Assembly (NCBI GenBank): GCA_903900705.1
Contig: CAIUOG010000117.1
Coordinates: 1 to 62,133, forward strand
DNA from: an uncultured Acidobacteriia bacterium
GTDB lineage: Bacteria; Acidobacteriota; Terriglobia; Bryobacterales; Bryobacteraceae
Direction: 5' to 3'
Length of the DNA: 62,133 bases
Position numbers and translations under genes: made by a program. The notes beneath the pieces are model-generated. The model saw nothing but the letters and a program-made list of their open reading frames with translations, had not been told where the DNA came from and made no database searches. Below are positions 1 to 62,133 of the stretch, piece after piece (the stretch's first letter is position 1; each line of letters starts with the position of its first letter).

Positions 1-160
1 ATTCCGGCCGCACCGGATCGCCCCTTTTCCCCGATCCCGTCAAATGAACCAGACAAATCAACCGGAAATACCGCGCCTCCGGAGGTACCGCCCGCTGCGC
101 GGGAGAAATCAAAGGAAAAAGAAGCAGAACAGCCGCCAGAAGCCGGGCGCGGAAAGGCAT
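1..160 (-). CDS. Secreted hypothetical protein, 5' part only (left copy)
   Basis: Only the first 53 codons lie in the window; the reading frame stays open to base 1 on the minus strand. The protein begins MPFRARLLAAVLLLFPLIS, a clear Sec signal peptide, with likely cleavage after SPAQ, followed by a segment containing VPPEARYFRL. The same start, with one residue changed (L7 to F), occurs at the right edge facing the other way. Upstream, GGATCG-N8-CGATCC (167-186) is conserved in both copies and may be an operator. The style resembles small secreted proteins that acidobacteria carry in several copies, but that is recollection, not a search. Function unknown. Confidence 0.6.
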   Translation of the reverse strand, partial: MPFRARLLAAVLLLFPLISPAQRAVPPEARYFRLICLVHLTGSGKRGDPVRPE

Positions 161-204
161 AGAACTGGATCGTAATATGCCGATCCTGGAAATTCAAGAA
201 AAAA
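69..204. repeat. Left arm of a 136-bp terminal inverted repeat
   Basis: Bases 69-204 are the reverse complement of 61998-62133. By eye there is one mismatch, inside codon 7 of the encoded signal peptide. The match stops abruptly at base 204 (poly-A run) and is limited on the other side only by the window end. The repeat covers the first 30 codons of the secreted gene plus about 44 bp of its upstream region. Confidence 0.9.
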
Positions 205-295
205 GAGAAGAGTAACGAAAAAAATAAGGCGGCCATTAGAACGCGTGTATATCAGTACATTTAAGGCGGGATGGTGTCCCCCCGACCCACCGCCC

Positions 296-520
296 TCACA
301 ACCGGCAATGCCACTGCAATACCGGATCATATTCCTCCACTCCCTCATATCGCTCCGGCCGCTTCACCCCCTCGTCCCGCGCCTTCATCGCCACCGCCGC
401 CGCCACCCGGTCACAAAAATCTCGCGGCAAAATAAGCCCCCCAACCAAAACAAAAGAAAGGAACTCCTCCCGGGGCCGCCCGCCGCCCCGCCTCCACCCT
501 GTGTCACTCTCAAACCGCAT
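296..520 (-). CDS. Small conserved-looking protein of unknown function (74 aa)
   Basis: A 74-codon frame starting MRFESDTGW and ending LQWHCRL. Its composition is protein-like: mixed charged and hydrophobic, with segments such as EEFLSFVLVGGLILP and KARDEGVKRPERYEG. The overlapping plus frame is by contrast a run of Pro, His and Arg. Its ATG and the ATG of the next gene form the hexamer CATATG, so the two genes would diverge with no space between start codons. An in-frame upstream ATG at 556 would lengthen it into the neighbour's coding region. No recognised domain. It could be a spurious frame, but codon style favours a real gene. Confidence 0.5.
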   Translation of the reverse strand: MRFESDTGWRRGGGRPREEFLSFVLVGGLILPRDFCDRVAAAVAMKARDEGVKRPERYEGVEEYDPVLQWHCRL

Positions 521-1048
521 ATGAACACCCAAAAAACAGCAACTTCCGAAAAACAAAACGAAGCCAGACGTCGCAACGGAGCACTCTCAAAAGGTCCCGT
601 CACCGAGACCGGCAAGCGCAACTCCTCCCGCAACTCCCTGCGTCACGGCCTTCTCGCCCGGACCGTCACCCTTGATAGCGAATCCCAGCCCCAGTTCGCC
701 CGGCTCGCCGAGTCCATGCGGAACCTGTTCCATCCCACCAACCAGGTCGAGTGCGACCTCGTCGAGAATATGACCGTCTGCCGCTGGCGTCTCCGCCGCA
801 TCTGGAACATCGAACGCACCAACATCTCCATTGAGGAAAACCGCCTCGGCGTCAGTCCTGACCTCCAGTCCCTCGATCCCGCCGCCATCACCGGCCTCGC
901 CTTCCGTCACCTCGCCGACAACTCCCGCTGCCTCGATCTCCTCAATCGCTACGAAACCCGTTTCGACCGTCAGTACAATCGCTCCCTCGCCCGACTCGAT
1001 CTTTTGCGCCAAAATACTGAAAAAATGCGGAACGAACCTGCTAGGTGA
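521..1048 (+). CDS. Conserved hypothetical protein with SSRNSLRHGLLA motif (175 aa)
   Basis: The basic N-terminus (residues 1-50) carries a run ending GKRNSSRNSLRHGLLARTV, typical of a family that occurs many times in acidobacterial genomes. The rest is helical, with LVENMTVCRWRLRRIWNIE and a C-terminal stretch rich in Arg, Asn and Leu (RYETRFDRQYNRSLARLDLL). There is no signal peptide or transmembrane segment, so it is probably cytoplasmic. The frame is open further upstream, but that extension is low-complexity Pro/His, so the ATG at 521 is preferred although no good ribosome-binding site precedes it. Function unknown; members are often found near repeats or mobile elements, which fits this contig edge. 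Confidence 0.7.
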   Translation: MNTQKTATSEKQNEARRRNGALSKGPVTETGKRNSSRNSLRHGLLARTVTLDSESQPQFARLAESMRNLFHPTNQVECDLVENMTVCRWRLRRIWNIERTNISIEENRLGVSPDLQSLDPAAITGLAFRHLADNSRCLDLLNRYETRFDRQYNRSLARLDLLRQNTEKMRNEPAR

Positions 1049-1114
1049 TTGAAAACAAAGAGCCGGCTCCAAAATACGACTTTGGATGTATCCTCAAAAC
1101 GGAGGTCTCTGACT

Positions 1115-1618
1115 ATGCGAAGGCTCTTTTTTGTCGTATTTTTACTCGTTTTTGCATCACTCTGTTTCGCCCAGCGCTCCGGCGGCGTCCGGTCCGGGGG
1201 CGGTGGCGGTGGCAGCAGGGGCTTCAGCTCCGGCGGTTACCGCGGCGGCGGTTCGAACGGGGGTTCGAACGGTGGTTACAGAGGTGGTTACAGAGGTGGT
1301 TACAGCGGTGGTTATAGAGGTGGCTATCGGGGCGGTTTCGGTGGTGGTTATGGCGGCGGTTATAGAAGAGGTTATCCAGGCGGCTATGGCTTTCGTGGTG
1401 GCTACTTCGGTTTCGGTTTCGGCTACGGAGGCTATTACCCTTACCTCGGCTGGTCCGATGAGTGGCCTGCCTATGACTACGGCTACACCAACTACCCGTA
1501 CGTCTACGCCCCGCCCCTGGTCGCTGCCCCGGCCTACGTCTACGCCCCGCCCGCGCCGGTCGTTGTCATCCAGCAGCGCTACCTGAATGACGGTCGCTGG
1601 CACCGCTTCGGTCGTTGA
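1115..1618 (+). CDS. Secreted glycine/tyrosine-rich repeat protein (167 aa)
   Basis: Starts MRRLFFVVFLLVFASLCFAQ, a signal peptide with cleavage after FAQ. GGAGGT at 1101-1106 is well spaced from the ATG, which rules out the longer upstream frame. The mature protein is a Gly/Ser linker, then GGYR/GGYS tetrapeptide repeats, then an aromatic Tyr/Phe/Pro region (YPYLGWSDEW; YAPP twice) and a basic end RWHRFGR. Such proteins are usually envelope or extracellular structural proteins with little fixed structure. No enzymatic motif is present. A strong hairpin (1631-1660) follows, so it is probably monocistronic. Confidence 0.8.
   Translation: MRRLFFVVFLLVFASLCFAQRSGGVRSGGGGGGSRGFSSGGYRGGGSNGGSNGGYRGGYRGGYSGGYRGGYRGGFGGGYGGGYRRGYPGGYGFRGGYFGFGFGYGGYYPYLGWSDEWPAYDYGYTNYPYVYAPPLVAAPAYVYAPPAPVVVIQQRYLNDGRWHRFGR
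1271..1344 (+). repeat. In-gene tandem repeat encoding GGYR units
   Basis: About six imperfect copies of a 12-bp unit, ggtggttacaga and variants, encode GGYR/GGYS within the Gly/Tyr-rich protein. Such repeats can change copy number by slippage without a frameshift, because the unit is a multiple of three. Confidence 0.8.
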
Positions 1619-1630
1619 TCCCGCGCCAAA

Positions 1631-1660
1631 TCGTGGCGTCAATTTCGGTTGACGCCACGA
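1631..1660 (+). terminator. Perfect 12-bp-arm hairpin after the Gly/Tyr-rich gene
   Basis: TCGTGGCGTCAA, six-base loop, TTGACGCCACGA; twelve of twelve pairs. It lies 12 bp after the stop codon. No U-tract follows, so it may act as a transcript-end stabiliser or non-canonical terminator. The 3' arm contains the TTGACG that could serve as the -35 box of the isc promoter. Confidence 0.65.
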
Positions 1661-1702
1661 CGAATCGGGAGCTATCCTGAATACAGGACCAAAAGTGTCC
1701 TG
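1649..1702 (+). promoter_or_regulatory. Putative isc operon promoter with overlapping palindromic operator
   Basis: TTGACG (1649-1654) and TATCCT (1673-1678) are 18 bp apart. Overlapping the -10 are two nested inverted repeats sharing a half-site: TCCTG-AATA-CAGGA (1675-1688) and CAGGAC-N7-GTCCTG (1684-1702). They end 8 bp before the regulator's start codon. A site here would let the Rrf2-family product repress its own operon, as IscR does in other bacteria. Site assignment is inference from symmetry and position. Confidence 0.5.
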
Positions 1703-1709
1703 ATTCAAA

Positions 1710-2198
1710 TTGCTCAAGCTAACCAAGAAAGCCGACTACGGTCTGATCGCCCTCCGCCACCTGGCCTCCGTGCCCGGCGCGACGGCCAGCACCAAGGACA
1801 TTGCGGACGCCTACCACCTGCCCGTCCCGCTCCTGGCCAAGGTTCTGCAACTGCTCACCAAGGCCAAAATCCTCCGGTCGGTCGCCGGCACCAACGGTGG
1901 CTACAAGCTCGCCCGTGACGCGGGCCGCATCAACGCTCTCGAAGTGGTCCGGGCCATCGACGGCCCCGTGATCCTCACGCACTGCTTTACTGAACTCGGC
2001 ACCTGTGATCAGTCCGATAACTGTACCGTCCGCGAGCCCCTTCGCAAGGTTCACGAAGCCATTCTGAACCTGCTTGAAAACTTCACCATCGCCGATCTGG
2101 TGGATGAGGCTCCCGTCGTGAAACTGACGCAACTGCAGGTGCCCCTGCGTGTCGCGGAATTGAATCCCCCGGCGCAAACGGCTCATCACGTTTTATAA
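1710..2198 (+). CDS. iscR: Rrf2-family Fe-S-sensing regulator IscR
   Basis: 162 aa. Begins MLKLTKKADYGLIAL, the classic Rrf2 winged-helix N-terminus, which fixes the TTG at 1710 as start. The DNA-binding helices lie at about residues 25-65 (ending GTNGGYKLAR). Three cysteines, C92, C99 and C105, match the [2Fe-2S] ligand pattern of IscR/RsrR-type proteins. It is first in the isc operon, 16 bp upstream of iscS. The family represses the isc operon when its cluster is assembled and is relieved when clusters are scarce. Symmetric sites just upstream suggest autoregulation. Confidence 0.9.
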   Translation: MLKLTKKADYGLIALRHLASVPGATASTKDIADAYHLPVPLLAKVLQLLTKAKILRSVAGTNGGYKLARDAGRINALEVVRAIDGPVILTHCFTELGTCDQSDNCTVREPLRKVHEAILNLLENFTIADLVDEAPVVKLTQLQVPLRVAELNPPAQTAHHVL

Positions 2199-2214
2199 AG
2201 AACAGGCTTAAGAA

Positions 2215-3429
2215 ATGAAGACGCCCATCTATCTCGACAATCACGCGACGACCCGCATGGACCCCCGTGTTCTCGACGCCATGCTGCCCTACTTCACTGA
2301 CCTCTACGGCAACGCCGCCAGCCGCAATCACGAATTCGGCTGGGTCGCCGAACAGGCCGTCGACAAGGCTCGCAAGCAGATCGCCGACCTGATCGGCGCA
2401 TCCGCCAGGGAAATCATCTTCACCAGCGGCGCCACCGAATCGAACAACCTCGCCATCAAGGGCGTCGCCGAGATGTATGCCGAAAAGGGCAACCACATCA
2501 TCACCGCCGCCACTGAACACAAGGCGGTTCTCGATACCTGCAAGAAGCTCGAAAAGAATGGCTGCCGCGTCACTTACCTTCCGCTGAAGGGCGATGGCCT
2601 TATCGACCTGGACATGCTGAAGGAAGCGTTCACCGATAAGACGATCCTCGTCTCCATCATGTACGCCAACAACGAAATCGGCGTCATCCAGCCCATCGCC
2701 GAAATCGGCAAAATGTGCCGCGAGCGCGGCGTCCTGTTCCACACCGATGGCGTCCAGGCCATCGGCAAAGTCCCGGTCAACGTCAACACGGACAACATCG
2801 ACATCATGTCGATCACCGGCCACAAACTCTACGGCCCCAAAGGCGTCGGCGCGCTCTACGTTCGTCGTAAAGCCCCGCGCGTCCAGATCACGGCCCAGAT
2901 GGATGGCGGCGGTCACGAACGCGGCATGCGCTCCGGCACCCTCAACGTCCCCGGCATCGTCGGTCTTGGCGAAGCGTGCGCCATCGCCCACCGTGACATG
3001 CCCGTCGAAATGGCCCGCCTCCGCGCCATGCGCGACCGCCTGAAATCCAGGCTTGAAGCCGGCCTCGACGAAGTCTTCATCAACGGATCCATGGAGCATC
3101 GCCTGCCCCACAACCTCAACATGAGCTTCCTGTACGTCGAAGGCGAATCGCTGCTCATGGGCATCAATGACGTTGCTGTTTCGAGCGGTTCCGCCTGCAC
3201 CTCGGCCACCCTCGAACCCAGCTACGTCCTCAAGGCTCTCGGCCTCGGCGACGACCTCGCCCACTCGTCCATCCGCTTCGGCATCGGTCGCTTCAATACC
3301 GACGAAGAGATTGACTACGTGGCCGACAAGCTCATCGAAGTCGTCAGCAAGCTGCGCGAACTTTCGCCCCTTTACGAGATGGTGAAGGAAGGCATTGACC
3401 TCAGCACCGTCCAGTGGGCCGCTCACTAA
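2215..3429 (+). CDS. iscS: Cysteine desulfurase IscS
   Basis: 404 aa, the usual IscS length. A PLP-dependent enzyme that takes sulfur from cysteine (giving alanine) and passes it as persulfide to IscU. The PLP lysine is K204 in [12 protein letters not shown]. The catalytic cysteine is C328 in the flexible loop SSGSACTSA, at the same number as in E. coli IscS. N-terminus [16 protein letters not shown] and the SGATESNN motif are typical of group I desulfurases. It lies between iscR and iscU, transcribed together with them. Confidence 0.97.
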
Positions 3430-3468
3430 ATAACCAACCAATCGAACGAATTCAGAGGAGAGATCAAA

Positions 3469-3909
3469 ATGGCATATTCCGATAAAGTACTCGACCACTA
3501 CAACAATCCCCGGAACGTGGGCTCTCTCGACAAGAGTTCCGCCAGCGTCGGCACCGGCATGGTGGGCGCGCCCGAATGTGGCGACGTCATGAAACTCCAG
3601 ATCAGGGTCAACGACGAAAACGGCATCATCGAAGACGCCAAGTTCAAAACCTTCGGCTGCGGCAGCGCCATCGCCAGTTCCTCCCTCGCCACCGAATGGC
3701 TCAAGGGCAAGACTGTCGATGAAGCTCTGCAGATCAAGAACACCGATATCGTGAACGAACTGGCCCTTCCGCCCGTGAAGATTCACTGCTCCGTGCTCGC
3801 CGAAGACGCCATCAAGGCAGCCATTTCCGATTACCGCAACAAGCAGGCATCGAAGGTTGCCGCTCCGGCGGCACAGCCCGAAGCAGTGAAAGAACAGACG
3901 GTAGCGTAA
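3469..3909 (+). CDS. iscU: Fe-S cluster scaffold IscU
   Basis: 146 aa. Scaffold on which [2Fe-2S] and [4Fe-4S] clusters are built. Cluster ligands C37 (PECGD, with D39), C64 (FGCGSA) and C107 (HCSVLAED) are present. The chaperone-recognition motif LPPVK (100-104), which HscA binds, is intact. After residue 127 there is an Ala/Val/Glu-rich tail of about 19 residues not seen in the roughly 128-aa E. coli protein. The ATG follows an AGGAGA ribosome-binding site at 3453-3458. Its stop overlaps the iscA start (TAATG). Confidence 0.97.
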   Translation: MAYSDKVLDHYNNPRNVGSLDKSSASVGTGMVGAPECGDVMKLQIRVNDENGIIEDAKFKTFGCGSAIASSSLATEWLKGKTVDEALQIKNTDIVNELALPPVKIHCSVLAEDAIKAAISDYRNKQASKVAAPAAQPEAVKEQTVA

Positions 3910-4262
3910 TGTCCGAAGCAGTCGCGGCAATACCCACAACCGATATCGCTGTCACCCCGAAGGCGCTGGGCAAAATCCGGCACACCTTCGAAAAGATGGG
4001 TGTCCAGGGTGGGCTGCGTCTGGGCGTGCTGGGTGGAGGCTGTTCCGGCTTGAGCTACCAGTTCAAGTTCGATACGCAGCCTCGTCCCAAAGACAAGGTG
4101 TTCGACTTCGATGGCGTGCAGATCTTCATCGACCCCAAGAGCATCCTCTACCTGCACGGTCTCACGCTCGATTACAAGGAAACGCTCATGCAGTCCGGCT
4201 TCGTGTTCGAAAATCCGAATGCGAAGAAAAGCTGTGGCTGCGGCACGTCATTCTCCTCGTAA
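3909..4262 (+). CDS. iscA: A-type Fe-S carrier IscA
   Basis: 117 aa. HesB/IscA family carrier, which takes clusters from IscU and delivers them to target enzymes. The three ligand cysteines are C45 (GGGCSGLSY), C109 and C111 (CGCG near the C-terminus). Start and stop codons overlap those of iscU and hscB, so translation is coupled. The N-terminus is about 10 residues longer than the E. coli protein. Confidence 0.95.
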   Translation: MSEAVAAIPTTDIAVTPKALGKIRHTFEKMGVQGGLRLGVLGGGCSGLSYQFKFDTQPRPKDKVFDFDGVQIFIDPKSILYLHGLTLDYKETLMQSGFVFENPNAKKSCGCGTSFSS

Positions 4263-4801
4263 TGTCAGCCGATTACTTCGCGTTCTTCGAACTCCCGCGC
4301 TCGCTCGCGCTCGATTTGAAAGATCTTGAAAAGCGGTTCTATAAACTCAGCCGCCAGTGGCATCCCGATCTTTTCGCCCGCAAAAGCCCCGCCGAACAGG
4401 AACAGGCGCTCGAAGCTACGGCCGTCCTCAATGACGGTTACCGGGTCCTCCGGGACCCCATCGCCCGAGCCCTCTACGTCCTGAAGCAGGAAGGCTTTGA
4501 CGTGGGCGAGCAGGGCACGAAGGACGTTCCGCCCGAGCTGCTCGAAGAAGTCTTCGAACTCAACATGGCCCTCGAAGAACTTCGCATGGGCGATACAGAC
4601 GCGCTGCCGCAGCTGGCCGCCGCCCGCACCCGGTTTGAAGCCATGCGCGCCGCGCTCGATGCGGACCTCGGTACAAAGTTCGCCGCCTGGGACGCCGTTC
4701 ACACCCCCGGCACGCTGACGGAAATCCGCGCCCTGCTCAACCGTCGCAAGTACATAACAAATCTCATCGACAAAGCCTCTAATGTTCCAGATCGAATTTG
4801 A
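4262..4801 (+). CDS. hscB: Co-chaperone HscB (J-domain)
   Basis: 179 aa. An N-terminal J-domain with the HPD motif (H34-P35-D36), needed to stimulate the ATPase of HscA, is followed by a C-terminal helical IscU-binding domain ([19 protein letters not shown]). It overlaps hscA by 20 bp, showing tight translational coupling. Family role: bring IscU to HscA for cluster release. Slightly longer than E. coli HscB (171 aa). Confidence 0.93.
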
Positions 4802-6620
4802 GAACCAGGACAAAGTAGTCGGCATCGACCTCGGCACCACCAACAGCCTGGTGGCCTGGATGAACCTCACGAAGCCCGAAGTCATCCTCGGCGCGGACGG
4901 CGATAAGCTCGTCCCCAGCATCGTCTCCCTCGCGGCCGATGGCCAGATCATCGTCGGCAACGCCGCCCGCCAGGAATTGATCGACCACCCCGAGCGCTCC
5001 ATCTACTCGGTCAAACGCCTCATGGGCCGCGGCGTCGGCGACGTGCGGGAAGAGTTAAAGCTCTTCCCCTTCCGCATTGCCGAAGGCAGCGAGTCCGTCA
5101 TCCGCGTGGTCCTCGGGGAGAAGACTTTCACGCCCCCGGAAGTCTCGGCTCTCATCCTGCGCCAGCTGAAAAAGAACGCCGAGGACGCCCTCGGCTGCAA
5201 TGTCACGAAGGCCGTTATCACCGTGCCCGCGTACTTTAATGACGCGCAGCGCCAGGCCACGCGGGACGCCGGACGCATCGCCGGGCTCGATGTCCTCCGC
5301 CTCGTGAATGAGCCCACCGCCGCCGCGCTGGCCTACGGGCTCGATAAGCGGCGCGAAGGCATCATCGCTGTCTATGATCTGGGCGGCGGCACCTTCGATA
5401 TCTCCATCCTGAAACTGATGGACGGTATCTTCGAAGTCCTCGCCACCAATGGCGACACGCACCTCGGCGGCGACGATATCGACAACCGCCTGCTCCGAAT
5501 CGCGCTCGAGGACGTGAAGTCCGAGTGGGGTGACGACCTCGCCCATATCGGTGAGGCCGTGCAGACCCTGCGCCAGTGCGTCATCCGCGCCAAGGAAGCG
5601 CTCTCCTTCGCGACCTCGGCCGTCATCGAATTTGACTGGCACGGCAAACAGTACCGCCGCGAAATCACCCGCGAGCTCTTTGAAAATCTGATTACCGACA
5701 TCGTCGACCGCACCCTCGGCCCCTGCCGCGACTGCATGCGCGACGCCGGTGTCACGCCGGAACAAATCGATGAAGTCGTGCTCGTCGGTGGCTCCACCCG
5801 CATTCCGCTCGTGCGCGGCGCCGTCGAAGTCCTCTTCCGCGCCCGGCCCCACACCGAACTGAATCCGGATGAAGTCGTCGCCCTCGGCGCGGCCGTGCAG
5901 GCCGGCATTCTCTCCGGCGCCGTCGAGAACCAGCTGCTTCTCGACGTCACCCCGCTCTCGCTCGGCATCGAGATGTACGGTGGTGTGGTTTCAAAAATCA
6001 TCCACCGCAACTCCACCATCCCGGCCAGCGCCGGCGAAACCTTCACCACCGGCGTCGACGGCCAGACCAACGTGCTCATCCACGTCGTCCAGGGTGAACG
6101 CGAACTCGCGAAGGACTGCCGCAGCCTCGCCCGCTTCGATCTCAAAGGCATTGAACCGATGTCCGCCGGCTTCGCCCGCATCGAAGTGCGCTTCCTGATC
6201 GACGCCAACGGCATCCTCCAGGTCACCGCCCGCGACGCCCGCACCGGCCGCGAACAATCCATCGAAGTGAAGCCCTCCTACGGGCTGACCGACGAACAGG
6301 TCGAGGCCATGATCGAAGCTTCCATCGACTACGCCGAAGCCGACTACGCCGCCGCCCAGGTCGCCGGAGCCCGCGTCGAAGCCGACGCCATCCTCGCCGC
6401 CACCGAAAAAGCAAAACGCAGCGACGCCTGGCACGAACTCGCCAGCGATGAGCGCCAGGCCATCACTGACGCCATGAACCGCCTCCGGCAGGCCTGCCAC
6501 TCCGAGGACCACGCCCTCATCAAAGCCGAAATCGAGCACCTCAACGAAGCCACCCACACCCTCGCTGAGAACATGATGAACACCGCCGTCCGCGGCGCGC
6601 TCAAGGGCACGAAGGTCTGA
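4782..6620 (+). CDS. hscA: Hsp70-type chaperone HscA
   Basis: 612 aa, close to the usual 616. The nucleotide-binding domain begins [15 protein letters not shown], with further Hsp70 motifs [22 protein letters not shown] and [10 protein letters not shown]. The substrate-binding domain starts near residue 390 with [11 protein letters not shown]. Context and length distinguish it from DnaK: it follows hscB and lacks the long acidic C-terminal tail. It uses ATP to drive cluster transfer from IscU. No ferredoxin gene (fdx) follows, unlike in proteobacterial isc operons. A weak GTCCCC/GGGGAC hairpin at 6628-6644 could end the operon. Confidence 0.93.
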
Positions 6621-6684
6621 GGCCCGCGTCCCCGGGGCGGGGACCTGCGATGGGCAGTGGGTTTGATATGCTCACGCTTAGTTT

Positions 6685-8709
6685 ATGAAGAGATTCGTAG
6701 TCTTCGCGTTGGCCCTTGTACCTCTTGTTCTGCTGTTTTCGCAGCAGCCTCCCGCCGGGCGCGGAGGCCGCGGTCCGGCGCCCGCGCAGGCGAAGCCGGA
6801 AGACCTGGCGGCTCTCAAAGCGAAGAGCGAACAGATCGAAGCCATTGTCCGCGAACTGCGCGCGAAGAAGGCGGACGCCACCCTGATCGGTGACGTGGAA
6901 GTCTACGCCAAAGCGGGGCGCTTCCTCATCGAATTCCCGGAACTGTTCGGGACGCAGGCGGCGATTGATCATTCGATGACGGTGCTCGATCATGGCATCG
7001 AACGCGCGAAGCAGTTGCAGGCCGGCACTTCACTCTGGGTCGATGGCAACAGCCGCCTGTATGCGTATTACTCGGAGATGGATGGCTCCGTGCAGCCTTA
7101 TCACGTCTCGCTGCCGGCCAACTATGACCCTGCAAAGCCCACGCGCCTCTATGTGTGGATGCACGGCCGCCAGAACAACACCACGGAATCGGAGTTCATT
7201 TACAGTTTCGAACGCCCCCGCGCGCCGGGCAATGCCCCGGTAGCCGATCAGGGGCAGATTCAGCTCGATCTCTTTGGCCGCATCAACAGCGCGGGCTGGC
7301 ACTGGGGTGGGGAGGCCGATGTCTTCGAAGCCATCGCGGCCGTGAAAAAGCGGTTTAAGATCGACGACAAACGCATCCTGCTGCGTGGCTTCTCGATGGG
7401 CGGTGAAGGCGCCTGGCACATTGCCCTGCACTATCCGGACCGCTTCGCCGCGGCCGAGATCGGCGCGGGCACGTGGTCCAGTCGCACGCAGGTCGATAAG
7501 ACTCTCACGGACTGGCAACTCGCCACTCTCAACATCTGGGAGCACATGGAGCAGTGGGCGCTCAATGCTTTTAATCTGCCGCTGGCCGGGCACGATGGCG
7601 ATAACGATACGCAGACGCCCACGGTCCCCGTAGCGCCGCCGGGCAGTAAGAACCGGGGGCAGCTGGAGTCTTCGCTCAAAGCCCGCGCGCAGCTCGAAAA
7701 AGAAGGGTTTGCGGCGGAAGGCGAGCCCGACAACCTGCACATGAAGGGGACGCCGGATATCTTTCTCATCTCGCAGAACACCGGGCATGGCACCAGCCCG
7801 CTGGTCCGCCGGCGTCTCGATGCGTTCCTGAAAGAGTGGGGCGACCGGGGGCAGGTTTCTCCGGATCACATCCGCTTCCTGACTTACACCACCCGCTACA
7901 ACCAGGACTATTGGGTGTCGGTCGAGGGCCTTGGCGTCTTATATGAACGCGGCGACATCGACGCAACCCGCGCCGATGGTGGTAAAGCCTATGAGATCCG
8001 GACGAATAATATCTCCCGCCTGGTGCTGCGCGAGACGGAACACGCGAAAACCATCAGGATCGATGGCCAGGATTTGAAGGTCAAAGCGGGTCCGGAAATT
8101 ACGCTGGCTAAGACCGGCGCCGTCTGGAAGTTGGATAAGAAGGGCCCGTTAAGCGGGCTGCATAAGACGCACGCATTGCAGGGTCCGATTGATGATGCGT
8201 TTCTCGATCCGTTCCTGCTGGTGCGCCCCACCGGCAAACCCTGGAACGATGCCGTGAATCAGCAGGCACTCCGCACCATGGCCCGATTCGACCGGCTCTG
8301 GGCGAAGTTCTTCCGCGGTCACCCGTATGTGAAAGACGACAGGGATGTCACCGAGGCCGATTTCGCGAAATATCACGTCGTCCTTTTTGGCGATCCGGGC
8401 AGTAATAAATGGATCGCGAAGATCAACGGTAAGCTCCCGGTGAAATGGACCAAAGAAACCGTTACGCTCGGTACTCAGTCTTACTCGGCGAAAGACAGCT
8501 TCCCGGCGCTGGTTTATCCGAATCCTCTGCAACCCTCGAAGTACGTGGTGATCAATACCGGGCTCACCATTATTGACCGGGAATATAACGGTGATTACGG
8601 CATGGCGCAGATGGGCGACTATGCCATCGTGAAGGCAAAAGAAGGCTCGGACCTGCCCGACATCACGGTCACCGGTCTGTTCGATCTGAACTGGCAACTG
8701 AAGAAGTAG
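6685..8709 (+). CDS. Secreted esterase/prolyl-oligopeptidase-like alpha/beta hydrolase
   Basis: 674 aa. The signal peptide MKRFVVFALALVPLVLLFSQ is followed by a Pro/Gly/Arg-rich linker and a helical region. The alpha/beta hydrolase domain spans roughly residues 130-390, with an oxyanion region (RLYVWMHGRQNNTTES) and the nucleophile elbow GFSMGGEGAW. A C-terminal beta-rich region follows. Proteins of this layout are annotated as secreted esterases or peptidases; the substrate cannot be read from sequence. It stands 65 bp after the isc operon and ends 4 bp before the K+ channel gene, so those two may be cotranscribed. Confidence 0.8.
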   Translation: MKRFVVFALALVPLVLLFSQQPPAGRGGRGPAPAQAKPEDLAALKAKSEQIEAIVRELRAKKADATLIGDVEVYAKAGRFLIEFPELFGTQAAIDHSMTVLDHGIERAKQLQAGTSLWVDGNSRLYAYYSEMDGSVQPYHVSLPANYDPAKPTRLYVWMHGRQNNTTESEFIYSFERPRAPGNAPVADQGQIQLDLFGRINSAGWHWGGEADVFEAIAAVKKRFKIDDKRILLRGFSMGGEGAWHIALHYPDRFAAAEIGAGTWSSRTQVDKTLTDWQLATLNIWEHMEQWALNAFNLPLAGHDGDNDTQTPTVPVAPPGSKNRGQLESSLKARAQLEKEGFAAEGEPDNLHMKGTPDIFLISQNTGHGTSPLVRRRLDAFLKEWGDRGQVSPDHIRFLTYTTRYNQDYWVSVEGLGVLYERGDIDATRADGGKAYEIRTNNISRLVLRETEHAKTIRIDGQDLKVKAGPEITLAKTGAVWKLDKKGPLSGLHKTHALQGPIDDAFLDPFLLVRPTGKPWNDAVNQQALRTMARFDRLWAKFFRGHPYVKDDRDVTEADFAKYHVVLFGDPGSNKWIAKINGKLPVKWTKETVTLGTQSYSAKDSFPALVYPNPLQPSKYVVINTGLTIIDREYNGDYGMAQMGDYAIVKAKEGSDLPDITVTGLFDLNWQLKK

Positions 8710-8713
8710 GCAC

Positions 8714-9721
8714 ATGCAATCCACACTGACCCGCCGGATCTTGCTGACCGGCGGGCTTGTGTTTCTGACCGTCATTTTCGGCACCACCGGTTTCATGGGG
8801 GTGGAAGGCTATTCAGCCTTTGACGCCTTCTACATGACGCTGATTACGATCTCCACCGTCGGCTACCAGGAGGTCCATCCGCTCAGTCACGCGGGCCGGG
8901 TATTCAACTCGGTGCTGATTCTGTTCGGCGTCAGCGTTATGTTTTTCGCGGTGGGCGCGGTCACGCAGACCATCATCGAACTGGAACTACGGGAGCATTT
9001 TGGGGAACGCAGGAGAAAACGGGTGATCGACAAACTGCGAAATCACTTCATTGTGTGCGGCTATGGCCGGGTGGGCCGGCATGCGGCGCTCGAACTGATG
9101 CGAACGGGCGCGCCTTTCTTGGTAGTGGACCGCAACGAAGCGCGGGTGCAGCAGGCGCGACAGGCCGGAATGATTGCGATGGCGGGCGATTCCACGCGCG
9201 ACGCCACGCTGCGCAGCGCCGGCATCGAACGCGCGAAAGGCCTGGTCTCCGCTCTTGCGACTGACGCCGATAATCTCTTCGTGATTCTCTCCGCGAAGAC
9301 TCTCAACCCGGCGCTGACCGTGGTCACGCGGGCGGGTGAGGAAGAGGCGGAACAGAAGCTGAAAATTGCCGGCGCCGACACGGTTTTCGCGCCCTTCAGC
9401 ATGGCCGGGCATCGCCTCGCGCATGCGCTGCTGCGGCCCCATGTTTCGAGCTTTCTCGATTCGGCCACTTCCGCGATGGGCCTTGATGTCTCCATCGAAC
9501 AGGTGCAGGTTGCGCCGGGCACGGAGGTGGTTTCGAAAAGCCTGCGGGACCTGCACGTTCGGCGGGAACTGGGCGTAATCGTGCTTGCCATTAGCAAGCC
9601 GCAGGGCCGGATGATCTTCAACCCGCCCGCTGAAACGGAGATTCTCGCCGGCGACTATCTCATCGTGATGGGGGCTGCGCCGAAGCTGCGGGATCTGGAA
9701 CGTCTGGTTCGCGGGGAGTAA
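8714..9721 (+). CDS. Potassium channel with TrkA-N/TrkA-C (RCK) domains
   Basis: 335 aa. Two transmembrane helices (about 8-28 and 68-88) flank a pore loop with the selectivity filter TISTVGYQEV. Then comes an RCK/TrkA-N Rossmann domain starting HFIVCGYGRVGRHAA, with its adenine-binding acid at VVDRNEAR, and a TrkA-C domain (about 255-335). This is the MthK-like layout, in which ligand binding by RCK opens the pore. Gln instead of Gly after TVGY is a variant seen in a subset of bacterial channels. The 3' end overlaps the convergent lipid A gene by 62 bp. Confidence 0.9.
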   Translation: MQSTLTRRILLTGGLVFLTVIFGTTGFMGVEGYSAFDAFYMTLITISTVGYQEVHPLSHAGRVFNSVLILFGVSVMFFAVGAVTQTIIELELREHFGERRRKRVIDKLRNHFIVCGYGRVGRHAALELMRTGAPFLVVDRNEARVQQARQAGMIAMAGDSTRDATLRSAGIERAKGLVSALATDADNLFVILSAKTLNPALTVVTRAGEEEAEQKLKIAGADTVFAPFSMAGHRLAHALLRPHVSSFLDSATSAMGLDVSIEQVQVAPGTEVVSKSLRDLHVRRELGVIVLAISKPQGRMIFNPPAETEILAGDYLIVMGAAPKLRDLERLVRGE

Positions 9722-12029
9722 GCCCGGCGCGTTTCGCAATCAGCCGCAACAGTTCGTCGCGGCCATCGATCTCAATCCCGATTTCCAGCCAGAACATTCG
9801 CAGCGGCTTGATCATGCTGCCAAACGACTCGCACATGTTGACGGCGTCCTTCGCCGTGGTCAGCAGCGCCTCCGCGCCAAGGTCACGGGCATGCTGTGCC
9901 AGACGGCGGATCTCGGATGGCTTATAGCGGTGGTGGTCGCCATACTCGAAGCGCTCCAGAACGTTGGCGCCCAGCTGATCGAGCGACTTCCAGTACGACT
10001 GGTGATTGCCCAGTCCGCAGAAGGCGATGGCCTTCAGATGAGACATGCCTGCGGGGCTGAACGTCTCGCCTGCCTCATTGGTCCAGCGGCGCGCGACCAC
10101 CCGGGATCGGAAGATCGGGGCGTTCGGATTGTAGTGGCGCAGGGTGGCTTCGATGGCGCGAATCGCAATGGCCTCGTTTTCGCGGGTGATCAGAAACGCG
10201 TCGGCGCGCCGGAGGCCTTCGAGCGGCTCCCGCAGCAGACCCAGCGGCAGCATATGCCCGCCGCCGAACGGGTTCAGCGAATCGATCAGCACCAGATTGA
10301 AATCCCGGGCCAGTTGTTCATGCTGAAAGCCATCATCGAGAAAGAACAGGCCGACCTCGGTTTCCTTCAGCAACTGTTGCGCGGCCTCATAGCGCTCCCC
10401 GCCAATCGCAATGGGAACGCCCGCGCCGCGAATGTAGAGCTGCGCTTCGTCGCCTGTCAGGCCCACCGGAAGGCGTTCATTGCCCTTCGGGAGCAGCACG
10501 ATTTCGCTGGTGCTGCGGCCATGGCCGCGCGTCAGCAGCGCCGGCTTGTGCCGGGGGAAATCCCGCAGCAGTTCGATGGTGACCGGGGTTTTGCCGGTGC
10601 CGCCCGCCGTGATGTTGCCGATGCTGACCACGGGCACGGGCAGCTTCCTCGTGCGCGCGCGCTTCCGGCGTCGATCCATCGCACTCCCCCAGGCCCAGAG
10701 CGTCTCGAAGGCCCTGAGAAACAGCCAGTCGGGTTGCGCGGGACGCTTGGTGGGGTAGTGAGAATCATAGACGGCCAGCACGGCGGTGGCAATGCGATGG
10801 GCCGCGCCACGCTGCATGTCGGCTGCCCGGAGGGCGCGTGGGCCGAGGTCCGGATCCGCCGCCGCGCGCTGCACTGCATTGGCAAGTTCCGTGCCGGAGG
10901 CAATGCGCAGCACCGCGCGCTGTTCCTCGAAGTGCCGCTCAATGTCACGGAAGTTTTCAAGGTGCGGCCCCGCGATAACGGGCTTGCCGAACAGTGCCGG
11001 TTCGAGGATGTTGTGGCCGCCCTTTTCGGCCAGGGTGCCGCCCATGAAGACGACGTCCGCGTGGGCAAACAGGCCGCTCAGCTCCCCGATGGAATCGAGC
11101 AGCAGCACGTCAGCTTCGAAATCGGTCAACGCCGTCCGTCGCGTCCAGCGGAGGCCGGAGCTTTCAAGTTTGCGCGCCACGGTATCGAAGCGCTCGGGCT
11201 TACGGGGGGCGATGATCAGCCGCCAGTCGCTGAGCCCGGCCTGGGCGGAGAGAACCGCGTCTTCCTCCTCCATGGAATCGTCCGCGGACGTGCTGGCGGC
11301 GATCCACAGGGGCTTCCTCGCTGCGTTCATAAACAGCAGCGCGGGTGAATCCGGCGGGACAACGCCCGGCTGGAAATCGTACTTCAGATTGCCGGCCACC
11401 TCCACGTTGCCGGCGGGCGCGCCGGCAACCACGTAGCGACCCCGCATCTCTTCGGATTGCACCAGAATCCGGTCGGCCAGCGACAGCACGGTGGAGAACA
11501 GGCCTGCATATTTGCGGTAGCGCGGCAAAGCGCGGTCGCTGATGCGGCCGTTGACGATCATCAGACCGCACCCCACGCGCCGGTTTTCGCGGAACAGGTT
11601 CGGCCAGATTTCGGTCTCGAGAATCACCACCACGGAGGGCCGCAGAAATCGCAGGACGCGCCGAACCACCCAGACGAAGTCGAGCGGCGCGTAGAAGATT
11701 CCTTCCACCAGACCGGGGAGCCGTTTCTCCGCCGTAGCGCGCCCGGCGAGCGTGGTGGTGCTGAGAAAGACCGGCGCGGCGGGCCGGCGTCGCCGCAGTT
11801 CTTCAATCAGCGGCAACGCGGCCAGAACCTCACCCACGGAAACCGCATGCAACCAGATCGCGCCGGGAGCGGTCTTTTGCCATAATGCTGGAAGTTCCCC
11901 AAAACGTTCCCGCAGGGTGCCGAAGTAGGCCCGGTTGCGCACACCGCGGTACAAAAGCCACAACACAATGGCGGGGGATGCGAGAACGAGCAGGACGCGG
12001 TAGAGGAGGAAAATCGCTTTGCGCTTCAC
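9660..12029 (-). CDS. Fused Kdo transferase (WaaA) - lipid A 4'-kinase (LpxK)
   Basis: 789 aa from GTG 12029. An N-terminal membrane anchor (FLLYRVLLVLASPAIVLWLLYRG) leads into the WaaA glycosyltransferase (about 1-420; motifs AVSVGEV, ETEIWPN, FMGGTLAEKGGHN). After a short linker, LpxK (about 440-780) carries the P-loop SIGNITAGGTGKTP and DDGFQH. LpxK phosphorylates the 4' position of the lipid A disaccharide and WaaA adds Kdo, consecutive steps at the inner membrane, so fusion could channel the substrate. The frame is open to 12131, but 12029 restores a normal WaaA N-terminus and leaves room for the divergent gene. Confidence 0.88.
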   Translation of the reverse strand: MKRKAIFLLYRVLLVLASPAIVLWLLYRGVRNRAYFGTLRERFGELPALWQKTAPGAIWLHAVSVGEVLAALPLIEELRRRRPAAPVFLSTTTLAGRATAEKRLPGLVEGIFYAPLDFVWVVRRVLRFLRPSVVVILETEIWPNLFRENRRVGCGLMIVNGRISDRALPRYRKYAGLFSTVLSLADRILVQSEEMRGRYVVAGAPAGNVEVAGNLKYDFQPGVVPPDSPALLFMNAARKPLWIAASTSADDSMEEEDAVLSAQAGLSDWRLIIAPRKPERFDTVARKLESSGLRWTRRTALTDFEADVLLLDSIGELSGLFAHADVVFMGGTLAEKGGHNILEPALFGKPVIAGPHLENFRDIERHFEEQRAVLRIASGTELANAVQRAAADPDLGPRALRAADMQRGAAHRIATAVLAVYDSHYPTKRPAQPDWLFLRAFETLWAWGSAMDRRRKRARTRKLPVPVVSIGNITAGGTGKTPVTIELLRDFPRHKPALLTRGHGRSTSEIVLLPKGNERLPVGLTGDEAQLYIRGAGVPIAIGGERYEAAQQLLKETEVGLFFLDDGFQHEQLARDFNLVLIDSLNPFGGGHMLPLGLLREPLEGLRRADAFLITRENEAIAIRAIEATLRHYNPNAPIFRSRVVARRWTNEAGETFSPAGMSHLKAIAFCGLGNHQSYWKSLDQLGANVLERFEYGDHHRYKPSEIRRLAQHARDLGAEALLTTAKDAVNMCESFGSMIKPLRMFWLEIGIEIDGRDELLRLIAKRAGLTPREPDVPDPAASAQPPSR

Positions 12030-12048
12030 TGGTTTTAAGGAGACGGCA

Positions 12049-12663
12049 ATGACAGGGACGCGCTTCGGTTTGCGGCTGCTCCTGCTTGCCAGTATAGCGA
12101 TTGTGGTCGGTTCCGCGGCCGAGAAGACCACTTTTCAGGCGAAGCCCGCGGCCGAGTATCCGCATAGGCAGACCAGCGAAAAAGTGACCATCGCGGCGGA
12201 ACAGTTCATCACGGATGAACAGACGAAAGACGCGTTCGGCAAGACCAATCCCTGGCGCATGGGTATTTTGCCGGTGCTGGTGGTGATTCAGAATGACAGC
12301 ACGGCGGCGGTCCGCGTGGACCGGATCCGCTTCATCTACGTGCTGCCGGACCGTACGCGGGTGGAATCGACGCCCGCTTCCGATCTGCGGTATCTGAAGG
12401 GCGCGAAGACGCCCACCACCGGGCCCGCGATGCCGAAGCTCCCCGGCGTCAGCAGGAATAACAAGAACCCGCTGGGCGAGTGGGAGATCGAAGGCCGGGC
12501 GTTCACGGCGAAGATGATTCCGCCGGGGCAATCGGCCAGCGGTTTCGTCTATTTTCAGGTGCCGGAGAGCAGCAATGCGGCCACCCTGTATGTGTCCGGC
12601 CTTATCAACGCCGCTACCAGTAATGAACTGTTCTATTTCGAAGTGCCGCTTTCCGGGAACTGA
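12049..12663 (+). CDS. Secreted hypothetical protein (204 aa)
   Basis: ATG at 12049 follows AAGGAG and starts a signal peptide (MTGTRFGLRLLLLASIAIVVGSAAE). The mature part looks beta-rich: PVLVVIQNDSTAAVRVDRIRFIYVLPD and SGFVYFQVPE resemble an immunoglobulin-like fold common in exported acidobacterial proteins. No catalytic motif is seen. It is divergent from waaA-lpxK with about 20 bp between starts, so any shared promoter would have to lie inside coding sequence. It ends inside the convergent patatin gene (31-bp overlap). Confidence 0.7.
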   Translation: MTGTRFGLRLLLLASIAIVVGSAAEKTTFQAKPAAEYPHRQTSEKVTIAAEQFITDEQTKDAFGKTNPWRMGILPVLVVIQNDSTAAVRVDRIRFIYVLPDRTRVESTPASDLRYLKGAKTPTTGPAMPKLPGVSRNNKNPLGEWEIEGRAFTAKMIPPGQSASGFVYFQVPESSNAATLYVSGLINAATSNELFYFEVPLSGN

Positions 12664-13421
12664 CTCAGCTGCGCGAGCGCCTGGCAGCCATCGCGATACC
12701 CCAGGTCGATCCATCGCTCAATGTTTTCGCGCTTCCAGAAGACGGCGGAATTGACGTCCCCGAGTGGCTCCGAAGGCGACAGGCGCACCACTTCCACACC
12801 TGCCGGAATCTTCTGGCTCCGCCCAAAGGCGCGGGCCACTTTTACTGCCAGGCGCAGCCACCACACGCTGCTTTCGCGGAGCGCATCCAGCACAATCAGG
12901 CGTGTCGCGCCCATCTCCAGAGCGCCGTGAATGGGAGCCTTCTCCAGGATGCCGCCATCCACATAACGGACGCCATTGATCCGGATGGCCGGCAGCACCA
13001 CGGGAATCGCGCAGCTGGCCTGCAGATGGAGTGCGGTGACATTTGGATAAGTCATCGTCACGGTGCGGAAGCGGGGCAGTTCGACCAGCGCCACGCCGAA
13101 GGGAATGCGCGGCTGGAACTCGCGAAAAATGCGCTCGGTCTGGGCACGCAGCAGGTCCGCGCCGAAGAAGCCGCGCGTCAGGCCGGGGTTGGGCAGTAGT
13201 CGCAGCAGGTCGCTGGTGTCAGGGTCCAGCCAGCGGGAGATCAGGTCATCCGGCGCGCAGCCTCCGGCGATGGGCCAGCCGTTGAGTGCCCCGCCGGAAG
13301 CGCCCGCGATGAGATCGATGCGGATCTTTGGCGCGAGGGCCTTGTAAACGCCCGCCTGCCAGGCGCAATAGAGACCGCCGGCGGAGAGTACGAGCCCGGT
13401 CTGATCGCCGCCGTTTGACAT
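12633..13421 (-). CDS. Patatin-like phospholipase (RssA family)
   Basis: 262 aa. A Ser-Asp dyad lipid acyl hydrolase. The nucleophile is in the elbow GASGGALNG (about residues 40-48) and the catalytic Asp in VDGGILEKAP (DGG motif). The glycine-rich oxyanion loop is present as GLVLSAGGLYCAWQAGV, although the usual GGG(A/G) is reduced to AGG. No signal peptide, so it is probably cytosolic or inner-membrane associated. It sits downstream of, and convergent with, a secreted hypothetical gene. Confidence 0.85.
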   Translation of the reverse strand: MSNGGDQTGLVLSAGGLYCAWQAGVYKALAPKIRIDLIAGASGGALNGWPIAGGCAPDDLISRWLDPDTSDLLRLLPNPGLTRGFFGADLLRAQTERIFREFQPRIPFGVALVELPRFRTVTMTYPNVTALHLQASCAIPVVLPAIRINGVRYVDGGILEKAPIHGALEMGATRLIVLDALRESSVWWLRLAVKVARAFGRSQKIPAGVEVVRLSPSEPLGDVNSAVFWKRENIERWIDLGYRDGCQALAQLSQFPESGTSK

Positions 13422-13464
13422 TCTTCGATTATGGATGCCGGGCTGTTCCAGGCCCTGATTCGAT

Positions 13465-14025
13465 ATGTTAGTAAGCGTGGATTTCCGTTCCCCGGATTAC
13501 GGTGAAAATGTCGCCCGCCTCCTCGCACTGGATGGCGACGGAACTCGCGCGATGCCGCTGGCGGCGGCGCGCTGCAGTTCAGAAGCGGCCCGGACGGAAC
13601 TGAAGAAGTGGAAGGCTCGGGAGCTTTTTCCCGCCTCGCGTTCGCCGGAAGGCGCGCTGGCCGGGCTCTTTCTGTACTTTTCGTGTTTGGAGGAAGCGCA
13701 TGCCATCGCGCAGGATCTGAACACGGCGGAGGGCAGCTTCTGGCATGGCATTCTGCACCGTCAGGAGCCCGATGCCTTCAATGCGGGCTACTGGTTCCGG
13801 CAGGTGGGGCGGCATCCGGTGTATCCGGCACTGGGGGAGGCGGCCCGGCAGGCGGGTTATGACGCGGGTGCGCCGTGGGACCCGCGGGCGTTCATTGACT
13901 TCTGTGAATCCGCGCGCAAACGCCCGGGATCCGATGAAGAAGACCGGGCGATGCGTCTGCAACTCGCCGAATGGCAGTTACTGTTTAATTACTGCGCGAG
14001 TGGCGCGGGGGAGAAGAAGCGTTGA
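13465..14025 (+). CDS. Conserved hypothetical protein (186 aa)
   Basis: Mostly helical, no signal peptide. Notable segments are FLYFSCLEEAHAIAQDL, FWHGILHRQEPDAFNAGYWFRQVGRHPVY and EWQLLFNYC. The conserved-looking His, Trp, Tyr and Arg cluster WHGILHRQEPD suggests a functional site, but no enzyme family is recognised. The gene overlaps the start of the alcohol dehydrogenase by 4 bp, so it belongs to a three-gene operon with it and the membrane-fusion protein. Confidence 0.7.
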   Translation: MLVSVDFRSPDYGENVARLLALDGDGTRAMPLAAARCSSEAARTELKKWKARELFPASRSPEGALAGLFLYFSCLEEAHAIAQDLNTAEGSFWHGILHRQEPDAFNAGYWFRQVGRHPVYPALGEAARQAGYDAGAPWDPRAFIDFCESARKRPGSDEEDRAMRLQLAEWQLLFNYCASGAGEKKR

Positions 14026-15143
14026 AGCAAGTGAAAGCGGCGGTACTGGAAGCGTTTGAAAAGCCCCTGGCCATCCGGGAGTTCCCGGATCCGGGTGATC
14101 CCGGGCCGGGCGAAGCGCTGGTATCGATCGAAATCGCGGGTATCTGCGGCACAGACGTCCATCTGTGGCTGGGCCAGCTGGCGATTCCCCTGCCCAACAT
14201 CATGGGTCATGAGTCCGCTGGGCGGATTGAGCGGCTGGGGCCTGGCCTGCTGAAAGACTGGCGCGGCGAAACTCTGCGCGTGGGCGACCGCGTGACCTGG
14301 GCCAGTTCCATCTCCTGCGGTGAATGCTATTACTGCCGGGTAAAGAAGCAGGCAACGCGATGCCTGACCCGCAAGGCCTACGGCATTTCCTACTGTTCCA
14401 CCGACGCCCCGCATCTGCGCGGCGGCTATGCCGAGAAGATTCTGCTGCGGGCGAACACGGCCATTTTCCGGATTCCGGACAGTGTTCCGGGCGAGGCGCT
14501 GATCGGCGCGGGCTGCGCGCTCACCACCGCGATACATGCCTCTGAACGGGCTCCCCTCGAATGGGGCGATACCGTCGTGGTGCAGGGCACCGGCCCGGTT
14601 GGCCTGGCGGCGATCGCCGTCGCCAAAGCGGCCGGGGCGGGGAAGATCGTGGCCATTGGCGGGCCGCCGCACCGTCTGGAACTGGCGCGCGGCTTCGGGG
14701 CGGAGGTTTGCATCGACATCGCGCAGGTGACCGACGTGGAGTCGCGACGCCGGCTGGTGCATGAGGCGGTGGGCCCCTACGGCGCCGATCAGGTAATCGA
14801 ATGCGTCGGGTATCCCCTCGCGGTGAATGAAGGCATCCTGCTGTGCCGTGATGGCGGGCAGTTTGTGGTGCTGGGCCAGTACGCGGACGCCGGAAATATT
14901 GATTTCAATCCGCACACCATCACGCGGAAGCAGTTGCGCGTGATCGGGTCCTGGGGCTTTGAGCCGAGGCATGTGGATCGCGCCATCCGGCTGCTGGAAC
15001 GCGATGCCACGCTGCGGGAGAAGTTTGCCGCCGGCATCACGCATTCGTTTTCGCTGGCGCAGGCGGACCAGGCGCTGCAGACGGCGCGGAGTCTGGCGGG
15101 CGGCAAGACTGTGATTCGCCCCAATCAGGTGGCCGGCGCTTGA
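14022..15143 (+). CDS. Zinc-dependent alcohol dehydrogenase (MDR family)
   Basis: 373 aa, TTG start coupled to the upstream stop. Catalytic zinc ligands are C in GICGTDVH and HE in GHESAG. The structural zinc site is CGECYYCRVKKQATRC. The NAD(P) Rossmann motif GTGPVGLAA lies near residue 190, and a Pro-Pro pair follows the second strand (IGGPPHR). Medium-chain dehydrogenases of this type oxidise polyols, threonine or other alcohols; the substrate is not determinable. It overlaps the next gene by 4 bp. Confidence 0.85.
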   Translation: MKQVKAAVLEAFEKPLAIREFPDPGDPGPGEALVSIEIAGICGTDVHLWLGQLAIPLPNIMGHESAGRIERLGPGLLKDWRGETLRVGDRVTWASSISCGECYYCRVKKQATRCLTRKAYGISYCSTDAPHLRGGYAEKILLRANTAIFRIPDSVPGEALIGAGCALTTAIHASERAPLEWGDTVVVQGTGPVGLAAIAVAKAAGAGKIVAIGGPPHRLELARGFGAEVCIDIAQVTDVESRRRLVHEAVGPYGADQVIECVGYPLAVNEGILLCRDGGQFVVLGQYADAGNIDFNPHTITRKQLRVIGSWGFEPRHVDRAIRLLERDATLREKFAAGITHSFSLAQADQALQTARSLAGGKTVIRPNQVAGA

Positions 15144-16354
15144 AGAAAGTACTGATTGCTCTGATTCTGATTGCCGGTCTGGTGGCGGCGGCACTGGTGT
15201 GGAGAAAGCAGTCGGACGCGCCTTCCGTGCCGTTCGCCAAAGTGCTCCGCGAGAAGATTTCCAACACGCTTTCGACCAACGCCAAAGTGGAGCCGAGCGA
15301 GTATGTGGACGTTCGCGTCGACACGCAGGGCCTGCTGAAGCGGCTGCTGGTGCGGCAGGGCGACGCCGTAAAACAGGGCCAGTTGCTGGCGGAACTGAGT
15401 CAGCCCGGCACGGCGGAAGAACTGGCGTCCGCCGAGGCGAGGGCCGCGCAGGCGCGGGCGGAACTGCAGACGCTGCAGGCAGGCGGGCGCAGTGTGGAAC
15501 TGGCCGAGATTGAAGGCAGCGTGAATCGTTTGCGCGCGCAGCGCGATGCGGCGCAGAAGAATCTGGATGCGCTGGAGCGTCTTGTGAAAGCGAACGCCGC
15601 AACGAAGTTTGAGGCCGATCAGGCGCGGCAGTCGCTCAATGATCTGGATACGCAGCTGCAATCGCTCGCGCAGCGCAGAGCGTCGCTGGTGGGCAAGGGA
15701 GATCTGGCGGCGGCGCAGGCGCGGGTCCGTGATGCAGAGACGGCCATCCGGCTGGCTAAGGTGCATGCCGCGCAGAATCTGATCTACGCGCCCATGGCCG
15801 GAGTGGTCTACGATCTGCCGGCGCGGGCGGGTTCCTATCTGAATCCCGGTGACGCGATCTGCAGTATCGGAACAGTTGACCCGGCGCGCGTGCGCGTTTT
15901 GGTGGACGAGCCCGAACTGGGGCGTGTGGCGCTGGGCCAGCCGCTGCGGATCACCTGGGATGCGACGCCGGGCAAAGAGTGGACCGGCACGGTGGCGCAG
16001 AAACCGACCGAGATCGTGGCGCTCGGCACGCGGCAGGTGGGCGAGGTGCTGTGTTCGGTGGCGAATCCGGCGCACGAACTGCTGCCCGGGACGAATGTGA
16101 ATGCGTTCATTCTCACGCAGGTGGTGGAAAATGCGCTGACCATCCCGAAGGTCTCCGTGCGCCGGGAAAGCGGCGTCGGCGTGTATGTGCTCGATCCGGC
16201 GGCGGGTACGGTGCGCTGGCAGCTGATCCAGACCGGCGCTTCCGATGCGCTGCGCGTGGAAGTGGTGCGCGGCCTGAAAGAAGGGGATGTGGTGGCCCAG
16301 AGTTCGGATCTGGCCCTCAAAGATGGCGCGCGGGTGACGCCGGTGATTCAGTAG
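15140..16354 (+). CDS. HlyD/RND-type periplasmic adaptor (membrane-fusion protein)
   Basis: 404 aa. An N-terminal membrane anchor (MKKVLIALILIAGLVAAALVW) is followed by a lipoyl-like half motif (LLVRQGDAVKQGQLLAEL), a long Ala/Gln/Arg coiled coil (about 85-200), the returning half (IYAPMAGVVYDLPARAGSYLNPG) and beta-barrel domains. Such adaptors link an inner-membrane pump to an outer-membrane channel. Unusually, no MacB-like ABC pump, RND pump or TolC gene follows, so its partner must lie elsewhere. TTG start coupled to the dehydrogenase stop. Confidence 0.87.
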   Translation: MKKVLIALILIAGLVAAALVWRKQSDAPSVPFAKVLREKISNTLSTNAKVEPSEYVDVRVDTQGLLKRLLVRQGDAVKQGQLLAELSQPGTAEELASAEARAAQARAELQTLQAGGRSVELAEIEGSVNRLRAQRDAAQKNLDALERLVKANAATKFEADQARQSLNDLDTQLQSLAQRRASLVGKGDLAAAQARVRDAETAIRLAKVHAAQNLIYAPMAGVVYDLPARAGSYLNPGDAICSIGTVDPARVRVLVDEPELGRVALGQPLRITWDATPGKEWTGTVAQKPTEIVALGTRQVGEVLCSVANPAHELLPGTNVNAFILTQVVENALTIPKVSVRRESGVGVYVLDPAAGTVRWQLIQTGASDALRVEVVRGLKEGDVVAQSSDLALKDGARVTPVIQ

Positions 16355-16355
16355 T

Positions 16356-16384
16356 TTGACGTTGTATTATACAAGTCATACTAT
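16356..16384 (+). promoter_or_regulatory. Sigma-70-like promoter with palindromic operator in the spacer
   Basis: TTGACG (16356-16361), 17-bp spacer, TACTAT (16379-16384), 6 bp before the ATG at 16391. The spacer holds the perfect palindrome TTGTAT-T-ATACAA (16362-16374). The AT-rich site in this GC-rich window, between -35 and -10, is where an autorepressing antitoxin would bind. The short distance to the ATG implies a very short leader. Confidence 0.7.
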
Positions 16385-16390
16385 GGAGCT

Positions 16391-17185
16391 ATGACGAAAG
16401 TAGCCGACGAATGCTGGGTTGCGCTCGCCAGGCTGCATCGTGAGAACCCGGGCCGCGAAGGGTTCCGGCCTACGGAGATTCTGCGACGCGTGGAGGCATG
16501 CGCGAGCGGCCCGGTTCGTCCGGGAGTTCAGCCCCATATCGCGTTGCACAACATCGCGAATGCCAAGCCGAGCCCGGCCGGTTACAGGATGTTCTTCCGC
16601 CTGTCCTCCGGTGAGATCCGGTTGTTTCGCCCAGGGGATCCGGCTCACCCGGCACGCAGGGGTAAGACGCGGCCCGATCCTGATGACCTGCCCTCCGAAC
16701 TGCGGGAACTGACCGTCTGGTATGACACGGAGTACTCGGTCAACGGGTCACGTGCGGAGGCGGATCCCGTTTTGGCTATGATCGGTGTCGGCAAACATTT
16801 GTGGGCGGGAGAGGACGGGGATACTTTTGTCCGGAGACTCAGGGCCGAATCGGCATCGAAAACACCATCGGAGCCGCAAGCGGCGAATCTGGAGCCACTT
16901 AGTACCGAAGATCTGCTCTGGGGGCGTATGTTGCAAAACCAGGGCGCCGTCTTTCACACGGTTACGGGGCTCCCCTTCAGCTACCGGGCTGAGGGTAACG
17001 GCATCTGGTTTCTGCGCAACGGCCGGGAGGTGAACCGCAAGTTGCCCCGCTCGCACTTCTCGAAAGCGGTGTCGCGCCTTCCGCTCAGCAAGACCACCGA
17101 GATTAGTGACTGTCTTGACTACGCGTACCTGTTTGCCCTGCTGACCGACAGCCGCATCGTTACGGTACCGGACCTTGCAGCGTGA
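16391..17185 (+). CDS. Putative two-domain antitoxin/DNA-binding partner of the PIN toxin (264 aa)
   Basis: Not a standard VapB. The N-terminal part (1-115) runs ECWVALARLHRENP ... EILRRVEA ... GVQPHIALHNIANAKPSPA and then RLFRPGDPAHP, consistent with a winged-helix fold. The C-terminal part (about 170-260) has GAVFHTVTGLPFSYRAEG, RSHFSKAV and a final DSRI motif that I associate with hypothetical proteins next to PIN genes. Its stop overlaps the toxin start by 4 bp. The upstream palindrome suggests autorepression. At 264 aa it is three times longer than usual type II antitoxins. Antitoxin role is inferred from context. Confidence 0.65.
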   Translation: MTKVADECWVALARLHRENPGREGFRPTEILRRVEACASGPVRPGVQPHIALHNIANAKPSPAGYRMFFRLSSGEIRLFRPGDPAHPARRGKTRPDPDDLPSELRELTVWYDTEYSVNGSRAEADPVLAMIGVGKHLWAGEDGDTFVRRLRAESASKTPSEPQAANLEPLSTEDLLWGRMLQNQGAVFHTVTGLPFSYRAEGNGIWFLRNGREVNRKLPRSHFSKAVSRLPLSKTTEISDCLDYAYLFALLTDSRIVTVPDLAA

Positions 17186-17610
17186 GGCGCGTCTTCTGGG
17201 ATTCCAACCTGTTCATCTATCTGTTTGAGGAGAACCCCCGATTTGTGGAAGTTGTGCGCGCACTCCGGATCCGGATGGCCGCAAGAGGAGACGTTCTCTA
17301 TACCGGGGCGCTTACGGTGGGGGAAATTCTGGTGAAGCCATTTCAGGAAGGGGACCTGCGGATGGTGGAGCGGTATCGGACCTTCTTCAGAAACTCATCC
17401 GCAGTCACCGTCATGCCCATGGATGTAGTGGCTGCGGAGCATTACGCCGCCATTCGCGCTGATCGCGGGATATCGCACGCGGACGCTATGCAACTGGCCT
17501 GTGCCGCCTCGGCCAACGTGGACCTCTTCATCACCAACGATGAGCGCCTGCACGGAAAAGAGATCGACGGGATCAAATTCGTCACCAGTCTTTCGCGCTC
17601 GCCGCTTTGA
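17182..17610 (+). CDS. PIN-domain ribonuclease toxin (VapC-like)
   Basis: 142 aa, GTG start overlapping the upstream stop. The four acidic metal-binding positions of the PIN fold are present: D7 (VFWDSNLFIY), E48 (TVGEILVKP), D101 (SHADAMQLA) and D120 (FITNDERL). PIN toxins are Mg-dependent RNases that cut tRNA or rRNA; the target cannot be inferred. All catalytic residues are intact, in contrast to the broken vapC fragment at 61.6 kb. A hairpin follows (17625-17657). Confidence 0.88.
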   Translation: MRRVFWDSNLFIYLFEENPRFVEVVRALRIRMAARGDVLYTGALTVGEILVKPFQEGDLRMVERYRTFFRNSSAVTVMPMDVVAAEHYAAIRADRGISHADAMQLACAASANVDLFITNDERLHGKEIDGIKFVTSLSRSPL

Positions 17611-17624
17611 ATTGTGGAAAGTCA

Positions 17625-17657
17625 CCGGCAGGCGACTGGACCCGATCCGCCTGCCGG
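17625..17657. terminator. Hairpin between convergent toxin and cytochrome genes
   Basis: CCGGCAGGCG (17625-17634), 13-base loop, CGCCTGCCGG (17648-17657); ten perfect pairs. It lies 15 bp after the PIN toxin stop and 31 bp after the cytochrome stop on the other strand, so it can serve both. No strong U-tract on either side. Confidence 0.6.
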
Positions 17658-17687
17658 GACGAAATGCGTTACAGCTGCAAAAACGGT

Positions 17688-18068
17688 TTAGAGACCCTTG
17701 AACTTGTTGCCGTCGCGATAGACCGCGTGGCAGCCCTGGCAGTTCGCGCCCACTTTGCTGACGGCGGCTTTGGCATCGTCGAGCGAACCGGCGGCAACGC
17801 CTGCCTTGAAGGCATCGCTGGCGGCCATGGAGAACTTCACGGCGTCGTCCTTACCCTTGGCTTTGAAGAAAGCGCTGATCTTGTCGAAGTTTTCCGAAGC
17901 TTCCTTCGCCTTGGCGTCGAAAGCGGCTTTGTCCGCGGCCTGGCGGGTGGCGCCGTTGGCTCCCGCGGCGGCCTTCATGGCGGTCTGGAAGGTGGCGAGT
18001 TCGTCCTGGGCAAACAGCCCGAACGCACTGAAAGCGAGAATGGAGATGAGAATTGTAGCTTTACGCAT
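17688..18068 (-). CDS. Cytochrome c' (class II cytochrome c), exported
   Basis: 126 aa. The signal peptide MRKATILISILAFSAFGLFAQ is followed by a four-helix region and a C-terminal heme-binding CQGCH with a following Arg (CHAVYRDG), the pattern of cytochrome c'/c-556. One heme per chain. Class II cytochromes bind gases such as NO or transfer electrons in the periplasm. The frame is open further upstream, but the signal peptide and the position of the SET gene on the other strand fix the start at 18068. Confidence 0.88.
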   Translation of the reverse strand: MRKATILISILAFSAFGLFAQDELATFQTAMKAAAGANGATRQAADKAAFDAKAKEASENFDKISAFFKAKGKDDAVKFSMAASDAFKAGVAAGSLDDAKAAVSKVGANCQGCHAVYRDGNKFKGL

Positions 18069-18182
18069 GGAGTCCAGCATATCGCGTTCCGGGCGGTACG
18101 GTGTACATCCAGGGGCAAGATGAAGCTGTAATAATCTGTAAGCGCTTCTCTTCAGCAAGTCTGTATCGCTACAATTGCGGGA

Positions 18183-18656
18183 ATGGCAAGGCGCAAGTCC
18201 TCGCAGGTCCCCGATACGCCGGCTCCGGTCGTCAACGAGAAGTATGCCTGTTTCAAGCTGGAAATCCGCCCCTCGAAAATCCACCGCTGGGGCATTTATG
18301 CGGCCGAGGATATTCCGCCGCGGCGCAAGGTCATCGAATATGCCGGCGAGCGCATCAGCCGCCGGGAAACCAAGCGGCGCGCCGATGAAACGCCACACCT
18401 GATTTACCTGTTCACGCTCGATTCTTACTGGACTCTCGATGGCTCGGTCGGCGGCAGCGGCGCGGAATACATCAACCACTGCTGCGATCCGAACATCGTG
18501 ACGCGGATCGTGAGCGGTCACATCCTCTACTTCTCCCGGAAAGCCATCAAAAAGGGCGAGGAACTCACCGTCGATTACCACTTTTCGAAGGACGTGGAAC
18601 GTGTGCCGTGCAAGTGCGGCGCCGCCAACTGCCGGGGCAGCATCAATCTGCTTTAG
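18183..18656 (+). CDS. SET-domain protein (putative lysine methyltransferase)
   Basis: 157 aa. SET motifs in order: HRWGIYAAEDI (SAM-binding start), EYAGERI, the knot motif YINHCCDPN (equivalent to NHSCxPN) and GEELTVDY. A post-SET zinc motif CKCGAANCRG follows. Eukaryotic relatives methylate histone lysines. Bacterial SET proteins are known but their substrates are poorly defined; a ribosomal or DNA-associated basic protein is possible. The N-terminus is short and basic (MARRKSSQ). No SNF2 or other chromatin-type gene is nearby. It overlaps the convergent enolase-like gene by 14 bp. Confidence 0.85.
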   Translation: MARRKSSQVPDTPAPVVNEKYACFKLEIRPSKIHRWGIYAAEDIPPRRKVIEYAGERISRRETKRRADETPHLIYLFTLDSYWTLDGSVGGSGAEYINHCCDPNIVTRIVSGHILYFSRKAIKKGEELTVDYHFSKDVERVPCKCGAANCRGSINLL

Positions 18657-19872
18657 GCAGTTCCCACTTTTCGATTTCGAGCAGTCGGTTGTACTTGGCC
18701 AGGCGCTCGGAGCGCGTGATCGACCCGATCTTGATGCGGCCCGCGCCGGAGGCCACCGCCAGATCGGCAAGAAACGAATCCTCGGTCTCCCCGCTCCGCG
18801 CCGAGATAACCGCCGTGTAGCCCGCCTCGCAAGCCCGGTCGATTACGCCGAAGGTTTCCGTCAGCGTGCCAATCTGATTCATCTTCACCAGCACCGCATT
18901 CGCCACGCCTGTTTCAATGCCCCGGTTCAGGCGGTCGATATTGGTGACGAAGAGGTCGTCACCCACCAGCGCGACGGATTTGCCGAGGCGGGCGGTGAGC
19001 GTCCGCCAGCCCTCCCAGTCATCCTCCGCGAGCGCGTCTTCGATGGACGCGATGCCGTAGCGGGGGATCCACTCTTCGAGCACACTGGTCATCTCCGCGG
19101 CCGTTCGCTTGCGGCCTTCGAGCGTGTAGAAGCCATCTTCGTGGAAGTGAGTGGAGGCCACGTCGAGCGCGATATCCATGTCGGCGTTCGCCTCCTCAAT
19201 AGCTTCCCGGAGCAACGCCACTGCCTGTTCGTTTGATTCGAGGCGCGGCCCCCACCCGCCCTCATCGGCCACGCCCGTCAGCGTGTAGCCGCGTGAGTGA
19301 AGCAGTTTCGCGGTGGTGGCATGGACACGCACGATGGCTTCCAGCATGTCGCCGAGGCCATCCACGCCGCGCGGCAGAACCAGAAAATCCTGGAATTCCA
19401 GGTTCCGCCCGGCATGCAGACCGCCGGAGAGGATATTGACCATCGGCACGGGAAGCAGAGGCGTCCGATCCCCGGCCAGGTGCCGCCACAGCGGAATGCC
19501 GCGGCTCATGGCGGCCGCGCGGGCGACCGCGCAGGAGATCGCCAGGATCGCGTTCGCGCCGAGGCGGCTCTTATCGGGTGTGCCGTCGGTCTCCCGCAGA
19601 CGGCGGTCAATGCCCGCCTGATCCGCGGCATTCATTTGCAGCACGGCCGGGCCAAGCGTTTCCTCCACGTTCCGGACCGCCTGCCGCACGCCCTGGCCGG
19701 CATAGCGGGCCTCGCCATCACGCAGTTCGAGCGCCTCATGGCGGCCGGTGGAAGCGCCGGAGGGTACCTGGGCGACGGCGCGGGTGCCATCGGACAGGCG
19801 AACCTCTGCCTGTAGCGTGGGCTTGCCGCGCGAATCGAGAATTTCGAGCGCGCGGATCTGTTGGATTTTCAT
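18643..19872 (-). CDS. Enolase-family protein with altered active site
   Basis: 409 aa, slightly short for enolase (about 430). General base K330 (LVKMNQIGT), E204 (DEGG), metal ligands D237, E278 and D305, and K381 (IKIGSITRSER) are retained. The loop SHRSGETED is SARSGETED here, so the phosphate-contacting His (E. coli H370) is Ala358. The QEF motif is QDF (D162), and NGGxHA is SGGLHA. It may be a working but divergent enolase or a paralogue acting on another 2-phospho acid. The start overlaps the upstream kinase stop (ATGA), so the two are co-translated. Keeping eno as the symbol would be premature. Confidence 0.8.
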   Translation of the reverse strand: MKIQQIRALEILDSRGKPTLQAEVRLSDGTRAVAQVPSGASTGRHEALELRDGEARYAGQGVRQAVRNVEETLGPAVLQMNAADQAGIDRRLRETDGTPDKSRLGANAILAISCAVARAAAMSRGIPLWRHLAGDRTPLLPVPMVNILSGGLHAGRNLEFQDFLVLPRGVDGLGDMLEAIVRVHATTAKLLHSRGYTLTGVADEGGWGPRLESNEQAVALLREAIEEANADMDIALDVASTHFHEDGFYTLEGRKRTAAEMTSVLEEWIPRYGIASIEDALAEDDWEGWRTLTARLGKSVALVGDDLFVTNIDRLNRGIETGVANAVLVKMNQIGTLTETFGVIDRACEAGYTAVISARSGETEDSFLADLAVASGAGRIKIGSITRSERLAKYNRLLEIEKWELPKAD

Positions 19873-20882
19873 GCCTCGAAAGCCTCGGTGATATCGGTAA
19901 TGGGGTTGCGGATCATGGAAAGGGCCCGCCGGCGCGCCGTGGTGGCCATCGCGGCGTCCAAATATTCGGCCGGGGATTTGCCATCCACGCGGGCGAGCAG
20001 CAGGGCGGGGAGGTGCTCGAAGGCCGCCGTCCCGATCCATCGGGCATCCGGCGGGAGCGCGGTTTCAAGGGCGCGGAGAAACTCTACCGCCAGCCGCCGC
20101 AGTCCGTCGCGATACTGTGGCAGCGCAATGCTCTTGAGCAGCAGGTGATTCAGCAGAAAGGCGACGTCATAGGCGGGGTCGCCGAAGTGGATGACCTCCC
20201 AGTCGATCACCCAAAGTTCCCCTGTGATGTCGATGAGCAGGTTTTTCGGGCTCCAGTCGCCATGCACCAGGCTTACGCGTCGTGCGGCGGAGCGGGCGAT
20301 CAGGGCATCGAACCAGTCGGCTGTGTCCGGGTTGCGGCGCGCGGCGGCGCGATAGTAAGGGTCGATGCGGAGTTGATCGAAGACGGTCTGGTCCCCGAAG
20401 AGGCTCTCCGCTTCCGGATGATGCCAGGAGGCTGCGATGATGGAGCCGAGCATCGTGCCGGCGGCGCGTGCGGCGGCTGGATCAAGTTCGCCGCGGAACA
20501 GCCGCGTTTTCCACATCTCCGCTGAGCGGGGAGCGGCTTCCATGGCAATGATGTAATCGGCGCGGTCCTCAGCCAGCAGACGCGGGACGCGACCTCCCTG
20601 CAGACTGCTGCTCCGCGACGGATCGTTAAGCCAGCGCATGATTTCGGCTTCGCGGAAAATGCGGTCGCGGTCCGACAGCCATTCCTGCTCGACGCGAAGC
20701 TTTCCGAGGGACTGTTTCAAAACGGCTCGACCGTGCGGCCCTTCGGTGAGAATGACTTTGTTCGAAACCCCGCCGCCCAGTTCCTCCGAACGGGAGGGCT
20801 CCGGAGGCAGTCCGGTGTTCCGCGGCAGGTTGGCTGCCCAGTCGGCGGCGTTCAATGGTGTCAGTTCCCGCACTCTGGTCAA
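19869..20882 (-). CDS. APH/choline-kinase-family phosphotransferase
   Basis: 337 aa. Protein-kinase-like small-molecule kinase. A Gly-rich loop LGGGVSNKVILTEG with the lysine at AVLKQSLGKL precedes the Brenner motif SLVHGDWSPKNLLID and the metal-binding DWE in WVIDWEVIHFGDPAYD. The family includes methylthioribose, homoserine, choline and aminoglycoside kinases. Asp-Trp-Glu and a long FGDPAYDVAFL segment are closest in feel to methylthioribose kinase, but no methionine-salvage genes adjoin. It is translationally coupled to the enolase-like gene, suggesting that the kinase makes a phosphorylated substrate for it. Confidence 0.8.
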   Translation of the reverse strand: MTRVRELTPLNAADWAANLPRNTGLPPEPSRSEELGGGVSNKVILTEGPHGRAVLKQSLGKLRVEQEWLSDRDRIFREAEIMRWLNDPSRSSSLQGGRVPRLLAEDRADYIIAMEAAPRSAEMWKTRLFRGELDPAAARAAGTMLGSIIAASWHHPEAESLFGDQTVFDQLRIDPYYRAAARRNPDTADWFDALIARSAARRVSLVHGDWSPKNLLIDITGELWVIDWEVIHFGDPAYDVAFLLNHLLLKSIALPQYRDGLRRLAVEFLRALETALPPDARWIGTAAFEHLPALLLARVDGKSPAEYLDAAMATTARRRALSMIRNPITDITEAFEA

Positions 20883-20976
20883 TCGTATCGCGCAAAAGTT
20901 TTTATGAGAAAAACCTCCCGGCGCGGCACTAAACTTTTTAGAACATTTGGCCGATTGTAATTACGAGGTTATTTGA

Positions 20977-21663
20977 ATGAACAGTTATCCCGACGTCCAC
21001 GAAGCAACCGAAGCCAGAGCGAAAACCATCCTGATCTGCGATACGCAGCCGGTTGCCATGGAGGGACTCCGGGCGCTGCTCGAAAACAGCGGGGATCTGA
21101 CTTGCATCGGCGCGGTTGCCAGTCTGGAGGCTGCTTTGGAACTGACCACCGCGATCTCACCGGCGGCAATCATTCTGGATAAAGGGCTTGGCATGCATTC
21201 CCTGATGGACTGGCTGCACCACCTGGGCACCTCGCTGGGTTCGGCGGCAGTCGCGCCGGCGCCGGTGGTCTGGGGCACGGGCATCACGGAGGCGGAAGCG
21301 CTGCGTCTGCTGCAGGCCGGTGCGCGCGGAATCGTGCGGCGGACCTCGGCGCCGGAAGTCCTGCTGACCTGTCTGCGGGCGGTGACGAACGGCACCACTT
21401 GGATGGAAGAGGGCATTTTCGGCAATACCGAACGGCTGATGAAGCCTCGCCGGTCTGAGCTGACGCCTCGGGAACGGGAGATCGTTACGCTGGTCGAGCG
21501 CGGCTTGCGGAACCGGGACATCGGGCGGCAATTAGGCATTCAGACGGGTACCGTGAAAATCCACCTGAAGCATATCTTCGAGAAGACGGGTGTGCGCGGG
21601 CGTTATGGTCTGGCTCTCACGGGTTTGCGTGGCAAGGGTGCGTTGCCGCTGCCGCCCATGTAA
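20977..21663 (+). CDS. LuxR/NarL-type response regulator
   Basis: 228 aa. The N-terminal receiver domain has an acidic pocket residue (ILICDTQPVAMEG) and a probable phospho-acceptor Asp in IILDKGLG. A C-terminal LuxR helix-turn-helix follows (ELTPREREIVTLVERGLRNRDIGRQL and TVKIHLKHIFEKTGV). No sensor kinase is adjacent, so it is an orphan. The N-terminal 17 residues before the receiver are extra. Preceded by about 90 bp of AT-richer DNA with TGTAAT near 20956, a possible -10. Confidence 0.85.
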   Translation: MNSYPDVHEATEARAKTILICDTQPVAMEGLRALLENSGDLTCIGAVASLEAALELTTAISPAAIILDKGLGMHSLMDWLHHLGTSLGSAAVAPAPVVWGTGITEAEALRLLQAGARGIVRRTSAPEVLLTCLRAVTNGTTWMEEGIFGNTERLMKPRRSELTPREREIVTLVERGLRNRDIGRQLGIQTGTVKIHLKHIFEKTGVRGRYGLALTGLRGKGALPLPPM

Positions 21664-21669
21664 AGCCGC

Positions 21670-22143
21670 CTACCTAGTTTGAGCGATTTCGCCCGTGGTC
21701 GCCTGGACCACGCGAATGTAGTCCTCGGGTTTCAGCAGAATCTGTGTGCCGCGAACCCCGGCGGAGACGGTGATCAGGTCGAAGAGAATCGCCGTCTCAT
21801 CCACGTAAACCGGGTAGTCCTTTTTGCAGGCCAGGGCGGTGACCCCGCCACGGATATAACCGGTCAGCGGGAGCACTTCCTTCAGCGAGGCCAGTTCCAT
21901 TTTCCGGTTGCCGGAGAGCTTCGCCAGCGCTTTCAGGTCCAGTTCCGTGTTGCCGGGAATCACTGCCAGGCAAACGCCGTTCCGGTCGCCGTGGACCACC
22001 AGCGTCTTAAACACCTGTTCCGCCGGAAGCCCCACTTTGGCGGCAACGGTCTCTGCGCTCAGATCGTCGGGATCCACCTCATATTCCCGCAGCGAATAAG
22101 AGATGCCCGCGGAATCCAGAATTCTGACGGCGTTGGTCTTCAA
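21670..22143 (-). CDS. ybaK: Cys-tRNA(Pro)/Cys-tRNA(Cys) deacylase YbaK/EbsC
   Basis: 157 aa, the normal length. Editing protein that hydrolyses Cys wrongly attached to tRNA-Pro. Family motifs: MKTNAVRILDSAGISYSLREYE at the start, QVFKTLVVHGDR (with the catalytic-loop Lys), LKALAKLSGNRKMEL and TGYIRGGVTALACKKDYPVYVDE. Single gene, convergent with the response regulator (7-bp gap). Confidence 0.93.
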   Translation of the reverse strand: MKTNAVRILDSAGISYSLREYEVDPDDLSAETVAAKVGLPAEQVFKTLVVHGDRNGVCLAVIPGNTELDLKALAKLSGNRKMELASLKEVLPLTGYIRGGVTALACKKDYPVYVDETAILFDLITVSAGVRGTQILLKPEDYIRVVQATTGEIAQTR

Positions 22144-22178
22144 AACACCATGTTACTTGTGCCTGTAGAATCTACCAT

Positions 22179-23174
22179 GTGACCAGACGAACGTTTCAGA
22201 CAGCCCTTGCTACTGGTGCGCTGGCCCGCGCCGCCGCTCCGCCCGACGCTGCCGCCGGGCCAAAGATGTTGTGGGGCGATGACTCGCGACTGGGGCGTCC
22301 CTTCGCCAAAGATCCTTCGGTGATCCGGTTTGGCGGTCGCTACCTGCTCTACTACTCCGTCCCGGGGGCGGGTGGCGATTCCGGCGGTATGAGCGGCTGG
22401 GGTATCGGCATTGCCGAAAGCCGCAATCTGACGGATTGGCGGAAGGTCGGGGAACTGGCCTCCGATCGGCCCTATGAGGGCAAAGGCGTGGCCGCGCCTT
22501 GCGCCCGGGTGATTGCCAGCGAGGTTCACCTCTTTTACCAGACCTACGGAAATATGGCGCACGACGCCATCTGTCATGCGGTGTCCAAAGACGGCCTCCG
22601 GTTTGTAAAGGACGCGGAAAACCCCGTGTTCCATCCGGTCGGCGCATGGTCGGCGGGTCGGGCCATTGACGCGGAAGTCGTTCCTTTTCAGGGGAAATGG
22701 TTCCTGTATGCGGCGACGCGCGATCCTCAGATGAAGGTCCAGATGATTACGGGCGCCGTAGCGGAAAGCGGGAAGGGCTTCGGGCGGGACGCCTGGAAGA
22801 TGACCTCGGACGGGCCGTTGCTCAAGCCCGAACTGCCCTGGGAGAAGGATTGCATCGAGGCGCCGTCGGTGGTGCAGCGTGGGGACTCGCTGGTGATGTT
22901 CTACGCCGGCGCCTACAACAACGCGCCCCAGCAGATTGGCGTCGCGCGGAGCAAAGACGGCGTCCACTGGGAGCGGCTGAGCAAGGAACCGTTCCTGCCG
23001 GTGGGCAAGCCGGGGTCGTGGAATTCCTCGGAATCCGGCCATCCGGGCGCGTTTGTCGATGACGACGGGCAGACGTACCTCTTTTATCAGGGGAATCCCG
23101 ACAAGGGCAAGACGTGGCTGCTTTCGTATGTGCGGGTCGGCTGGCACGGCGATGTTCCGTATTTAATGGACTGA
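22179..23174 (+). CDS. Exported glycosidase-like five-bladed beta-propeller protein
   Basis: 331 aa, GTG start (the ATG two bases upstream is followed at once by a stop). The N-terminus MTRRTFQTALATGALARAAA resembles a Tat signal with a reduced motif. The mature part has repeated propeller-like segments: KDPSVIRFGGRYLLYYS, GIGIAESRNLTDWRKVG, IDAEVVPFQGKWFLYAATRD, IEAPSVVQRGDSLVMFYAG and VARSKDGVHWERL. This is the pattern of GH43/GH32/GH130-type proteins. Candidate catalytic acids are the Asp in KDPS and in AIDAE and the Glu in CIEAPS. The substrate is unknown. It precedes the ABC importer by 4 bp and may belong to that operon. Confidence 0.75.
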   Translation: MTRRTFQTALATGALARAAAPPDAAAGPKMLWGDDSRLGRPFAKDPSVIRFGGRYLLYYSVPGAGGDSGGMSGWGIGIAESRNLTDWRKVGELASDRPYEGKGVAAPCARVIASEVHLFYQTYGNMAHDAICHAVSKDGLRFVKDAENPVFHPVGAWSAGRAIDAEVVPFQGKWFLYAATRDPQMKVQMITGAVAESGKGFGRDAWKMTSDGPLLKPELPWEKDCIEAPSVVQRGDSLVMFYAGAYNNAPQQIGVARSKDGVHWERLSKEPFLPVGKPGSWNSSESGHPGAFVDDDGQTYLFYQGNPDKGKTWLLSYVRVGWHGDVPYLMD

Positions 23175-23178
23175 TTCC

Positions 23179-23802
23179 GTGGAATTGCTCAGGGTCCGCG
23201 ATCTCAGCATTCGCTATGGGGACCGGGAAGTTCTTCATTCTGTGAACCTTGCGCTCGGCGCCGAAGAGTTCGCCGGCCTTGCCGGGCCGTCCGGTTCCGG
23301 TAAATCCACGCTCGCCCTCGCAATTCTGAACGCGCTGCCCGCCGGGGCGTTACTCTCCGGTGAAGTCGCGTTTTCGGGCGTCGCCATGGCCCCGGTTTTT
23401 CAGGAGGCCACCGGGGCGCTGCACCCCCTGATGCGGGTCGGCAGACAGGTGGAAGAAGTGCTGCGGGCCCGTCGCCGGCCGGGGCGTGCGTTCGCGGAAG
23501 CGGCCCTCGAAAGCGTCGGCCTGCGTTCCAAAGAGTACTACCAGGCTTATCCGCACGAGTTGAGCGGCGGCGAAAAGCAACGCGTGCTGCTCGCCCAGGC
23601 GATCGCCGCGCAGCCGGACCTGCTCATCGCCGATGAACCCACGGCATCCCTCGATGCAGCCACCGGGCAGACCATCCTGGACCTTCTGCTCGACCTGCGC
23701 GCGCGGCGTGGCATGGCAATGCTGCTGATTTCGCATTCCCCCGAGCTTCTGGCGCGCTTCGGCGACCGAATCCTGACCATGCGGGATGGCGCCCTTGTCT
23801 GA
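23179..23802 (+). CDS. Peptide-type ABC importer, ATPase 1 (DppD/OppD-like, short)
   Basis: 207 aa, GTG start. Walker A GPSGSGKST, Q-loop APVFQEATGALHP, signature LSGGEKQRV, Walker B LLIADEPTASLD and H-loop ISHS are all present. OppD proteins normally run to about 330 aa; this one lacks the C-terminal oligopeptide-binding extension. First gene of a five-gene importer; it overlaps ATPase 2 by 17 bp. Confidence 0.9.
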   Translation: MELLRVRDLSIRYGDREVLHSVNLALGAEEFAGLAGPSGSGKSTLALAILNALPAGALLSGEVAFSGVAMAPVFQEATGALHPLMRVGRQVEEVLRARRRPGRAFAEAALESVGLRSKEYYQAYPHELSGGEKQRVLLAQAIAAQPDLLIADEPTASLDAATGQTILDLLLDLRARRGMAMLLISHSPELLARFGDRILTMRDGALV

Positions 23803-24442
23803 AGCAGAAACTCCGGACGTGATGGTCTCGGCGCGCGGGCTTTGCGTGGACTTTACCGGCAGGCGCGCGGTCCGTGCCGTGGATGCGGTCTCACTCGATA
23901 TCCCGCGCGGAGCAATCACCGGCTTGACCGGCCCATCGGGTTGTGGCAAATCGACTCTGGCGCGCTGTCTGGCAGGGTGGCAGATGCCCACAACGGGTTC
24001 GATTCTTCGAGGTGGCCCGGTGCAACTGGTGATGCAGGACCCCGGCATCAGCCTGAATCCCCGATTTTCAGCGTTTGAGGTGGTGGAGGAGCCGCTGCGG
24101 CTTGCCGGGCGCAGCGCGCCGGTTCCTGCCCTGCTGGAAAGGGTAGGCCTCGCCCCGGCGCACGGGCGCAGGAAATCTTCTGAATTCAGTGGCGGTGAAA
24201 AGGCCCGACTGGCGATAGCGCGTGCCTTCGCGGCGATGCCGGAGCCCGGGCTTCTGATCCTGGACGAATCGCTGAGCGGCCTCGACCCGGCCACCCGGGA
24301 GGCAATTCTGGGCCTGCTGCGGGATTTTGCCCGCGACGGCGCGGTCCTGCTGATCAGCCATGACCGGAAGCTGCTCGATTCCGTCTGCGCGGCGGTCCTG
24401 GTAATGGACCAGGGGCAGATTCAACGGGAGACGTCCGCATGA
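23786..24442 (+). CDS. Peptide-type ABC importer, ATPase 2 (DppF/OppF-like, short)
   Basis: 218 aa. Walker A GPSGCGKST, Q-loop QLVMQDPGISLNPRFS (the DP-x-x-SLNP pattern is typical of OppF/DppF), signature FSGGEKARL, Walker B LLILDESLSGLD and H-loop ISHD. Walker B ends in DES rather than DEP, with the catalytic Glu present. It too lacks the usual C-terminal extension. An internal start at 23822 is possible. Overlaps the permease start by 4 bp. Confidence 0.9.
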   Translation: MAPLSEAETPDVMVSARGLCVDFTGRRAVRAVDAVSLDIPRGAITGLTGPSGCGKSTLARCLAGWQMPTTGSILRGGPVQLVMQDPGISLNPRFSAFEVVEEPLRLAGRSAPVPALLERVGLAPAHGRRKSSEFSGGEKARLAIARAFAAMPEPGLLILDESLSGLDPATREAILGLLRDFARDGAVLLISHDRKLLDSVCAAVLVMDQGQIQRETSA

Positions 24443-25359
24443 GGGTCGCGTGGCTGTTGCGCCGCCTGCTGCATTCCGTGGCGCTCCTATTTGCGGTATC
24501 GGTGTTCTCCTTCCTGCTCGCCCACTTTGCGCCAGGCGGATTCTTCGACGACCTGCAACTGAACCCGCAGATCTCGCCCGAAACCGTCTGGCAACTGCGT
24601 CATCGTTATGGCCTGGACCGCCCTCTTCCCCTTCAATACGCGAAATGGGCGGCGTCGGCGGCGCGCGGGGATTTCGGCGCTTCCCTCGCCTGGCAGCAGC
24701 CTGTGGCTCCGATTCTGCTTCCCCGATTGCGCCACACTCTGCAACTGACCGGAACGGCGGCTGCGCTGGCCTGGCTCTGCGGTCTTCCCCTCGGGCTGCT
24801 GGCGGCGCGAAAGCGGCGCGGGTTGCTGAGCCGTTTGGGCGTGACCATCAGTTCGATGCTGCTGGTAACGCCCGAACTGCTCCTCATTCTGGTACTCATG
24901 CTGGCCGCGATCCGCCTCGGCTTCCCCGGTCTGCTCACCAGCTTCGCGCTCCCTCTGGGTGTGCTGGTGGCGGGCATGTTCCCGTTGGTGTTCCTGCATA
25001 CGCGGTCGGCCACGCTCGAAGTCCTCGACGCCGCGTTCATCCGTTCCGCCCGGGCGCACGGCATCCGGGGGACGCGTTTGTGGCTGGTCTACATTCTGCC
25101 GGCGGCGGGGAATCCGCTCATTTCTCTGTTCGGCCTGTCTCTGGGGGGCCTTGTCGGGGCTTCTCTGGTGGTGGAAACAGTTCTCAGCCGGCCCGGATTG
25201 GGTTCGCTTTTTCTGGACGCGATTGCGAACCGGGATCTGGATGTCGTCACAGCCGTGATGCTGCTTTCCGCCACCTGCCTGATTGGGGGAAATCTGCTGG
25301 CGGACGCGATTCTGGCCTGGAATGACCCTCGGATTGCGTCCGGAGGCTCCCGTGAATAA
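24439..25359 (+). CDS. Peptide-type ABC importer, permease 1 (DppB-like)
   Basis: 306 aa. Six predicted membrane helices, beginning WLLRRLLHSVALLFAVSVFSFLLAHFAPGG and followed by the family's HRYGLDRPLPLQYAKW. The EAA-type coupling segment is AFIRSARAHGIRGTRLWLVYILPAA, which docks to the ATPases. Its stop lies inside the start of permease 2. Confidence 0.92.
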   Translation: MRVAWLLRRLLHSVALLFAVSVFSFLLAHFAPGGFFDDLQLNPQISPETVWQLRHRYGLDRPLPLQYAKWAASAARGDFGASLAWQQPVAPILLPRLRHTLQLTGTAAALAWLCGLPLGLLAARKRRGLLSRLGVTISSMLLVTPELLLILVLMLAAIRLGFPGLLTSFALPLGVLVAGMFPLVFLHTRSATLEVLDAAFIRSARAHGIRGTRLWLVYILPAAGNPLISLFGLSLGGLVGASLVVETVLSRPGLGSLFLDAIANRDLDVVTAVMLLSATCLIGGNLLADAILAWNDPRIASGGSRE

Positions 25360-26131
25360 GCCGGTCCGCCTCCTCCTCGCTATCCTGCTGATTCTGCTGG
25401 CGATTCCCTGGAGCGACGGCGCCCGGCAGGATCGTGCGATACCCTTTCACCCGCCCGACGGCGCGCACTGGCTCGGTACGGACGGGTTCGGTCGGGACGT
25501 ACTGACCCGGCTGGTGGCCGGCACGCGCGCCTCTCTTGCCGCCGGTCTGCTGGCCACCGCCCTCGCGCTCGCCGTCGCCACCGTTCTGGGCGCTCTGGCG
25601 GGCTACTACCCGGGTTGGCGTGATGAGTTCGCCATGCGCCTGGCGGAACTCTTCCAGTCGCTGCCATGGCTATATCTGGTGCTGGGGATTCGTTCGGTCC
25701 TGCCACTGTCCCTGCCGCCTTCCCTCGCGCTCCTCGGCATTGCTCTGGTTTCCGGTCTCACTGGCTGGACCCGCCCGGCGCGATTGGTCCGCGGCGTGGT
25801 CCTGAGCGCCCGGACCCGTGATTACGTTCTGGCCGCCAGGGCGTTCGGGGCGGGTGACCTGTACCTTTTGCGCCGTCACATCCTGCCGGAAACCTTCCCG
25901 GTCCTCGCTGTGCAGGCCTCTGTCCTGCTGCCTCAGTTCATTCTGGCTGAGGTCACGCTGTCCTTTCTGGGGCTCGGAATCGGGGAACCGGCGCCCAGCC
26001 TGGGCGGGATGCTGAGTGCGCTGCGGGATCTTTCTGTCCTGAGCACTTATCCATGGATGTTGTCACCAGCAGTTGTACTGTTACTCACTTTGACTGGCTG
26101 TAACTGGCTGACAAGGCATTCGAACCGCTAA
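25352..26131 (+). CDS. Peptide-type ABC importer, permease 2 (DppC-like)
   Basis: 259 aa from GTG 25352 (8-bp overlap with permease 1). After the first helix comes the DppC signature HWLGTDGFGRDVLTRLVAGTRASL, then a coupling segment ARTRDYVLAARAFGAGDLYLLRRHILPE and a final pair of helices. The frame is open upstream to 25283, but that would overlap permease 1 by 77 bp without any membrane sense, so GTG is chosen. Confidence 0.9.
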   Translation: MNKPVRLLLAILLILLAIPWSDGARQDRAIPFHPPDGAHWLGTDGFGRDVLTRLVAGTRASLAAGLLATALALAVATVLGALAGYYPGWRDEFAMRLAELFQSLPWLYLVLGIRSVLPLSLPPSLALLGIALVSGLTGWTRPARLVRGVVLSARTRDYVLAARAFGAGDLYLLRRHILPETFPVLAVQASVLLPQFILAEVTLSFLGLGIGEPAPSLGGMLSALRDLSVLSTYPWMLSPAVVLLLTLTGCNWLTRHSNR

Positions 26132-26135
26132 ACTG

Positions 26136-27809
26136 ATGCCTGTGGGTGTTCCCTGGCACCAGCTACTACTCGTGTGTTTGTCGCCATCCCTGCTGCCCGC
26201 CGCTACCCCCTGGGAACCCGGCCGGTTTGGCGGGCAGATCACGATTGCGGAACGCGGTGAGCCAAAAACCCTGAATCCGGTGCTGGCTCTCGATGCCCCG
26301 TCCCGCGATGTCATCCGCCGCATGATGGGCGATCTGATTTCCATCAACCGCGCGACCCAGCAGACGGAACCGGGTCTCGCCGAGTCCTGGCGGGTTTCGA
26401 AGGATCATCTCCATTACACGCTCACCCTGCGCGAAGGCGTGAAGTTTTCCGATGGGCACCCGTTTACGGCCGACGACGTCGTGTTCTCCTTCGCCGTCTA
26501 TCTGGACGAAAAGCTCGGCTCGCCCCAGCGCGATCTGCTGATGCCCGGCGATAAGCCAATTCAGGTGGTGAAGCTGGATGCCCGGCATCTGCGTTTCGAT
26601 CTGGCGATGCCCTATGCCGCCGCCGAACGGCTTTTTGACAGCGTGGCCATGCTGCCAAAGCACTTATTGGAGACACCGTGGCGCGAAGGCCGATTTGCGC
26701 AGATGTGGAATGCGGGCACCCCTCCGGCGCAGCTTGCCGGCCTCGGCCCGTTCCGCCTGAAGGAATACAAACCGGGCGAGAGTATCGTGCTCGAACGGAA
26801 CCCGTTTTACTGGAAGAAGGACGCGGCGGGAAAGCAGTTGCCCTATCTCGATTCGCTCCGGTTTCTCTTTGTGGCCAACGAAGATGCCCAGGTGCTGCGG
26901 TTCGGGGCCGGAGAAACGCAGTTGCTGAATCGCTTCGCCGCACGGTCGGCGGTCCTGCTTCCCGCGGATCTGCTGACCGACCTCGGGCCCGGCCTCGAAT
27001 ACAGCTTTCTGTTCTTCAATCTGGGGGAGACGGGCAGGCCCTGGTTCCGTGACGCGGCGTTTCGGCAGGCGGTCTCCGCTGCCATCGACCGCGATGCGAT
27101 GGTCCGCCTGGTGTTTTCCGGACGCGCGGCAGCGCTGGCGACCCACGTTCCGCCCGGCAATGCCCACTGGATGAACACGGCGGTTCCGCGTCCGAAACGT
27201 TCGCTCGAACAGGCTCGCGCCCTGCTGCAAAAGGCCGGCTTCCACTGGGCTGCCGATCAGTCGTTGCTGGATAACACGGGCCACCGGGTGGAATTCTCGC
27301 TCGTCACCAGCGCAGCCAACGAAGAGCGGCTCAAAATGGCGACGATCCTTCAGGAAGACCTGCGGCAACTGGGGATGGACGTTCACGTCGCACCGCTCGA
27401 AGCCCGCAGTCTGATCGACCGGGTCACACGGACCAGGCAGTTCGATGCCTGTATCATGGCTCTCGGCGGGGGCGACGCGGACCCGAACTCGGAGATGAAC
27501 GTGTGGATGTCTGATGCGGCCATGCACCTCTGGAATCCGTCGCAAAAAAAACCGGCAACGCCGTGGGAGGCGGAACTGGATGATCTGATGCGGCGTCAGA
27601 TGGTTACATCCGTGCCCACTGTGAGAAAGCAACTTTTTGATCGCGTTCAGCAGATTGAAGCGCAGCAGCTGCCGCTCATCAGTCTGGTGAGCCCTCACAT
27701 TCTGGTGGCGGCGTCGAAGCAGGTGGGCAACTTCCGTCCGGCGGTGCTCGACCATTACACGCTCTGGAATGCGGAGTATCTTTATCTCAGGGACTCCGGC
27801 AGAAAGTGA
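26136..27809 (+). CDS. Peptide/nickel ABC importer, substrate-binding protein (SBP family 5)
   Basis: 557 aa. Signal peptide (MPVGVPWHQLLLVCLSPSLLPAAT), no lipobox Cys in the right place. Family-5 signature motifs: PKTLNPVLALDAPSRDV, ESWRVSKDHLHYTLTLREGVKFSDGHPFTADDVVFSF and FRLKEYKPGESIVLERNPFYW. Family members bind oligopeptides, dipeptides, nickel-chelates or some sugars. With the following protease genes, peptides are the most likely cargo. The stop overlaps the ECF sigma factor start (GTGA), joining the importer and the CHAT/subtilase genes. Confidence 0.92.
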   Translation: MPVGVPWHQLLLVCLSPSLLPAATPWEPGRFGGQITIAERGEPKTLNPVLALDAPSRDVIRRMMGDLISINRATQQTEPGLAESWRVSKDHLHYTLTLREGVKFSDGHPFTADDVVFSFAVYLDEKLGSPQRDLLMPGDKPIQVVKLDARHLRFDLAMPYAAAERLFDSVAMLPKHLLETPWREGRFAQMWNAGTPPAQLAGLGPFRLKEYKPGESIVLERNPFYWKKDAAGKQLPYLDSLRFLFVANEDAQVLRFGAGETQLLNRFAARSAVLLPADLLTDLGPGLEYSFLFFNLGETGRPWFRDAAFRQAVSAAIDRDAMVRLVFSGRAAALATHVPPGNAHWMNTAVPRPKRSLEQARALLQKAGFHWAADQSLLDNTGHRVEFSLVTSAANEERLKMATILQEDLRQLGMDVHVAPLEARSLIDRVTRTRQFDACIMALGGGDADPNSEMNVWMSDAAMHLWNPSQKKPATPWEAELDDLMRRQMVTSVPTVRKQLFDRVQQIEAQQLPLISLVSPHILVAASKQVGNFRPAVLDHYTLWNAEYLYLRDSGRK

Positions 27810-28357
27810 ACTCTCCTTCTGATGAAGCGCTGGTCGAGGCCTGCCTGGCCGGCGATCAGACCGCCTGGTCGGCGCTGATTGCGCGCTACAAGAACCTGGT
27901 GTATTCGGTTCCCGCGCGTTACCGGATGACGCCCGATGATGCGGCGGACGTCTTTCAGCAGGTCTGGCTGGCCCTGTTTTCCGAACTGCCGAATCTTCGC
28001 CAGACCGGAGCCCTGCGTTCCTGGCTGCTGACGGTGGCCGCGCATAAGTGCTTCCATCTGCGCCGGAGGCAGTTGCTGCGGGAAGGGAAGGAAGAGTCGT
28101 TCGCGTTCGAAATGCCGGCGGAGGCGCTGCCGAGCGATTGGCAGCGGCATTCCGAAAAGGAACAGGTCTTTCGCGAGGCGATCGCGCGGTTGCCGGAGCG
28201 CTGCCAGAAACTGGTCCGCATGCTGTTTTATGAGGACCCGCCAATGCCTTATGCGGAGGCGGCGCGGCGGCTTGGCCTCGCGGAAGGTTCCATCGGGTTC
28301 ATTCGCGGGCGGTGTCTGAACAAGCTGCGGGCGCAGCTGGAAAAGATGGGGTTCTAG
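27806..28357 (+). CDS. ECF-type RNA polymerase sigma factor
   Basis: 183 aa, GTG start overlapping the SBP stop by 4 bp. Region 2 (ALIARYKNLVYSVPARYRMTPDDAADVFQQVWLALFSEL) and region 4 (FREAIARLPERCQKLVRMLFYEDPPMPYAEAARRLGLAEGSIGFIRGRCLNKLRAQL) are both complete. Ends 3 bp before the CHAT gene. It probably directs RNA polymerase to this or a related gene set; the downstream zinc-finger-like protein could be its regulator. Confidence 0.9.
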   Translation: MNSPSDEALVEACLAGDQTAWSALIARYKNLVYSVPARYRMTPDDAADVFQQVWLALFSELPNLRQTGALRSWLLTVAAHKCFHLRRRQLLREGKEESFAFEMPAEALPSDWQRHSEKEQVFREAIARLPERCQKLVRMLFYEDPPMPYAEAARRLGLAEGSIGFIRGRCLNKLRAQLEKMGF

Positions 28358-28360
28358 CGA

Positions 28361-31183
28361 ATGTCTGACTGGATTCGCGAACTCCTGGCATCGACCGTCA
28401 GCCCGGTGGATCTCGCTGTCTGGGCGGATGCGCATCCGGAACTGCAGGGGCGTCACCACATCGAGGAACTGCACCGGGACGTGCTGTCGATTATCCATGT
28501 CGACCGTCCGGCGGCGCTGCGGCTGGGGGAGGCGGCGCTCGCTCTGGCGAAGGTGTCCGGTAATCCGGAATCGCTTGCGCTGGCATGGAGGATCTCCGGT
28601 AACGCGCTGTATGCGAATGACGATTACGCGCGCGCGGTGGAAAGCTACACGAGCGCGTTGTACCTGTTTGAAGCGCTGGGCAACGAGCGCGAAGCGGGCC
28701 GGACGCTGAGCAGTGCGCTGCAGTCTCTGGGTTATCTGGGGCAGTACGAACAGGCGCTCGAATGGGCCTCGCGCGCCCGCCGCATCTTCGAAAAGCTTTC
28801 TGACGACCTCCGTCTGGCTCGCCTGAACAGTAACACCGGGAACCTGCTCTATCGGCAGGATCGGCACGGCGAGGCCGTTGAACTCTACGAACGCGCGCTC
28901 ACCGCCTTCCGGCGCGTGGGCGCGCCTTCCGACGTTGCCGCCGTGCTGAGCAATATCGCCGTCTGCCGCACCAGCCTGGGGGATTTCACCGCGGCGCTGG
29001 CCGCGCATGAGGCCGCGCGAAAACACTGCGAGGAGCATGGGCTCACCTTGCTGGTGGCGGAGGCCGACTACAACATCGCCTGGCTCTACTACCTGCGTGG
29101 CGACTATGTGCGCGCCATGGACCTCTACGCGCTCACGAGGAAGCACTGCCTGGTGGCCTCTGACCAGTACCGGCTGGCGCTTTGCGACCTCGACGAAGCT
29201 GAGATGTATCTCGAACTCAACCTGGTGGCCGAGGGCCGGGAACTGGCGCGCCTCGCCGCGGAGCAGTTCGGGCGGTTGGGCATGGCCTACGAACAGGCGA
29301 AAGCGCTGGTGAGCCAGGCGCTGGCGGAAGCGCACCTGGTGGGCGCGGCGGCGTCGGCATCCCTGTTCCGCCGTTCGCGGGGACTGTTCCTGGAGCAGGG
29401 GAATCAGATCTGGCCGGCTCTGATCGACCTCTACGAATCGATGCTGGCGCGCCGTCGCGGCAATTCCCGCACAGCGCTGCGGCTTTGCCGCCGGGCCGGA
29501 CGCGTTCTCGCCGGTTCGCCGCTGCCGGGCAAGAGCGCGCTTTGCGAACTGCTGGAATCCCAGTTGCTGCTGGACCGCGGGGAACTGGTGCGGAGCCGCG
29601 AACTTTCGCTTGCCGCGCTGGGGCGTCTGCAACTCTCCGAAACGCGGGCGCAACGCGTGGAAGCCTACTCGCTGCTGGCCCGGATTGAAGAGGAAGCGGG
29701 CCGCGAACATGCGGCCTTCGAGTTCTGGCAGCGGGCCCGGCTGGAGATCGAGGCTCTCCGGAGCCGCCTTTGGGGGGAGAGCGTTCGGATTTCCTTTCTC
29801 AAAGACAAGCTGGCCGTCTACGAGGCGCTGGCCTGGCTGTATCTGCGGCGCGGCGACTTTGAAAATGCGTTCCATGTGATTGAGCAGGCGAAGTCGCGCA
29901 GTATGGCGGAGATGCTGACTGCGCCGGAACTGTTGCCGGCCGATCCGGAAACCAGCGCTTTGCTGGGGGATCTGAACGCTGATTACCGGCAGCTGGAAAT
30001 GCTGGGCCTGGCGGCTGAGGGTGTTCCGGAATCCCGCGCCGCGGAAACAAGGGCCAGGGAACTTCGCGAGCGCGTTCGGCGAAGAGAAGAAGAGATTGGC
30101 CGCCGCGTGACGGGCTCACGATCAGGAGCCGCCGCCGGCAGCGAGATGCCGGAGCCTGTCGGCGGGGCCAACTCGGTCGATCTTCGGCGCGGCATCCCGC
30201 CGGGAACCCTGCTGATCGAGTACATGGAGATCCGCGGCCTGCTGCATGCGTGTCTCATTGATCGGGAGGGAATGGAAATCCTGCCGGTCACGGAGTCGGC
30301 CGGGATCCGTCCCATTCTGCGCTATCTGCAATTGCAGGTTGCCCGGATGCGGGCGGGAGGACCCACGGCGGCGATCTTTGCTCCGGCGAGCGGAAAGGCG
30401 GCGCTGCAGCATCTGTTTGAACTGCATGAGGCGCTGATCGGGCCCATCCGGCAGGTGATTGCGCGGTACACCAGTCTGGTGGTGATGCCCTGCGGGATTC
30501 TGCATGAGGTGCCCTTCCACGCGCTTTTTGACGGGGAGCGGCATCTGATCGACACCCACGCGGTTTCCAGTGCGCCCAGTGCGCGGGTCTTTTCGCTGTG
30601 TATGTCGAGGCCGGCCTCGACATACAAGGAAAGTCTGGTGATGGGGGTGCCGGACGGCAAGGCGCCGGCCATTGAGGCGGAGGCACGGGCGGTCGCGGAC
30701 GCACTGGGTTCACCGTTGTTCCTGGGGGAGGCGGCGACGGTTGCCGTCCTGCGGGAGCGCGGTCCGCGCAGCCGGTTCGTGCATGTGGCGACGCATGGGA
30801 TCTTTCGGCGGGATAACCCTTTGTTTTCAGCGATCCGCCTGGGGGATTCCCGGCTGAATGTGCCGGATCTTTACCGGCTGTCGCTGCAGGCGGATCTGGT
30901 GACGCTTTCCGGTTGCAGTACCGGGCTGAACGCGGTGATCGGCGGGGATGAGCTGATGGGACTGATCCGCGGCGTGCTGTATTCGGGGGCGAGGTCTGTG
31001 CTGGCGAGCCTTTGGGACGTCCATGACCAGAGCACCACGGACTTTATGCGGAGCTTCTACACTGCGGCGGCTGCGGGAGTGGCGTTTCCCGAAGCCGTCC
31101 GAAGCGCGACAATCGCGGTACGCGGCGCATGGCCGCACCCCTATCACTGGGCGCCGTTCCTGCTGGTGGGGGCATCACATTGA
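28361..31183 (+). CDS. TPR-repeat CHAT-domain caspase-like protease
   Basis: 940 aa. Residues about 60-480 form tetratricopeptide repeats (for example AWRISGNALYANDDYARAVESYTSALYLFEALG and LNSNTGNLLYRQDRHGEAVELYERAL). A coiled region follows, and then the CHAT domain (about 610-940). The caspase-type dyad is H812 (HVATHGIF) and C852 (LSGCSTGL), with the trailing GDELMGLIRGVLYSGARSVLASLWDV and PYHWAPFLLVG. CHAT proteases are relatives of separase and caspases and act after a sensor partner detects a signal. The TPR part is the likely sensor or scaffold. No signal peptide; cytoplasmic. It lies 3 bp after the sigma factor. A 28-bp perfect palindrome lies within it. Confidence 0.93.
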   Translation: MSDWIRELLASTVSPVDLAVWADAHPELQGRHHIEELHRDVLSIIHVDRPAALRLGEAALALAKVSGNPESLALAWRISGNALYANDDYARAVESYTSALYLFEALGNEREAGRTLSSALQSLGYLGQYEQALEWASRARRIFEKLSDDLRLARLNSNTGNLLYRQDRHGEAVELYERALTAFRRVGAPSDVAAVLSNIAVCRTSLGDFTAALAAHEAARKHCEEHGLTLLVAEADYNIAWLYYLRGDYVRAMDLYALTRKHCLVASDQYRLALCDLDEAEMYLELNLVAEGRELARLAAEQFGRLGMAYEQAKALVSQALAEAHLVGAAASASLFRRSRGLFLEQGNQIWPALIDLYESMLARRRGNSRTALRLCRRAGRVLAGSPLPGKSALCELLESQLLLDRGELVRSRELSLAALGRLQLSETRAQRVEAYSLLARIEEEAGREHAAFEFWQRARLEIEALRSRLWGESVRISFLKDKLAVYEALAWLYLRRGDFENAFHVIEQAKSRSMAEMLTAPELLPADPETSALLGDLNADYRQLEMLGLAAEGVPESRAAETRARELRERVRRREEEIGRRVTGSRSGAAAGSEMPEPVGGANSVDLRRGIPPGTLLIEYMEIRGLLHACLIDREGMEILPVTESAGIRPILRYLQLQVARMRAGGPTAAIFAPASGKAALQHLFELHEALIGPIRQVIARYTSLVVMPCGILHEVPFHALFDGERHLIDTHAVSSAPSARVFSLCMSRPASTYKESLVMGVPDGKAPAIEAEARAVADALGSPLFLGEAATVAVLRERGPRSRFVHVATHGIFRRDNPLFSAIRLGDSRLNVPDLYRLSLQADLVTLSGCSTGLNAVIGGDELMGLIRGVLYSGARSVLASLWDVHDQSTTDFMRSFYTAAAAGVAFPEAVRSATIAVRGAWPHPYHWAPFLLVGASH
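30599..30626. repeat. 28-bp perfect palindrome inside the CHAT coding sequence
   Basis: Fourteen bases on each side of the centre (between 30612 and 30613) are perfectly complementary; the core is TCGAGGCCGGCCTCGA. No spacer, so the RNA could form a tight hairpin and the DNA a cruciform. It encodes SMSRPASTY-like residues (CMSRPASTY) at the start of the CHAT domain. Confidence 0.9.
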
Positions 31184-31256
31184 AAATATTTTCAGAAAAC
31201 TATATTTCCTGTCGCGGCCCGGTACCCTTACTGATTGAGTTGGTGTGGAAACCGGT

Positions 31257-31904
31257 ATGAGCCATTATGATCTAACCGTCTGGACCGATTACGCCCGCGG
31301 CCTTGTTTCCGCCGAGGCGTCGGCACAAATGTCCCGCCACCTTGGGCAATGTACTTTGTGTGCCTATGTGGCCAATCTGCTGCAGCGTGCCTCGGAGACG
31401 GGCGCGGCTGATCGGGATTTCGAACCGCCGGTCGCCGTTGTTGCGGCCGCTGAAGGTATTTTTCCCGGCGCGGTCTCTCAGTCCGCTCCCGCCAAAAGCG
31501 GGCGTATCTGGGCGGGTTTGCGTCAACTGGCAGGCGAACTCCGCCAGGACAGCCTGGAGGGGGCTGTTCCGCAAGGTGTTCGTTCGCTGCGCCCGGATTC
31601 CCGGCACATGACGTATCAGGCCGGTCACTACTCCGTGGATCTCTGGTTCGACAGCGATCCGGCAAACAGCGCGATGACTGTTACCGGCCAGATTGCCGAC
31701 GAGACCGCTCCGGACGTTCCCATGCGGGACACAAAAGCACTTCTTCTGGCCGGCAATCAGTTGCTGGCCAGTACAACTACCACGGAATTCGGCGAGTTTT
31801 CGCTGCGTTACAAACCGGGGCCGACAGTCAGGCTCTTTATGCCGGTGGAACGCAGCGGTGAGTATGTGGAGGTTTCCCTGAACCTCCCCGGAGGAGAAGT
31901 CTGA
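31257..31904 (+). CDS. Putative zinc-finger regulator with C-terminal beta domain (215 aa)
   Basis: The N-terminal segment YDLTVWTDYARGL...MSRHLGQCTLCAYVANLL carries the HxxxCxxC core of zinc-finger anti-sigma factors. There is no transmembrane helix. The middle is a linker; the C-terminal 100 residues look like a beta-sandwich (SAMTVTGQIADE, GEFSLRYKPGPTVRLFMPV). Position between the CHAT gene and the subtilase, four genes in one ECF unit, suggests it modulates the upstream sigma factor. A GTG 12 bp upstream (31245) is an alternative start. About 70 bp of AT-rich DNA precedes it and could hold an internal promoter. Confidence 0.7.
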   Translation: MSHYDLTVWTDYARGLVSAEASAQMSRHLGQCTLCAYVANLLQRASETGAADRDFEPPVAVVAAAEGIFPGAVSQSAPAKSGRIWAGLRQLAGELRQDSLEGAVPQGVRSLRPDSRHMTYQAGHYSVDLWFDSDPANSAMTVTGQIADETAPDVPMRDTKALLLAGNQLLASTTTTEFGEFSLRYKPGPTVRLFMPVERSGEYVEVSLNLPGGEV

Positions 31905-33277
31905 TGTTGTTTTCACCCCTGGCCGGAAGGCGACCGGGTTTCAGCGCACTATTGGCGCTGGCACTCGTCTCCTTCTGTGCAGTCCCCTCAAAAGCGGCCA
32001 CGTCCGGACCCCCGACGTGGATTCTGGTCACCCAACCGGGTGATCTCAATGGTGTTTTGTCGCGCCATCACCTCGCCCTGCAGCAGGTCATGCGGACCGG
32101 GATCTACCAGGTCACGTCCCTGCCTGGCAGCACCACCACGAGTTTCGTTAAAGAAGTCACGACCGACTCGAAAGTCTCCGGGTTCGAGGCGGATTCCGAA
32201 GTTCACACGCCGGAAGTAACGCCCACGGTGGCGCCGAAGCCGTCCCTGTCGCAGCTCAACGCGGCTCTGGCCGATCATTCGGTGGTCTCGTACTATGGCG
32301 CAAGGGTTCGCGGCGCTTACGTCAATCAGGCGGCGGCCATGACGGTGGAAATCCCCTCGGCGCTGAGCCGCTTCGGAGCGGGGAATACGACGGTGGCGGT
32401 AATCGATACGGGCGTCGACCCCAATCATCCGGCGCTCAGGGGATCACTGGTGACCGGGTATGACTTTATCCGGAATGTGGTGGGTTACGCCTCGGAAATG
32501 ACGGACCTGAACCAGTCGACCGTGGCGATTCTGGATCAATCGACGGTGGCGATTCTGGATGGCAAGAACTTCCCCGTGCTGCTGAATCAATCGACGGTGG
32601 CGATTCTCGACCAGTCGACGGTCGCGATTCTCGATGCCACGAAGCTGCCGGGGGATTTTGGCCACGGCACCATGGTGGCTGGTCTGATTCATCTGGCTGC
32701 CCCCGGCGTGAAGATCATGCCTCTCAAAGCTTTCAATTCCGATGGTTCGTCCAACCTTTCCGACATTATTCGCGCCATTTACTACGCGGTGGACCATCAG
32801 GCGAAAGTGATCAACATGAGCTTCAGCACCACCTCCCCCTCCGCACAGTTGCAGGCGGCGATCACGTATGCGAAGCAGCATAATGTGTTCTGCATCGCCT
32901 CCGCGGGAAATGACGGCAAAAGGGAACTGGTTTATCCGGCTGGCTACAGCGGGGCGATTGGTGTGGGCAGCGTGAATCCGTCCGATCTGCGGAGCGTTTT
33001 CAGTAACTTTGATGTGGCGAGCGCGCGGACTTCGGCGCCTGGCGAGGCGTTGGTGACCACATATCCCGGCGGGAATTACGCCGGCGTCTGGGGCTCGTCG
33101 TTCAGCTCCGCGCTGGTCTCCGGCACTGTGGCGCTGATGGCCCAGCTGAATCCGCGCATCTCGGGCTCAACCGCGATGGATGCGCTCGATCACGGGAAGC
33201 ACATCAATCAGGGCATGGGGGATGCGCGCCTCGATGTGCTGCTGTCCCTGTTGTACTCGATTACCAACCACGACTAG
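31904..33277 (+). CDS. Secreted subtilisin-like serine protease (S8) with QSTVAILD repeats
   Basis: 457 aa. A signal peptide (cleavage near PSKAAT) and a propeptide-like region of about 110 residues precede the S8 domain. The catalytic triad is D168 (VIDTGVDPNHP), H254 (GHGTMVAG) and S399 (WGSSFSSALVSG, where the usual GTSMAAP has changed around the Ser). Between Asp and His is an insertion made of four QSTVAILD octapeptides in two pairs (residues 204-244). The start codon overlaps the preceding stop. Probably exported and self-processed; could supply peptides to the importer upstream. Confidence 0.9.
   Translation: MLFSPLAGRRPGFSALLALALVSFCAVPSKAATSGPPTWILVTQPGDLNGVLSRHHLALQQVMRTGIYQVTSLPGSTTTSFVKEVTTDSKVSGFEADSEVHTPEVTPTVAPKPSLSQLNAALADHSVVSYYGARVRGAYVNQAAAMTVEIPSALSRFGAGNTTVAVIDTGVDPNHPALRGSLVTGYDFIRNVVGYASEMTDLNQSTVAILDQSTVAILDGKNFPVLLNQSTVAILDQSTVAILDATKLPGDFGHGTMVAGLIHLAAPGVKIMPLKAFNSDGSSNLSDIIRAIYYAVDHQAKVINMSFSTTSPSAQLQAAITYAKQHNVFCIASAGNDGKRELVYPAGYSGAIGVGSVNPSDLRSVFSNFDVASARTSAPGEALVTTYPGGNYAGVWGSSFSSALVSGTVALMAQLNPRISGSTAMDALDHGKHINQGMGDARLDVLLSLLYSITNHD
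32513..32635 (+). repeat. Four 24-bp repeats encoding QSTVAILD in the subtilase
   Basis: Two tandem pairs of a 24-bp unit (cagtcgacggtggcgattct plus a GAT codon) are separated by a linker encoding GKNFPVLLN. The amino-acid units are identical, while synonymous bases differ (tcgacc/tcgacg, ctg/ctc). Protein-level identity is thus kept despite DNA drift, which points to selection on the peptide. Confidence 0.9.
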
Positions 33278-33303
33278 CGCCGCCGGGCCGATGGCACAAA
33301 GGA

Positions 33304-33564
33304 TCATTTCCCGAGTGTCTTCTGCCACGCTGACAGCAATTCCCGCCTGGCCGCGTCCGAAAGCGGGCGCGGCATGGTTTCCGGCTCATACTGGCGACAG
33401 AGCGCGACGCTCTTCTTCAGGCTCTCCACAAATTCCACGCAGGGCGCGCAGCCTTCAATGTGCCGGCGCATCTGTTCGCAGGCCTGCGGAGGCAGTTCGA
33501 CGTCCAGGTATTCGGAAAGCACGGCGAAGACTTCCCGGCAGTGGGCAGTGTCCTGTGGACTCAT
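33304..33564 (-). CDS. Zinc-finger anti-sigma factor (86 aa)
   Basis: Contains CREVFAVLSEYLDVELPPQACEQMRRHIEGCAPCVEFVESL, the classic zf-HC2 anti-sigma domain with HxxxCxxC (HIEGCAPC) and a preceding Cys. No membrane segment, so a soluble ZAS-type regulator. The ATG overlaps the stop of the ECF sigma gene upstream (ATGA), the usual arrangement for sigma/anti-sigma pairs. It is likely to bind that sigma factor and release it on a redox or other stress. Confidence 0.9.
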   Translation of the reverse strand: MSPQDTAHCREVFAVLSEYLDVELPPQACEQMRRHIEGCAPCVEFVESLKKSVALCRQYEPETMPRPLSDAARRELLSAWQKTLGK

Positions 33565-34181
33565 ATTTGGCTCCTGTGCAGCCGAAGGTAGGTATCCAGA
33601 GTTTTGCGCAGCGCGAGGCGGCCGCGGTGCAGCCGGGTCTTGACCACGTCTGAGGTCAGGCCAAGGATTTCCGCTGTGGCGTCCGTCGAAAGGTCTTCCA
33701 CATCCCGCAGCAGCACCACGGCGCGATAGGTATCGGGCAATTGCTGAATGGCTCTGGTCAGTTCGTCTTTCAGTTCGCCCTGCAGGAAGTTTTGATCGGG
33801 CAGGGCGGACCAGTCCGCGATCTCCAGTTTGCGGGTTTCGCCTTCGTGGCGGAAGGCGGGCAGGAATTCGTCGAGCGAGAGTTCCGTTTCGGGTGCGAAG
33901 CGGCTCTTCCGCCGCTTCATGAGGCATTCGTTGCGGGCAATCCGGAAAATCCAGGGACGAACCTGTTCCGGCGTTTCCAGCTGATCGAACTTCTGAAAGG
34001 CCTTCAGCATGGTCTCCTGGGAGACTTCCTCCGCGTCTTCCCGCTGGCCGCACATCAGCCAGGTGTAGCGGAAAATTTTAGCCCGGAAGTGATCCACGAA
34101 GGGCTCGAAAACGGAGGCATCCCCTGCCAGAAGCGCGCGTGCCATGGCAATTTCCTGTTCCTTATCCGCCGTGGAAGTCAA
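33561..34181 (-). CDS. ECF-type RNA polymerase sigma factor (second)
   Basis: 206 aa. Region 2 is FVDHFRAKIFRYTWLMCGQREDAEEVSQETMLKAFQKFDQ, and region 4 is LTRAIQQLPDTYRAVVLLRDVEDLSTDATAEILGLTSDVVKTRLHRGRLALRKTL. Between them is an acidic linker of about 40 residues. Cotranscribed with the anti-sigma gene downstream. Divergently placed relative to the Cas6-like gene with the OsmC gene in between. Confidence 0.92.
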   Translation of the reverse strand: MTSTADKEQEIAMARALLAGDASVFEPFVDHFRAKIFRYTWLMCGQREDAEEVSQETMLKAFQKFDQLETPEQVRPWIFRIARNECLMKRRKSRFAPETELSLDEFLPAFRHEGETRKLEIADWSALPDQNFLQGELKDELTRAIQQLPDTYRAVVLLRDVEDLSTDATAEILGLTSDVVKTRLHRGRLALRKTLDTYLRLHRSQI

Positions 34182-34199
34182 ACCACATTCTAGTCTGCG

Positions 34200-34610
34200 T
34201 CAGGCTGCGATCGCGGCGTTCGCGGCGCGAACCACGGTTTCGATGGTGGGCAGGTTGAGCAGCGTGTTGTGCACCAGACAGGCGTGCACCGCGCGCTCGA
34301 TTCCCTGGCGGTGGCGTTCATCGGTCACCGGTGCGTCGACTTCGATGCGGAACTGGTCCAGCCGGGCCGGTTTCAACGCCTTTTCCGCCGTGACCCGCAC
34401 CGTGAGGCCCGCATCCGGCAGTCCCCGGGTGCGGAGGTATTCGGCCGCATAATAGCCGGCGCAGGTGCCAAGCGCGGTCAGCAGGAACTCGGGAGGCGTC
34501 ATCCCGGTGTCCGTGCCGCCATTGTCCACCGGCTGATCGGAAATCACTACATTTCCCCGGGCCGAAGCTTCGAACCGCGCGCCGCCCAGGTGCTTCACAA
34601 AAACATCCAT
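34200..34610 (-). CDS. OsmC/Ohr-like peroxidase family protein
   Basis: 136 aa from ATG 34610 (preceded by AGGTGA). OsmC fold with the motif TPPEFLLTALGTCAGYYAAEYL, which holds the first reactive Cys, and a second Cys in VHACLVHNTLLN. The family reduces organic hydroperoxides. The spacing CxxY and the single His after the second Cys fit the general OsmC-like group more than Ohr. The frame is open upstream, but that part is antisense to the Cas6-like start. It follows the sigma gene promoter region and shares its strand. Confidence 0.85.
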   Translation of the reverse strand: MDVFVKHLGGARFEASARGNVVISDQPVDNGGTDTGMTPPEFLLTALGTCAGYYAAEYLRTRGLPDAGLTVRVTAEKALKPARLDQFRIEVDAPVTDERHRQGIERAVHACLVHNTLLNLPTIETVVRAANAAIAA

Positions 34611-34683
34611 CGCATTCACCTGATCTTTAAGATGCAATTCGCCCGGTAAGGTAACAGGCGGTGCGGCTATACTCGAAAGCAAA

Positions 34684-35565
34684 TTGCGATTTGACTTTGT
34701 TTCCCTGCGGTTCGGCTTTACGGCGCTCGAACCCGTCCATTTCCCGGCGGGCAAAGCGGCCAATGTTCTGCGCGGGGCCTTCGGAACAGCCTTCCGGGGA
34801 CTCTCCTGCCGCCCGGATTGCTCCGATTCCCGGAACTGCCCGGACCGCCACGCCTGCCCGTATGCGCGTGTCTTCAGTCCTGAAGCGACGGGCCAGGGAC
34901 CCAGCGGGCTGGCCGATTCGCCACGCCCGTTTGTCTTTCGGGCGCGGCATCTGGATGGCCGGATTTTTCAGGCGGGTTCGGGCGAATTGGGTTCGCTTTT
35001 TCGTTTCGGCGTGAATCTCTTCGCGGCGGATGCGGCGACCGTTGGCGCGTTTACCGACGCGTTTCGGGCGATGGGGCCGACGGGAATTGGTCCGCGGCAT
35101 GGCCGGGCGGAGCTCTGCGAGGTGCTCTGCGAGCCGGTTTCGCTGGATCTTGCGCCCCGCGCGGCCGCGCCGGACCGCGTGACCGTTGCCTTTCTGACTC
35201 CAACGGAGCTGAAGCAGGAGCACAGGATTGTGGAGCGTCCGGAGTTCCCGGTGCTGTTCGGGCGCATCCGTGACCGCGTGAGTACGCTGCGCCGTCTCTA
35301 TGGCCGCGGGCCTCTGGAGATGGATTACGCGGGCAGCAGCCGGCGGGCGGCGGAGGTGCGGCTGATTCGCTGCGAACTGCGGCGGGAAACGGTGGAGCGG
35401 CGCAGCAGTCGGACCGGGCAGACGCATCCGATTGGAGGTTTTGTGGGCGAACTGGAATACGAGGGGGACCTGCGTGAGTTCCTCCCGTTTCTCGAAGCCG
35501 GCCAGTGGGTGGGTGTGGGCCGCCAGGCGGTTTGGGGCAAGGGCGAGATTCAGGTGACGGTCTGA
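34684..35565 (+). CDS. Orphan Cas6-like RAMP endoribonuclease
   Basis: 293 aa, TTG start (no ATG/GTG gives a sensible N-terminus). The N-terminal part has HFPAGKAANVLRGAFGTAFR, then a Cys-rich segment CRPDCSDSRNCPDRHACPYARVF (four or more Cys, zinc-like). The C-terminal RAMP fold has THPIGGFVGELEYEGDLREFLPFLEAGQWVGVGRQAVWGKGEI, whose final Gly-rich loop is the hallmark of Cas6. Such proteins cut pre-crRNA within repeats. No CRISPR array or other cas gene was seen in the window, so its role is open: trans action on a distant array or another RNA substrate. Confidence 0.8.
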   Translation: MRFDFVSLRFGFTALEPVHFPAGKAANVLRGAFGTAFRGLSCRPDCSDSRNCPDRHACPYARVFSPEATGQGPSGLADSPRPFVFRARHLDGRIFQAGSGELGSLFRFGVNLFAADAATVGAFTDAFRAMGPTGIGPRHGRAELCEVLCEPVSLDLAPRAAAPDRVTVAFLTPTELKQEHRIVERPEFPVLFGRIRDRVSTLRRLYGRGPLEMDYAGSSRRAAEVRLIRCELRRETVERRSSRTGQTHPIGGFVGELEYEGDLREFLPFLEAGQWVGVGRQAVWGKGEIQVTV

Positions 35566-35640
35566 ACCGGTCAGGCGGCAAATCGATCCATCCGGAGGAA
35601 AGTCTGCTCCCGCGGACGGCCACTGCCGCAAACTGTTGAT

Positions 35641-36774
35641 ATGCAACCGGCGCCGCTCCAGTGGCTGCTCTCCATTTATCAGATTCGCCGTCAACCGCCG
35701 CCGCTGCGGGATCTGCCGTTACTGCTGCTGAAGTGCGCGGTGGGCGGGCTCATCATCGGGCCGCTGCTTTCCCTGTTCTTCGTGGTTCTGAACGCCGGCA
35801 ATCCGCTGCAGATCTTCCTGAAACCGGTGATCCTGCTCTGGAGCATGGCTTCCGGCGTGATCTGGTCCATGAGTTTCTTCGTCTGTTGCGGCCTGGGCAC
35901 GGCGTGGGTGCGGTCGCTGGTGTGCGGCTATCCGCCGTCCATTATCGGCACGGTGCTGGTGGTGTACAACACCATCGCCAGTTCCTTTGCGGGCGTCACG
36001 GCCCTGCTGCTGACGGCCTGGCTGGGGGCCCGGCTGGGTGGCGATACGGTGCACGTGCGCGTTCCCTATCTTTGGCAGGTGCTGGTGGTGGATGGCCTGA
36101 TCGGCGGTGTGCTGGCGCTGGTGATCACCGCATTTGTGAAGCTGAAACTGGAAGTGGAGCGGGCGCAGGCGGAACTGGCGGCGAAGGCGATTGAAACGGC
36201 CCGCGCGCAGTCATTGGCGCTGCAGTCGCAGATCAATCCGCACTTCTTCTTCAATACTCTGAACTCGATTTCCGCGCTGGTGGATGAGGATCCGGCAAGC
36301 GCGAAGAGCATGATCGGGAGGCTGGCGGATATGTTCCGGTATACGCTGGGTTGCACGCATACCGAATCGGTGCAGTTGGAGCAGGAGCTACAGTTTGTGC
36401 GGGATTATCTCTCGATTGAGCAGGCGCGGTTCCGGCAGCGCCTGCGGGTGGAACTGCCGGTGCCGCCGCTGCCCAACGTGCGGCTTCCGGGCCTGGTTTT
36501 GCAGCCGCTGGTGGAGAATGCCGTGAAGCACGGGATCGCGCGGCGCATTGAAGGGGGCACGATTTCCATTCAGGTAGCCCGGCGGGGGGAGTCAACGCGC
36601 GTTTCGGTGCGCAATACGGCGGACGATTCGGCACGGCCCGGCGAAGCGGCGCTTTACCGGCAGGGCCACGCGCTCGAAAATGTGCGGGCGCGGCTGCGGC
36701 TCTTCACGGGGCGTCAGGATCCGCTGCACATGGAATGGCACGAGGACTGGACGGAGTTCAGTTTCGAAATATGA
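35641..36774 (+). CDS. LytS/YehU-type membrane histidine kinase
   Basis: 377 aa. Five or six membrane helices (about 27-180) are followed by a coiled linker and the His_kinase domain with phospho-acceptor His in LQSQINPHFFFNTLNSISALV. The ATPase N-box is VLQPLVENAVKHGI. The kinase stop overlaps the start of a LytTR response regulator, its partner. The signal is unknown; LytS relatives sense cell-wall or extracellular nutrient changes. Confidence 0.92.
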   Translation: MQPAPLQWLLSIYQIRRQPPPLRDLPLLLLKCAVGGLIIGPLLSLFFVVLNAGNPLQIFLKPVILLWSMASGVIWSMSFFVCCGLGTAWVRSLVCGYPPSIIGTVLVVYNTIASSFAGVTALLLTAWLGARLGGDTVHVRVPYLWQVLVVDGLIGGVLALVITAFVKLKLEVERAQAELAAKAIETARAQSLALQSQINPHFFFNTLNSISALVDEDPASAKSMIGRLADMFRYTLGCTHTESVQLEQELQFVRDYLSIEQARFRQRLRVELPVPPLPNVRLPGLVLQPLVENAVKHGIARRIEGGTISIQVARRGESTRVSVRNTADDSARPGEAALYRQGHALENVRARLRLFTGRQDPLHMEWHEDWTEFSFEI

Positions 36775-37505
36775 TCCGCACTCTGCTGGTGGATGATGAG
36801 GAACTGGCGCGCTCCACGCTGCGCCGCGCGTTTGCCGCGTTTCCCGACTTCGAAATCGTGGGGGAGGCCGCGAATGGTCCGGAAGCGCTGGAGATGATTC
36901 CGTCGCTCCGGCCGGATGTGGTCCTGCTCGATATTGAGATGCCGGGGTTGAATGGCTTCGAGGTCGTGCAGCAACTGGGTCCGGAGACGCCGGCAATCAT
37001 CTTTGCGACCGCGTATGACGAGTATGCCGTGCGGGCGTTTGAGGCGAATGCGATCGATTACCTGCTGAAGCCGGTGCAGCCGGAGCGGCTGGAGCGCGCG
37101 TTGCGCCGGGTCGCCCGGAAGCAGGAGAATTCGCCGAAGCTGGCCGAGGTGGTGCTGCGCCAGGGTGGCCCGGTCCGCCGGCTGGCCGCGCGGCGGGGCA
37201 AGCGGATCGTGATTGTGCCGCTGAAGGATGTGGTGCGGGTGGAGATTGAGGAAAAACTGGTCTTCGCCTGTACGCTAACCTCAGAACGCCTGCTGGTGGA
37301 GAAGAGCATCGGGGAGTTGGAGACGCTGCTGCAGCCCGCCGGGTTCCTGCGTATCAGTCGCGGGGAACTGGTGAATCTGGACATGGTCCGGGAACTGATC
37401 CCCTGGTTTTCCGGCACATGGCGGGTGAAACTCACGACCGGCGAAGAGCGGGATGTCAGCCGGGAGCGGGCGCGGCAGTTGAAAGAAGCGATGGGGATCG
37501 AATAA
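36771..37505 (+). CDS. LytTR-family response regulator
   Basis: 244 aa, ATG overlapping the kinase stop (ATGA). Receiver domain IRTLLVDDEELARSTLRRAF, phospho-acceptor Asp in VVLLDIEMPGLNGFE and Lys in YLLKPVQPERL. The C-terminal LytTR DNA-binding domain (about 140-244) contains GKRIVIVPLKDVVRVEIEEKLVFA and FLRISRGELVNLDMV. LytTR proteins bind paired direct repeats; no such site was searched for here. Confidence 0.93.
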   Translation: MIRTLLVDDEELARSTLRRAFAAFPDFEIVGEAANGPEALEMIPSLRPDVVLLDIEMPGLNGFEVVQQLGPETPAIIFATAYDEYAVRAFEANAIDYLLKPVQPERLERALRRVARKQENSPKLAEVVLRQGGPVRRLAARRGKRIVIVPLKDVVRVEIEEKLVFACTLTSERLLVEKSIGELETLLQPAGFLRISRGELVNLDMVRELIPWFSGTWRVKLTTGEERDVSRERARQLKEAMGIE

Positions 37506-37517
37506 GCGGTGGCCTGG

Positions 37518-37880
37518 CTACGCCAGCCACTTCCAGAAGTAAAACAGCATCTTCTCTGAACCCGTATTCCAGATGCCGTGGGTTTTATTGCCCGCGCAGT
37601 ACATCATGGCGCCGGGGCCGACCTGATATGTGGCGCCGTCCACCAGAATCTCACCGGTGCCCTGGGTGATCAGCATGAATTCCTCTTCCGGGTGCTGGTG
37701 GGGCGGGTGCGGGCTGGCGCCGGGGTCAAGCAGCAGGCTGCCGGCGATCATGCCCTTCAGCTGGTCCGTGGGGCCGTTGAAATAGATCTTCAGCGGCATG
37801 CCGTTCTCTTCGAGCTGGGCGGCGGTGAGTGCGTCGGTGACTACATTGGGCAGCGCTACGGGAGCGGGGAGTTCAGGCAT
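37518..37880 (-). CDS. Single-domain cupin protein
   Basis: 120 aa from ATG 37880, where GGGAG is well spaced; a GTG 6 bp upstream is possible. Cupin motif 1 is PHPPHQHPEEEFMLITQGTGEI, with two His and a Glu as metal ligands. Motif 2 is GAMMYCAGNKTHGIWNTG. A metal-binding small cupin; the substrate is unknown. It overlaps nothing but lies directly upstream of, on the same strand as, the large glycosyltransferase's end. Confidence 0.82.
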   Translation of the reverse strand: MPELPAPVALPNVVTDALTAAQLEENGMPLKIYFNGPTDQLKGMIAGSLLLDPGASPHPPHQHPEEEFMLITQGTGEILVDGATYQVGPGAMMYCAGNKTHGIWNTGSEKMLFYFWKWLA

Positions 37881-37882
37881 GG

Positions 37883-40537
37883 TCACTCCCGATCATAAAG
37901 CATGCGCTGTTGTTCGCCGATGGCGGTCCAGTCGAAGCGCAGGGCGGTTTGCCGGGCGTGGTGTTCCAGGGTCCGGCGGCGTTCCGGGTCGGCGGTGAGA
38001 GTCTGGATGGCGCCGGCCAGACCGGCGGCTGTCGCCTCCACAATCACGTCCTCGCCGGGAGTGAGTTCCAGACCGTTGACCCCGGCCGGAGTGCTCACCA
38101 CTGCGCGCCCCATCGCCATGGCTTCCAGCACCTTGATGTTGGTGCCGGCGGAGGCGGTGAGGGGCGCCACCACGATTTCGGCGCGTTCATAGGCCGGGCG
38201 GACGTCTGAGACGAAGGCTTCGAGTTCGATGCCGGGCTGCGCAAGGTCCACGTGGACGCGCTGCCTGTGGAAGTCGAGGTAATAGTCGGGATCGGCCCCC
38301 GCGATGATGTGCAGGTGATAGCCGGGGCCCAGCTTTGGCCAGACCTCTTTCAGGAAAAACTCCAGCGCAAGGAGATTCGGCAGATGCCGGAAGGAGCCGA
38401 TAAACAGAATCCGGCGCTCCTCAGGAGCAGCGCCGGAGGGACGGAAACGCTCGCAATCCACCCCATTCGGCAGAGTGGCCACTTCCCGTGCTTTCGCCAC
38501 CACGCGGGCGTCTTTGGCGGACATGGCGACCACGCAATCCACCTCGCCCCAGACGCGGGTTTCGAAGCTGCGCCACTTCTGCGTCTGCTGTTCCAGTTCC
38601 CAGCGCGCCGCGCCGGTTTCAGTACTGCCGGCGAGCAGTTGCTCCTGCAGGTCAAAGGTGATGTCGTGCTCCACCAGCAGGTACCTGGCGCCCGGCCATG
38701 CGCCCGCATACTGGGCCATCCAGGTGAATTCCAGTTGCACCACGGCGGGCTTCCAGCGTTCGGCGGTCTGCTTCAGGCAGGCGCGGAAGGTGGGGGAATC
38801 GAACTCTTCCACCACGTCCGGACGCGTGGTGTTCCGCCGGTAGTGTGAGCCGTGACGCCGCACGAGGACCACCTCGCGGCAGAGTTCCAGCAGTTCGGCG
38901 GGCGGCTGATCGAGTTCGTCGCAGAAAGACATCAGGATCAGATCCTGTGTTTTTGCGGCCTCCCGCATCAGATTGAAGATGCGGACCGCGCCGCCGTGCG
39001 AGAGCGGAAACGGCAGGTAGGGGCTGGCGATGAGGATCTTGCGGCGGGCGCGCGGGGCGCTGCCGGGGAAACAGGCAACATCGCCATTGCCCAGCGCGAA
39101 GATCTCGGCTTCGGTGAGCAGGCCGGTGGGGGCGGCGGGGCGCGGGCCGATGCGCGGGATGTCCCGCAGGGCATCGAGCGCGGCGGCGTTGCCATGGATG
39201 GCCATCAGCTGCAGGCGGCGGATGGCCTCCAGCCAGAGCTTTTCGAAAAGGATGGGGTCGCTGATGGCGTGGATGAGGAAGCGCAGATAGTTGCGTTCGA
39301 CGAAGAAATCGAGCTGCCGCGGGGTGTAGAAGCGGGCGGTGGTGGCGCGATGGCGGTGTTCGACGCGCGCGGCGGCGCAGAAGACGCTGGGCCAGCCGCG
39401 CTTCCAGGCCCGATAGCCGAAGTCCATATCTTCCACGTAGGCGGGGTCGTAGACCTCGGAAACGCCGCCCATGGCCTGGAGCTTCGGGGTGTCGAAGAGC
39501 GAACAGCCGCCGCTGCCGTAAAAGACCCAGGTGAGGTCTTCGCCGGGGTGCGGGTCATCGCAGCGCATGGGGAAGTCCAGCGAATTTTCGCGTCGCCAGA
39601 CGGCTTTGCCGGTTTCCTCGCGGCGGATACCGGGCGGGAAGAAGATCTGGGCGGTGGCGCAGTAGAGGTCGGGAATCTGGTCGAAGGCGGCTTCGAGGGC
39701 GGTGAGGAAGCCGGGCTCCACCACCATGTCATTGTTCAGCAGCAGGGTTCGGGTGAAGCGCGCCTGGGCGATGCCGGCGTTCACGGCGCGGGCGAACGAC
39801 AGGGGGGCGGGGAACTGCAGCACGCGGACGGCGGGCCAGTGTTCGGCGAGCCAGGCTGCGGTGCCGTCGGCCGATCCGTTATCCACCACCAGGATTTCGC
39901 CGGCGCGCAGTTGGGGCGCGAGGGCCGCAAGCATGGTGGCCAGCAGTTCTTTGCCGTCGCGGCTGGGCACCACGACGGTAACGCCTGTGGCGAGCAGGGG
40001 CTGGGTGGGGCTGTCGAGTTCCTTTTTCTCCCGGCGAATCCGGTTGGCAACCACGCCACCGGCCTGTGCGAGACGGGCGCGGACGGGGAGTTCGAGTTCG
40101 GCCGGACGGGACAGGTGGCGGGCCCAGCGGGCGGCGGGCGTCGCGATATCGGACGCGACGCTGCGCACGCCGTACCAGATCAGGCCCGCTGGCCGGACCA
40201 CATGAAAGTCTTCATCGTAGGCCACGAGGCGGCTGCCCGCCATGCGCAGCGCCGCGCCGCGCATGGGGCCGTAGGCGGTGCCGTGCGCGAGGGCCATCAC
40301 GGCGGAATCGATCTCGCAGCCGGCAAGCGCGGCTTTGATGCCGGCGATATTTTCACGCGCGCCGCGCAGCACGTGCCAGGGAATCCATTCGCCGCGGTGC
40401 GGCTGGAACTCGGCGACCACGTAGAGCGGCAGATGGACATGCTCCGCGGCAAAACGGTCGATCAGGATTCGGTTCTGTTCCGCCTTGCCGGAGGCGAAGG
40501 CCAGGGCAACCGGCGTCAGATGGGTGGAAGCCGGCAC
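37883..40537 (-). CDS. Bifunctional glycosyltransferase (GT2 fused to GT4)
   Basis: 884 aa from GTG 40537, preceded by GGAGAAGAG. Residues about 1-170 are of unknown fold. A GT2 domain (about 180-430) follows with VTVVVPSRDGKELL, LVVDNGSADGT, LLLNNDMVVEPGF and YVEDMDFGYRAW. After a helical linker, a GT4 domain starts ILIASPYLPFPLSHGGAVRIFNL and ends with the donor-binding EXE region GTNIKVLEAMAMGRAVVSTPAGVNGL. Rhamnosyl or O-antigen type chain assembly is plausible. The overlap with the upstream toroid gene (22 bp) shows they form a unit. Acts at the inner face of the membrane. Confidence 0.87.
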   Translation of the reverse strand: MPASTHLTPVALAFASGKAEQNRILIDRFAAEHVHLPLYVVAEFQPHRGEWIPWHVLRGARENIAGIKAALAGCEIDSAVMALAHGTAYGPMRGAALRMAGSRLVAYDEDFHVVRPAGLIWYGVRSVASDIATPAARWARHLSRPAELELPVRARLAQAGGVVANRIRREKKELDSPTQPLLATGVTVVVPSRDGKELLATMLAALAPQLRAGEILVVDNGSADGTAAWLAEHWPAVRVLQFPAPLSFARAVNAGIAQARFTRTLLLNNDMVVEPGFLTALEAAFDQIPDLYCATAQIFFPPGIRREETGKAVWRRENSLDFPMRCDDPHPGEDLTWVFYGSGGCSLFDTPKLQAMGGVSEVYDPAYVEDMDFGYRAWKRGWPSVFCAAARVEHRHRATTARFYTPRQLDFFVERNYLRFLIHAISDPILFEKLWLEAIRRLQLMAIHGNAAALDALRDIPRIGPRPAAPTGLLTEAEIFALGNGDVACFPGSAPRARRKILIASPYLPFPLSHGGAVRIFNLMREAAKTQDLILMSFCDELDQPPAELLELCREVVLVRRHGSHYRRNTTRPDVVEEFDSPTFRACLKQTAERWKPAVVQLEFTWMAQYAGAWPGARYLLVEHDITFDLQEQLLAGSTETGAARWELEQQTQKWRSFETRVWGEVDCVVAMSAKDARVVAKAREVATLPNGVDCERFRPSGAAPEERRILFIGSFRHLPNLLALEFFLKEVWPKLGPGYHLHIIAGADPDYYLDFHRQRVHVDLAQPGIELEAFVSDVRPAYERAEIVVAPLTASAGTNIKVLEAMAMGRAVVSTPAGVNGLELTPGEDVIVEATAAGLAGAIQTLTADPERRRTLEHHARQTALRFDWTAIGEQQRMLYDRE

Positions 40538-41595
40538 GGATTCTCTTCTCCGGCCTCGAAAGCCCGCCACGCTTCGAGGGCCTGAATGGCAAAGGCCGTG
40601 GAGACCGGATTCGCATGCGGCACCATTTCGCCGTTGCGACGGCCAAAGAGGAACCCGCCATCGATACGGGGGTCGCTGCTGTGGGCCTGAAATGTGGCCA
40701 GCGCGGCGGCTTCCTCGCGTCCGGCTGCGACGTCGACCGGAACGGCGCGGGCCCCTTTCACGCGGGCGCGCAGGAGTTGGGCGTGCACGTCAGACCGGGA
40801 AAACTCGGGCGAGATGTCGCGCAGATAGCGGGCGACGGCGTTCATGGTGAAGGCGTAGGCTTCCACGCATTCGGGCCGGTGCAGCAGCGGATACATCGCT
40901 TCAAGGAAATAGCTGTAGGCGTGCAGGCGGTCCATGACGCGCGGGCGCTCGACCGCGCCGGGCAGGAAGGTCCGGTAGGTGCGCAGGCCCATCCCGATCA
41001 TTTCGAGGAACGCGTCTTTGAGTGGCTGCTCACCGGTGATTTCGGCGACTTCCCACCAGCCGAGCGCAGACTTGGTCTGGTAGCAGCCCGGCATGCGCGA
41101 CCACTGATCTTTGCGTTCGAGCGCGGCTTTGGCGGGCAGTTCGAGGATGGGGTGGTAGTCAGACCCCGAGTGGAAGTCGGCAATCATACCGCGCGAGGCC
41201 GCCGCGGCAATGTCGATGAGCTTGTCTTCCTTTGTGACCCGCCACACGGAAACCAGCCCGCGAATGATGATGCCGCAATCGAAAAAGTAGCTGTGGTGGT
41301 CGCTCGCGCCGGAGGGCGACGGGTGTTCAAAAGGGAAGGTCTGCAGCGCATGGTCCCAGGCGTGATCGCACAGGAAATGCGCGGTCAGCCGAGCGCGATC
41401 GAGATAGACTTCCTCTTGCGTCTCGTCATAGAGGAACATGAGCGCACTGGCGGTGTAACCAGTGATCTCTGTCGAAACCGGTTTGTTTTGTTTGAGGTCC
41501 GCGCGATAGAACCGGGCGACGCCGCCAGCCGGATCCTGTATGCCGGAGTGGAGAAACCACTGTCCGGCCCGCGCGAGCGAATATGCTCCAGACAA
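40516..41595 (-). CDS. Alpha/alpha-toroid protein of unknown function (359 aa)
   Basis: TTG start. Helical-hairpin repeats of the six-hairpin type: SLARAGQWFLHSGIQDPAGGVARFY, EITGYTASALMFLYDET, SYFFDCGIIIRGLVSVWRVT and YQTKSALGWWEVAEITG. Aromatic and acidic residues in these helices fit a sugar-binding barrel as in GlcNAc 2-epimerases and unsaturated glucuronyl hydrolases, but no catalytic pair can be assigned. No signal peptide. Coupled by overlap to the glycosyltransferase, so glycan metabolism is the likely role. Confidence 0.7.
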   Translation of the reverse strand: MSGAYSLARAGQWFLHSGIQDPAGGVARFYRADLKQNKPVSTEITGYTASALMFLYDETQEEVYLDRARLTAHFLCDHAWDHALQTFPFEHPSPSGASDHHSYFFDCGIIIRGLVSVWRVTKEDKLIDIAAAASRGMIADFHSGSDYHPILELPAKAALERKDQWSRMPGCYQTKSALGWWEVAEITGEQPLKDAFLEMIGMGLRTYRTFLPGAVERPRVMDRLHAYSYFLEAMYPLLHRPECVEAYAFTMNAVARYLRDISPEFSRSDVHAQLLRARVKGARAVPVDVAAGREEAAALATFQAHSSDPRIDGGFLFGRRNGEMVPHANPVSTAFAIQALEAWRAFEAGEENPCRLPPI

Positions 41596-41670
41596 GATGT
41601 AAGTCTAACATTCGGGATGCGGTTGCGGCACTTCGGGTGACAGTTTAGTGATACGCTGATCGACAACACC

Positions 41671-42597
41671 GTGAAACTGAAACTCGCCTTTTCCACCCTG
41701 ACGCTGGCTGCCGCGCTGTTCGGCCAGACACCTGTTCCCGCTTCCGGCGCCCCTGAACAACGCCCGCCGCAGGGACGCGGCCCGGGACGTAACGGTCTGG
41801 GCGGCGCGGCCGCGGGCTTCGTGCAGAACGCGACTTACGACAAAGTGCGCCCGGAACTGCCCGCGGATCTGAAGCCGGGCGGCGTCCTCATCTTCGCCAA
41901 GACCAGCGGTTTTCGCGACGAGGCGGGCATTCTGGCTTCAGACGCCGCGCTGGCCGCCATTGCGCAGCAGCACGGCTGGCCGTATTTCATTACCGAAAAC
42001 GGCGCGGTGATGAACGCCGAACAGCTCTCGAAATTCAAACTGGTGATCTGGAATAACGCAAGCGGGGATCCGCTCACTGAAGAGCAGCGGGCGGCCTTCA
42101 AGGCCTGGGTGGAAAACGGAGGGTCGTGGATCGGCCTGCACGGCGCGGGGGGCGACCCGGTGGAGAACCACGGCCACACCTCGCTGGCCGACTGGAAGTG
42201 GTACGTGGATACACTCGTTGGCGCGCAGTTCATCGTGCACAGCGGCATTGTGCCCGGCGACATTCATCTGGAAGACCGCAGGAGCCCGTTGCTGAAGAAT
42301 CTGCCCGAGCCGTGGCGCCGGTCGGAAGAGTGGTACGCGTTCGGAGCGAGCCCGCGGGCGAAGGAGGGGTTTCACATTCTCGCCACGGTGGACGAGAAGA
42401 GCTACGACCCGGGCCGCGCCACCATGGGCGCGGACCATCCGCTGGTCTGGTGGCATTGCGTGGGCAAGGGGCACGCGCTCTATTCCGCGCTGGGGCACGC
42501 CGGCAGCATGTATTCCGAGCGCCTGATGCTGCAGTTTCTGGACAACGCGATGTCCTGGGGACTGGCGGAAAACGGCAAGGCCTGCCCCGCGAAATAG
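41671..42597 (+). CDS. Secreted ThuA-domain protein
   Basis: 308 aa, GTG start. Signal peptide MKLKLAFSTLTLAAALFGQT, then a Pro/Gly/Arg linker and the ThuA fold: VLIFAKTSGFRDEAGILA, FKLVIWNNASGDPLTEEQRAAFKAWVENGGSWIGLHGAG and a C-terminal HPLVWWHCVGKGHALYSALGHAGSMYSE. ThuA domains adopt a glutamine-amidotransferase-like fold and are implicated in disaccharide (trehalose-related) catabolism. The neighbouring DUF1080 gene ends 4 bp away and faces it, a common pairing in such genomes. Confidence 0.87.
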   Translation: MKLKLAFSTLTLAAALFGQTPVPASGAPEQRPPQGRGPGRNGLGGAAAGFVQNATYDKVRPELPADLKPGGVLIFAKTSGFRDEAGILASDAALAAIAQQHGWPYFITENGAVMNAEQLSKFKLVIWNNASGDPLTEEQRAAFKAWVENGGSWIGLHGAGGDPVENHGHTSLADWKWYVDTLVGAQFIVHSGIVPGDIHLEDRRSPLLKNLPEPWRRSEEWYAFGASPRAKEGFHILATVDEKSYDPGRATMGADHPLVWWHCVGKGHALYSALGHAGSMYSERLMLQFLDNAMSWGLAENGKACPAK

Positions 42598-42600
42598 CGG

Positions 42601-43278
42601 CTATTTCTTCTCGACGATCCTGATATTGCGGAACTGGATGATGGAGAACTGATCGTGGAGCTGCAGCCCGATGGGCCCGGTCTTTGAGCGGGCCGGGTCG
42701 CCGGGATGTTCCGCCACCACGCGCCCGTTCAGGCGGACGGTGATGCGGTCAAAGCGCGAGGAAATATCGAGCGAATTCCACTCGTCCTGTTTCATGGCGC
42801 TGTTGGGGGCATCGTCTTTTGGCGCATCCATGAAGCCGTAGATGCTGCCGGTGGGGTGCGGGTCCGGAAAGCGGTTGTTGATCTGGATTTCGTAGCCGAT
42901 TTTGGACGGCGTTTTCTTGTAGTCGGGCTGCGCCATCACGGCCCATTTCGCCCGGGAAGTATCGCGAATGGAGACGCCGCTGTTGCCGCTGGTTTTTGTC
43001 CAGAATTCAACGTGCAGGTCGAACTCGCCGAAATCGTCGCGTTTGGTGTAGAGCCAGCTTTGCGTATTCACCCAGCCGGAGAACTCGGCCGGCGTTTTGA
43101 ACGGGCCGCCCGGAACGAGGAGCTTTCGCAGATCGCCGGTGCGCTGGCCCACGAGCGTGCCATCCGCCATCACGGTCCACTGGCTGTCACCGATGACCTC
43201 CCAGCCATCGAGATTTTTTCCATTAAACAGGGGTGGGTCGGCGGCAAGCGTCAGTAACAGAAGCGCGGTGGCGAGCAT
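42601..43278 (-). CDS. DUF1080 (3-keto-disaccharide hydrolase-like) exported protein
   Basis: 225 aa. Signal peptide MLATALLLLTLAADP, then the DUF1080 beta-jelly roll: LFNGKNLDGWEV, DGTLVGQ, DFGEFDLHVEFWTKTSGNSGVSIRD, EIQINNRFPDPHPTGSIYGF, WNSLDISSRFDRITVRLNGRVV and GPIGLQLHD. Members hydrolyse 3-keto-glycosides in the periplasm. It follows trmD on the same strand (22 bp), a place usually taken by rplS. Confidence 0.88.
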   Translation of the reverse strand: MLATALLLLTLAADPPLFNGKNLDGWEVIGDSQWTVMADGTLVGQRTGDLRKLLVPGGPFKTPAEFSGWVNTQSWLYTKRDDFGEFDLHVEFWTKTSGNSGVSIRDTSRAKWAVMAQPDYKKTPSKIGYEIQINNRFPDPHPTGSIYGFMDAPKDDAPNSAMKQDEWNSLDISSRFDRITVRLNGRVVAEHPGDPARSKTGPIGLQLHDQFSIIQFRNIRIVEKK

Positions 43279-43299
43279 GGCAACAGTATAGGTCCTGGC

Positions 43300-43983
43300 T
43301 TACGCGCCGGGCAGAAGATCGGGGCGAAGTCGTTTGGTTTTTTCGATGGCGGACTGCTTGCGCCATTTGCGGATTTCCGCGTGGTTACCGCCCAGCAGGA
43401 CGTCGGGCGCTTTCCAGCCGCGAAAGTCGGCGGGGCGCGTCCATTGGGGACAGTCGAGAATGCCGTCTTCAAAGGATTCGTTGAGAGCGGAATCCTGGTT
43501 GCCGAGCACGCCGGGCAGAAGGCGGGCCACGGCATCGATCACCACGGCCGCGGCCAGTTCGCCGCCGCTGAGGACGTAGTCGCCGATCGAAATCTCGTCA
43601 TCGGCCAGATGTTCGGCCACGCGTTCATCGACGCCTTCATAGCGGCCGCAGATGAAGAGCAGTTCGTCGTAAGCGATGTACTCGCGCGCCACCTGCTGAG
43701 TGAATTTTCGCCCCTGAGCGGAAAGCAAAATCACTTTCTGTTGCGGCGTGCGTTCGGGCCAGATGGTTTCCACCGCGTCGAAGATGGGTTCCGGCTTGAG
43801 CAGCATGCCTTCGCCGCCGCCGAAAGGCCGGTCATCCACAGTGCGGTGCAGGTCGTGCGTCCAGTTCCGGAGGTCGTGAATCTGGATATCGAGCGAGCCA
43901 TATTGCGCGGCGCGCGCGACCACCCCATAACGAAACGGGCCATCAAAGAAGTCCGGAAAGATGGTGAGCAGGTGGAACTTCAT
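43300..43983 (-). CDS. trmD: tRNA (guanine-N1)-methyltransferase TrmD
   Basis: 227 aa. SPOUT-family enzyme that methylates G37 in tRNAs with CCN, CGG or CUN anticodon sites. Knot motifs: FICGRYEGVDERVAEH and EISIGDYVLSGGELAAAVVIDAVARLLPGVLG. The catalytic-site segment GGGEGMLLKPEP is present. Last gene of the ffh-rpsP-khpA-rimM-trmD set. Confidence 0.96.
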   Translation of the reverse strand: MKFHLLTIFPDFFDGPFRYGVVARAAQYGSLDIQIHDLRNWTHDLHRTVDDRPFGGGEGMLLKPEPIFDAVETIWPERTPQQKVILLSAQGRKFTQQVAREYIAYDELLFICGRYEGVDERVAEHLADDEISIGDYVLSGGELAAAVVIDAVARLLPGVLGNQDSALNESFEDGILDCPQWTRPADFRGWKAPDVLLGGNHAEIRKWRKQSAIEKTKRLRPDLLPGA

Positions 43984-44010
43984 TACGCGTTCGGATTTAC
44001 GAGTTCGGGT

Positions 44011-44538
44011 TTACGAGTTTAGTGTTTCGAGGCCTTCGGGCAGATCCACCAGGATGGCCTGCCGGTCCATGAGAACCTCGGTGCAGATGGCTTTGACGAA
44101 GGGCACCAGCAGTCTGCCGCAGTCGATTTCGAGCAGCGCCGGGCCGCCGAACTCTTCCCAGCCGGTGACTGTGCCGATCACGCGGTCCGTGGCGCGGTCC
44201 CGCATTTCGAACCCGAGCAGATCGGAGTGAAAGTATTCGCCCGGCTCCAGTTGCACGCGATCCTCTTTGGGGACGCGCACGTCGGCGCCGCGCAGTTTTT
44301 CCGCGTCGTTAATGGAATCGATGCCGGCGAACTTGAAGATCAGGGTGCCAGCGTGATCCCAGATCTCTTCGACTTCAAAGGTCTGATCGTGCAGACCGGC
44401 GTCGCCGCCGGAAAGGATGACGCTGGTGAGGGAGGCAAACCGTTCCGGTCTGCTCGAGAGAGAAGCGGCCGTCAACTCGCCTTTGTTGCCGCGAGGACGG
44501 CCGAGTACCGCAACAGTGACCTGTGACGGGTTATTCAA
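44011..44538 (-). CDS. rimM: Ribosome maturation factor RimM
   Basis: 175 aa. Assists 30S head assembly by binding S19. N-terminal RimM domain ([26 protein letters not shown]) and PRC-barrel C-terminal domain ([38 protein letters not shown]). It overlaps khpA by 8 bp and lies 27 bp before trmD. Confidence 0.94.
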
Positions 44539-44761
44539 GAATTTCCAGCGAAAACCGGCGATTGGCCTTGAGTCCGGCCGCGCCCAGAATGGTGCGGATG
44601 GAACGCGCGGTCCGCCCCTGCTTACCGATCACTTTACCCAGATCTCCGGATGCGACCTTCAGCTCCAGAACGGTATTCTGGTCGCCTTCGGTACTTTTCA
44701 CAGCCACGTCGTCCGGGTTGTCGACCAGAGCTTTGGCGATGTCTTCAATCAGTGTTTTCAT
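44531..44761 (-). CDS. khpA: KH-domain RNA-binding protein KhpA
   Basis: 76 aa. Single type II KH domain with the GxxG loop in [25 protein letters not shown]. Small RNA-binding protein often encoded between rpsP and rimM; implicated in RNA stability and cell division. Its usual partner KhpB (Jag) is not in the window. Confidence 0.93.
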
Positions 44762-44824
44762 CGACTTCCCTTGTGTTGGACCCGGCGCAATGCGGATACG
44801 CCGGGGACGGCACGCAGCGTTGGA

Positions 44825-45076
44825 TTACGCGGCTGCGACGGGAGCCGGATTCTTCTTCACCAGTTTGGCGACCGTGTCCGACATCTGAGCGCCGCACTTC
44901 GTCCAGTGCTCAATCCGGTCATGTTCGAGCTTCACAATCGCGGGCTCGGTCAGCGGGTTGAAATGGCCCACAACTTCCAGATTGCGGCTGTCACGCGCGC
45001 GTTCCTTCTCAATCACCACGATGCGGTAAAACGGCTTCTTTTTGGCGCCGAAACGCGCCAGTCTGATCATCAGCAT
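44825..45076 (-). CDS. rpsP: 30S ribosomal protein S16
   Basis: 83 aa. Starts MLMIRLARFGAKKKPFYRIVVIEKERARDSRNLEVVGHFNP, a near-diagnostic S16 N-terminus, with the ending IEHWTKCGAQMSDTVAKLVKK. Transcribed after ffh with 43 bp between. Confidence 0.97.
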   Translation of the reverse strand: MLMIRLARFGAKKKPFYRIVVIEKERARDSRNLEVVGHFNPLTEPAIVKLEHDRIEHWTKCGAQMSDTVAKLVKKNPAPVAAA

Positions 45077-45119
45077 TGAATCTTTTTCTTTCCTTCTAAC
45101 CTAAAAACTTCTGAACTGT

Positions 45120-46511
45120 TTAGAATCCCGGCAATCCAAGTTTACCCAATCCACCCTTGGCGAGCTTTCCCATCTTCTTGCTGAGGAAGCTGTTCCCACC
45201 CATTCCGCCCATCAGGCCACCGGATAAACTCTTCATCATTTTGCGCGCCTGCGTGTATTGCTTCAGCAGGTCGTTCACTTTTTCGACCGACGTGCCGCTG
45301 CCGCGCGCGATGCGCCGCCTGCGGCTGCCGTTGATGATCATGTGGTTGGCGCGCTCTTTGGGCGTCATCGAATCGATGATGGCCACAATGCGCGTCAACT
45401 CCTTCTCATCGGGCTGCATGTTCTGCAGATCCTTCATCATGCCGACCTTCGGCATCATTTTCAGGATCGACTCGAGCGACCCCAGTTTGCGGAGCGCCTT
45501 CAGCTGATCGCGGAAATCCTCGAGCGTGAACTCGTTGTCGATCAGCTTCCGCTGCATCTCCTCCTGCTGCTTCGAGTCAAAGGCTTCCTGCGCCTTTTCG
45601 ACGAAGCTGACAATGTCGCCCATCCCGAGGATGCGCGACGCCGCACGGTCGGGATGGAACGGCTCGAATGCGTCCGATTTTTCCCCGATACCAACGAACT
45701 TGAGTGGCTGTCCGGTGACGTGGCGGATGGAAAGCGCCGCGCCACCGCGCGCATCGCCATCCATCTTCGTCAGGATCACGCCGGTGATGCCTAATTGCTT
45801 GTGGAACTCGTCGGCCGATTTGACCGCGTCCTGCCCGGTCATGGCGTCGGCCACGAACAGAATTTCGACCGGATTCAGCAGGGACTTCAGCTGCTTCAGC
45901 TCGTCCATCAGCTGGTCGTCCAGGTGCAGACGACCGGCGGTATCCACGAGCAGCACGTCCCGACCGTTGTTGACGGCTTCGCGCCGCGCCGAACGAGCCA
46001 GATCGATGACGGCGGTTTCTTCCGGAGCGCCTTCGTAAATGGGAAGCTTGTTGTCCCGGGCGATAATCGCCAGCTGTTTCCTCGCCGCCGGGCGGTAGAT
46101 ATCGACGGAAACGAGCTGGGGACGGTGGCCGTTTTTGGTGAGCCAGCGCGCCAGTTTACCCGTGGAAGTGGTCTTACCGGAACCCTGCAGGCCGACGATC
46201 AGGAAGACGCTGGGAGGATCGTTCGCGAACCGGAGTTTGGACTCGTGGCTGCCGAGGATCTTGACCAGTTCCTCATTGATAATGCCGATAACCTGCTGAT
46301 AAGGCGAGAGCGACTGCAGAACTTCCGCGCCCATCGCGCGGGTCTTGACTGCCTCAATCAGCTGCTTAACGACTTTGAAATTGACGTCCGCTTCGAGCAG
46401 GGCCACGCGCACTTCACGCAGCGCGGCGTCCATATTCTCGGCTGTGAGGCGGCCTTCGCCGCGCATGTTCTTGAAGACACGCTGCAGTTTGTCTGAGAGG
46501 TTATCGAACAT
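45120..46511 (-). CDS. ffh: Signal recognition particle protein Ffh (SRP54)
   Basis: 463 aa. N and G domains (1-300): P-loop VGLQGSGKTTSTGKLA, DTAGRLHLDDQLMDEL, and TKMDGDARGGAALS. The C-terminal M domain is methionine-rich (about 320-463) and binds 4.5S RNA (SRRRRIARGSGTSVEKVNDLLKQYTQARKMMKSL). Delivers ribosomes with nascent membrane proteins to FtsY. No 4.5S RNA gene was recognised here. Confidence 0.97.
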   Translation of the reverse strand: MFDNLSDKLQRVFKNMRGEGRLTAENMDAALREVRVALLEADVNFKVVKQLIEAVKTRAMGAEVLQSLSPYQQVIGIINEELVKILGSHESKLRFANDPPSVFLIVGLQGSGKTTSTGKLARWLTKNGHRPQLVSVDIYRPAARKQLAIIARDNKLPIYEGAPEETAVIDLARSARREAVNNGRDVLLVDTAGRLHLDDQLMDELKQLKSLLNPVEILFVADAMTGQDAVKSADEFHKQLGITGVILTKMDGDARGGAALSIRHVTGQPLKFVGIGEKSDAFEPFHPDRAASRILGMGDIVSFVEKAQEAFDSKQQEEMQRKLIDNEFTLEDFRDQLKALRKLGSLESILKMMPKVGMMKDLQNMQPDEKELTRIVAIIDSMTPKERANHMIINGSRRRRIARGSGTSVEKVNDLLKQYTQARKMMKSLSGGLMGGMGGNSFLSKKMGKLAKGGLGKLGLPGF

Positions 46512-46563
46512 GCTGGGGTTTCGGCGTCAATGCGGGGATTCTCAAACCATTGTAGCGAAACGG

Positions 46564-47160
46564 TTACGGGAGCGCAAAAGGGATGGCGTTCCCGCCGCGC
46601 CCGAGGAGGTGCCGCAGCATCTCGTCCCGCCCCTTTTTCAAATCGTGCCCTGCGCCTTGCACGGGAATGAGTTCGTGTGGGGCCGGAATCAGAGCGAGCG
46701 CCGCCCGCATCTCGTCCACAGTGCCGAATTCATCTTTGGTGCCGTGCACGAACAGGCAGGGCGTTCGCAAGCCGGGAAAATGGGCCGTCCGCAATTGCGC
46801 GGGTTTGCCGGGCGGATGCAGGGGATACGAAAACAGAATCAGGCCGTCCGCGAGGCCCGGTTCTTCGGCCAGCAGAATACTCGCCTGACGCCCGCCGTAG
46901 GAATGACCGCCGAGCAACACCGGGCCGTCCCCGAATTCCCGTATTCTCAGGACGGCTTCCTTCAGCCCCGCGCGATCCGCCGCCGCGCCCGCCGGGGAAG
47001 GCGGGCCGAAGGGGCGCTTTTGCCGGAACGGCAGGTTGTACCGGACCACCGTGAAGCCGGCGGACGTGAATGCCTCATCCACCGCGACCAGCAACGGGGC
47101 ATTCGCGTTCGCGCCCGCCCCGTGCGTGAGAACAAATCCGCCCTTGCGCTCCTGGCTCAT
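46564..47160 (-). CDS. Alpha/beta hydrolase (KANL3/Tex30-like family)
   Basis: 198 aa. Compact hydrolase: oxyanion region FVLTHGAGANANAP, nucleophile elbow LGGHSYGGRQAS, Asp in FVHGTKDEFGTV and His in GAGHDLKKGR. All three catalytic positions are present. The substrate is unknown; this family is usually annotated as an uncharacterised hydrolase. Divergent from the DUF2277 gene with 26 bp between start codons. Confidence 0.83.
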   Translation of the reverse strand: MSQERKGGFVLTHGAGANANAPLLVAVDEAFTSAGFTVVRYNLPFRQKRPFGPPSPAGAAADRAGLKEAVLRIREFGDGPVLLGGHSYGGRQASILLAEEPGLADGLILFSYPLHPPGKPAQLRTAHFPGLRTPCLFVHGTKDEFGTVDEMRAALALIPAPHELIPVQGAGHDLKKGRDEMLRHLLGRGGNAIPFALP

Positions 47161-47186
47161 GCAGATAGCATAATGGCAAGGTCACC

Positions 47187-47396
47187 ATGTGCCGCAGCAT
47201 CAAAGTTCTTCGCCGGCCTGAAGCGCCCGCCACCCCGGCGGAGGTGTCCGCCGCCGCCCTGCAGTTTGTCCGCAAGGTGAGTGGCTTCCGCGCGCCTTCC
47301 AAAGCCAATCAGGCCGCTTTCGATGCCGCCGTGCACGATATCGCCCGCACCACTGAACATCTTCTCCAGCATCTGCGCAAGGAAAAAACAATATGA
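47187..47396 (+). CDS. DUF2277 family protein (69 aa)
   Basis: Starts MCRSIKVLRRPEAPATPAEVSAAALQFVRKVSGFRAPSKANQAAF, matching the DUF2277 family, small proteins found in many soil bacteria. A conserved Cys at position 2 and Arg/Lys residues are its landmarks. Function unknown. Overlaps the dienelactone hydrolase start by 4 bp, so the two are co-translated. Confidence 0.85.
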   Translation: MCRSIKVLRRPEAPATPAEVSAAALQFVRKVSGFRAPSKANQAAFDAAVHDIARTTEHLLQHLRKEKTI

Positions 47397-48175
47397 CGAT
47401 TCTCGAAGAGAATATTGAAATCTCAACTCCCACCGGCCCCATGCGCTGCCTGCTCAGTCGCCCCGCCGCCGGGGGCCAGTATCCCGGACTGCTGCTGTTT
47501 TCCGAGATCTTCCAGATCACCGGCCCCATCCGCCGCTCGGCCAACATGCTGGCCGCCAACGGCTACGTCGTGGTGACGCCGGAGATCTATCACGAACTGG
47601 AACCCGCCGGCACGGTGCTGGCCTATGACCAGGCCGGGGCGGACGCCGGCAACGCGCACAAGATCGCGAAAGAGATTTCGGCCTATGATTCCGATGCCCG
47701 CGCCGCGCTCGACTATCTGAAAACGCGCTCCGAATGCACCGGACGGCTGGGCGTGATGGGCATTTGCATCGGCGGCCACCTGGCTTTCCGCGCCGCCATG
47801 AATCCGGATGTGCTGGCCACCACCTGCTTCTACGCGACCGACATCCACAAGGGCTCGCTCGGCAAGGGGATGCGGGATGGATCACTCGAACGCGCGGGCG
47901 ATATTCAGGGTGAACTGCTGCACATCTGGGGCCGTCAGGATCCGCATATCCCGCTCGAAGGGCGCGTGAAAATCCACGCGGCGCTGGAGGCGGCGGGCGT
48001 GAAGTTCCAGTGGCTGGAAGTGAACGGCCAGCATGCGTTTCTGCGCGATGAAGGGCCGCGTTATGACCCCGTGCTGGCGCGGCTCTGCCTCAATTTCGCG
48101 CTCGAACTCTTTCACCGGCGCCTGCATGGCGGCGACGCGACCAGCGGCGGCAGCGCCAATATCGGGAACCACTAG
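47393..48175 (+). CDS. Dienelactone hydrolase family protein
   Basis: 260 aa. Cys-type nucleophile in LGVMGICIGGHLAFRAA, the DLH pattern GxCxGG. Asp in LHIWGRQDPHIP and His in VNGQHAFLRDEGPRYDP. The family hydrolyses lactones such as dienelactone in aromatic breakdown, but many members act on other substrates. The C-terminal tail after residue 245 is short and Gly/Ser-rich. Confidence 0.88.
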   Translation: MTILEENIEISTPTGPMRCLLSRPAAGGQYPGLLLFSEIFQITGPIRRSANMLAANGYVVVTPEIYHELEPAGTVLAYDQAGADAGNAHKIAKEISAYDSDARAALDYLKTRSECTGRLGVMGICIGGHLAFRAAMNPDVLATTCFYATDIHKGSLGKGMRDGSLERAGDIQGELLHIWGRQDPHIPLEGRVKIHAALEAAGVKFQWLEVNGQHAFLRDEGPRYDPVLARLCLNFALELFHRRLHGGDATSGGSANIGNH

Positions 48176-48238
48176 CGCGCCCCGGCGGCGCGTGCCGGAA
48201 ACGGTGGTGGCCGCGGTCAAGGAATAAAACGCCGGGAA

Positions 48239-48997
48239 TCAGACCGTCTTGGTGGAGCCGCCGTCGGCATCGATCAGTGAGCCGTGCAGATACCGCCCGT
48301 GCGGCGAGAGTATAAACGCCACCAGCGCCGCGATATCCTCCGGCTCACCCACCTGCATGATCTTCTCTTCGCGGATGAAGATCCGCAGCGCCTCGTCGGT
48401 ATCCACACCGTGCGCCGCCGCCACCGCCGCGAGTCGCTTGTCAAAGCGCGCCGTTTTTACCGGGCCTGGATTGACGCAGTTTACCTGCACGCCGTCCGTA
48501 ATCCCCAGTTCCGCCAGTGCCTTGGTGAAAGACAGCAGTGCCGCATTCACGGAGCCGCCGATGGTGAACTGGGGGCCGGGCGTACGTCCGCCGGAACCCG
48601 AGATCATGACCACCGCGCCCTTCCGCGCCCGCAGATGCGGCCAGGCGGCGCGCGTCAGGCGGACGGCGCCGAACATCTTGAGCGCATAGCCATCCATCCA
48701 GTCTTCTTCGGTGAGCGTCTCAAAGTCGCCGCGCTTCGTCGCGCCGGCGTTATTGACCACAATATCGATCTGTCCGAACGCCTGCAGCGCTTCTTTCACC
48801 ACGTGCTGCCCGGCATCAGGAAGACGCAGGTCGTAGGCGACCACATGGCCGCCGTTCGTTTTCGCGGAAGCCTCGGCGAGCAGCTTTTCATCGCGTCCGC
48901 ACAGCACCAGGCTTGCCCCCTGGGACGCCAGTTTCACGGCGATGGCATGGCCGATGCCGCGGCTTGCGCCGGTGACAATTGCGACTCTTCCGTTCAT
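48239..48997 (-). CDS. SDR-family oxidoreductase lacking the YxxxK catalytic pair
   Basis: 252 aa. Rossmann fold with TGASRGIGHAIA, the NAG motif VNNAGATK and NCVNPGPVKTARF. In the catalytic region the SxxxxS start (MISGSGG) is present, but where Tyr-x-x-x-Lys is expected the sequence is IGGSVNAALLSFTKAL, so both Tyr and Lys are missing (Gly and Asn). It may be a non-classical SDR or a binding protein without dehydrogenase activity. Its stop region and the start of the next gene upstream overlap by 4 bp. Confidence 0.83.
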   Translation of the reverse strand: MNGRVAIVTGASRGIGHAIAVKLASQGASLVLCGRDEKLLAEASAKTNGGHVVAYDLRLPDAGQHVVKEALQAFGQIDIVVNNAGATKRGDFETLTEEDWMDGYALKMFGAVRLTRAAWPHLRARKGAVVMISGSGGRTPGPQFTIGGSVNAALLSFTKALAELGITDGVQVNCVNPGPVKTARFDKRLAAVAAAHGVDTDEALRIFIREEKIMQVGEPEDIAALVAFILSPHGRYLHGSLIDADGGSTKTV

Positions 48998-49557
48998 TCG
49001 AGAACCCCTTTCAATGCGGAACGGTCGGCCTCGGAGACTCCCGCGTGTTTCGCGATATCGTTGCGCGTTTTGAGCAGCCGGCGGTAGCGCGCGAAGTATT
49101 CCACCAGATCGCCGCCATAGCGGAAGTTGTACATGATGTCCGCGAACGCCGCGGTGTGCCGCAACCCGAGCGCATGCCCGGTTTCATGCACGCAGGTGAG
49201 ATAAACCATGGTCTCGCGCAGCAGCGGATCGCCGCCGGGTCGGCCCGTTTCGGGCAGCACGTAGATGATCGCGCCGGGCTTGCCATCCACCGTGATGGGC
49301 TGGGTCTCGCCATACAGGCTGCCCTGGCCGCCGGCCCAGCGGAGACGGATTTGCGCATGGGCTTCGGTGTCGCTCCGGGTGAACGTGAGCCCTCCGCCGG
49401 ATTCGCGCGCCCAGGCTTCGAAGGCCCACTTCGCCAGTTCCGGATCGCCGGGCAGACAGCCGGTCGCCTGCGCCGCGCGGTCCGTGCACGGGTCCACCCA
49501 ATACGTGTAATGCTGTGGCCCCGCCAGCATCAGCACAAGAATCAGAGTTGGCAACAT
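48994..49557 (-). CDS. Matrixin-like secreted zinc metalloprotease (metzincin)
   Basis: 187 aa. Signal peptide MLPTLILVLMLAG, then a small domain with the metzincin zinc motif HETGHALGLRHT (HExxHxxGxxH) and the Met-turn ADIMYNF. Two Cys (DPCTD and TGCLPG) flank the N-terminus. Typical of short archaemetzincin/matrixin-like enzymes. Cotranscribed with the SDR gene (ATGA overlap) and divergent from accC with 21 bp between starts. Confidence 0.87.
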   Translation of the reverse strand: MLPTLILVLMLAGPQHYTYWVDPCTDRAAQATGCLPGDPELAKWAFEAWARESGGGLTFTRSDTEAHAQIRLRWAGGQGSLYGETQPITVDGKPGAIIYVLPETGRPGGDPLLRETMVYLTCVHETGHALGLRHTAAFADIMYNFRYGGDLVEYFARYRRLLKTRNDIAKHAGVSEADRSALKGVLE

Positions 49558-49578
49558 CACTGCGGATATTCTACGAGA

Positions 49579-51015
49579 ATGTTCCGCAAGATTCTGATCG
49601 CCAATCGCGGGGAGATCGCACTGCGCGTGATCCGGACGCTTCGTGAGATGGGCATCCGCTCGGTCGCCGTCTATTCCGATACGGACCGTGCGGCGCTGCA
49701 TGTCCGCAAAGCCGATGAGGCGGTGCGCATCGAGAGCTACCTCGGCATCGAAGCGATTGTAGCCGCCGCCCGCCTGCACGAAGTGGATGCCATTCACCCG
49801 GGCTATGGCTTCCTGAGTGAAAACGCCCGTTTCGCCCAGGCCTGTGAGGACGCCGGGTTCGTCTTCATCGGCCCCTCGCCACGCTCCATTCAGCTGATGG
49901 GTTCGAAGACCGAGGCCCGGCGCGTGGCGGCCGAAGGGGGCGCGCCGATTGTTCCGGATGGCGATCAGGCCGGCTTCCCGGTGATGCTCAAAGCGGTCGC
50001 CGGCGGGGGCGGCAAGGGCATGCGCCGCGTGGACCGCGCGGAGGATCTGGCATCGGCCCGCGAAGCCGCTTCGAGCGAGGCCCTGCGCGCGTTTGGCGAT
50101 GGCCGGATTTACGTCGAAAAGCTGATTGAGAACGCTCGTCACATTGAAATTCAGATTTTTGGCGATCAGCACGGCAATATGGTGCATCTGGGGGAACGCG
50201 AGTGCTCCGTGCAGCGGCGACATCAGAAGGTAATTGAGGAATCGCCCTCGCCGCTGGTGGCCCGTATGCCGGAGCTGCGGCAGCGCATGGGCGAAGCCGC
50301 CATCAAAGCGGCCCGCGCGGCTGGATATTACAACGCCGGCACCGTGGAATTTCTGGCCGATAACGACGGTAATTTCTATTTTCTGGAAATGAACACGCGG
50401 CTCCAGGTGGAGCACCCGGTGACGGAACTGGTGACCGGGCTGGATCTGGTGCGTCTGCAGATTGAAGTCGCGAATGGCGCCGTTCTGCCGTTTGCGCAGG
50501 AAGAGGTCAGTCTGCGGGGTGCGGCCATCGAGTGCCGCATTTACGCGGAAGATCCGGCCAACAATTTTTTTCCGTCACCCGGGAAAATTCTGCAACTGGC
50601 CGAGCCTTCCGGACCGGGCGTGCGCGTCGATTCGGGCATCTATCCGGGCTGGGTGGTGCCCATCGATTATGACCCGATGCTCTCCAAGCTGATCGTGTGG
50701 GCCGATACCCGCGAGCACGCCATTGAACGCATGCTGCGCGCGCTGGGCGAGTACCATGTAGGCGGCATCCGGTCGAACATCCCGCTTTTCCAGACGATTC
50801 TGAATGACCCCGCGTTCCGCCGGGGCGAACTGCACACCGGGTATCTGGACGCGCTGCTCAAATCCGGGTTGTCCTTCACCCGCCCCGCGCCGCCCGAATA
50901 TGAAGCTGTGGCGAATGTGATCGCCCGCCAGCGGACGAAGCCGGCGGAAGCGCAGGCGGCCACCCCTGTGGCGTCGAACTGGCTGGCGACCGGAAGAAGG
51001 GAATTCCTGCGATGA
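49579..51015 (+). CDS. accC: Biotin carboxylase subunit (AccC-like)
   Basis: 478 aa. ATP-grasp enzyme that carboxylates biotin. Motifs: MFRKILIANRGEIALRVIRTLREMGI, GYGFLSENARFAQ, MLKAVAGGGGKGMRRV, ERECSVQRRHQKVIEE and EMNTRLQVEHPVTELVTGLDLV, with ligands complete. The C-terminal extension of about 25 residues is of low complexity. It overlaps the biotin carrier by 4 bp. No carboxyltransferase lies in the window, so whether it belongs to acetyl-, propionyl- or another CoA carboxylase cannot be told. Confidence 0.92.
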   Translation: MFRKILIANRGEIALRVIRTLREMGIRSVAVYSDTDRAALHVRKADEAVRIESYLGIEAIVAAARLHEVDAIHPGYGFLSENARFAQACEDAGFVFIGPSPRSIQLMGSKTEARRVAAEGGAPIVPDGDQAGFPVMLKAVAGGGGKGMRRVDRAEDLASAREAASSEALRAFGDGRIYVEKLIENARHIEIQIFGDQHGNMVHLGERECSVQRRHQKVIEESPSPLVARMPELRQRMGEAAIKAARAAGYYNAGTVEFLADNDGNFYFLEMNTRLQVEHPVTELVTGLDLVRLQIEVANGAVLPFAQEEVSLRGAAIECRIYAEDPANNFFPSPGKILQLAEPSGPGVRVDSGIYPGWVVPIDYDPMLSKLIVWADTREHAIERMLRALGEYHVGGIRSNIPLFQTILNDPAFRRGELHTGYLDALLKSGLSFTRPAPPEYEAVANVIARQRTKPAEAQAATPVASNWLATGRREFLR

Positions 51016-51395
51016 ACATCGTCGAGACCGAACCGGGTGTTTACTCAGTGATTGAAAACGGGGTTTCGTATGAGGTGCGGGCCACCGGCAGCCAGGTGAC
51101 GGTCAACGGCTTCGCTTTCGAGATCACGCTCGAAGATCCCCGCCAGTGGAAGCGGTCCGGCGGGGCGGCGGGCGGGCAGGGGCGCGTCAGCATTGTCGCT
51201 CCGATGCCCGGCAAGGTGGTGCGCGTGCTGGTTGCGGCGGGCGATGAAGTTGTGGCGGGGCAGGGAATTGTGGTGGTGGAGGCAATGAAGATGCAGAATG
51301 AGCTGAAATCCCCGCGCGATGGCCGCGTCACCGTGTTGCAGGCGAAAGAGAATGACAGTGTGACCGCCGGTACGGTACTCGCGGTGATTGAGTAA
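51012..51395 (+). CDS. Biotin carboxyl carrier protein
   Basis: 127 aa. C-terminal biotinyl domain with the biotin lysine in VVVEAMKMQNEL and the flanking IVAPMPGKVVRVLVAAGDEV and LQAKENDSVTAGTVLAVIE. Short N-terminal beta segment of the acyl-CoA carboxylase type. Its length and layout fit the separate BCCP-like subunit of a propionyl/acetyl-CoA carboxylase. Confidence 0.92.
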   Translation: MNIVETEPGVYSVIENGVSYEVRATGSQVTVNGFAFEITLEDPRQWKRSGGAAGGQGRVSIVAPMPGKVVRVLVAAGDEVVAGQGIVVVEAMKMQNELKSPRDGRVTVLQAKENDSVTAGTVLAVIE

Positions 51396-51414
51396 ACGTG
51401 ATAATGGAAAAGTG

Positions 51415-52176
51415 ATGGCCACAGCAGTTTGCCCGGAGTGCTTTGGCACGGGCTGGAAGATCGTGGAGAAGGAAGAACTGTCCGGCGCGGTGCGCTGCGG
51501 TTGTGTGGCAGCGGAGCGCGCGGGCCGCGTGATGGAAAACGCGGACATTCCGCCTCTTTACGCAAACGCCTCATTCGACAACTTCCTGCTGCCTCGCGAT
51601 AACCCCATCGCTTATCGTGAACTCACCGAAGTCTTTCTTGCCGTGCGTGGCTATGCCCGCGATTTTCCGAACACCAAAAAGCCGGGACTGCTGCTGATGG
51701 GCGACCCCGGCACAGGCAAAACGCATCTGGCCGTAGCGGCACTGCGCGCCATTCTGGCCAAAGGTTTCGAAGGTCTTTTCTTCGATTACCAGAATCTGCT
51801 GGACCGCATTCGTTCCGGCTATGACGAATCCTCGAATTCGAGCGATAAGGAAGCCTACCGCGTCGCCATGGATAAGGAGATTCTGATGCTGGACGACCTG
51901 GGCGCGCACCGCGTGACCGACTGGGTGGAAGACACCGTCACGTCGATCATCACCTACCGCTGCAATAACCGGAAGCCGCTGATTGCGACCACCAACCTGA
52001 TTGACGCCGATGCCGGTTATTCCACCTATGAGAAGGCCGGTTCGGGAAAAGTGGACCATCGCACGACTCTGGCGGAACGCATTGGTCCGCGCGCGCGTTC
52101 TCGTATCTTCGAGATGTGCCGCGTAATCAAGATGCCGCTCATTGAAGACTACCGAATCCGGAAACAGGGAGCGTAG
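51415..52176 (+). CDS. DnaC/IstB-like AAA+ ATPase
   Basis: 253 aa from ATG 51415. N-terminal zinc-finger-like CPECFGTGWK...CGCVAAERAG, then AAA+ with Walker A LMGDPGTGKTHLAVAA, Walker B ILMLDDLGAHR and sensor region LIATTNL, and an arginine-finger candidate in ERIGPRARSRIFEM. Related to the helicase loader DnaC and the IS21 IstB protein. No transposase or replication gene adjoins; a role as replicative helicase loader is most likely. A frame extension to TTG 51388 is possible. Confidence 0.83.
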   Translation: MATAVCPECFGTGWKIVEKEELSGAVRCGCVAAERAGRVMENADIPPLYANASFDNFLLPRDNPIAYRELTEVFLAVRGYARDFPNTKKPGLLLMGDPGTGKTHLAVAALRAILAKGFEGLFFDYQNLLDRIRSGYDESSNSSDKEAYRVAMDKEILMLDDLGAHRVTDWVEDTVTSIITYRCNNRKPLIATTNLIDADAGYSTYEKAGSGKVDHRTTLAERIGPRARSRIFEMCRVIKMPLIEDYRIRKQGA

Positions 52177-52179
52177 GAA

Positions 52180-54051
52180 TTGGTGTTGCGACCGGTCCTC
52201 CTGATGCTGGCCTCCGCCCTGCTGGCGCCCGCCTGGGTGGAATCGGTGGAGTTTCCGTGGAATGCCTTTCCGAGGCCCCTGTGGGAACGCGAACTGGCCT
52301 GGCTCAAGAACATCGGAATCCGTCATGTAAGTCTGCCGCCGGGGCAGGATACGGCGCTGCTGGCGGATGTAATTCGCGTAGTGCGGACGCTGGGTCTGGA
52401 AGCGGATCTGGAAGGGCCCCTGCCCGAGGGGCTGCAGCCGTTGGCGAAGGCGCATGGCGGTCCGCTGACCGAACCGCTGCCGGGCGTTGTACGCGTATCC
52501 GCGCTGGCTTCTGATGCGCTCACACGAAGCCGCAGACTGCTCACCGGCGGTACGCCGTCCATCATCTGGACTGACGTGGAAGAGACGCTGACCCCTGCAG
52601 GTATACACCACGCGGGTGCGGTCAATTTCGCCGGAACCGAGACTGCCGCCACGGTGCCCCTGCGCCGCAATGCCCAGCTTTCCCGCTATTGGGGGGAGAC
52701 GTTGTCTTCCCTGCACGATTCGCCGCTGAATGCCCGCGCCGTGGCGCCGCCCACGCCTGGGGTGACCGTGCAGGAGTTTGTCTCCGATAAAGGGCCGTCG
52801 TTTGCTTCCATTGTCAACGCGACCGCGAAGCCCTGGACCGGCGAGATCCGGCTGCGCCACATCACGATTCCGAACGTCACGGTGCCCGCCCACGATTCCG
52901 CGTGGCTGCCTGTGAATGTGACGCTGCTTGCCGGGCCGCTCTGCAAGGACTGCAGCGCTTTTGCGCGGGCGAATCATCTGGTTTATGCCACGGCGGAACT
53001 CACCGCGATGGAGTATGAAAATGGCATCCTCGCCATGGAGTTCTCCGCGCCGTCGCGGGGTGAGGTGGTGCTCAGCCTGAGCCGGGAGCCGTCCGGCCCC
53101 TTTGTGGCAGGCGGCAAGCCTTCCGAGTTCGATTGGGACGAGAAGACGCAGCGCGTGCGCCTCACCATTCCCGCCGGCACGGGCGCGGGTGCGCATGTGC
53201 GCATCGGTCTGGCGATTGAAGCCCCGGACGCCACTGCTTTCTTCAGCAGCGCCAGGGTGCTGCTGATTGGCGAGACCAATCACCTGACGGCGGAGTTCTC
53301 TTCGGAAGCCATTGCGCAGCGCTCGCGCCTTCGCACCTCGCCTGAGTTCGCCTTCACGCAGGACGCGACAAAAGTGCCTCTGCAATTCGTCTACAACATC
53401 AAAGTTCCGGAGACGGCCATCCACGGCGACCATGCGGACCTTTCGATTGAGGCCGATGGCGCGCAGATGAGCCATGCCCGGCCGCAGTTGCTGCGCCCGG
53501 CGACCCTCCGTTTTACCGATGCGGTTTCCGTTCGCATGGCCGCGAACTCCACCATGCCACTCACCCCGGCCGTGGTGACGGTGAATCAGAAAGCCGGGCG
53601 GGAAATTACCGTATCTTTGCGCAATAATGCACCCGAAATCCGCACATTCCATCTGGAATTGAAGGCCGAGGGGCTCGGGTTTTCCCCGGAAGCCATGGAT
53701 GTGACGGTGGGAGCTTCGGCTTCCCGGGAATTACAGTTCCGCGTATTTGCCAGTAGTGCGGAGCCCGGGCTGCACTCGGGCGAGGCCGTGCTCTCCGGCG
53801 CGGCGAGAGCAAAGGAGCCGGTTCGCTTTTTGGTGGTACCGCCGGGCGACACGGTTTCCTGGAATGCGGATGGGTTTACCTTCCTCGAAAGCAGCAGGAC
53901 GCGCGCGTCATTCCTGCCGGGCCGGTGGCTCGAATTCCTGAACAAAGACAACGGCCACAACGCCATTACGCCGGGTGGCCGCGCTTTTGTGAATACGCCG
54001 CCCAAACGCCTGCAGGATCTGGAGCCGCTGCTCTCAGCGCCCCCCCGCTGA
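52180..54051 (+). CDS. Secreted multi-domain protein of unknown function (623 aa)
   Basis: TTG start, 3 bp after the DnaC-like gene. Signal peptide MVLRPVLLMLASALLAPAWV. Residues 20-180 resemble the start of a TIM-barrel glycosidase (AWLKNIGIRHVSLPPGQDT). The rest contains several beta-sandwich (Ig-like) segments. The last, about 470-580 (GREITVSLRNNAPEIRTFHLELKAEGLGFSPEAMDVTVGASASRELQFRVFASS), resembles a NPCBM-associated/NEW3 fold. No catalytic pair was identified; possibly a carbohydrate-binding partner of a degraded or related hydrolase. The end overlaps the convergent peptidase by 18 bp. Confidence 0.65.
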   Translation: MVLRPVLLMLASALLAPAWVESVEFPWNAFPRPLWERELAWLKNIGIRHVSLPPGQDTALLADVIRVVRTLGLEADLEGPLPEGLQPLAKAHGGPLTEPLPGVVRVSALASDALTRSRRLLTGGTPSIIWTDVEETLTPAGIHHAGAVNFAGTETAATVPLRRNAQLSRYWGETLSSLHDSPLNARAVAPPTPGVTVQEFVSDKGPSFASIVNATAKPWTGEIRLRHITIPNVTVPAHDSAWLPVNVTLLAGPLCKDCSAFARANHLVYATAELTAMEYENGILAMEFSAPSRGEVVLSLSREPSGPFVAGGKPSEFDWDEKTQRVRLTIPAGTGAGAHVRIGLAIEAPDATAFFSSARVLLIGETNHLTAEFSSEAIAQRSRLRTSPEFAFTQDATKVPLQFVYNIKVPETAIHGDHADLSIEADGAQMSHARPQLLRPATLRFTDAVSVRMAANSTMPLTPAVVTVNQKAGREITVSLRNNAPEIRTFHLELKAEGLGFSPEAMDVTVGASASRELQFRVFASSAEPGLHSGEAVLSGAARAKEPVRFLVVPPGDTVSWNADGFTFLESSRTRASFLPGRWLEFLNKDNGHNAITPGGRAFVNTPPKRLQDLEPLLSAPPR

Positions 54052-56268
54052 GGGCGGCAGATGCTCCAGAAAATACCGGGAAATCAGCTGGTAAACGTGC
54101 AGGGACGTACCGCGCCCTTCTGAGATGGAATGCGTCCGGTTCGGGTATTCCATAAAATCAAAAGCCTTATCCAGTTCAATCAGCCGGTTCACCAGGCGCT
54201 CGGTGCCCTGGAAGTGCACGTTGTCATCACCGCTGCCGTGAACGATCAGCAGTTTCCCCTTCAGACCCTCCGCGAAATTGATGGCCGAGCCCTTCTGATA
54301 GCCCGCCGCATTCTCATCCGGCAGCCCCATGTAGCGTTCCTGGTAGATGGTGTCGTAGAGTTTCTGATCCGGCACCGGGGCCACCGCCACGCCGACTTTG
54401 TACAAATCGGGCGACCGGAACATCAGGTTCAGGGTGTTGGTTCCGCCGCCGCTCCAGCCCCAGACGCCGATTCGTTCCGGGTCGATGTAGCTGCGCTGCG
54501 CGATGAGCTTTCGCAGGGCCTCGGCCTGTTCTTTTGACGAAAGATCGCCGACGGAACCGTAGATCACTTTCCGCCAGGCGCGGCCTTTTGGCGCGGGCGT
54601 GCCGCGGTTGTCGAAGCTGGCAATCAGATAGCCTTCGTTCGCGAGCGCGCGGTGGAACAACGCATTCCGCCCGCCCCAACGGTCGCCTACGGTGGCGGAC
54701 GCGGGTTCGCCGTAGATGTGCACGATCAGCGGATACTTCTTCTTTGCGTCGAACTTCGCGGGCCGGATCAGCGAGCCATCAATCACGGTACCGTCGTCGA
54801 GTTTCACCTGAAAGAATTCCGCCGGGGCTTTCAACAGATCGCCCGCGTTCTCCTGGAGGGCGGCGTTGTCCTCCAGCAGGCGGACGCGTTTGTGATCAGG
54901 AAGGCTGATCAGGTCGATCACGGGTACATGATCGAATCGGGAATAGGTATGAAAGGCCCATTTGCAGTCGGGCGAAATGTCGTAGCTGTGGGTGCCGGGC
55001 TGATTGTTGGGCGTGAGGAGTGTGCCGGCGCCGGGCGCGCCGAGCTTCGCGCGGTAGAGATAATCCTGCGTGGCGTTCCGCGGCGAGGCCAGATAGTAGA
55101 GCCAGTTACTCTCCGGGTCAATCCGCGCGATTCCCATCACATCGCTCGGCGCGGTGGTGATCAACTGTGGCGCTGCGCCGGAACGGGGCGCGAGCCAGGC
55201 GTGCCGCCAGCCACCGCGCTCGCTCAGCCAGAGCAGTTGTTTGCCCTGGTCGACCCAGTCGAAAGCGCCGACGCGGACATCCACCCAGGCGTCGTCTTTA
55301 TCTTCGAAAAAGCTGACAGGCTTGCCGGAAGCGGCATTGGCCAGCCAGACCGAGAGGTGGTTCTGCAGGCGGTTCAGTTGTCCGATCACAAGTTCGGAGG
55401 AATTGCCGGCCCAGTCCATGCGAAACAGGTAGTTGTTGCGCGGGTCGCCGGGGATCTCCATCCAGCGCGTCGGACCGCCCTCCGCGCTCACCACGCCAAT
55501 GCGCGCGGCGGAATTCACGGTGCCGGTTTTTGGGTAGGGGATCTGCGTGATTTTCGGATAAAGGCTGTCGGTGTTATTGATAATGGTGTACTTTTCCACG
55601 CCCGTGGAATCGAACTGCCAGTAGGCGATGGCGCGGCTGTCCGGGCTCCAGCGGAAGCAGTCCCGCAGCGAGAGCTCTTCTTCGTAGACCCAGTCGGAAG
55701 TGCCGTTAATGGTGGTTTCCGAGCCATCTTTCGTGAGCGCCAGGACACTGCCGGAGGCGATTTCCTCCACGTAGACGTTGTTGGTCCGCACGTAGGCCAC
55801 GCGTTTTCCATCGGGCGAGAACTTTGCGAACATCAGGCTGGAGGGTGGCGCGCCGGCGCCGATCTTTTTGAGGGAATGGGCGGCAGTATTGAGAATCCAG
55901 TAATCGCCGCGTGTGTTGTCGCGCCAGACCTTCTTCGTGTTGGTGAACAGGAGCAGTTGCTGTGCGTTGGCGGACCAATGGTAGTCGGAGATGGCGAGAG
56001 CGGCGGCTGCTCCCGGTGGCGTGAGCGCGGCGGCGGAGATGAGCACGGTGCGTTTGCCGGTGGCGGTTTCGTAGCGGATGATTTCGCCGCTCTCCACGGT
56101 GGTGTAGGCGGCGCCGCCGTCGATCCAGCGCGCCGGGCCGAAGCCCTTAGCCCGCAGTTCCGGGGAGGTGATGATGCGGCGCAACTGGCGGTCGAGTTCA
56201 TCGGAGCCTTTCAGGCTGGTGAGGGCGAGGAGCGCGAGCGCGACGATACTGTAGACAGGACAACGCAT
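54034..56268 (-). CDS. Secreted dipeptidyl-peptidase IV-type S9B peptidase
   Basis: 744 aa. Signal peptide MRCPVYSIVALALLALTSLKGS. Beta-propeller (about 45-470) with the Glu pair that binds the substrate N-terminus in DWVYEEELSLRDCFRWSPD. Catalytic hydrolase domain (about 490-744): Ser in GVWGWSGGGT, Asp in HGSGDDNVHFQG and His in PNRTHSISEG. The residue pattern is that of DPP-IV, which removes X-Pro or X-Ala dipeptides from peptides in the periplasm. ATG 56268 is preferred over the long upstream frame because it begins the signal peptide. Confidence 0.92.
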   Translation of the reverse strand: MRCPVYSIVALALLALTSLKGSDELDRQLRRIITSPELRAKGFGPARWIDGGAAYTTVESGEIIRYETATGKRTVLISAAALTPPGAAAALAISDYHWSANAQQLLLFTNTKKVWRDNTRGDYWILNTAAHSLKKIGAGAPPSSLMFAKFSPDGKRVAYVRTNNVYVEEIASGSVLALTKDGSETTINGTSDWVYEEELSLRDCFRWSPDSRAIAYWQFDSTGVEKYTIINNTDSLYPKITQIPYPKTGTVNSAARIGVVSAEGGPTRWMEIPGDPRNNYLFRMDWAGNSSELVIGQLNRLQNHLSVWLANAASGKPVSFFEDKDDAWVDVRVGAFDWVDQGKQLLWLSERGGWRHAWLAPRSGAAPQLITTAPSDVMGIARIDPESNWLYYLASPRNATQDYLYRAKLGAPGAGTLLTPNNQPGTHSYDISPDCKWAFHTYSRFDHVPVIDLISLPDHKRVRLLEDNAALQENAGDLLKAPAEFFQVKLDDGTVIDGSLIRPAKFDAKKKYPLIVHIYGEPASATVGDRWGGRNALFHRALANEGYLIASFDNRGTPAPKGRAWRKVIYGSVGDLSSKEQAEALRKLIAQRSYIDPERIGVWGWSGGGTNTLNLMFRSPDLYKVGVAVAPVPDQKLYDTIYQERYMGLPDENAAGYQKGSAINFAEGLKGKLLIVHGSGDDNVHFQGTERLVNRLIELDKAFDFMEYPNRTHSISEGRGTSLHVYQLISRYFLEHLPPSAGGR

Positions 56269-57196
56269 GTTGATACAGGATACCGGAAACACCAGCCGCA
56301 GGGCATTTCTCGCCGGAAGCCTGAGCGCCGCCGCTCTTCGCGGCGCGCAGGCGCGCCCATCGGTCGCCATCACGATGGATGACATGCACTGGATGCGTCT
56401 GGCGCAACCGATGCAGGTGAATGGCCGGATTCTTTCCATCGCGGGCCGCCACAACCTGCAGTTCGCGCTCTTTGTGATCGGCCAAAACGCCGACAGCGAC
56501 ACGGGACGGGCGATTGTGCGCGGTTGGCAGGCGGCCGGACACCTGATCGGCAACCATACCTGGTCGCACCGGCGCTATGCGGCCGGCATGACTTTCGAAG
56601 ACTTCTCCGCCGATGTGCTGCGCGGGGACGCGGTGCTCAAAGACAGCCTGAGCAGTCCGCGTCTGTTCCGCTTTCCCACGCTGGCCGAGGGCGATACCGT
56701 AGTGAAGCGCGACCAGATGCGCGAGTGTCTGCGGCAGCACGGGTATCGCAACGGGCACGTCACCATCGACGCGTCGGACTGGTATTACGATGCCCGCCTC
56801 GCCGAGCGCCTGAAGCGGGAACCGGGCTTCGATGTGAAGCGTTTCCGGCAGCCCTATCTGGACCATCTGTGGGAGCGGGCGCAGTTCTACGACGGGCTCT
56901 CGCGGCGCGTGCTGGGCCGCAGCGTGCCGCACACGCTGCTGATCCACTACAACCTGCTGAATTCACTGTTTCTGGAAGACGTGCTCGGCATGTTTATCCA
57001 GCGTGGCTGGCGTATCGCGGGCGCCGGGGAAACGTTTCAGGACGCGGTGTTTCAGCGAAGCCCGAACTCGATGCCTTCGGGCCAATCGCTGCTCTGGGCA
57101 TTGGCGAAGGAATCGGGGAAGTTCGATTCGGAGTTGCGATACCCGGGTGAAGACGATGTTTATGAGAAGCCGAAGCTGGATCGTCTGGGGTTATAG
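56267..57196 (+). CDS. Secreted polysaccharide deacetylase (NodB-like)
   Basis: 309 aa. Tat-like leader with SRRAFLAGSLSAAALRGAQA. NodB fold: general base Asp in VAITMDDMHWM, metal His in IGNHTWSHRRY (HxxxH) and a distant catalytic motif in IDASDWYYDARLA. The family removes N- or O-acetyl groups from chitin, peptidoglycan or other polymers. The start ATG at 56267 overlaps the divergent peptidase ATG by two bases (CATG), so one may begin elsewhere, for example TTG 56270. Confidence 0.85.
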   Translation: MLIQDTGNTSRRAFLAGSLSAAALRGAQARPSVAITMDDMHWMRLAQPMQVNGRILSIAGRHNLQFALFVIGQNADSDTGRAIVRGWQAAGHLIGNHTWSHRRYAAGMTFEDFSADVLRGDAVLKDSLSSPRLFRFPTLAEGDTVVKRDQMRECLRQHGYRNGHVTIDASDWYYDARLAERLKREPGFDVKRFRQPYLDHLWERAQFYDGLSRRVLGRSVPHTLLIHYNLLNSLFLEDVLGMFIQRGWRIAGAGETFQDAVFQRSPNSMPSGQSLLWALAKESGKFDSELRYPGEDDVYEKPKLDRLGL

Positions 57197-57207
57197 GCTC
57201 CACGAAA

Positions 57208-57237
57208 AAGGGCCGGGATCGTGTGATCCCGGCCCTT
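57208..57237. terminator. Strong bidirectional hairpin terminator
   Basis: AAGGGCCGGGATC (57208-57220), loop GTGT, GATCCCGGCCCTT (57225-57237), thirteen perfect pairs. On the minus strand it is followed by five T's, a classic intrinsic terminator for the E2/lipB/lpd operon that ends at 57263. On the plus strand GTTGGTTT follows, weaker, after the deacetylase stop. Confidence 0.85.
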
Positions 57238-57262
57238 GTTGGTTTAGAGGTGTCGTCGAACT

Positions 57263-58582
57263 TTACAGAATCTCTTCCGACCAGTTTTCGAGGATGGACT
57301 TCACTTTGCCGGTGAACTGATCGCCCAGCGCGCCATCGATCAGGCGATGGTCGAACGTGAGGGCGAGGAAGCACTGGGAGCGGATAGCAATCGCGTCGTC
57401 AATCACCACCGGAACCTTCTCGATGGTGCCGACGCCGAGGATGGCTACCTGCGGCTGGTTGATGACGGGCGTGGCGAAGACGCTGCCGAAGCTGCCGAAG
57501 TTGGTGATGGAGAAGGTGCCGCCCTGGATCTCATCCGGCTTCAGCTGTTTGGCGCGGGCTCGGCTGGCGAGATCGACGATCGACCGCTGGAGGCCGAGCA
57601 CGTTTTTCTCATCCGCATTGCGGATCACCGGTACGATGAGGCCGCCATCGAGGGCAACGGCGATGCCGACGTTGATGTCGTTATGGAAGAGGATGTTGGC
57701 GCCGTCGATGGACGCGTTCAGCAGGGGGAAGGAACGAAGCGCTTCCACGGCGGCGCGGGTGACGAACGGCAGGAAGGTGAGCGACATGCCGTAGCGGGCC
57801 GCGAAGTCGTCCTTGTGCTTCGCGCGCATCTTCGCCACCTTCGTCATATCGACGCGGTGCACGGTGGTGACGTGGGCGGAGGTCCGCTTGCTCATCACCA
57901 TGTGATCGGCGATCTTCTGCCGCATGTTGCTCATGGGCTCCACGCGGGTACGAGCCGTGGGGCCGGGCTGGGCGACGGGGGCCACTGCCGCGGGAGCGAC
58001 TGCCGCCGGAGCAGGTTTGGGCGCGGGAGCCGCGGGCGCCGCGGCGGCTGCAACGGGCGCCGCGGCCGGAGCGGTCTGCGCCTTCAGGTAGCCTTCCACG
58101 TCTTCCTTCGTGATGCGACCACCGGCGCCGGTGCCGGCGATCTTCGAAAGGTCGAGATTGTTCTCGCGCGCCATTTTGCGGACGAGCGGGGACAGGGGGC
58201 CGGCCGGTGTTGTTACCGATGCCGAGACCGGAGCCGAGACCGGAGCCGAGACCGCCGGGGCGGGTGCTTCGATCACCGGAGCCGACGCACCCGGAGCTGC
58301 GGGAGCCGCTTCCACTACCGGGGCCGGAGCGGCGACCGGAGCACTGGCTCCGTCACTGATCCGCGCGACCACGGTGTTCACGCCGACCGTCTGGCCTTCC
58401 GGCACCAGCACTTCGGCCAGAACGCCGGAGGCGGGCGACGGAATTTCCGTGTCCACCTTATCGGTGGAAATCTCAAACAAGGGTTCGTCGCGTTCAACCG
58501 TTTCGCCGGCCTTTTTCAGCCACTTGGTCAACGTTCCTTCGACGATGCTTTCGCCCATCTGGGGCATCACGACGTCTGTCAT
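57263..58582 (-). CDS. Dihydrolipoamide acyltransferase (E2 of 2-oxoacid dehydrogenase)
   Basis: 439 aa. Lipoyl domain (1-75) with the modified Lys in EISTDKVDTEIPSP, an Ala/Pro linker, a peripheral-subunit-binding domain (about 128-165; PLVRKMARENNLDLSKIAGTGAGGRITKEDV), a second long Ala/Pro linker and the acyltransferase core ending with the catalytic His in LALTFDHRLIDGALG (HxxxDG). The single lipoyl domain and sequence style suit pyruvate, 2-oxoglutarate or branched-chain complexes; E1 is absent from the window. Last gene of the operon. Confidence 0.9.
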   Translation of the reverse strand: MTDVVMPQMGESIVEGTLTKWLKKAGETVERDEPLFEISTDKVDTEIPSPASGVLAEVLVPEGQTVGVNTVVARISDGASAPVAAPAPVVEAAPAAPGASAPVIEAPAPAVSAPVSAPVSASVTTPAGPLSPLVRKMARENNLDLSKIAGTGAGGRITKEDVEGYLKAQTAPAAAPVAAAAAPAAPAPKPAPAAVAPAAVAPVAQPGPTARTRVEPMSNMRQKIADHMVMSKRTSAHVTTVHRVDMTKVAKMRAKHKDDFAARYGMSLTFLPFVTRAAVEALRSFPLLNASIDGANILFHNDINVGIAVALDGGLIVPVIRNADEKNVLGLQRSIVDLASRARAKQLKPDEIQGGTFSITNFGSFGSVFATPVINQPQVAILGVGTIEKVPVVIDDAIAIRSQCFLALTFDHRLIDGALGDQFTGKVKSILENWSEEIL

Positions 58583-59283
58583 TGCGCAAACTCTCCAGTT
58601 AAAACAGGTTCCTGAACCTGCATCTCAAAATCAAAAATTCTGCCGAAGTGGCGGCTGAGGGCCTGCTTCACTTCCGCCGTGTCCGCATGAACACCGAGGG
58701 CCGCCATGGAAGTCACCGGTCTGGTGAGACCGCACGGCACGATGTACTGAAAATACTGAAGGTCCGTTGTCACATTCAACGCCCAACCGTGCGTGGAGAC
58801 CCACCGGCTGAGGTGCACGCCGATTGCCGCGACCTTGGCCGCCCGGTCCCCTTCGCCAACCCAGACACCGGTCAGCTTCGGAATCCGTTCCCCGCGAATA
58901 CCAAACTCTTCCAGAGTATCAATCAAAACCTGCTCGATGGCGCGGACGAACGCGCCGACGTCCCGTTTCCACTCGCGGAGGTCCATGATGGGGTAGCCCA
59001 CCACCTGGCCGGGGCCGTGATAGGTGACATCCCCGCCGCGATCGGTTTCGTACAGCTCCACGCCCTTTTGACGGAGCAGTGTTTCCGGAGCCAGCAGGTT
59101 TTCCTCATGACCATTGCGACCGATCGTGATCACATGAGGATGCTCGACGAAGAGCAGATGATCGGTTCCCTGGCTCAGCTTCCGGGGCGCGGCAAGTTCA
59201 TGCTGCACCGCCAAAGCCTCGCCATAGGGCATCCGGCCCAGATCGCGGACGATGCAGGGCCGGAGAGTTGCGGAATCAGGCAT
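58579..59283 (-). CDS. lipB: Octanoyl-[acyl-carrier-protein]:protein N-octanoyltransferase LipB
   Basis: 234 aa. Transfers octanoate from ACP to lipoyl domains. Motifs: RGGDVTYHGPGQVVGYPIMDL, the Lys in AKVAAIGV, and the catalytic Cys in YIVPCGLTRPVTS. It sits between E3 and the E2 it would modify; overlaps E2 by 4 bp and lpd by 8 bp. The sulfur-inserting LipA is not in the window. Confidence 0.95.
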   Translation of the reverse strand: MPDSATLRPCIVRDLGRMPYGEALAVQHELAAPRKLSQGTDHLLFVEHPHVITIGRNGHEENLLAPETLLRQKGVELYETDRGGDVTYHGPGQVVGYPIMDLREWKRDVGAFVRAIEQVLIDTLEEFGIRGERIPKLTGVWVGEGDRAAKVAAIGVHLSRWVSTHGWALNVTTDLQYFQYIVPCGLTRPVTSMAALGVHADTAEVKQALSRHFGRIFDFEMQVQEPVLTGEFAQ

Positions 59284-60670
59284 TGATGGCCAGGCCGTAC
59301 ACGTTCTGGAACGCTTCGCCCACCGCTTCGTAGATAGTGGGATGCGCGTGGATGGTATGCATCATGGTCTCCACGGTGGCTTCCGCTTCCATCGCCGTCA
59401 CGGCTTCGGAAATGAGTTCATAGGCCTGCGGACCGATGATGTGGACGCCCAGGATTTCGCCATACTTCGCGTCCGCCACCACCTTCACAAAGCCGTCGTG
59501 AGAGCCGAGGATGGTGGCCTTGCTGTTGCCGGCGAAGGGGAACTTGCCGACCTTCACGTCATAACCGGCGGCCTTCGCCTGCGATTCCGTGAGGCCGACG
59601 CTGCCGATGCCGGGTTCGGTGTAGGTTGCGCCCGGAATGCGGTTGCGATTGATGGGCGTGGTCGGCTTGCCCGCGATGGTCGCGACAGCGACCATGCCCT
59701 GCGCGGAGGCCACGTGCGCCAGCTGGGGGGTGCCCGCCACCACGTCGCCGATGGCATAGATGCCGGGTTCGGCGGTCTGCTGGAACCGGTTCACTTTGAT
59801 GAAGCCGCGATCCACTTCCACTTTGGTGTTTTCGAGGCCGATTTTTGCGGTGTTGGGCGCGCGGCCGACGGCCACCAGAAGCTTTTCGGCTTCCACGTCT
59901 TCCACCTTGCCGTTGGCGAGCGTGACCTTCATTTTGACGCCGGTGGCGGTGCGGGCAATGTCGCTGCACTTCGCGCCGGTTTCGATGCGGATTTTGCTCT
60001 TCTTAAAGACGCGTTCCAGTTCCTTCGAAACTTCCTCGTCTTCCACCGGCACGATGCGGGGCATCATTTCAAAGATGCTGACTTCCGAGCCAAACCGTTT
60101 GAACATGGAGCCGAACTCCACGCCCACCGCGCCCGCGCCAATGACGGCGAGCGACTTCGGCACGGCCTGCAGGTTCAGGATCTCAATGTTCGTGAGGATC
60201 TTATCGGCATCGGGTTCGAGACCGGGCAGCATGCGCGCCACCGAGCCGGTGGCGATCAGGATGTTCTTCGTTTCGAGCACCTGCGTGCCTTTGTCCGAGG
60301 TCACTTCCACCTTGCCGGCGCCGAGGATTTTGCCGAAGCCTTTGATCCATTCGACCTTGTTCTTCTTCATCAGGAACTCGACGCCCCTGGCGTGTTTGTT
60401 CACGATGCCGTTTTTGCGGTCGATGACTTTAGGGAAGTTGAGGGTGGGCGCATCGATAGTGATGCCTTCGTCCGCCGAATGGTTGGCGAAGCTCCAGAGC
60501 TCCGCGGTATGGAGCAGCGCCTTGGTCGGGATGCATCCCACGTGGAGACAGGTTCCGCCCAGTTTGCCGTCTTTTTCAATAATGGCGGTTTTGAGGCCAT
60601 ACTGGCCCGCCCGCACTGCCGCCGAGTAGCCACCCGGCCCGCTGCCGATCACAATCAGGTCGTAAGTCAC
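59276..60670 (-). CDS. lpdA: Dihydrolipoamide dehydrogenase (E3)
   Basis: 464 aa from GTG 60670, preceded by GGAGAT. FAD-binding motif LIVIGSGPGGYSAAVRAGQYG, redox-active disulfide GGTCLHVGCIPTKAL, NAD motif VIGAGAVGVEFGSMFKRFG and C-terminal catalytic His-Glu in HTIHAHPTIYEAVGEA. Reoxidises the lipoyl groups of E2 and passes electrons to NAD. First gene of the lpd-lipB-E2 operon. Confidence 0.96.
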   Translation of the reverse strand: MTYDLIVIGSGPGGYSAAVRAGQYGLKTAIIEKDGKLGGTCLHVGCIPTKALLHTAELWSFANHSADEGITIDAPTLNFPKVIDRKNGIVNKHARGVEFLMKKNKVEWIKGFGKILGAGKVEVTSDKGTQVLETKNILIATGSVARMLPGLEPDADKILTNIEILNLQAVPKSLAVIGAGAVGVEFGSMFKRFGSEVSIFEMMPRIVPVEDEEVSKELERVFKKSKIRIETGAKCSDIARTATGVKMKVTLANGKVEDVEAEKLLVAVGRAPNTAKIGLENTKVEVDRGFIKVNRFQQTAEPGIYAIGDVVAGTPQLAHVASAQGMVAVATIAGKPTTPINRNRIPGATYTEPGIGSVGLTESQAKAAGYDVKVGKFPFAGNSKATILGSHDGFVKVVADAKYGEILGVHIIGPQAYELISEAVTAMEAEATVETMMHTIHAHPTIYEAVGEAFQNVYGLAINA

Positions 60671-60685
60671 GTATCTCCATTCTAC

Positions 60686-61096
60686 ATGGCGCGCATTGAC
60701 TGTCATGAAGCAGTGGCGCGCCTGATCTTGTTCGTTTTCCTTGCTTTAGCGGCTCCGGCGAGCGCCGGGCCGCCGGAAAAGGCAACCGCTCCGAAGGCGG
60801 TTCCCGCAGCCCCGCCGGCAAGTAGCCGCACCACGGGACTTCCTCCCCGATTCGATTCCGGTGGAGGGCGACAGGATTCTTTCCTCGCCGGGAACCGCGC
60901 GGCGGGCTCCGGTCTGCGCCCGGGGAGCCGCGTTTCAGGGCGACATTGTGGCGGGAAGAGCGGAGGGCGGGGCTCCCTGCATCGCGATTTGATGCAAAAA
61001 ACAGGTGCAAAAACGGGTGAAACGGCGCGAAAAGGGCCCCGAGTGGTGCAGGAAAAGCTGGGCTCCCGCGCACTGATTTGGCAGGCTGGCTTTTAG
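60686..61096 (+). CDS. Possible small exported protein, uncertain and perhaps frameshifted
   Basis: 136 codons starting MARIDCHEAVARLILFVFLALAAPASA, a credible signal peptide, divergent from lpdA with 15 bp between starts. After about residue 45 the frame turns into low-complexity Ser/Arg/Gly. A different frame gives more protein-like text there (GDIVAGRAEGGAPCIAI). Either the ORF is spurious in its second half or the region carries a frameshift and decay. Treat as tentative. Confidence 0.35.
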   Translation: MARIDCHEAVARLILFVFLALAAPASAGPPEKATAPKAVPAAPPASSRTTGLPPRFDSGGGRQDSFLAGNRAAGSGLRPGSRVSGRHCGGKSGGRGSLHRDLMQKTGAKTGETARKGPRVVQEKLGSRALIWQAGF

Positions 61097-61446
61097 AATC
61101 AATCACATGGCAGGTTCGTTCCGCAATTTTTTCGTTTTTTGCGGCAAAAAGGAGGCTGGAGGCGGGGTTGGCGGTCTGAGCGTCGCGGCGGTGGGGATGG
61201 AAGTTGGTCACGACATGGTTATTGCATGGCGAGGCTGGGCGGAGAGGCGCGGTCCGGGTGTAAGTTGATGAGCGGACGGGGGATATAGTTTTAGAATTTG
61301 CGGGAACGGGGCCCGTGGGTGAAGCCGGTTATTCGTACGGGGGATCGGGTGGTCCATCGGGGGGGGGGCCGGCAGGGCTGCCCGGCACGAGTTCGAAGGT
61401 TTCACGGATTCGAGCCGTGCCGCCCAACCTGCTGCGCGAGCCGCGG
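61097..61446. other. Non-coding, composition-disturbed stretch
   Basis: About 350 bp without a convincing gene. It contains T-runs (GCAATTTTTTCGTTTTTTGCGG near 61120, partly self-complementary), poly-G (61362-61369), and two near-identical short words, ttttagaat at about 61093 and 61290. It separates the last operon from the integrase and VapC fragments and looks like decayed mobile DNA. Confidence 0.5.
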
Positions 61447-61674
61447 CCTACCGCGCGCCCTGATGAGGGGCTGCATCTGAAAATCGAGGATCGGCAAGAC
61501 GGCAGGATGCCATCTGTTCGGGCATACGATGGCTCGCTGATGGTGGAGCACGGGGCGGATATCCGGGTGATTCAGGAGATGCCGGGGCATGTGAAGCTAT
61601 CGACCACAGAGTCCTATCTACGCGGGTCCCGACGTGGCGGGTCCGCTCAAGCGGCTCGCCGCGATGCCGGGTGA
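61447..61674 (+). pseudogene. C-terminal remnant of a tyrosine recombinase/phage integrase
   Basis: The frame reads LMVEHGADIRVIQEMPGHVKLSTTESYL near its end, matching the integrase segment (GADIR-x-IQEMLGH-x-LSTT-x-Y). The active-site Tyr position (ESYL) is present, but the upstream HxLRH box and all earlier catalytic parts are missing or scrambled (PSVRAYDGSLM). Ends in a different tail. An old insertion remnant. Confidence 0.7.
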
Positions 61675-61915
61675 GCGAAAGGCGGCTTTGAGCGTGGTCA
61701 GCGTAGCGCAACTGGCACACGGGATTTGCCCGGCGGAAACGCCGGAACGTGGAGCGCGGCGGCGTGCTTTCCTCGATGAACAAAAGATTACGGTACTGGT
61801 TTATCCGGTTACTGAAGCAACTGTGGAACTGGTGGGGCAAGTCGGCGCGGAATGCCCGGCTACAGGCGTGACAATTCCGTTCGACGATTTCTTGATCGGG
61901 TATTGCGCATTTTAG
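61634..61915 (+). pseudogene. Truncated VapC-type PIN toxin gene
   Basis: 93 codons. The central VapC segments ALSVVSVAQLAHGICPAETPERGARRRAF and CPATGVTIPFDDFLIG are clear. The N-terminal PIN strand with its first Asp is lost, and the frame stops at IGYCAF, about 25 residues before the usual end, so the last acidic residue region is lost too. No antitoxin gene accompanies it. It overlaps the integrase fragment by 41 bp in another frame. Confidence 0.7.
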
Positions 61916-61997
61916 CCTTCCTGCACCCAAAGAAGGAGAGTGTGCCGATCTGCACATATTGACTGCGGTGCGATGGCAGTTTTTGAATTTTTGTATG

Positions 61998-62133
61998 TTT
62001 TTTCTTGAATTTCCAGGATCGGCATATTACGATCCAGTTCTATGCCTTTCCGCGCCCGGTTTCTGGCGGCTGTTCTGCTTCTTTTTCCTTTGATTTCTCC
62101 CGCGCAGCGGGCGGTACCTCCGGAGGCGCGGTA
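61998..62133. repeat. Right arm of the 136-bp terminal inverted repeat
   Basis: Reverse complement of 69-204 with one mismatch by eye. It begins at a T-run (61998-62003), right after which the homology to the left arm ends, and continues to the last base of the window. The conserved 44 bp upstream of the ATG include GGATCG-N8-CGATCC (62016-62035). Confidence 0.9.
62042..62133 (+). CDS. Secreted hypothetical protein, 5' part only (right copy)
   Basis: Begins MPFRARFLAAVLLLFPLIS, a signal peptide, and runs off the window after about 30 codons (VPPEAR). Identical to the left-edge copy except F for L at position 7. Same ATG context in both copies. It may be a paralogue or the same gene read twice at a repeat-collapsed contig end. 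Function unknown. Confidence 0.6.
   Translation, partial: MPFRARFLAAVLLLFPLISPAQRAVPPEAR

Follow-up and report, generated by a model that had tools for sequence, protein, structure and literature searches.

A soil bacterium appears to carry a repeated octapeptide signal within a secreted protease, beside genes that might import it, recognize it and turn on transcription

What could join a peptide importer, an ECF sigma factor, a TPR-CHAT protease and a secreted subtilase in a single run of genes? We analyzed a 62,133-nucleotide stretch of DNA from an uncultured acidobacterium (herein the window), in which ORF coordinates and Pfam searches confirm nine co-directional, forward-strand genes at positions 23179-33277. 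They encode, in order, two ABC ATPases, two BPD permeases, an SBP_bac_5 protein, an ECF sigma factor, a TPR-CHAT protein, an HxxxCxxC protein and a Peptidase_S8 protein. The first-pass annotation had described these genes as adjoining, with overlaps or small gaps of about 70 bp at most, and the coordinates agree: ATPase 1 and ATPase 2 overlap by 17 bp, ATPase 2 and permease 1 by 4 bp, and permease 1 and permease 2 by about 8 bp; 4 bp separate permease 2 from the SBP gene and 3 bp separate the ECF and CHAT genes; the HxxxCxxC and S8 genes overlap by 1 bp; and the widest gap, between the CHAT and HxxxCxxC genes, is 61-73 bp depending on the start codon. The stop of the peptide-binding protein does overlap the start of the sigma gene, as had been noted, by 4 bp. 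The run is more than chance, because the same complete nine-gene order is kept in 24 of 131 rows, a row being a distinct CHAT ORF, with that of the window among them. A few rows are fragments of a single gene, and contig ends cut short many of the stretches, most of the genomes compared being drafts as judged by contig counts.

The subtilase gene (31904-33277; Peptidase_S8 E 7.2e-38; structure match 3whi_B, E 2e-23) encodes a hydrophobic N terminus, a pro-domain and the catalytic residues D168/H254/S399. Among 58 relatives the triad is nearly invariant (D 58/58, H 58/58, S 57/58 with one gap), and the hydrophobic N terminus is present in 57 of 58. Within the gene lie four copies of the octapeptide QSTVAILD, at 32513-32536, 32537-32560, 32588-32611 and 32612-32635, which differ in their codons. 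The first-pass annotation had not noticed these copies. A degenerate DNA pattern of the unit has four matches in the 6.1-Mb genome, all inside the S8 gene, compared with none for a backwards control. The loop that carries the copies is mostly disordered in the AlphaFold2 model, with residues 214-234 and 236-242 at pLDDT <50. An exact octapeptide repeat occurs in 153 of 196 related subtilases, with a unit that is constant in any one protein, changes from system to system and reaches 15 copies (L190); the last residue is D, E or N in 66 of the 69 unit strings. The remaining 43 have no exact repeat; some of these carry one copy (for example L098, L103, L111 and L115) or near-copies, and several outgroups carry none. 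In 30 subtilases one unit occupies two unrelated fold sites, the pro-domain linker and an Asp-His insert, and in 9 it occupies the linker only. The same repeat rule found nothing in the other proteins of these systems (CHAT 0/131, SBP 0/69, ZF 0/152, ECF 0/111, PERM1 0/57).

Copies within a gene differ at synonymous sites and hardly at others (pS 0.665, pN 0.014; 446 copy pairs, 133 genes), with pN biased low by the restriction of pairing to copies with two or fewer mismatches. Codon identity between copies is 0.50 vs. 0.37 for independent codons; the copies are therefore not fully saturated. Recent duplication is disfavored by the pS value, and derivation of the repeats from the strand of the catalytic Asp (NTTVAVID in the window) was rejected, as that strand keeps a VAVIDTG-like sequence even where the unit changes. 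The unit is also shared across each genome in a structured way. Subtilases in tandem at one TPR-CHAT locus share it in 7 of 7 cases, and 26 of 30 subtilases without a CHAT gene carry the unit of their genome's CHAT system (null mean 4.07, maximum 14 in 5000). By contrast, when a genome has two CHAT loci, their subtilases never share a unit (0/13). Here a subtilase counted as CHAT-less when no CHAT gene lay within 6.5 kb upstream in its stretch, some stretches stopping at contig edges, and at most four S8 candidates were scored per genome. The pS/pN contrast and this genome-wide sharing call for selection on the peptide.

Import is suggested by the first five genes. ATPase 1 (23179-23802; ABC_tran E 2.7e-21) is of the Opp/Dpp/Nik type and holds the same place in relatives; it is followed by ATPase 2 (23786-24442; ABC_tran E 1.2e-21), permease 1 (24439-25359; BPD_transp_1 E 1.3e-28), permease 2 (25352-26131; BPD_transp_1 E 2.7e-20), for which inspection favors a GTG start at 25352 in an ORF that opens at 25283, and a family 5 peptide-binding protein (26136-27809; SBP_bac_5 E 1.1e-82). 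The best solved relative of the latter is the oligopeptide-binding protein AppA (1xoc, E 4.4e-36), which we take to be the Bacillus subtilis protein solved with a nonapeptide and whose operon partners presumably differ from those found here. The annotation had named, as a result that would refute it, sigma-CHAT-S8 sets that are never linked to peptide transporters; linkage was found instead. With 15 systems excluded because their upstream sequence was too short, an SBP gene lies near 53 of the 69 CHAT systems that have an octapeptide unit vs. 5 of the 19 that lack one. The stretch examined contains no SBP gene in 16 of the 69 unit-bearing systems; in L264, L265 and L336 the gene stands just beyond it. 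In 1 of 11 genomes searched no SBP was found at E <= 1e-60.

The candidate receptor is the TPR-CHAT protein (28361-31183; CHAT E 5.6e-58), in which Pfam finds TPR, CHAT and their relatives, and no HTH. The dyad named by the annotation is conserved, with H812 (codon 30794-30796) present in 41 of 42 aligned relatives and C852 (30914-30916) in 42 of 42, and places the predicted protease in the CHAT family of cysteine proteases. Its AlphaFold2 model matches separase and Csx29 (8eey_B, E 3e-16), and RapJ resembles the TPR region only weakly in sequence (E 0.0084). A 19-mer over KD 1.6 is present in 10 of 42 CHAT proteins; the window protein has no hydrophobic N terminus.

Co-variation between this protein and the peptide was assessed in 78 of 79 systems, DQFIFTAD (L145, a 7-mer repeat) being dropped. 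Of 13,928 column-position pairs drawn from five proteins, CHAT column 157 with peptide position 6 has the highest normalized mutual information (MI) and column 271 with position 2 the second highest; the side-chain volumes of 157 × 6 are inversely correlated (rho -0.79, rank 1 of 6072). In 39 independent pairs, 194 × 4 is joint first of 6080 (p 8.5e-6), with opposite volume changes in 10 of 11 cases; it is tied with 230 × 4, whose volume changes are not complementary. Independent pairs give 157 × 6 alone p 0.06 (rank 1353/6080) and 84 × 8 p 0.03 (rank 861/6080). With one system per unit (42 systems), 0, 0 and 6 of 5000 permutations were as low for 157 × 6, 84 × 8 and 194 × 4, respectively, and in 34 held-out systems the MI ranks were 191 (157 × 6), 348 (194 × 4) and 376 (84 × 8) of 6216; there 197 × 4 has no volume correlation and other columns stand higher by volume. 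Residue 157 was fixed before the held-out rows were seen and 194 came from a 44-system scan; the selection of 84 and 271 drew on the full set of 78 systems, and for these two the held-out ranks are therefore not blind. In the window these columns correspond to Y84 (28610-28612), S157 (28829-28831), A194 (28940-28942) and R271 (29171-29173), along with S197 (28949-28951), linked to position 4 by category only; H271 occurs in 58 of 59 systems with S2, the window being the exception.

The top 35 of 1755 columns show a weak excess in both the TPR region (13 vs. 9.0 expected) and the SBP (12 vs. 8.1). A partial Mantel analysis, from which L264 and L265 were left out, favored SBP (r 0.30, p 0.004) and ZF (r 0.19, p 0.006) over TPR (r 0.10, p 0.11), and 22 independent pairs gave p 0.08 for SBP and a negative value for TPR. 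Neither the Mantel analysis nor the 22-pair set singled out one protein as the reader of the peptide. From the residue-level co-variation in sequence alignments we nonetheless regard it as highly probable that the TPR region of the CHAT protein reads the octapeptide, an estimate lowered to this level on account of the tie at the top of the independent pairs and of the held-out comparison, in which 84 and 271 were not blind choices.

A route to transcription would be offered by the two genes on either side. The ECF sigma factor (27806-28357) is identified by Sigma70_r2 (E 9.8e-11), Sigma70_r4 and TIGR02937 over its cut-off. The HxxxCxxC protein (31245-31904, or from an ATG at 31257) has no Pfam match at E <= 0.01; its C-terminal part is a beta domain, and the motif pointed out by the annotation is unbroken in 20 of 20 relatives. 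This zinc anti-sigma (ZAS) motif, in an N-terminal ZAS domain, marks it as a putative anti-sigma factor, consistent with a family profile that matches the anti-sigma structure 3hug_B (E 2.2e-4, profile 3-57), which we take to be RslA, and RsiW 5wuq (E 0.0056). None of 20 such proteins has a 19-mer over KD 1.6. A sigma-70 scan gave 1 promoter-like site vs. 1.6 in shuffles and 8 terminator-like sites vs. 11; upstream regions were inspected for a conserved ECF promoter and no motif is claimed.

We propose, with a probability of about two in three, that the locus is a self-contained peptide-signaling unit. The exported subtilase would combine protease activity with the role of precursor to a linear octapeptide (here QSTVAILD), of which an exposed loop holds several copies. 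Extracytoplasmic proteolysis would free the peptide, and the SBP5/ABC importer, to judge by linkage and homology, would bring it back; such release and import we consider likely, an Asp at the unit-unit junction being an unusual P1 for subtilisin and counting against it. The TPR superhelix may then bind the peptide in an extended form, the C terminus of the peptide lying against the N-terminal TPR repeats, as the co-variation suggests, and binding would raise or lower CHAT activity. By analogy with Csx29 and Csx30, CHAT might cut or displace the anti-sigma-like protein, and the freed sigma factor could drive expression of its target genes, among which may be this operon and other subtilases that bear its peptide; an output through CHAT, anti-sigma and ECF is somewhat favored. 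The annotation had supposed that subtilase-derived peptides are imported and control the CHAT or sigma module. A peptide-sensing cascade is favored by the comparative data, because the subtilase sequence holds the peptide and TPR residues co-vary with it, neither of which the annotation had seen; the release and import of the peptide, the activation of CHAT and the cleavage of the anti-sigma-like protein are steps that we infer. Its suggestion of a defense role gained no clear support from PADLOC, in which CHAT matched BovA (E 7e-4) and S8 matched a general subtilase model (6.6e-16) and IetS (2.7e-6).

Of the other explanations, the one that fares best, which we still consider unlikely, is that the TPR region binds the octapeptide while the subtilase precursor is still in the cytoplasm, and so serves as a chaperone or a monitor of secretion that signals the presence of unexported subtilase or eliminates it, the importer being separate. 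The co-variation and the single unit per CHAT would follow, and the flexible-loop placement and the 16 systems without an SBP in the stretch fit well; the association of unit with importer and the exact head-to-tail octamers, up to 15 of them, are left unexplained. It is improbable that the octapeptide is a recognition or cleavage site at which CHAT (LD|Q, caspase-like) or the subtilase cuts the loop and so activates or inactivates the subtilase. CHAT proteins are kin to clan CD, the linker is the usual region of subtilase autoprocessing, and most units terminate in an acidic residue or N. However, the columns that co-vary best belong to the TPR region, the peptide is tracked neither by divergence of the catalytic domain (partial Mantel r -0.17) nor by the S8 backbone (-0.03), and a hydrophobic N terminus is typical of the subtilases and lacking in the window CHAT. 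An ordinary nutrient operon beside a stress sigma module, with neutral repeats, would draw on the common pairing of Opp-type importers with secreted proteases, yet the constraint between copies and the genome-wide sharing of units make it very improbable. Least probable of all is a structural or amyloid-like homotypic module of subtilases, for although the repeats are by inspection beta-prone and internally identical, the loop is mostly below pLDDT 50, the fold sites are two and unrelated, single copies exist and the co-variation involves another protein.

The signaling unit proposed here resembles known systems in part. RRNPPA systems, as outlined in PMC9765709, export a linear oligopeptide within a precursor, re-import it and bind it with a cytoplasmic TPR receptor, and some precursors carry multiple pheromone copies, according to PMC11343458. 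The likeness to Rap-Phr, PlcR-PapR and NprR of Bacillota thus lies in a precursor-borne peptide, its import and a TPR receptor, all of which are proposals here. In contrast to their small propeptides, the precursor is a subtilase with a catalytic triad; the genome has no small propeptide gene for the unit, whose coding pattern falls only inside the S8 gene; the receptor is TPR-CHAT, not HTH-TPR or Rap; and the proposed output is an ECF sigma factor in an acidobacterial host. In the type III-E CRISPR Craspase, Csx29 cuts Csx30, an inhibitor of the ECF-like CASP-sigma, as described in PMC10028731. In the window, too, a TPR-CHAT protease is encoded next to an ECF sigma and a candidate sigma-binding protein, but no cas gene, Cas7-11 included, is among the nine, the protein scores 27.6 bits against a cut-off of 300 with the Csx29 model NF041237 and is not of that family, the proposed input is peptide rather than RNA, and the anti-sigma candidate is of the HxxxCxxC type. 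Carboxypeptidase, subtilase and CHAT proteins are conserved around ECF54 sigmas, for which passages of a review (PMC8999054) propose proteolytic control; the likeness is in the ECF/CHAT/subtilase neighborhood alone. Those passages describe control without an anti-sigma factor and are silent on an embedded peptide, on an importer and on receptor co-variation. That neighborhood is thus already published (PMC8999054), and the literature searched yielded nothing on the embedded peptide.

Such a circuit would represent a form of bacterial self-sensing not previously described. We lean slightly toward its being a widespread Gram-negative class, with a protease-embedded pheromone, a private octapeptide pherotype matched to the groove of a caspase-like TPR-CHAT receptor, orthogonal co-resident systems and extra subtilases, encoded elsewhere in the genome, that broadcast the same peptide. 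If so, the class would parallel RRNPP signaling while its output is unrelated, and it would be to peptides what Craspase is to RNA as a trigger, giving TPR-CHAT proteases a natural input (for the well-studied Csx29 the switch is an RNA-guided complex) and the protease/anti-sigma/ECF circuit a possible non-CRISPR setting. The peptide language of Acidobacteriota would then be legible from genomes, the unit being the word and TPR residues such as 84, 157, 194 and 271 the reader.

A GH43 gene (22179-23174) had no match above 20 bits in 35 stretches (L040-L074); in the window it lies 4 bp upstream of the run and in the same direction.

The subtilase (S8) of the nine-gene run carries the octapeptide QSTVAILD four times between its catalytic Asp168 and His254, in differing codons, a repeat that the first-pass annotation had overlooked. 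A degenerate DNA pattern for this octapeptide matches the 6.1-Mb genome four times, every time in this subtilase; a backwards control pattern gives 0 matches. The fold is that of a pro-subtilisin (match 3whi_B), and the repeat-bearing loop is probably flexible, because residues 214 through 234 and 236 through 242 of the AF2 model (mean pLDDT 86.9) fall below 50; the first copy (204 through 211) is modeled at higher confidence than these residues.

An exact internal octapeptide repeat (herein the unit) is present in 153 of 196 nonredundant S8 proteins with HMM scores >200 bits, as 70 distinct strings; the identical rule finds none in 131 CHAT, 69 peptide-binding (SBP), 152 HxxxCxxC, 111 ECF, and 57 importer permease 1 proteins. 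The commonest residues at positions 1 through 8 of 69 strings are Q (58), S (49), T (43), A/V/T, A (38), I/F/V, L (50), and D (51; E 8, N 7). Copies within one gene differ at synonymous sites and hardly at nonsynonymous ones (pS 0.665 vs. pN 0.014; 446 pairs, 133 genes). The unit is not bound to a single place in the S8 fold: it occupies the Asp-His insert in 108 proteins, only the linker that joins the pro-domain to the catalytic domain in 9, and both places in 30, with 1 elsewhere (a different repeat) and 5 unplaced. Where the gene order of a system (a CHAT locus with its subtilases) is ECF-HxxxCxxC-CHAT-S8, the unit lies in the linker (for example, QRSVAFVD or QTSQAFID) or is missing. The longest series we note is QSTGAILD in 15 exact copies (locus L190, 10075-11973). 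A CHAT-linked subtilase in a MAG titled Chthonomonadaceae, outside Acidobacteriota, has a seven-residue repeat, QFIFTAD (L145, 2410-3759), and an orphan subtilase (no CHAT within 6.5 kb upstream in the stretch compared) has a different repeat, LNPTSVTG, in its C-terminal part (L303, 788-4381).

Sharing of units was counted over 127 S8 proteins from 69 genomes, 40 of them having at least two. Tandem subtilases at a single CHAT locus have a common unit in 7/7 cases, and the unit of an orphan (most lie on other contigs) equals that of a CHAT-linked subtilase of its own genome in 26/30 (18 genomes; 28/34 pairs; genome-swap null mean 4.07, maximum 14 in 5000). Among the misses, one is off by one residue (G594) and one matches a CHAT-linked subtilase without an exact repeat (G766). 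Leaving out genomes with the common unit QSTAAVLD, 7/10 orphans match (null 0.12, maximum 3). When one genome has two CHAT loci, their subtilases have a common unit in 0/13 pairs (11 genomes); different-locus pairs at backbone identity 0.45 through 0.60 have one in 50/639. By these sequence comparisons, the unit therefore answers to a factor external to the subtilase and one-to-one with the CHAT system. Octapeptide-bearing orphans (L268, L274, L288, L289, L266, L271) often lie 3′ of a gene that combines the beta domain found C-terminally in the HxxxCxxC protein with a different, response-regulator-like N terminus; Response_reg matches the L268 gene below its cut-off (E 1.8e-4) and gives no match in the L289 gene.

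Several comparative lines make the TPR-CHAT protein a well-supported candidate for reading the peptide. Among 1755 variable columns of the CHAT, SBP, ECF, HxxxCxxC, and S8 proteins, CHAT residue 197 (window numbering) co-varies best with peptide distance (r 0.51; next 0.41; 44 systems); it adjoins N198, invariant in a further alignment. The TPR region contributes 13 of the top 35 columns vs. 9.0 expected, a slight enrichment only. Residue 157 (beside N158), then examined as the equivalent of 197 in an earlier TPR repeat, is size-matched to position 6 in 78 systems: F6 occurs with G (7/15), I6 with S/T/A (27/32), L6 with V (5/6), and V6 with I/L (24/24). Their side-chain volumes rank 1 of 6072 by negative correlation (rho −0.79; 78 systems). 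At residue 271, H accompanies S2 in 58/59, the window (R271) being the exception, and R accompanies E2 in 3/3; at residue 84, Y, H, F, or W goes with D8 in 65/68 and A, S, L, or V with E8 in 6/7. In 39 phylogenetically independent pairs, 194 × 4 (p 8.5e-6) shares the top rank among 6080 with 230 × 4, and its volume changes are opposite in 10/11; 271 × 2 reaches 2e-4, 84 × 8 0.03, and 157 × 6 only 0.06. By normalized mutual information (MI) over 13,928 column-position pairs from five proteins (44 systems), CHAT 157 × 6 and 271 × 2 are the two highest, and SBP 475 × 1 is fourth. In 34 held-out systems, 157 × 6, 84 × 8, and 194 × 4 rank 13, 17, and 49 of 6216 by volume, other columns ranking higher, and 191, 376, and 348 by MI, where 271 × 2 is first; the 197 × 4 volume correlation is absent there.

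In the TPR register read from the sequences, sites 84, 157, 194, and 271 occupy helix A in successive repeats, with one-helix-face spacings, a face that we take to be the concave, ligand-binding one. Their order runs against peptide positions 8, 6, 4, and 2: the octapeptide would lie extended and antiparallel in the TPR groove.

As for the importer, an SBP gene lies near 53/69 systems with a unit vs. 5/19 without (p 8e-5), a count that omits 15 systems whose upstream sequence is too short; of the latter five, L046 is truncated and L305 carries near-copies. An SBP match (E ≤ 1e-60) occurs in 10/11 genomes selected for a system that showed no linked importer, belonging to a second system in G121 and G126 and sitting just past the stretch compared in G561, G555, and G604. 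Among proteins of solved structure, the SBP matches AppA best. Partial Mantel correlation with the peptide is r 0.30 (p 0.004) for the SBP and r 0.10 (p 0.11) for the TPR; SBP divergence against the peptide is not significant in 22 independent pairs (p 0.08). The importer alone seems unlikely to distinguish two peptides of one genome, because G121, G092, G665, and G766 have two CHAT systems with different units and one SBP at ≥50% identity (in incomplete assemblies, where a diverged SBP could escape).

For the output of a TPR-CHAT reader, the HxxxCxxC profile matches the anti-sigma structures 3hug_B and RsiW; a 19-mer over KD 1.6 is absent in 20/20 HxxxCxxC proteins, and the C-terminal part weakly matches a beta domain (4v4c_B, E 0.0012). 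Separase and Csx29 are structural matches of the CHAT model. In type III-E CRISPR, as PMC10028731 describes, Csx29 cleaves Csx30, an inhibitor of an ECF-like sigma. The economical reading of the nine-gene run by analogy is that CHAT would act likewise on the anti-sigma-like HxxxCxxC protein and thereby on the ECF sigma; the peptide would be secreted, released, and imported.

The core ECF/CHAT/subtilase neighborhood is already in print, as a review reports carboxypeptidase, subtilase, and CHAT proteins conserved around ECF54 sigmas and proposes proteolytic control (PMC8999054). A pheromone in multiple copies (PMC11343458) and TPR reading of re-imported peptides (PMC9765709) are already known from RRNPPA systems. 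ECF-sigma and caspase conflict systems are treated in PMC8195603, in the text of which a subtilase was not found. Among the open-access matches listed, we recognized none describing a subtilase-embedded peptide or a TPR-CHAT peptide receptor.

The nine co-directional genes of the first-pass annotation are confirmed, with junctions overlapping or a few bases apart and one larger gap (61 through 73 bp) just before the HxxxCxxC gene. Its catalytic assignment also holds in aligned CHAT relatives (H812 in 41/42, C852 in 42/42), and the HxxxCxxC motif is intact in 20/20 relatives. The upstream-adjoining GH43 gene has no match >20 bits in 35 compared stretches (L040 through L074). The HxxxCxxC query matched 25/150 genomes of the order, own genome included, and the S8 family 95/399 of the class (E ≤ 1e-70). 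The full set in the window's order stands in 24/131 distinct CHAT ORFs, window counted; a few of the 131 are pieces of one gene, and many of their stretches end at contig ends. The importer is divergent in L067, L118, and L193 and lies 3′ of the subtilase in L077; locus L086, within a MAG titled Steroidobacteraceae, may reflect transfer or mis-binning. The window's own genome has eight more CHAT-domain matches outside the locus; six stretches around these (L069 through L074) lack a related subtilase and show only weak similarity to the window CHAT. A second ECF sigma gene (33561-34181, minus strand; Pfam sigma regions) is followed by an HxxxCxxC-bearing ORF, recognized by inspection, in a region (33304-34181) converging on the 3′ end of the run. 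Downstream, 35641-37505 holds a histidine-kinase-like gene and a LytTR-type response-regulator gene, named from their translations.
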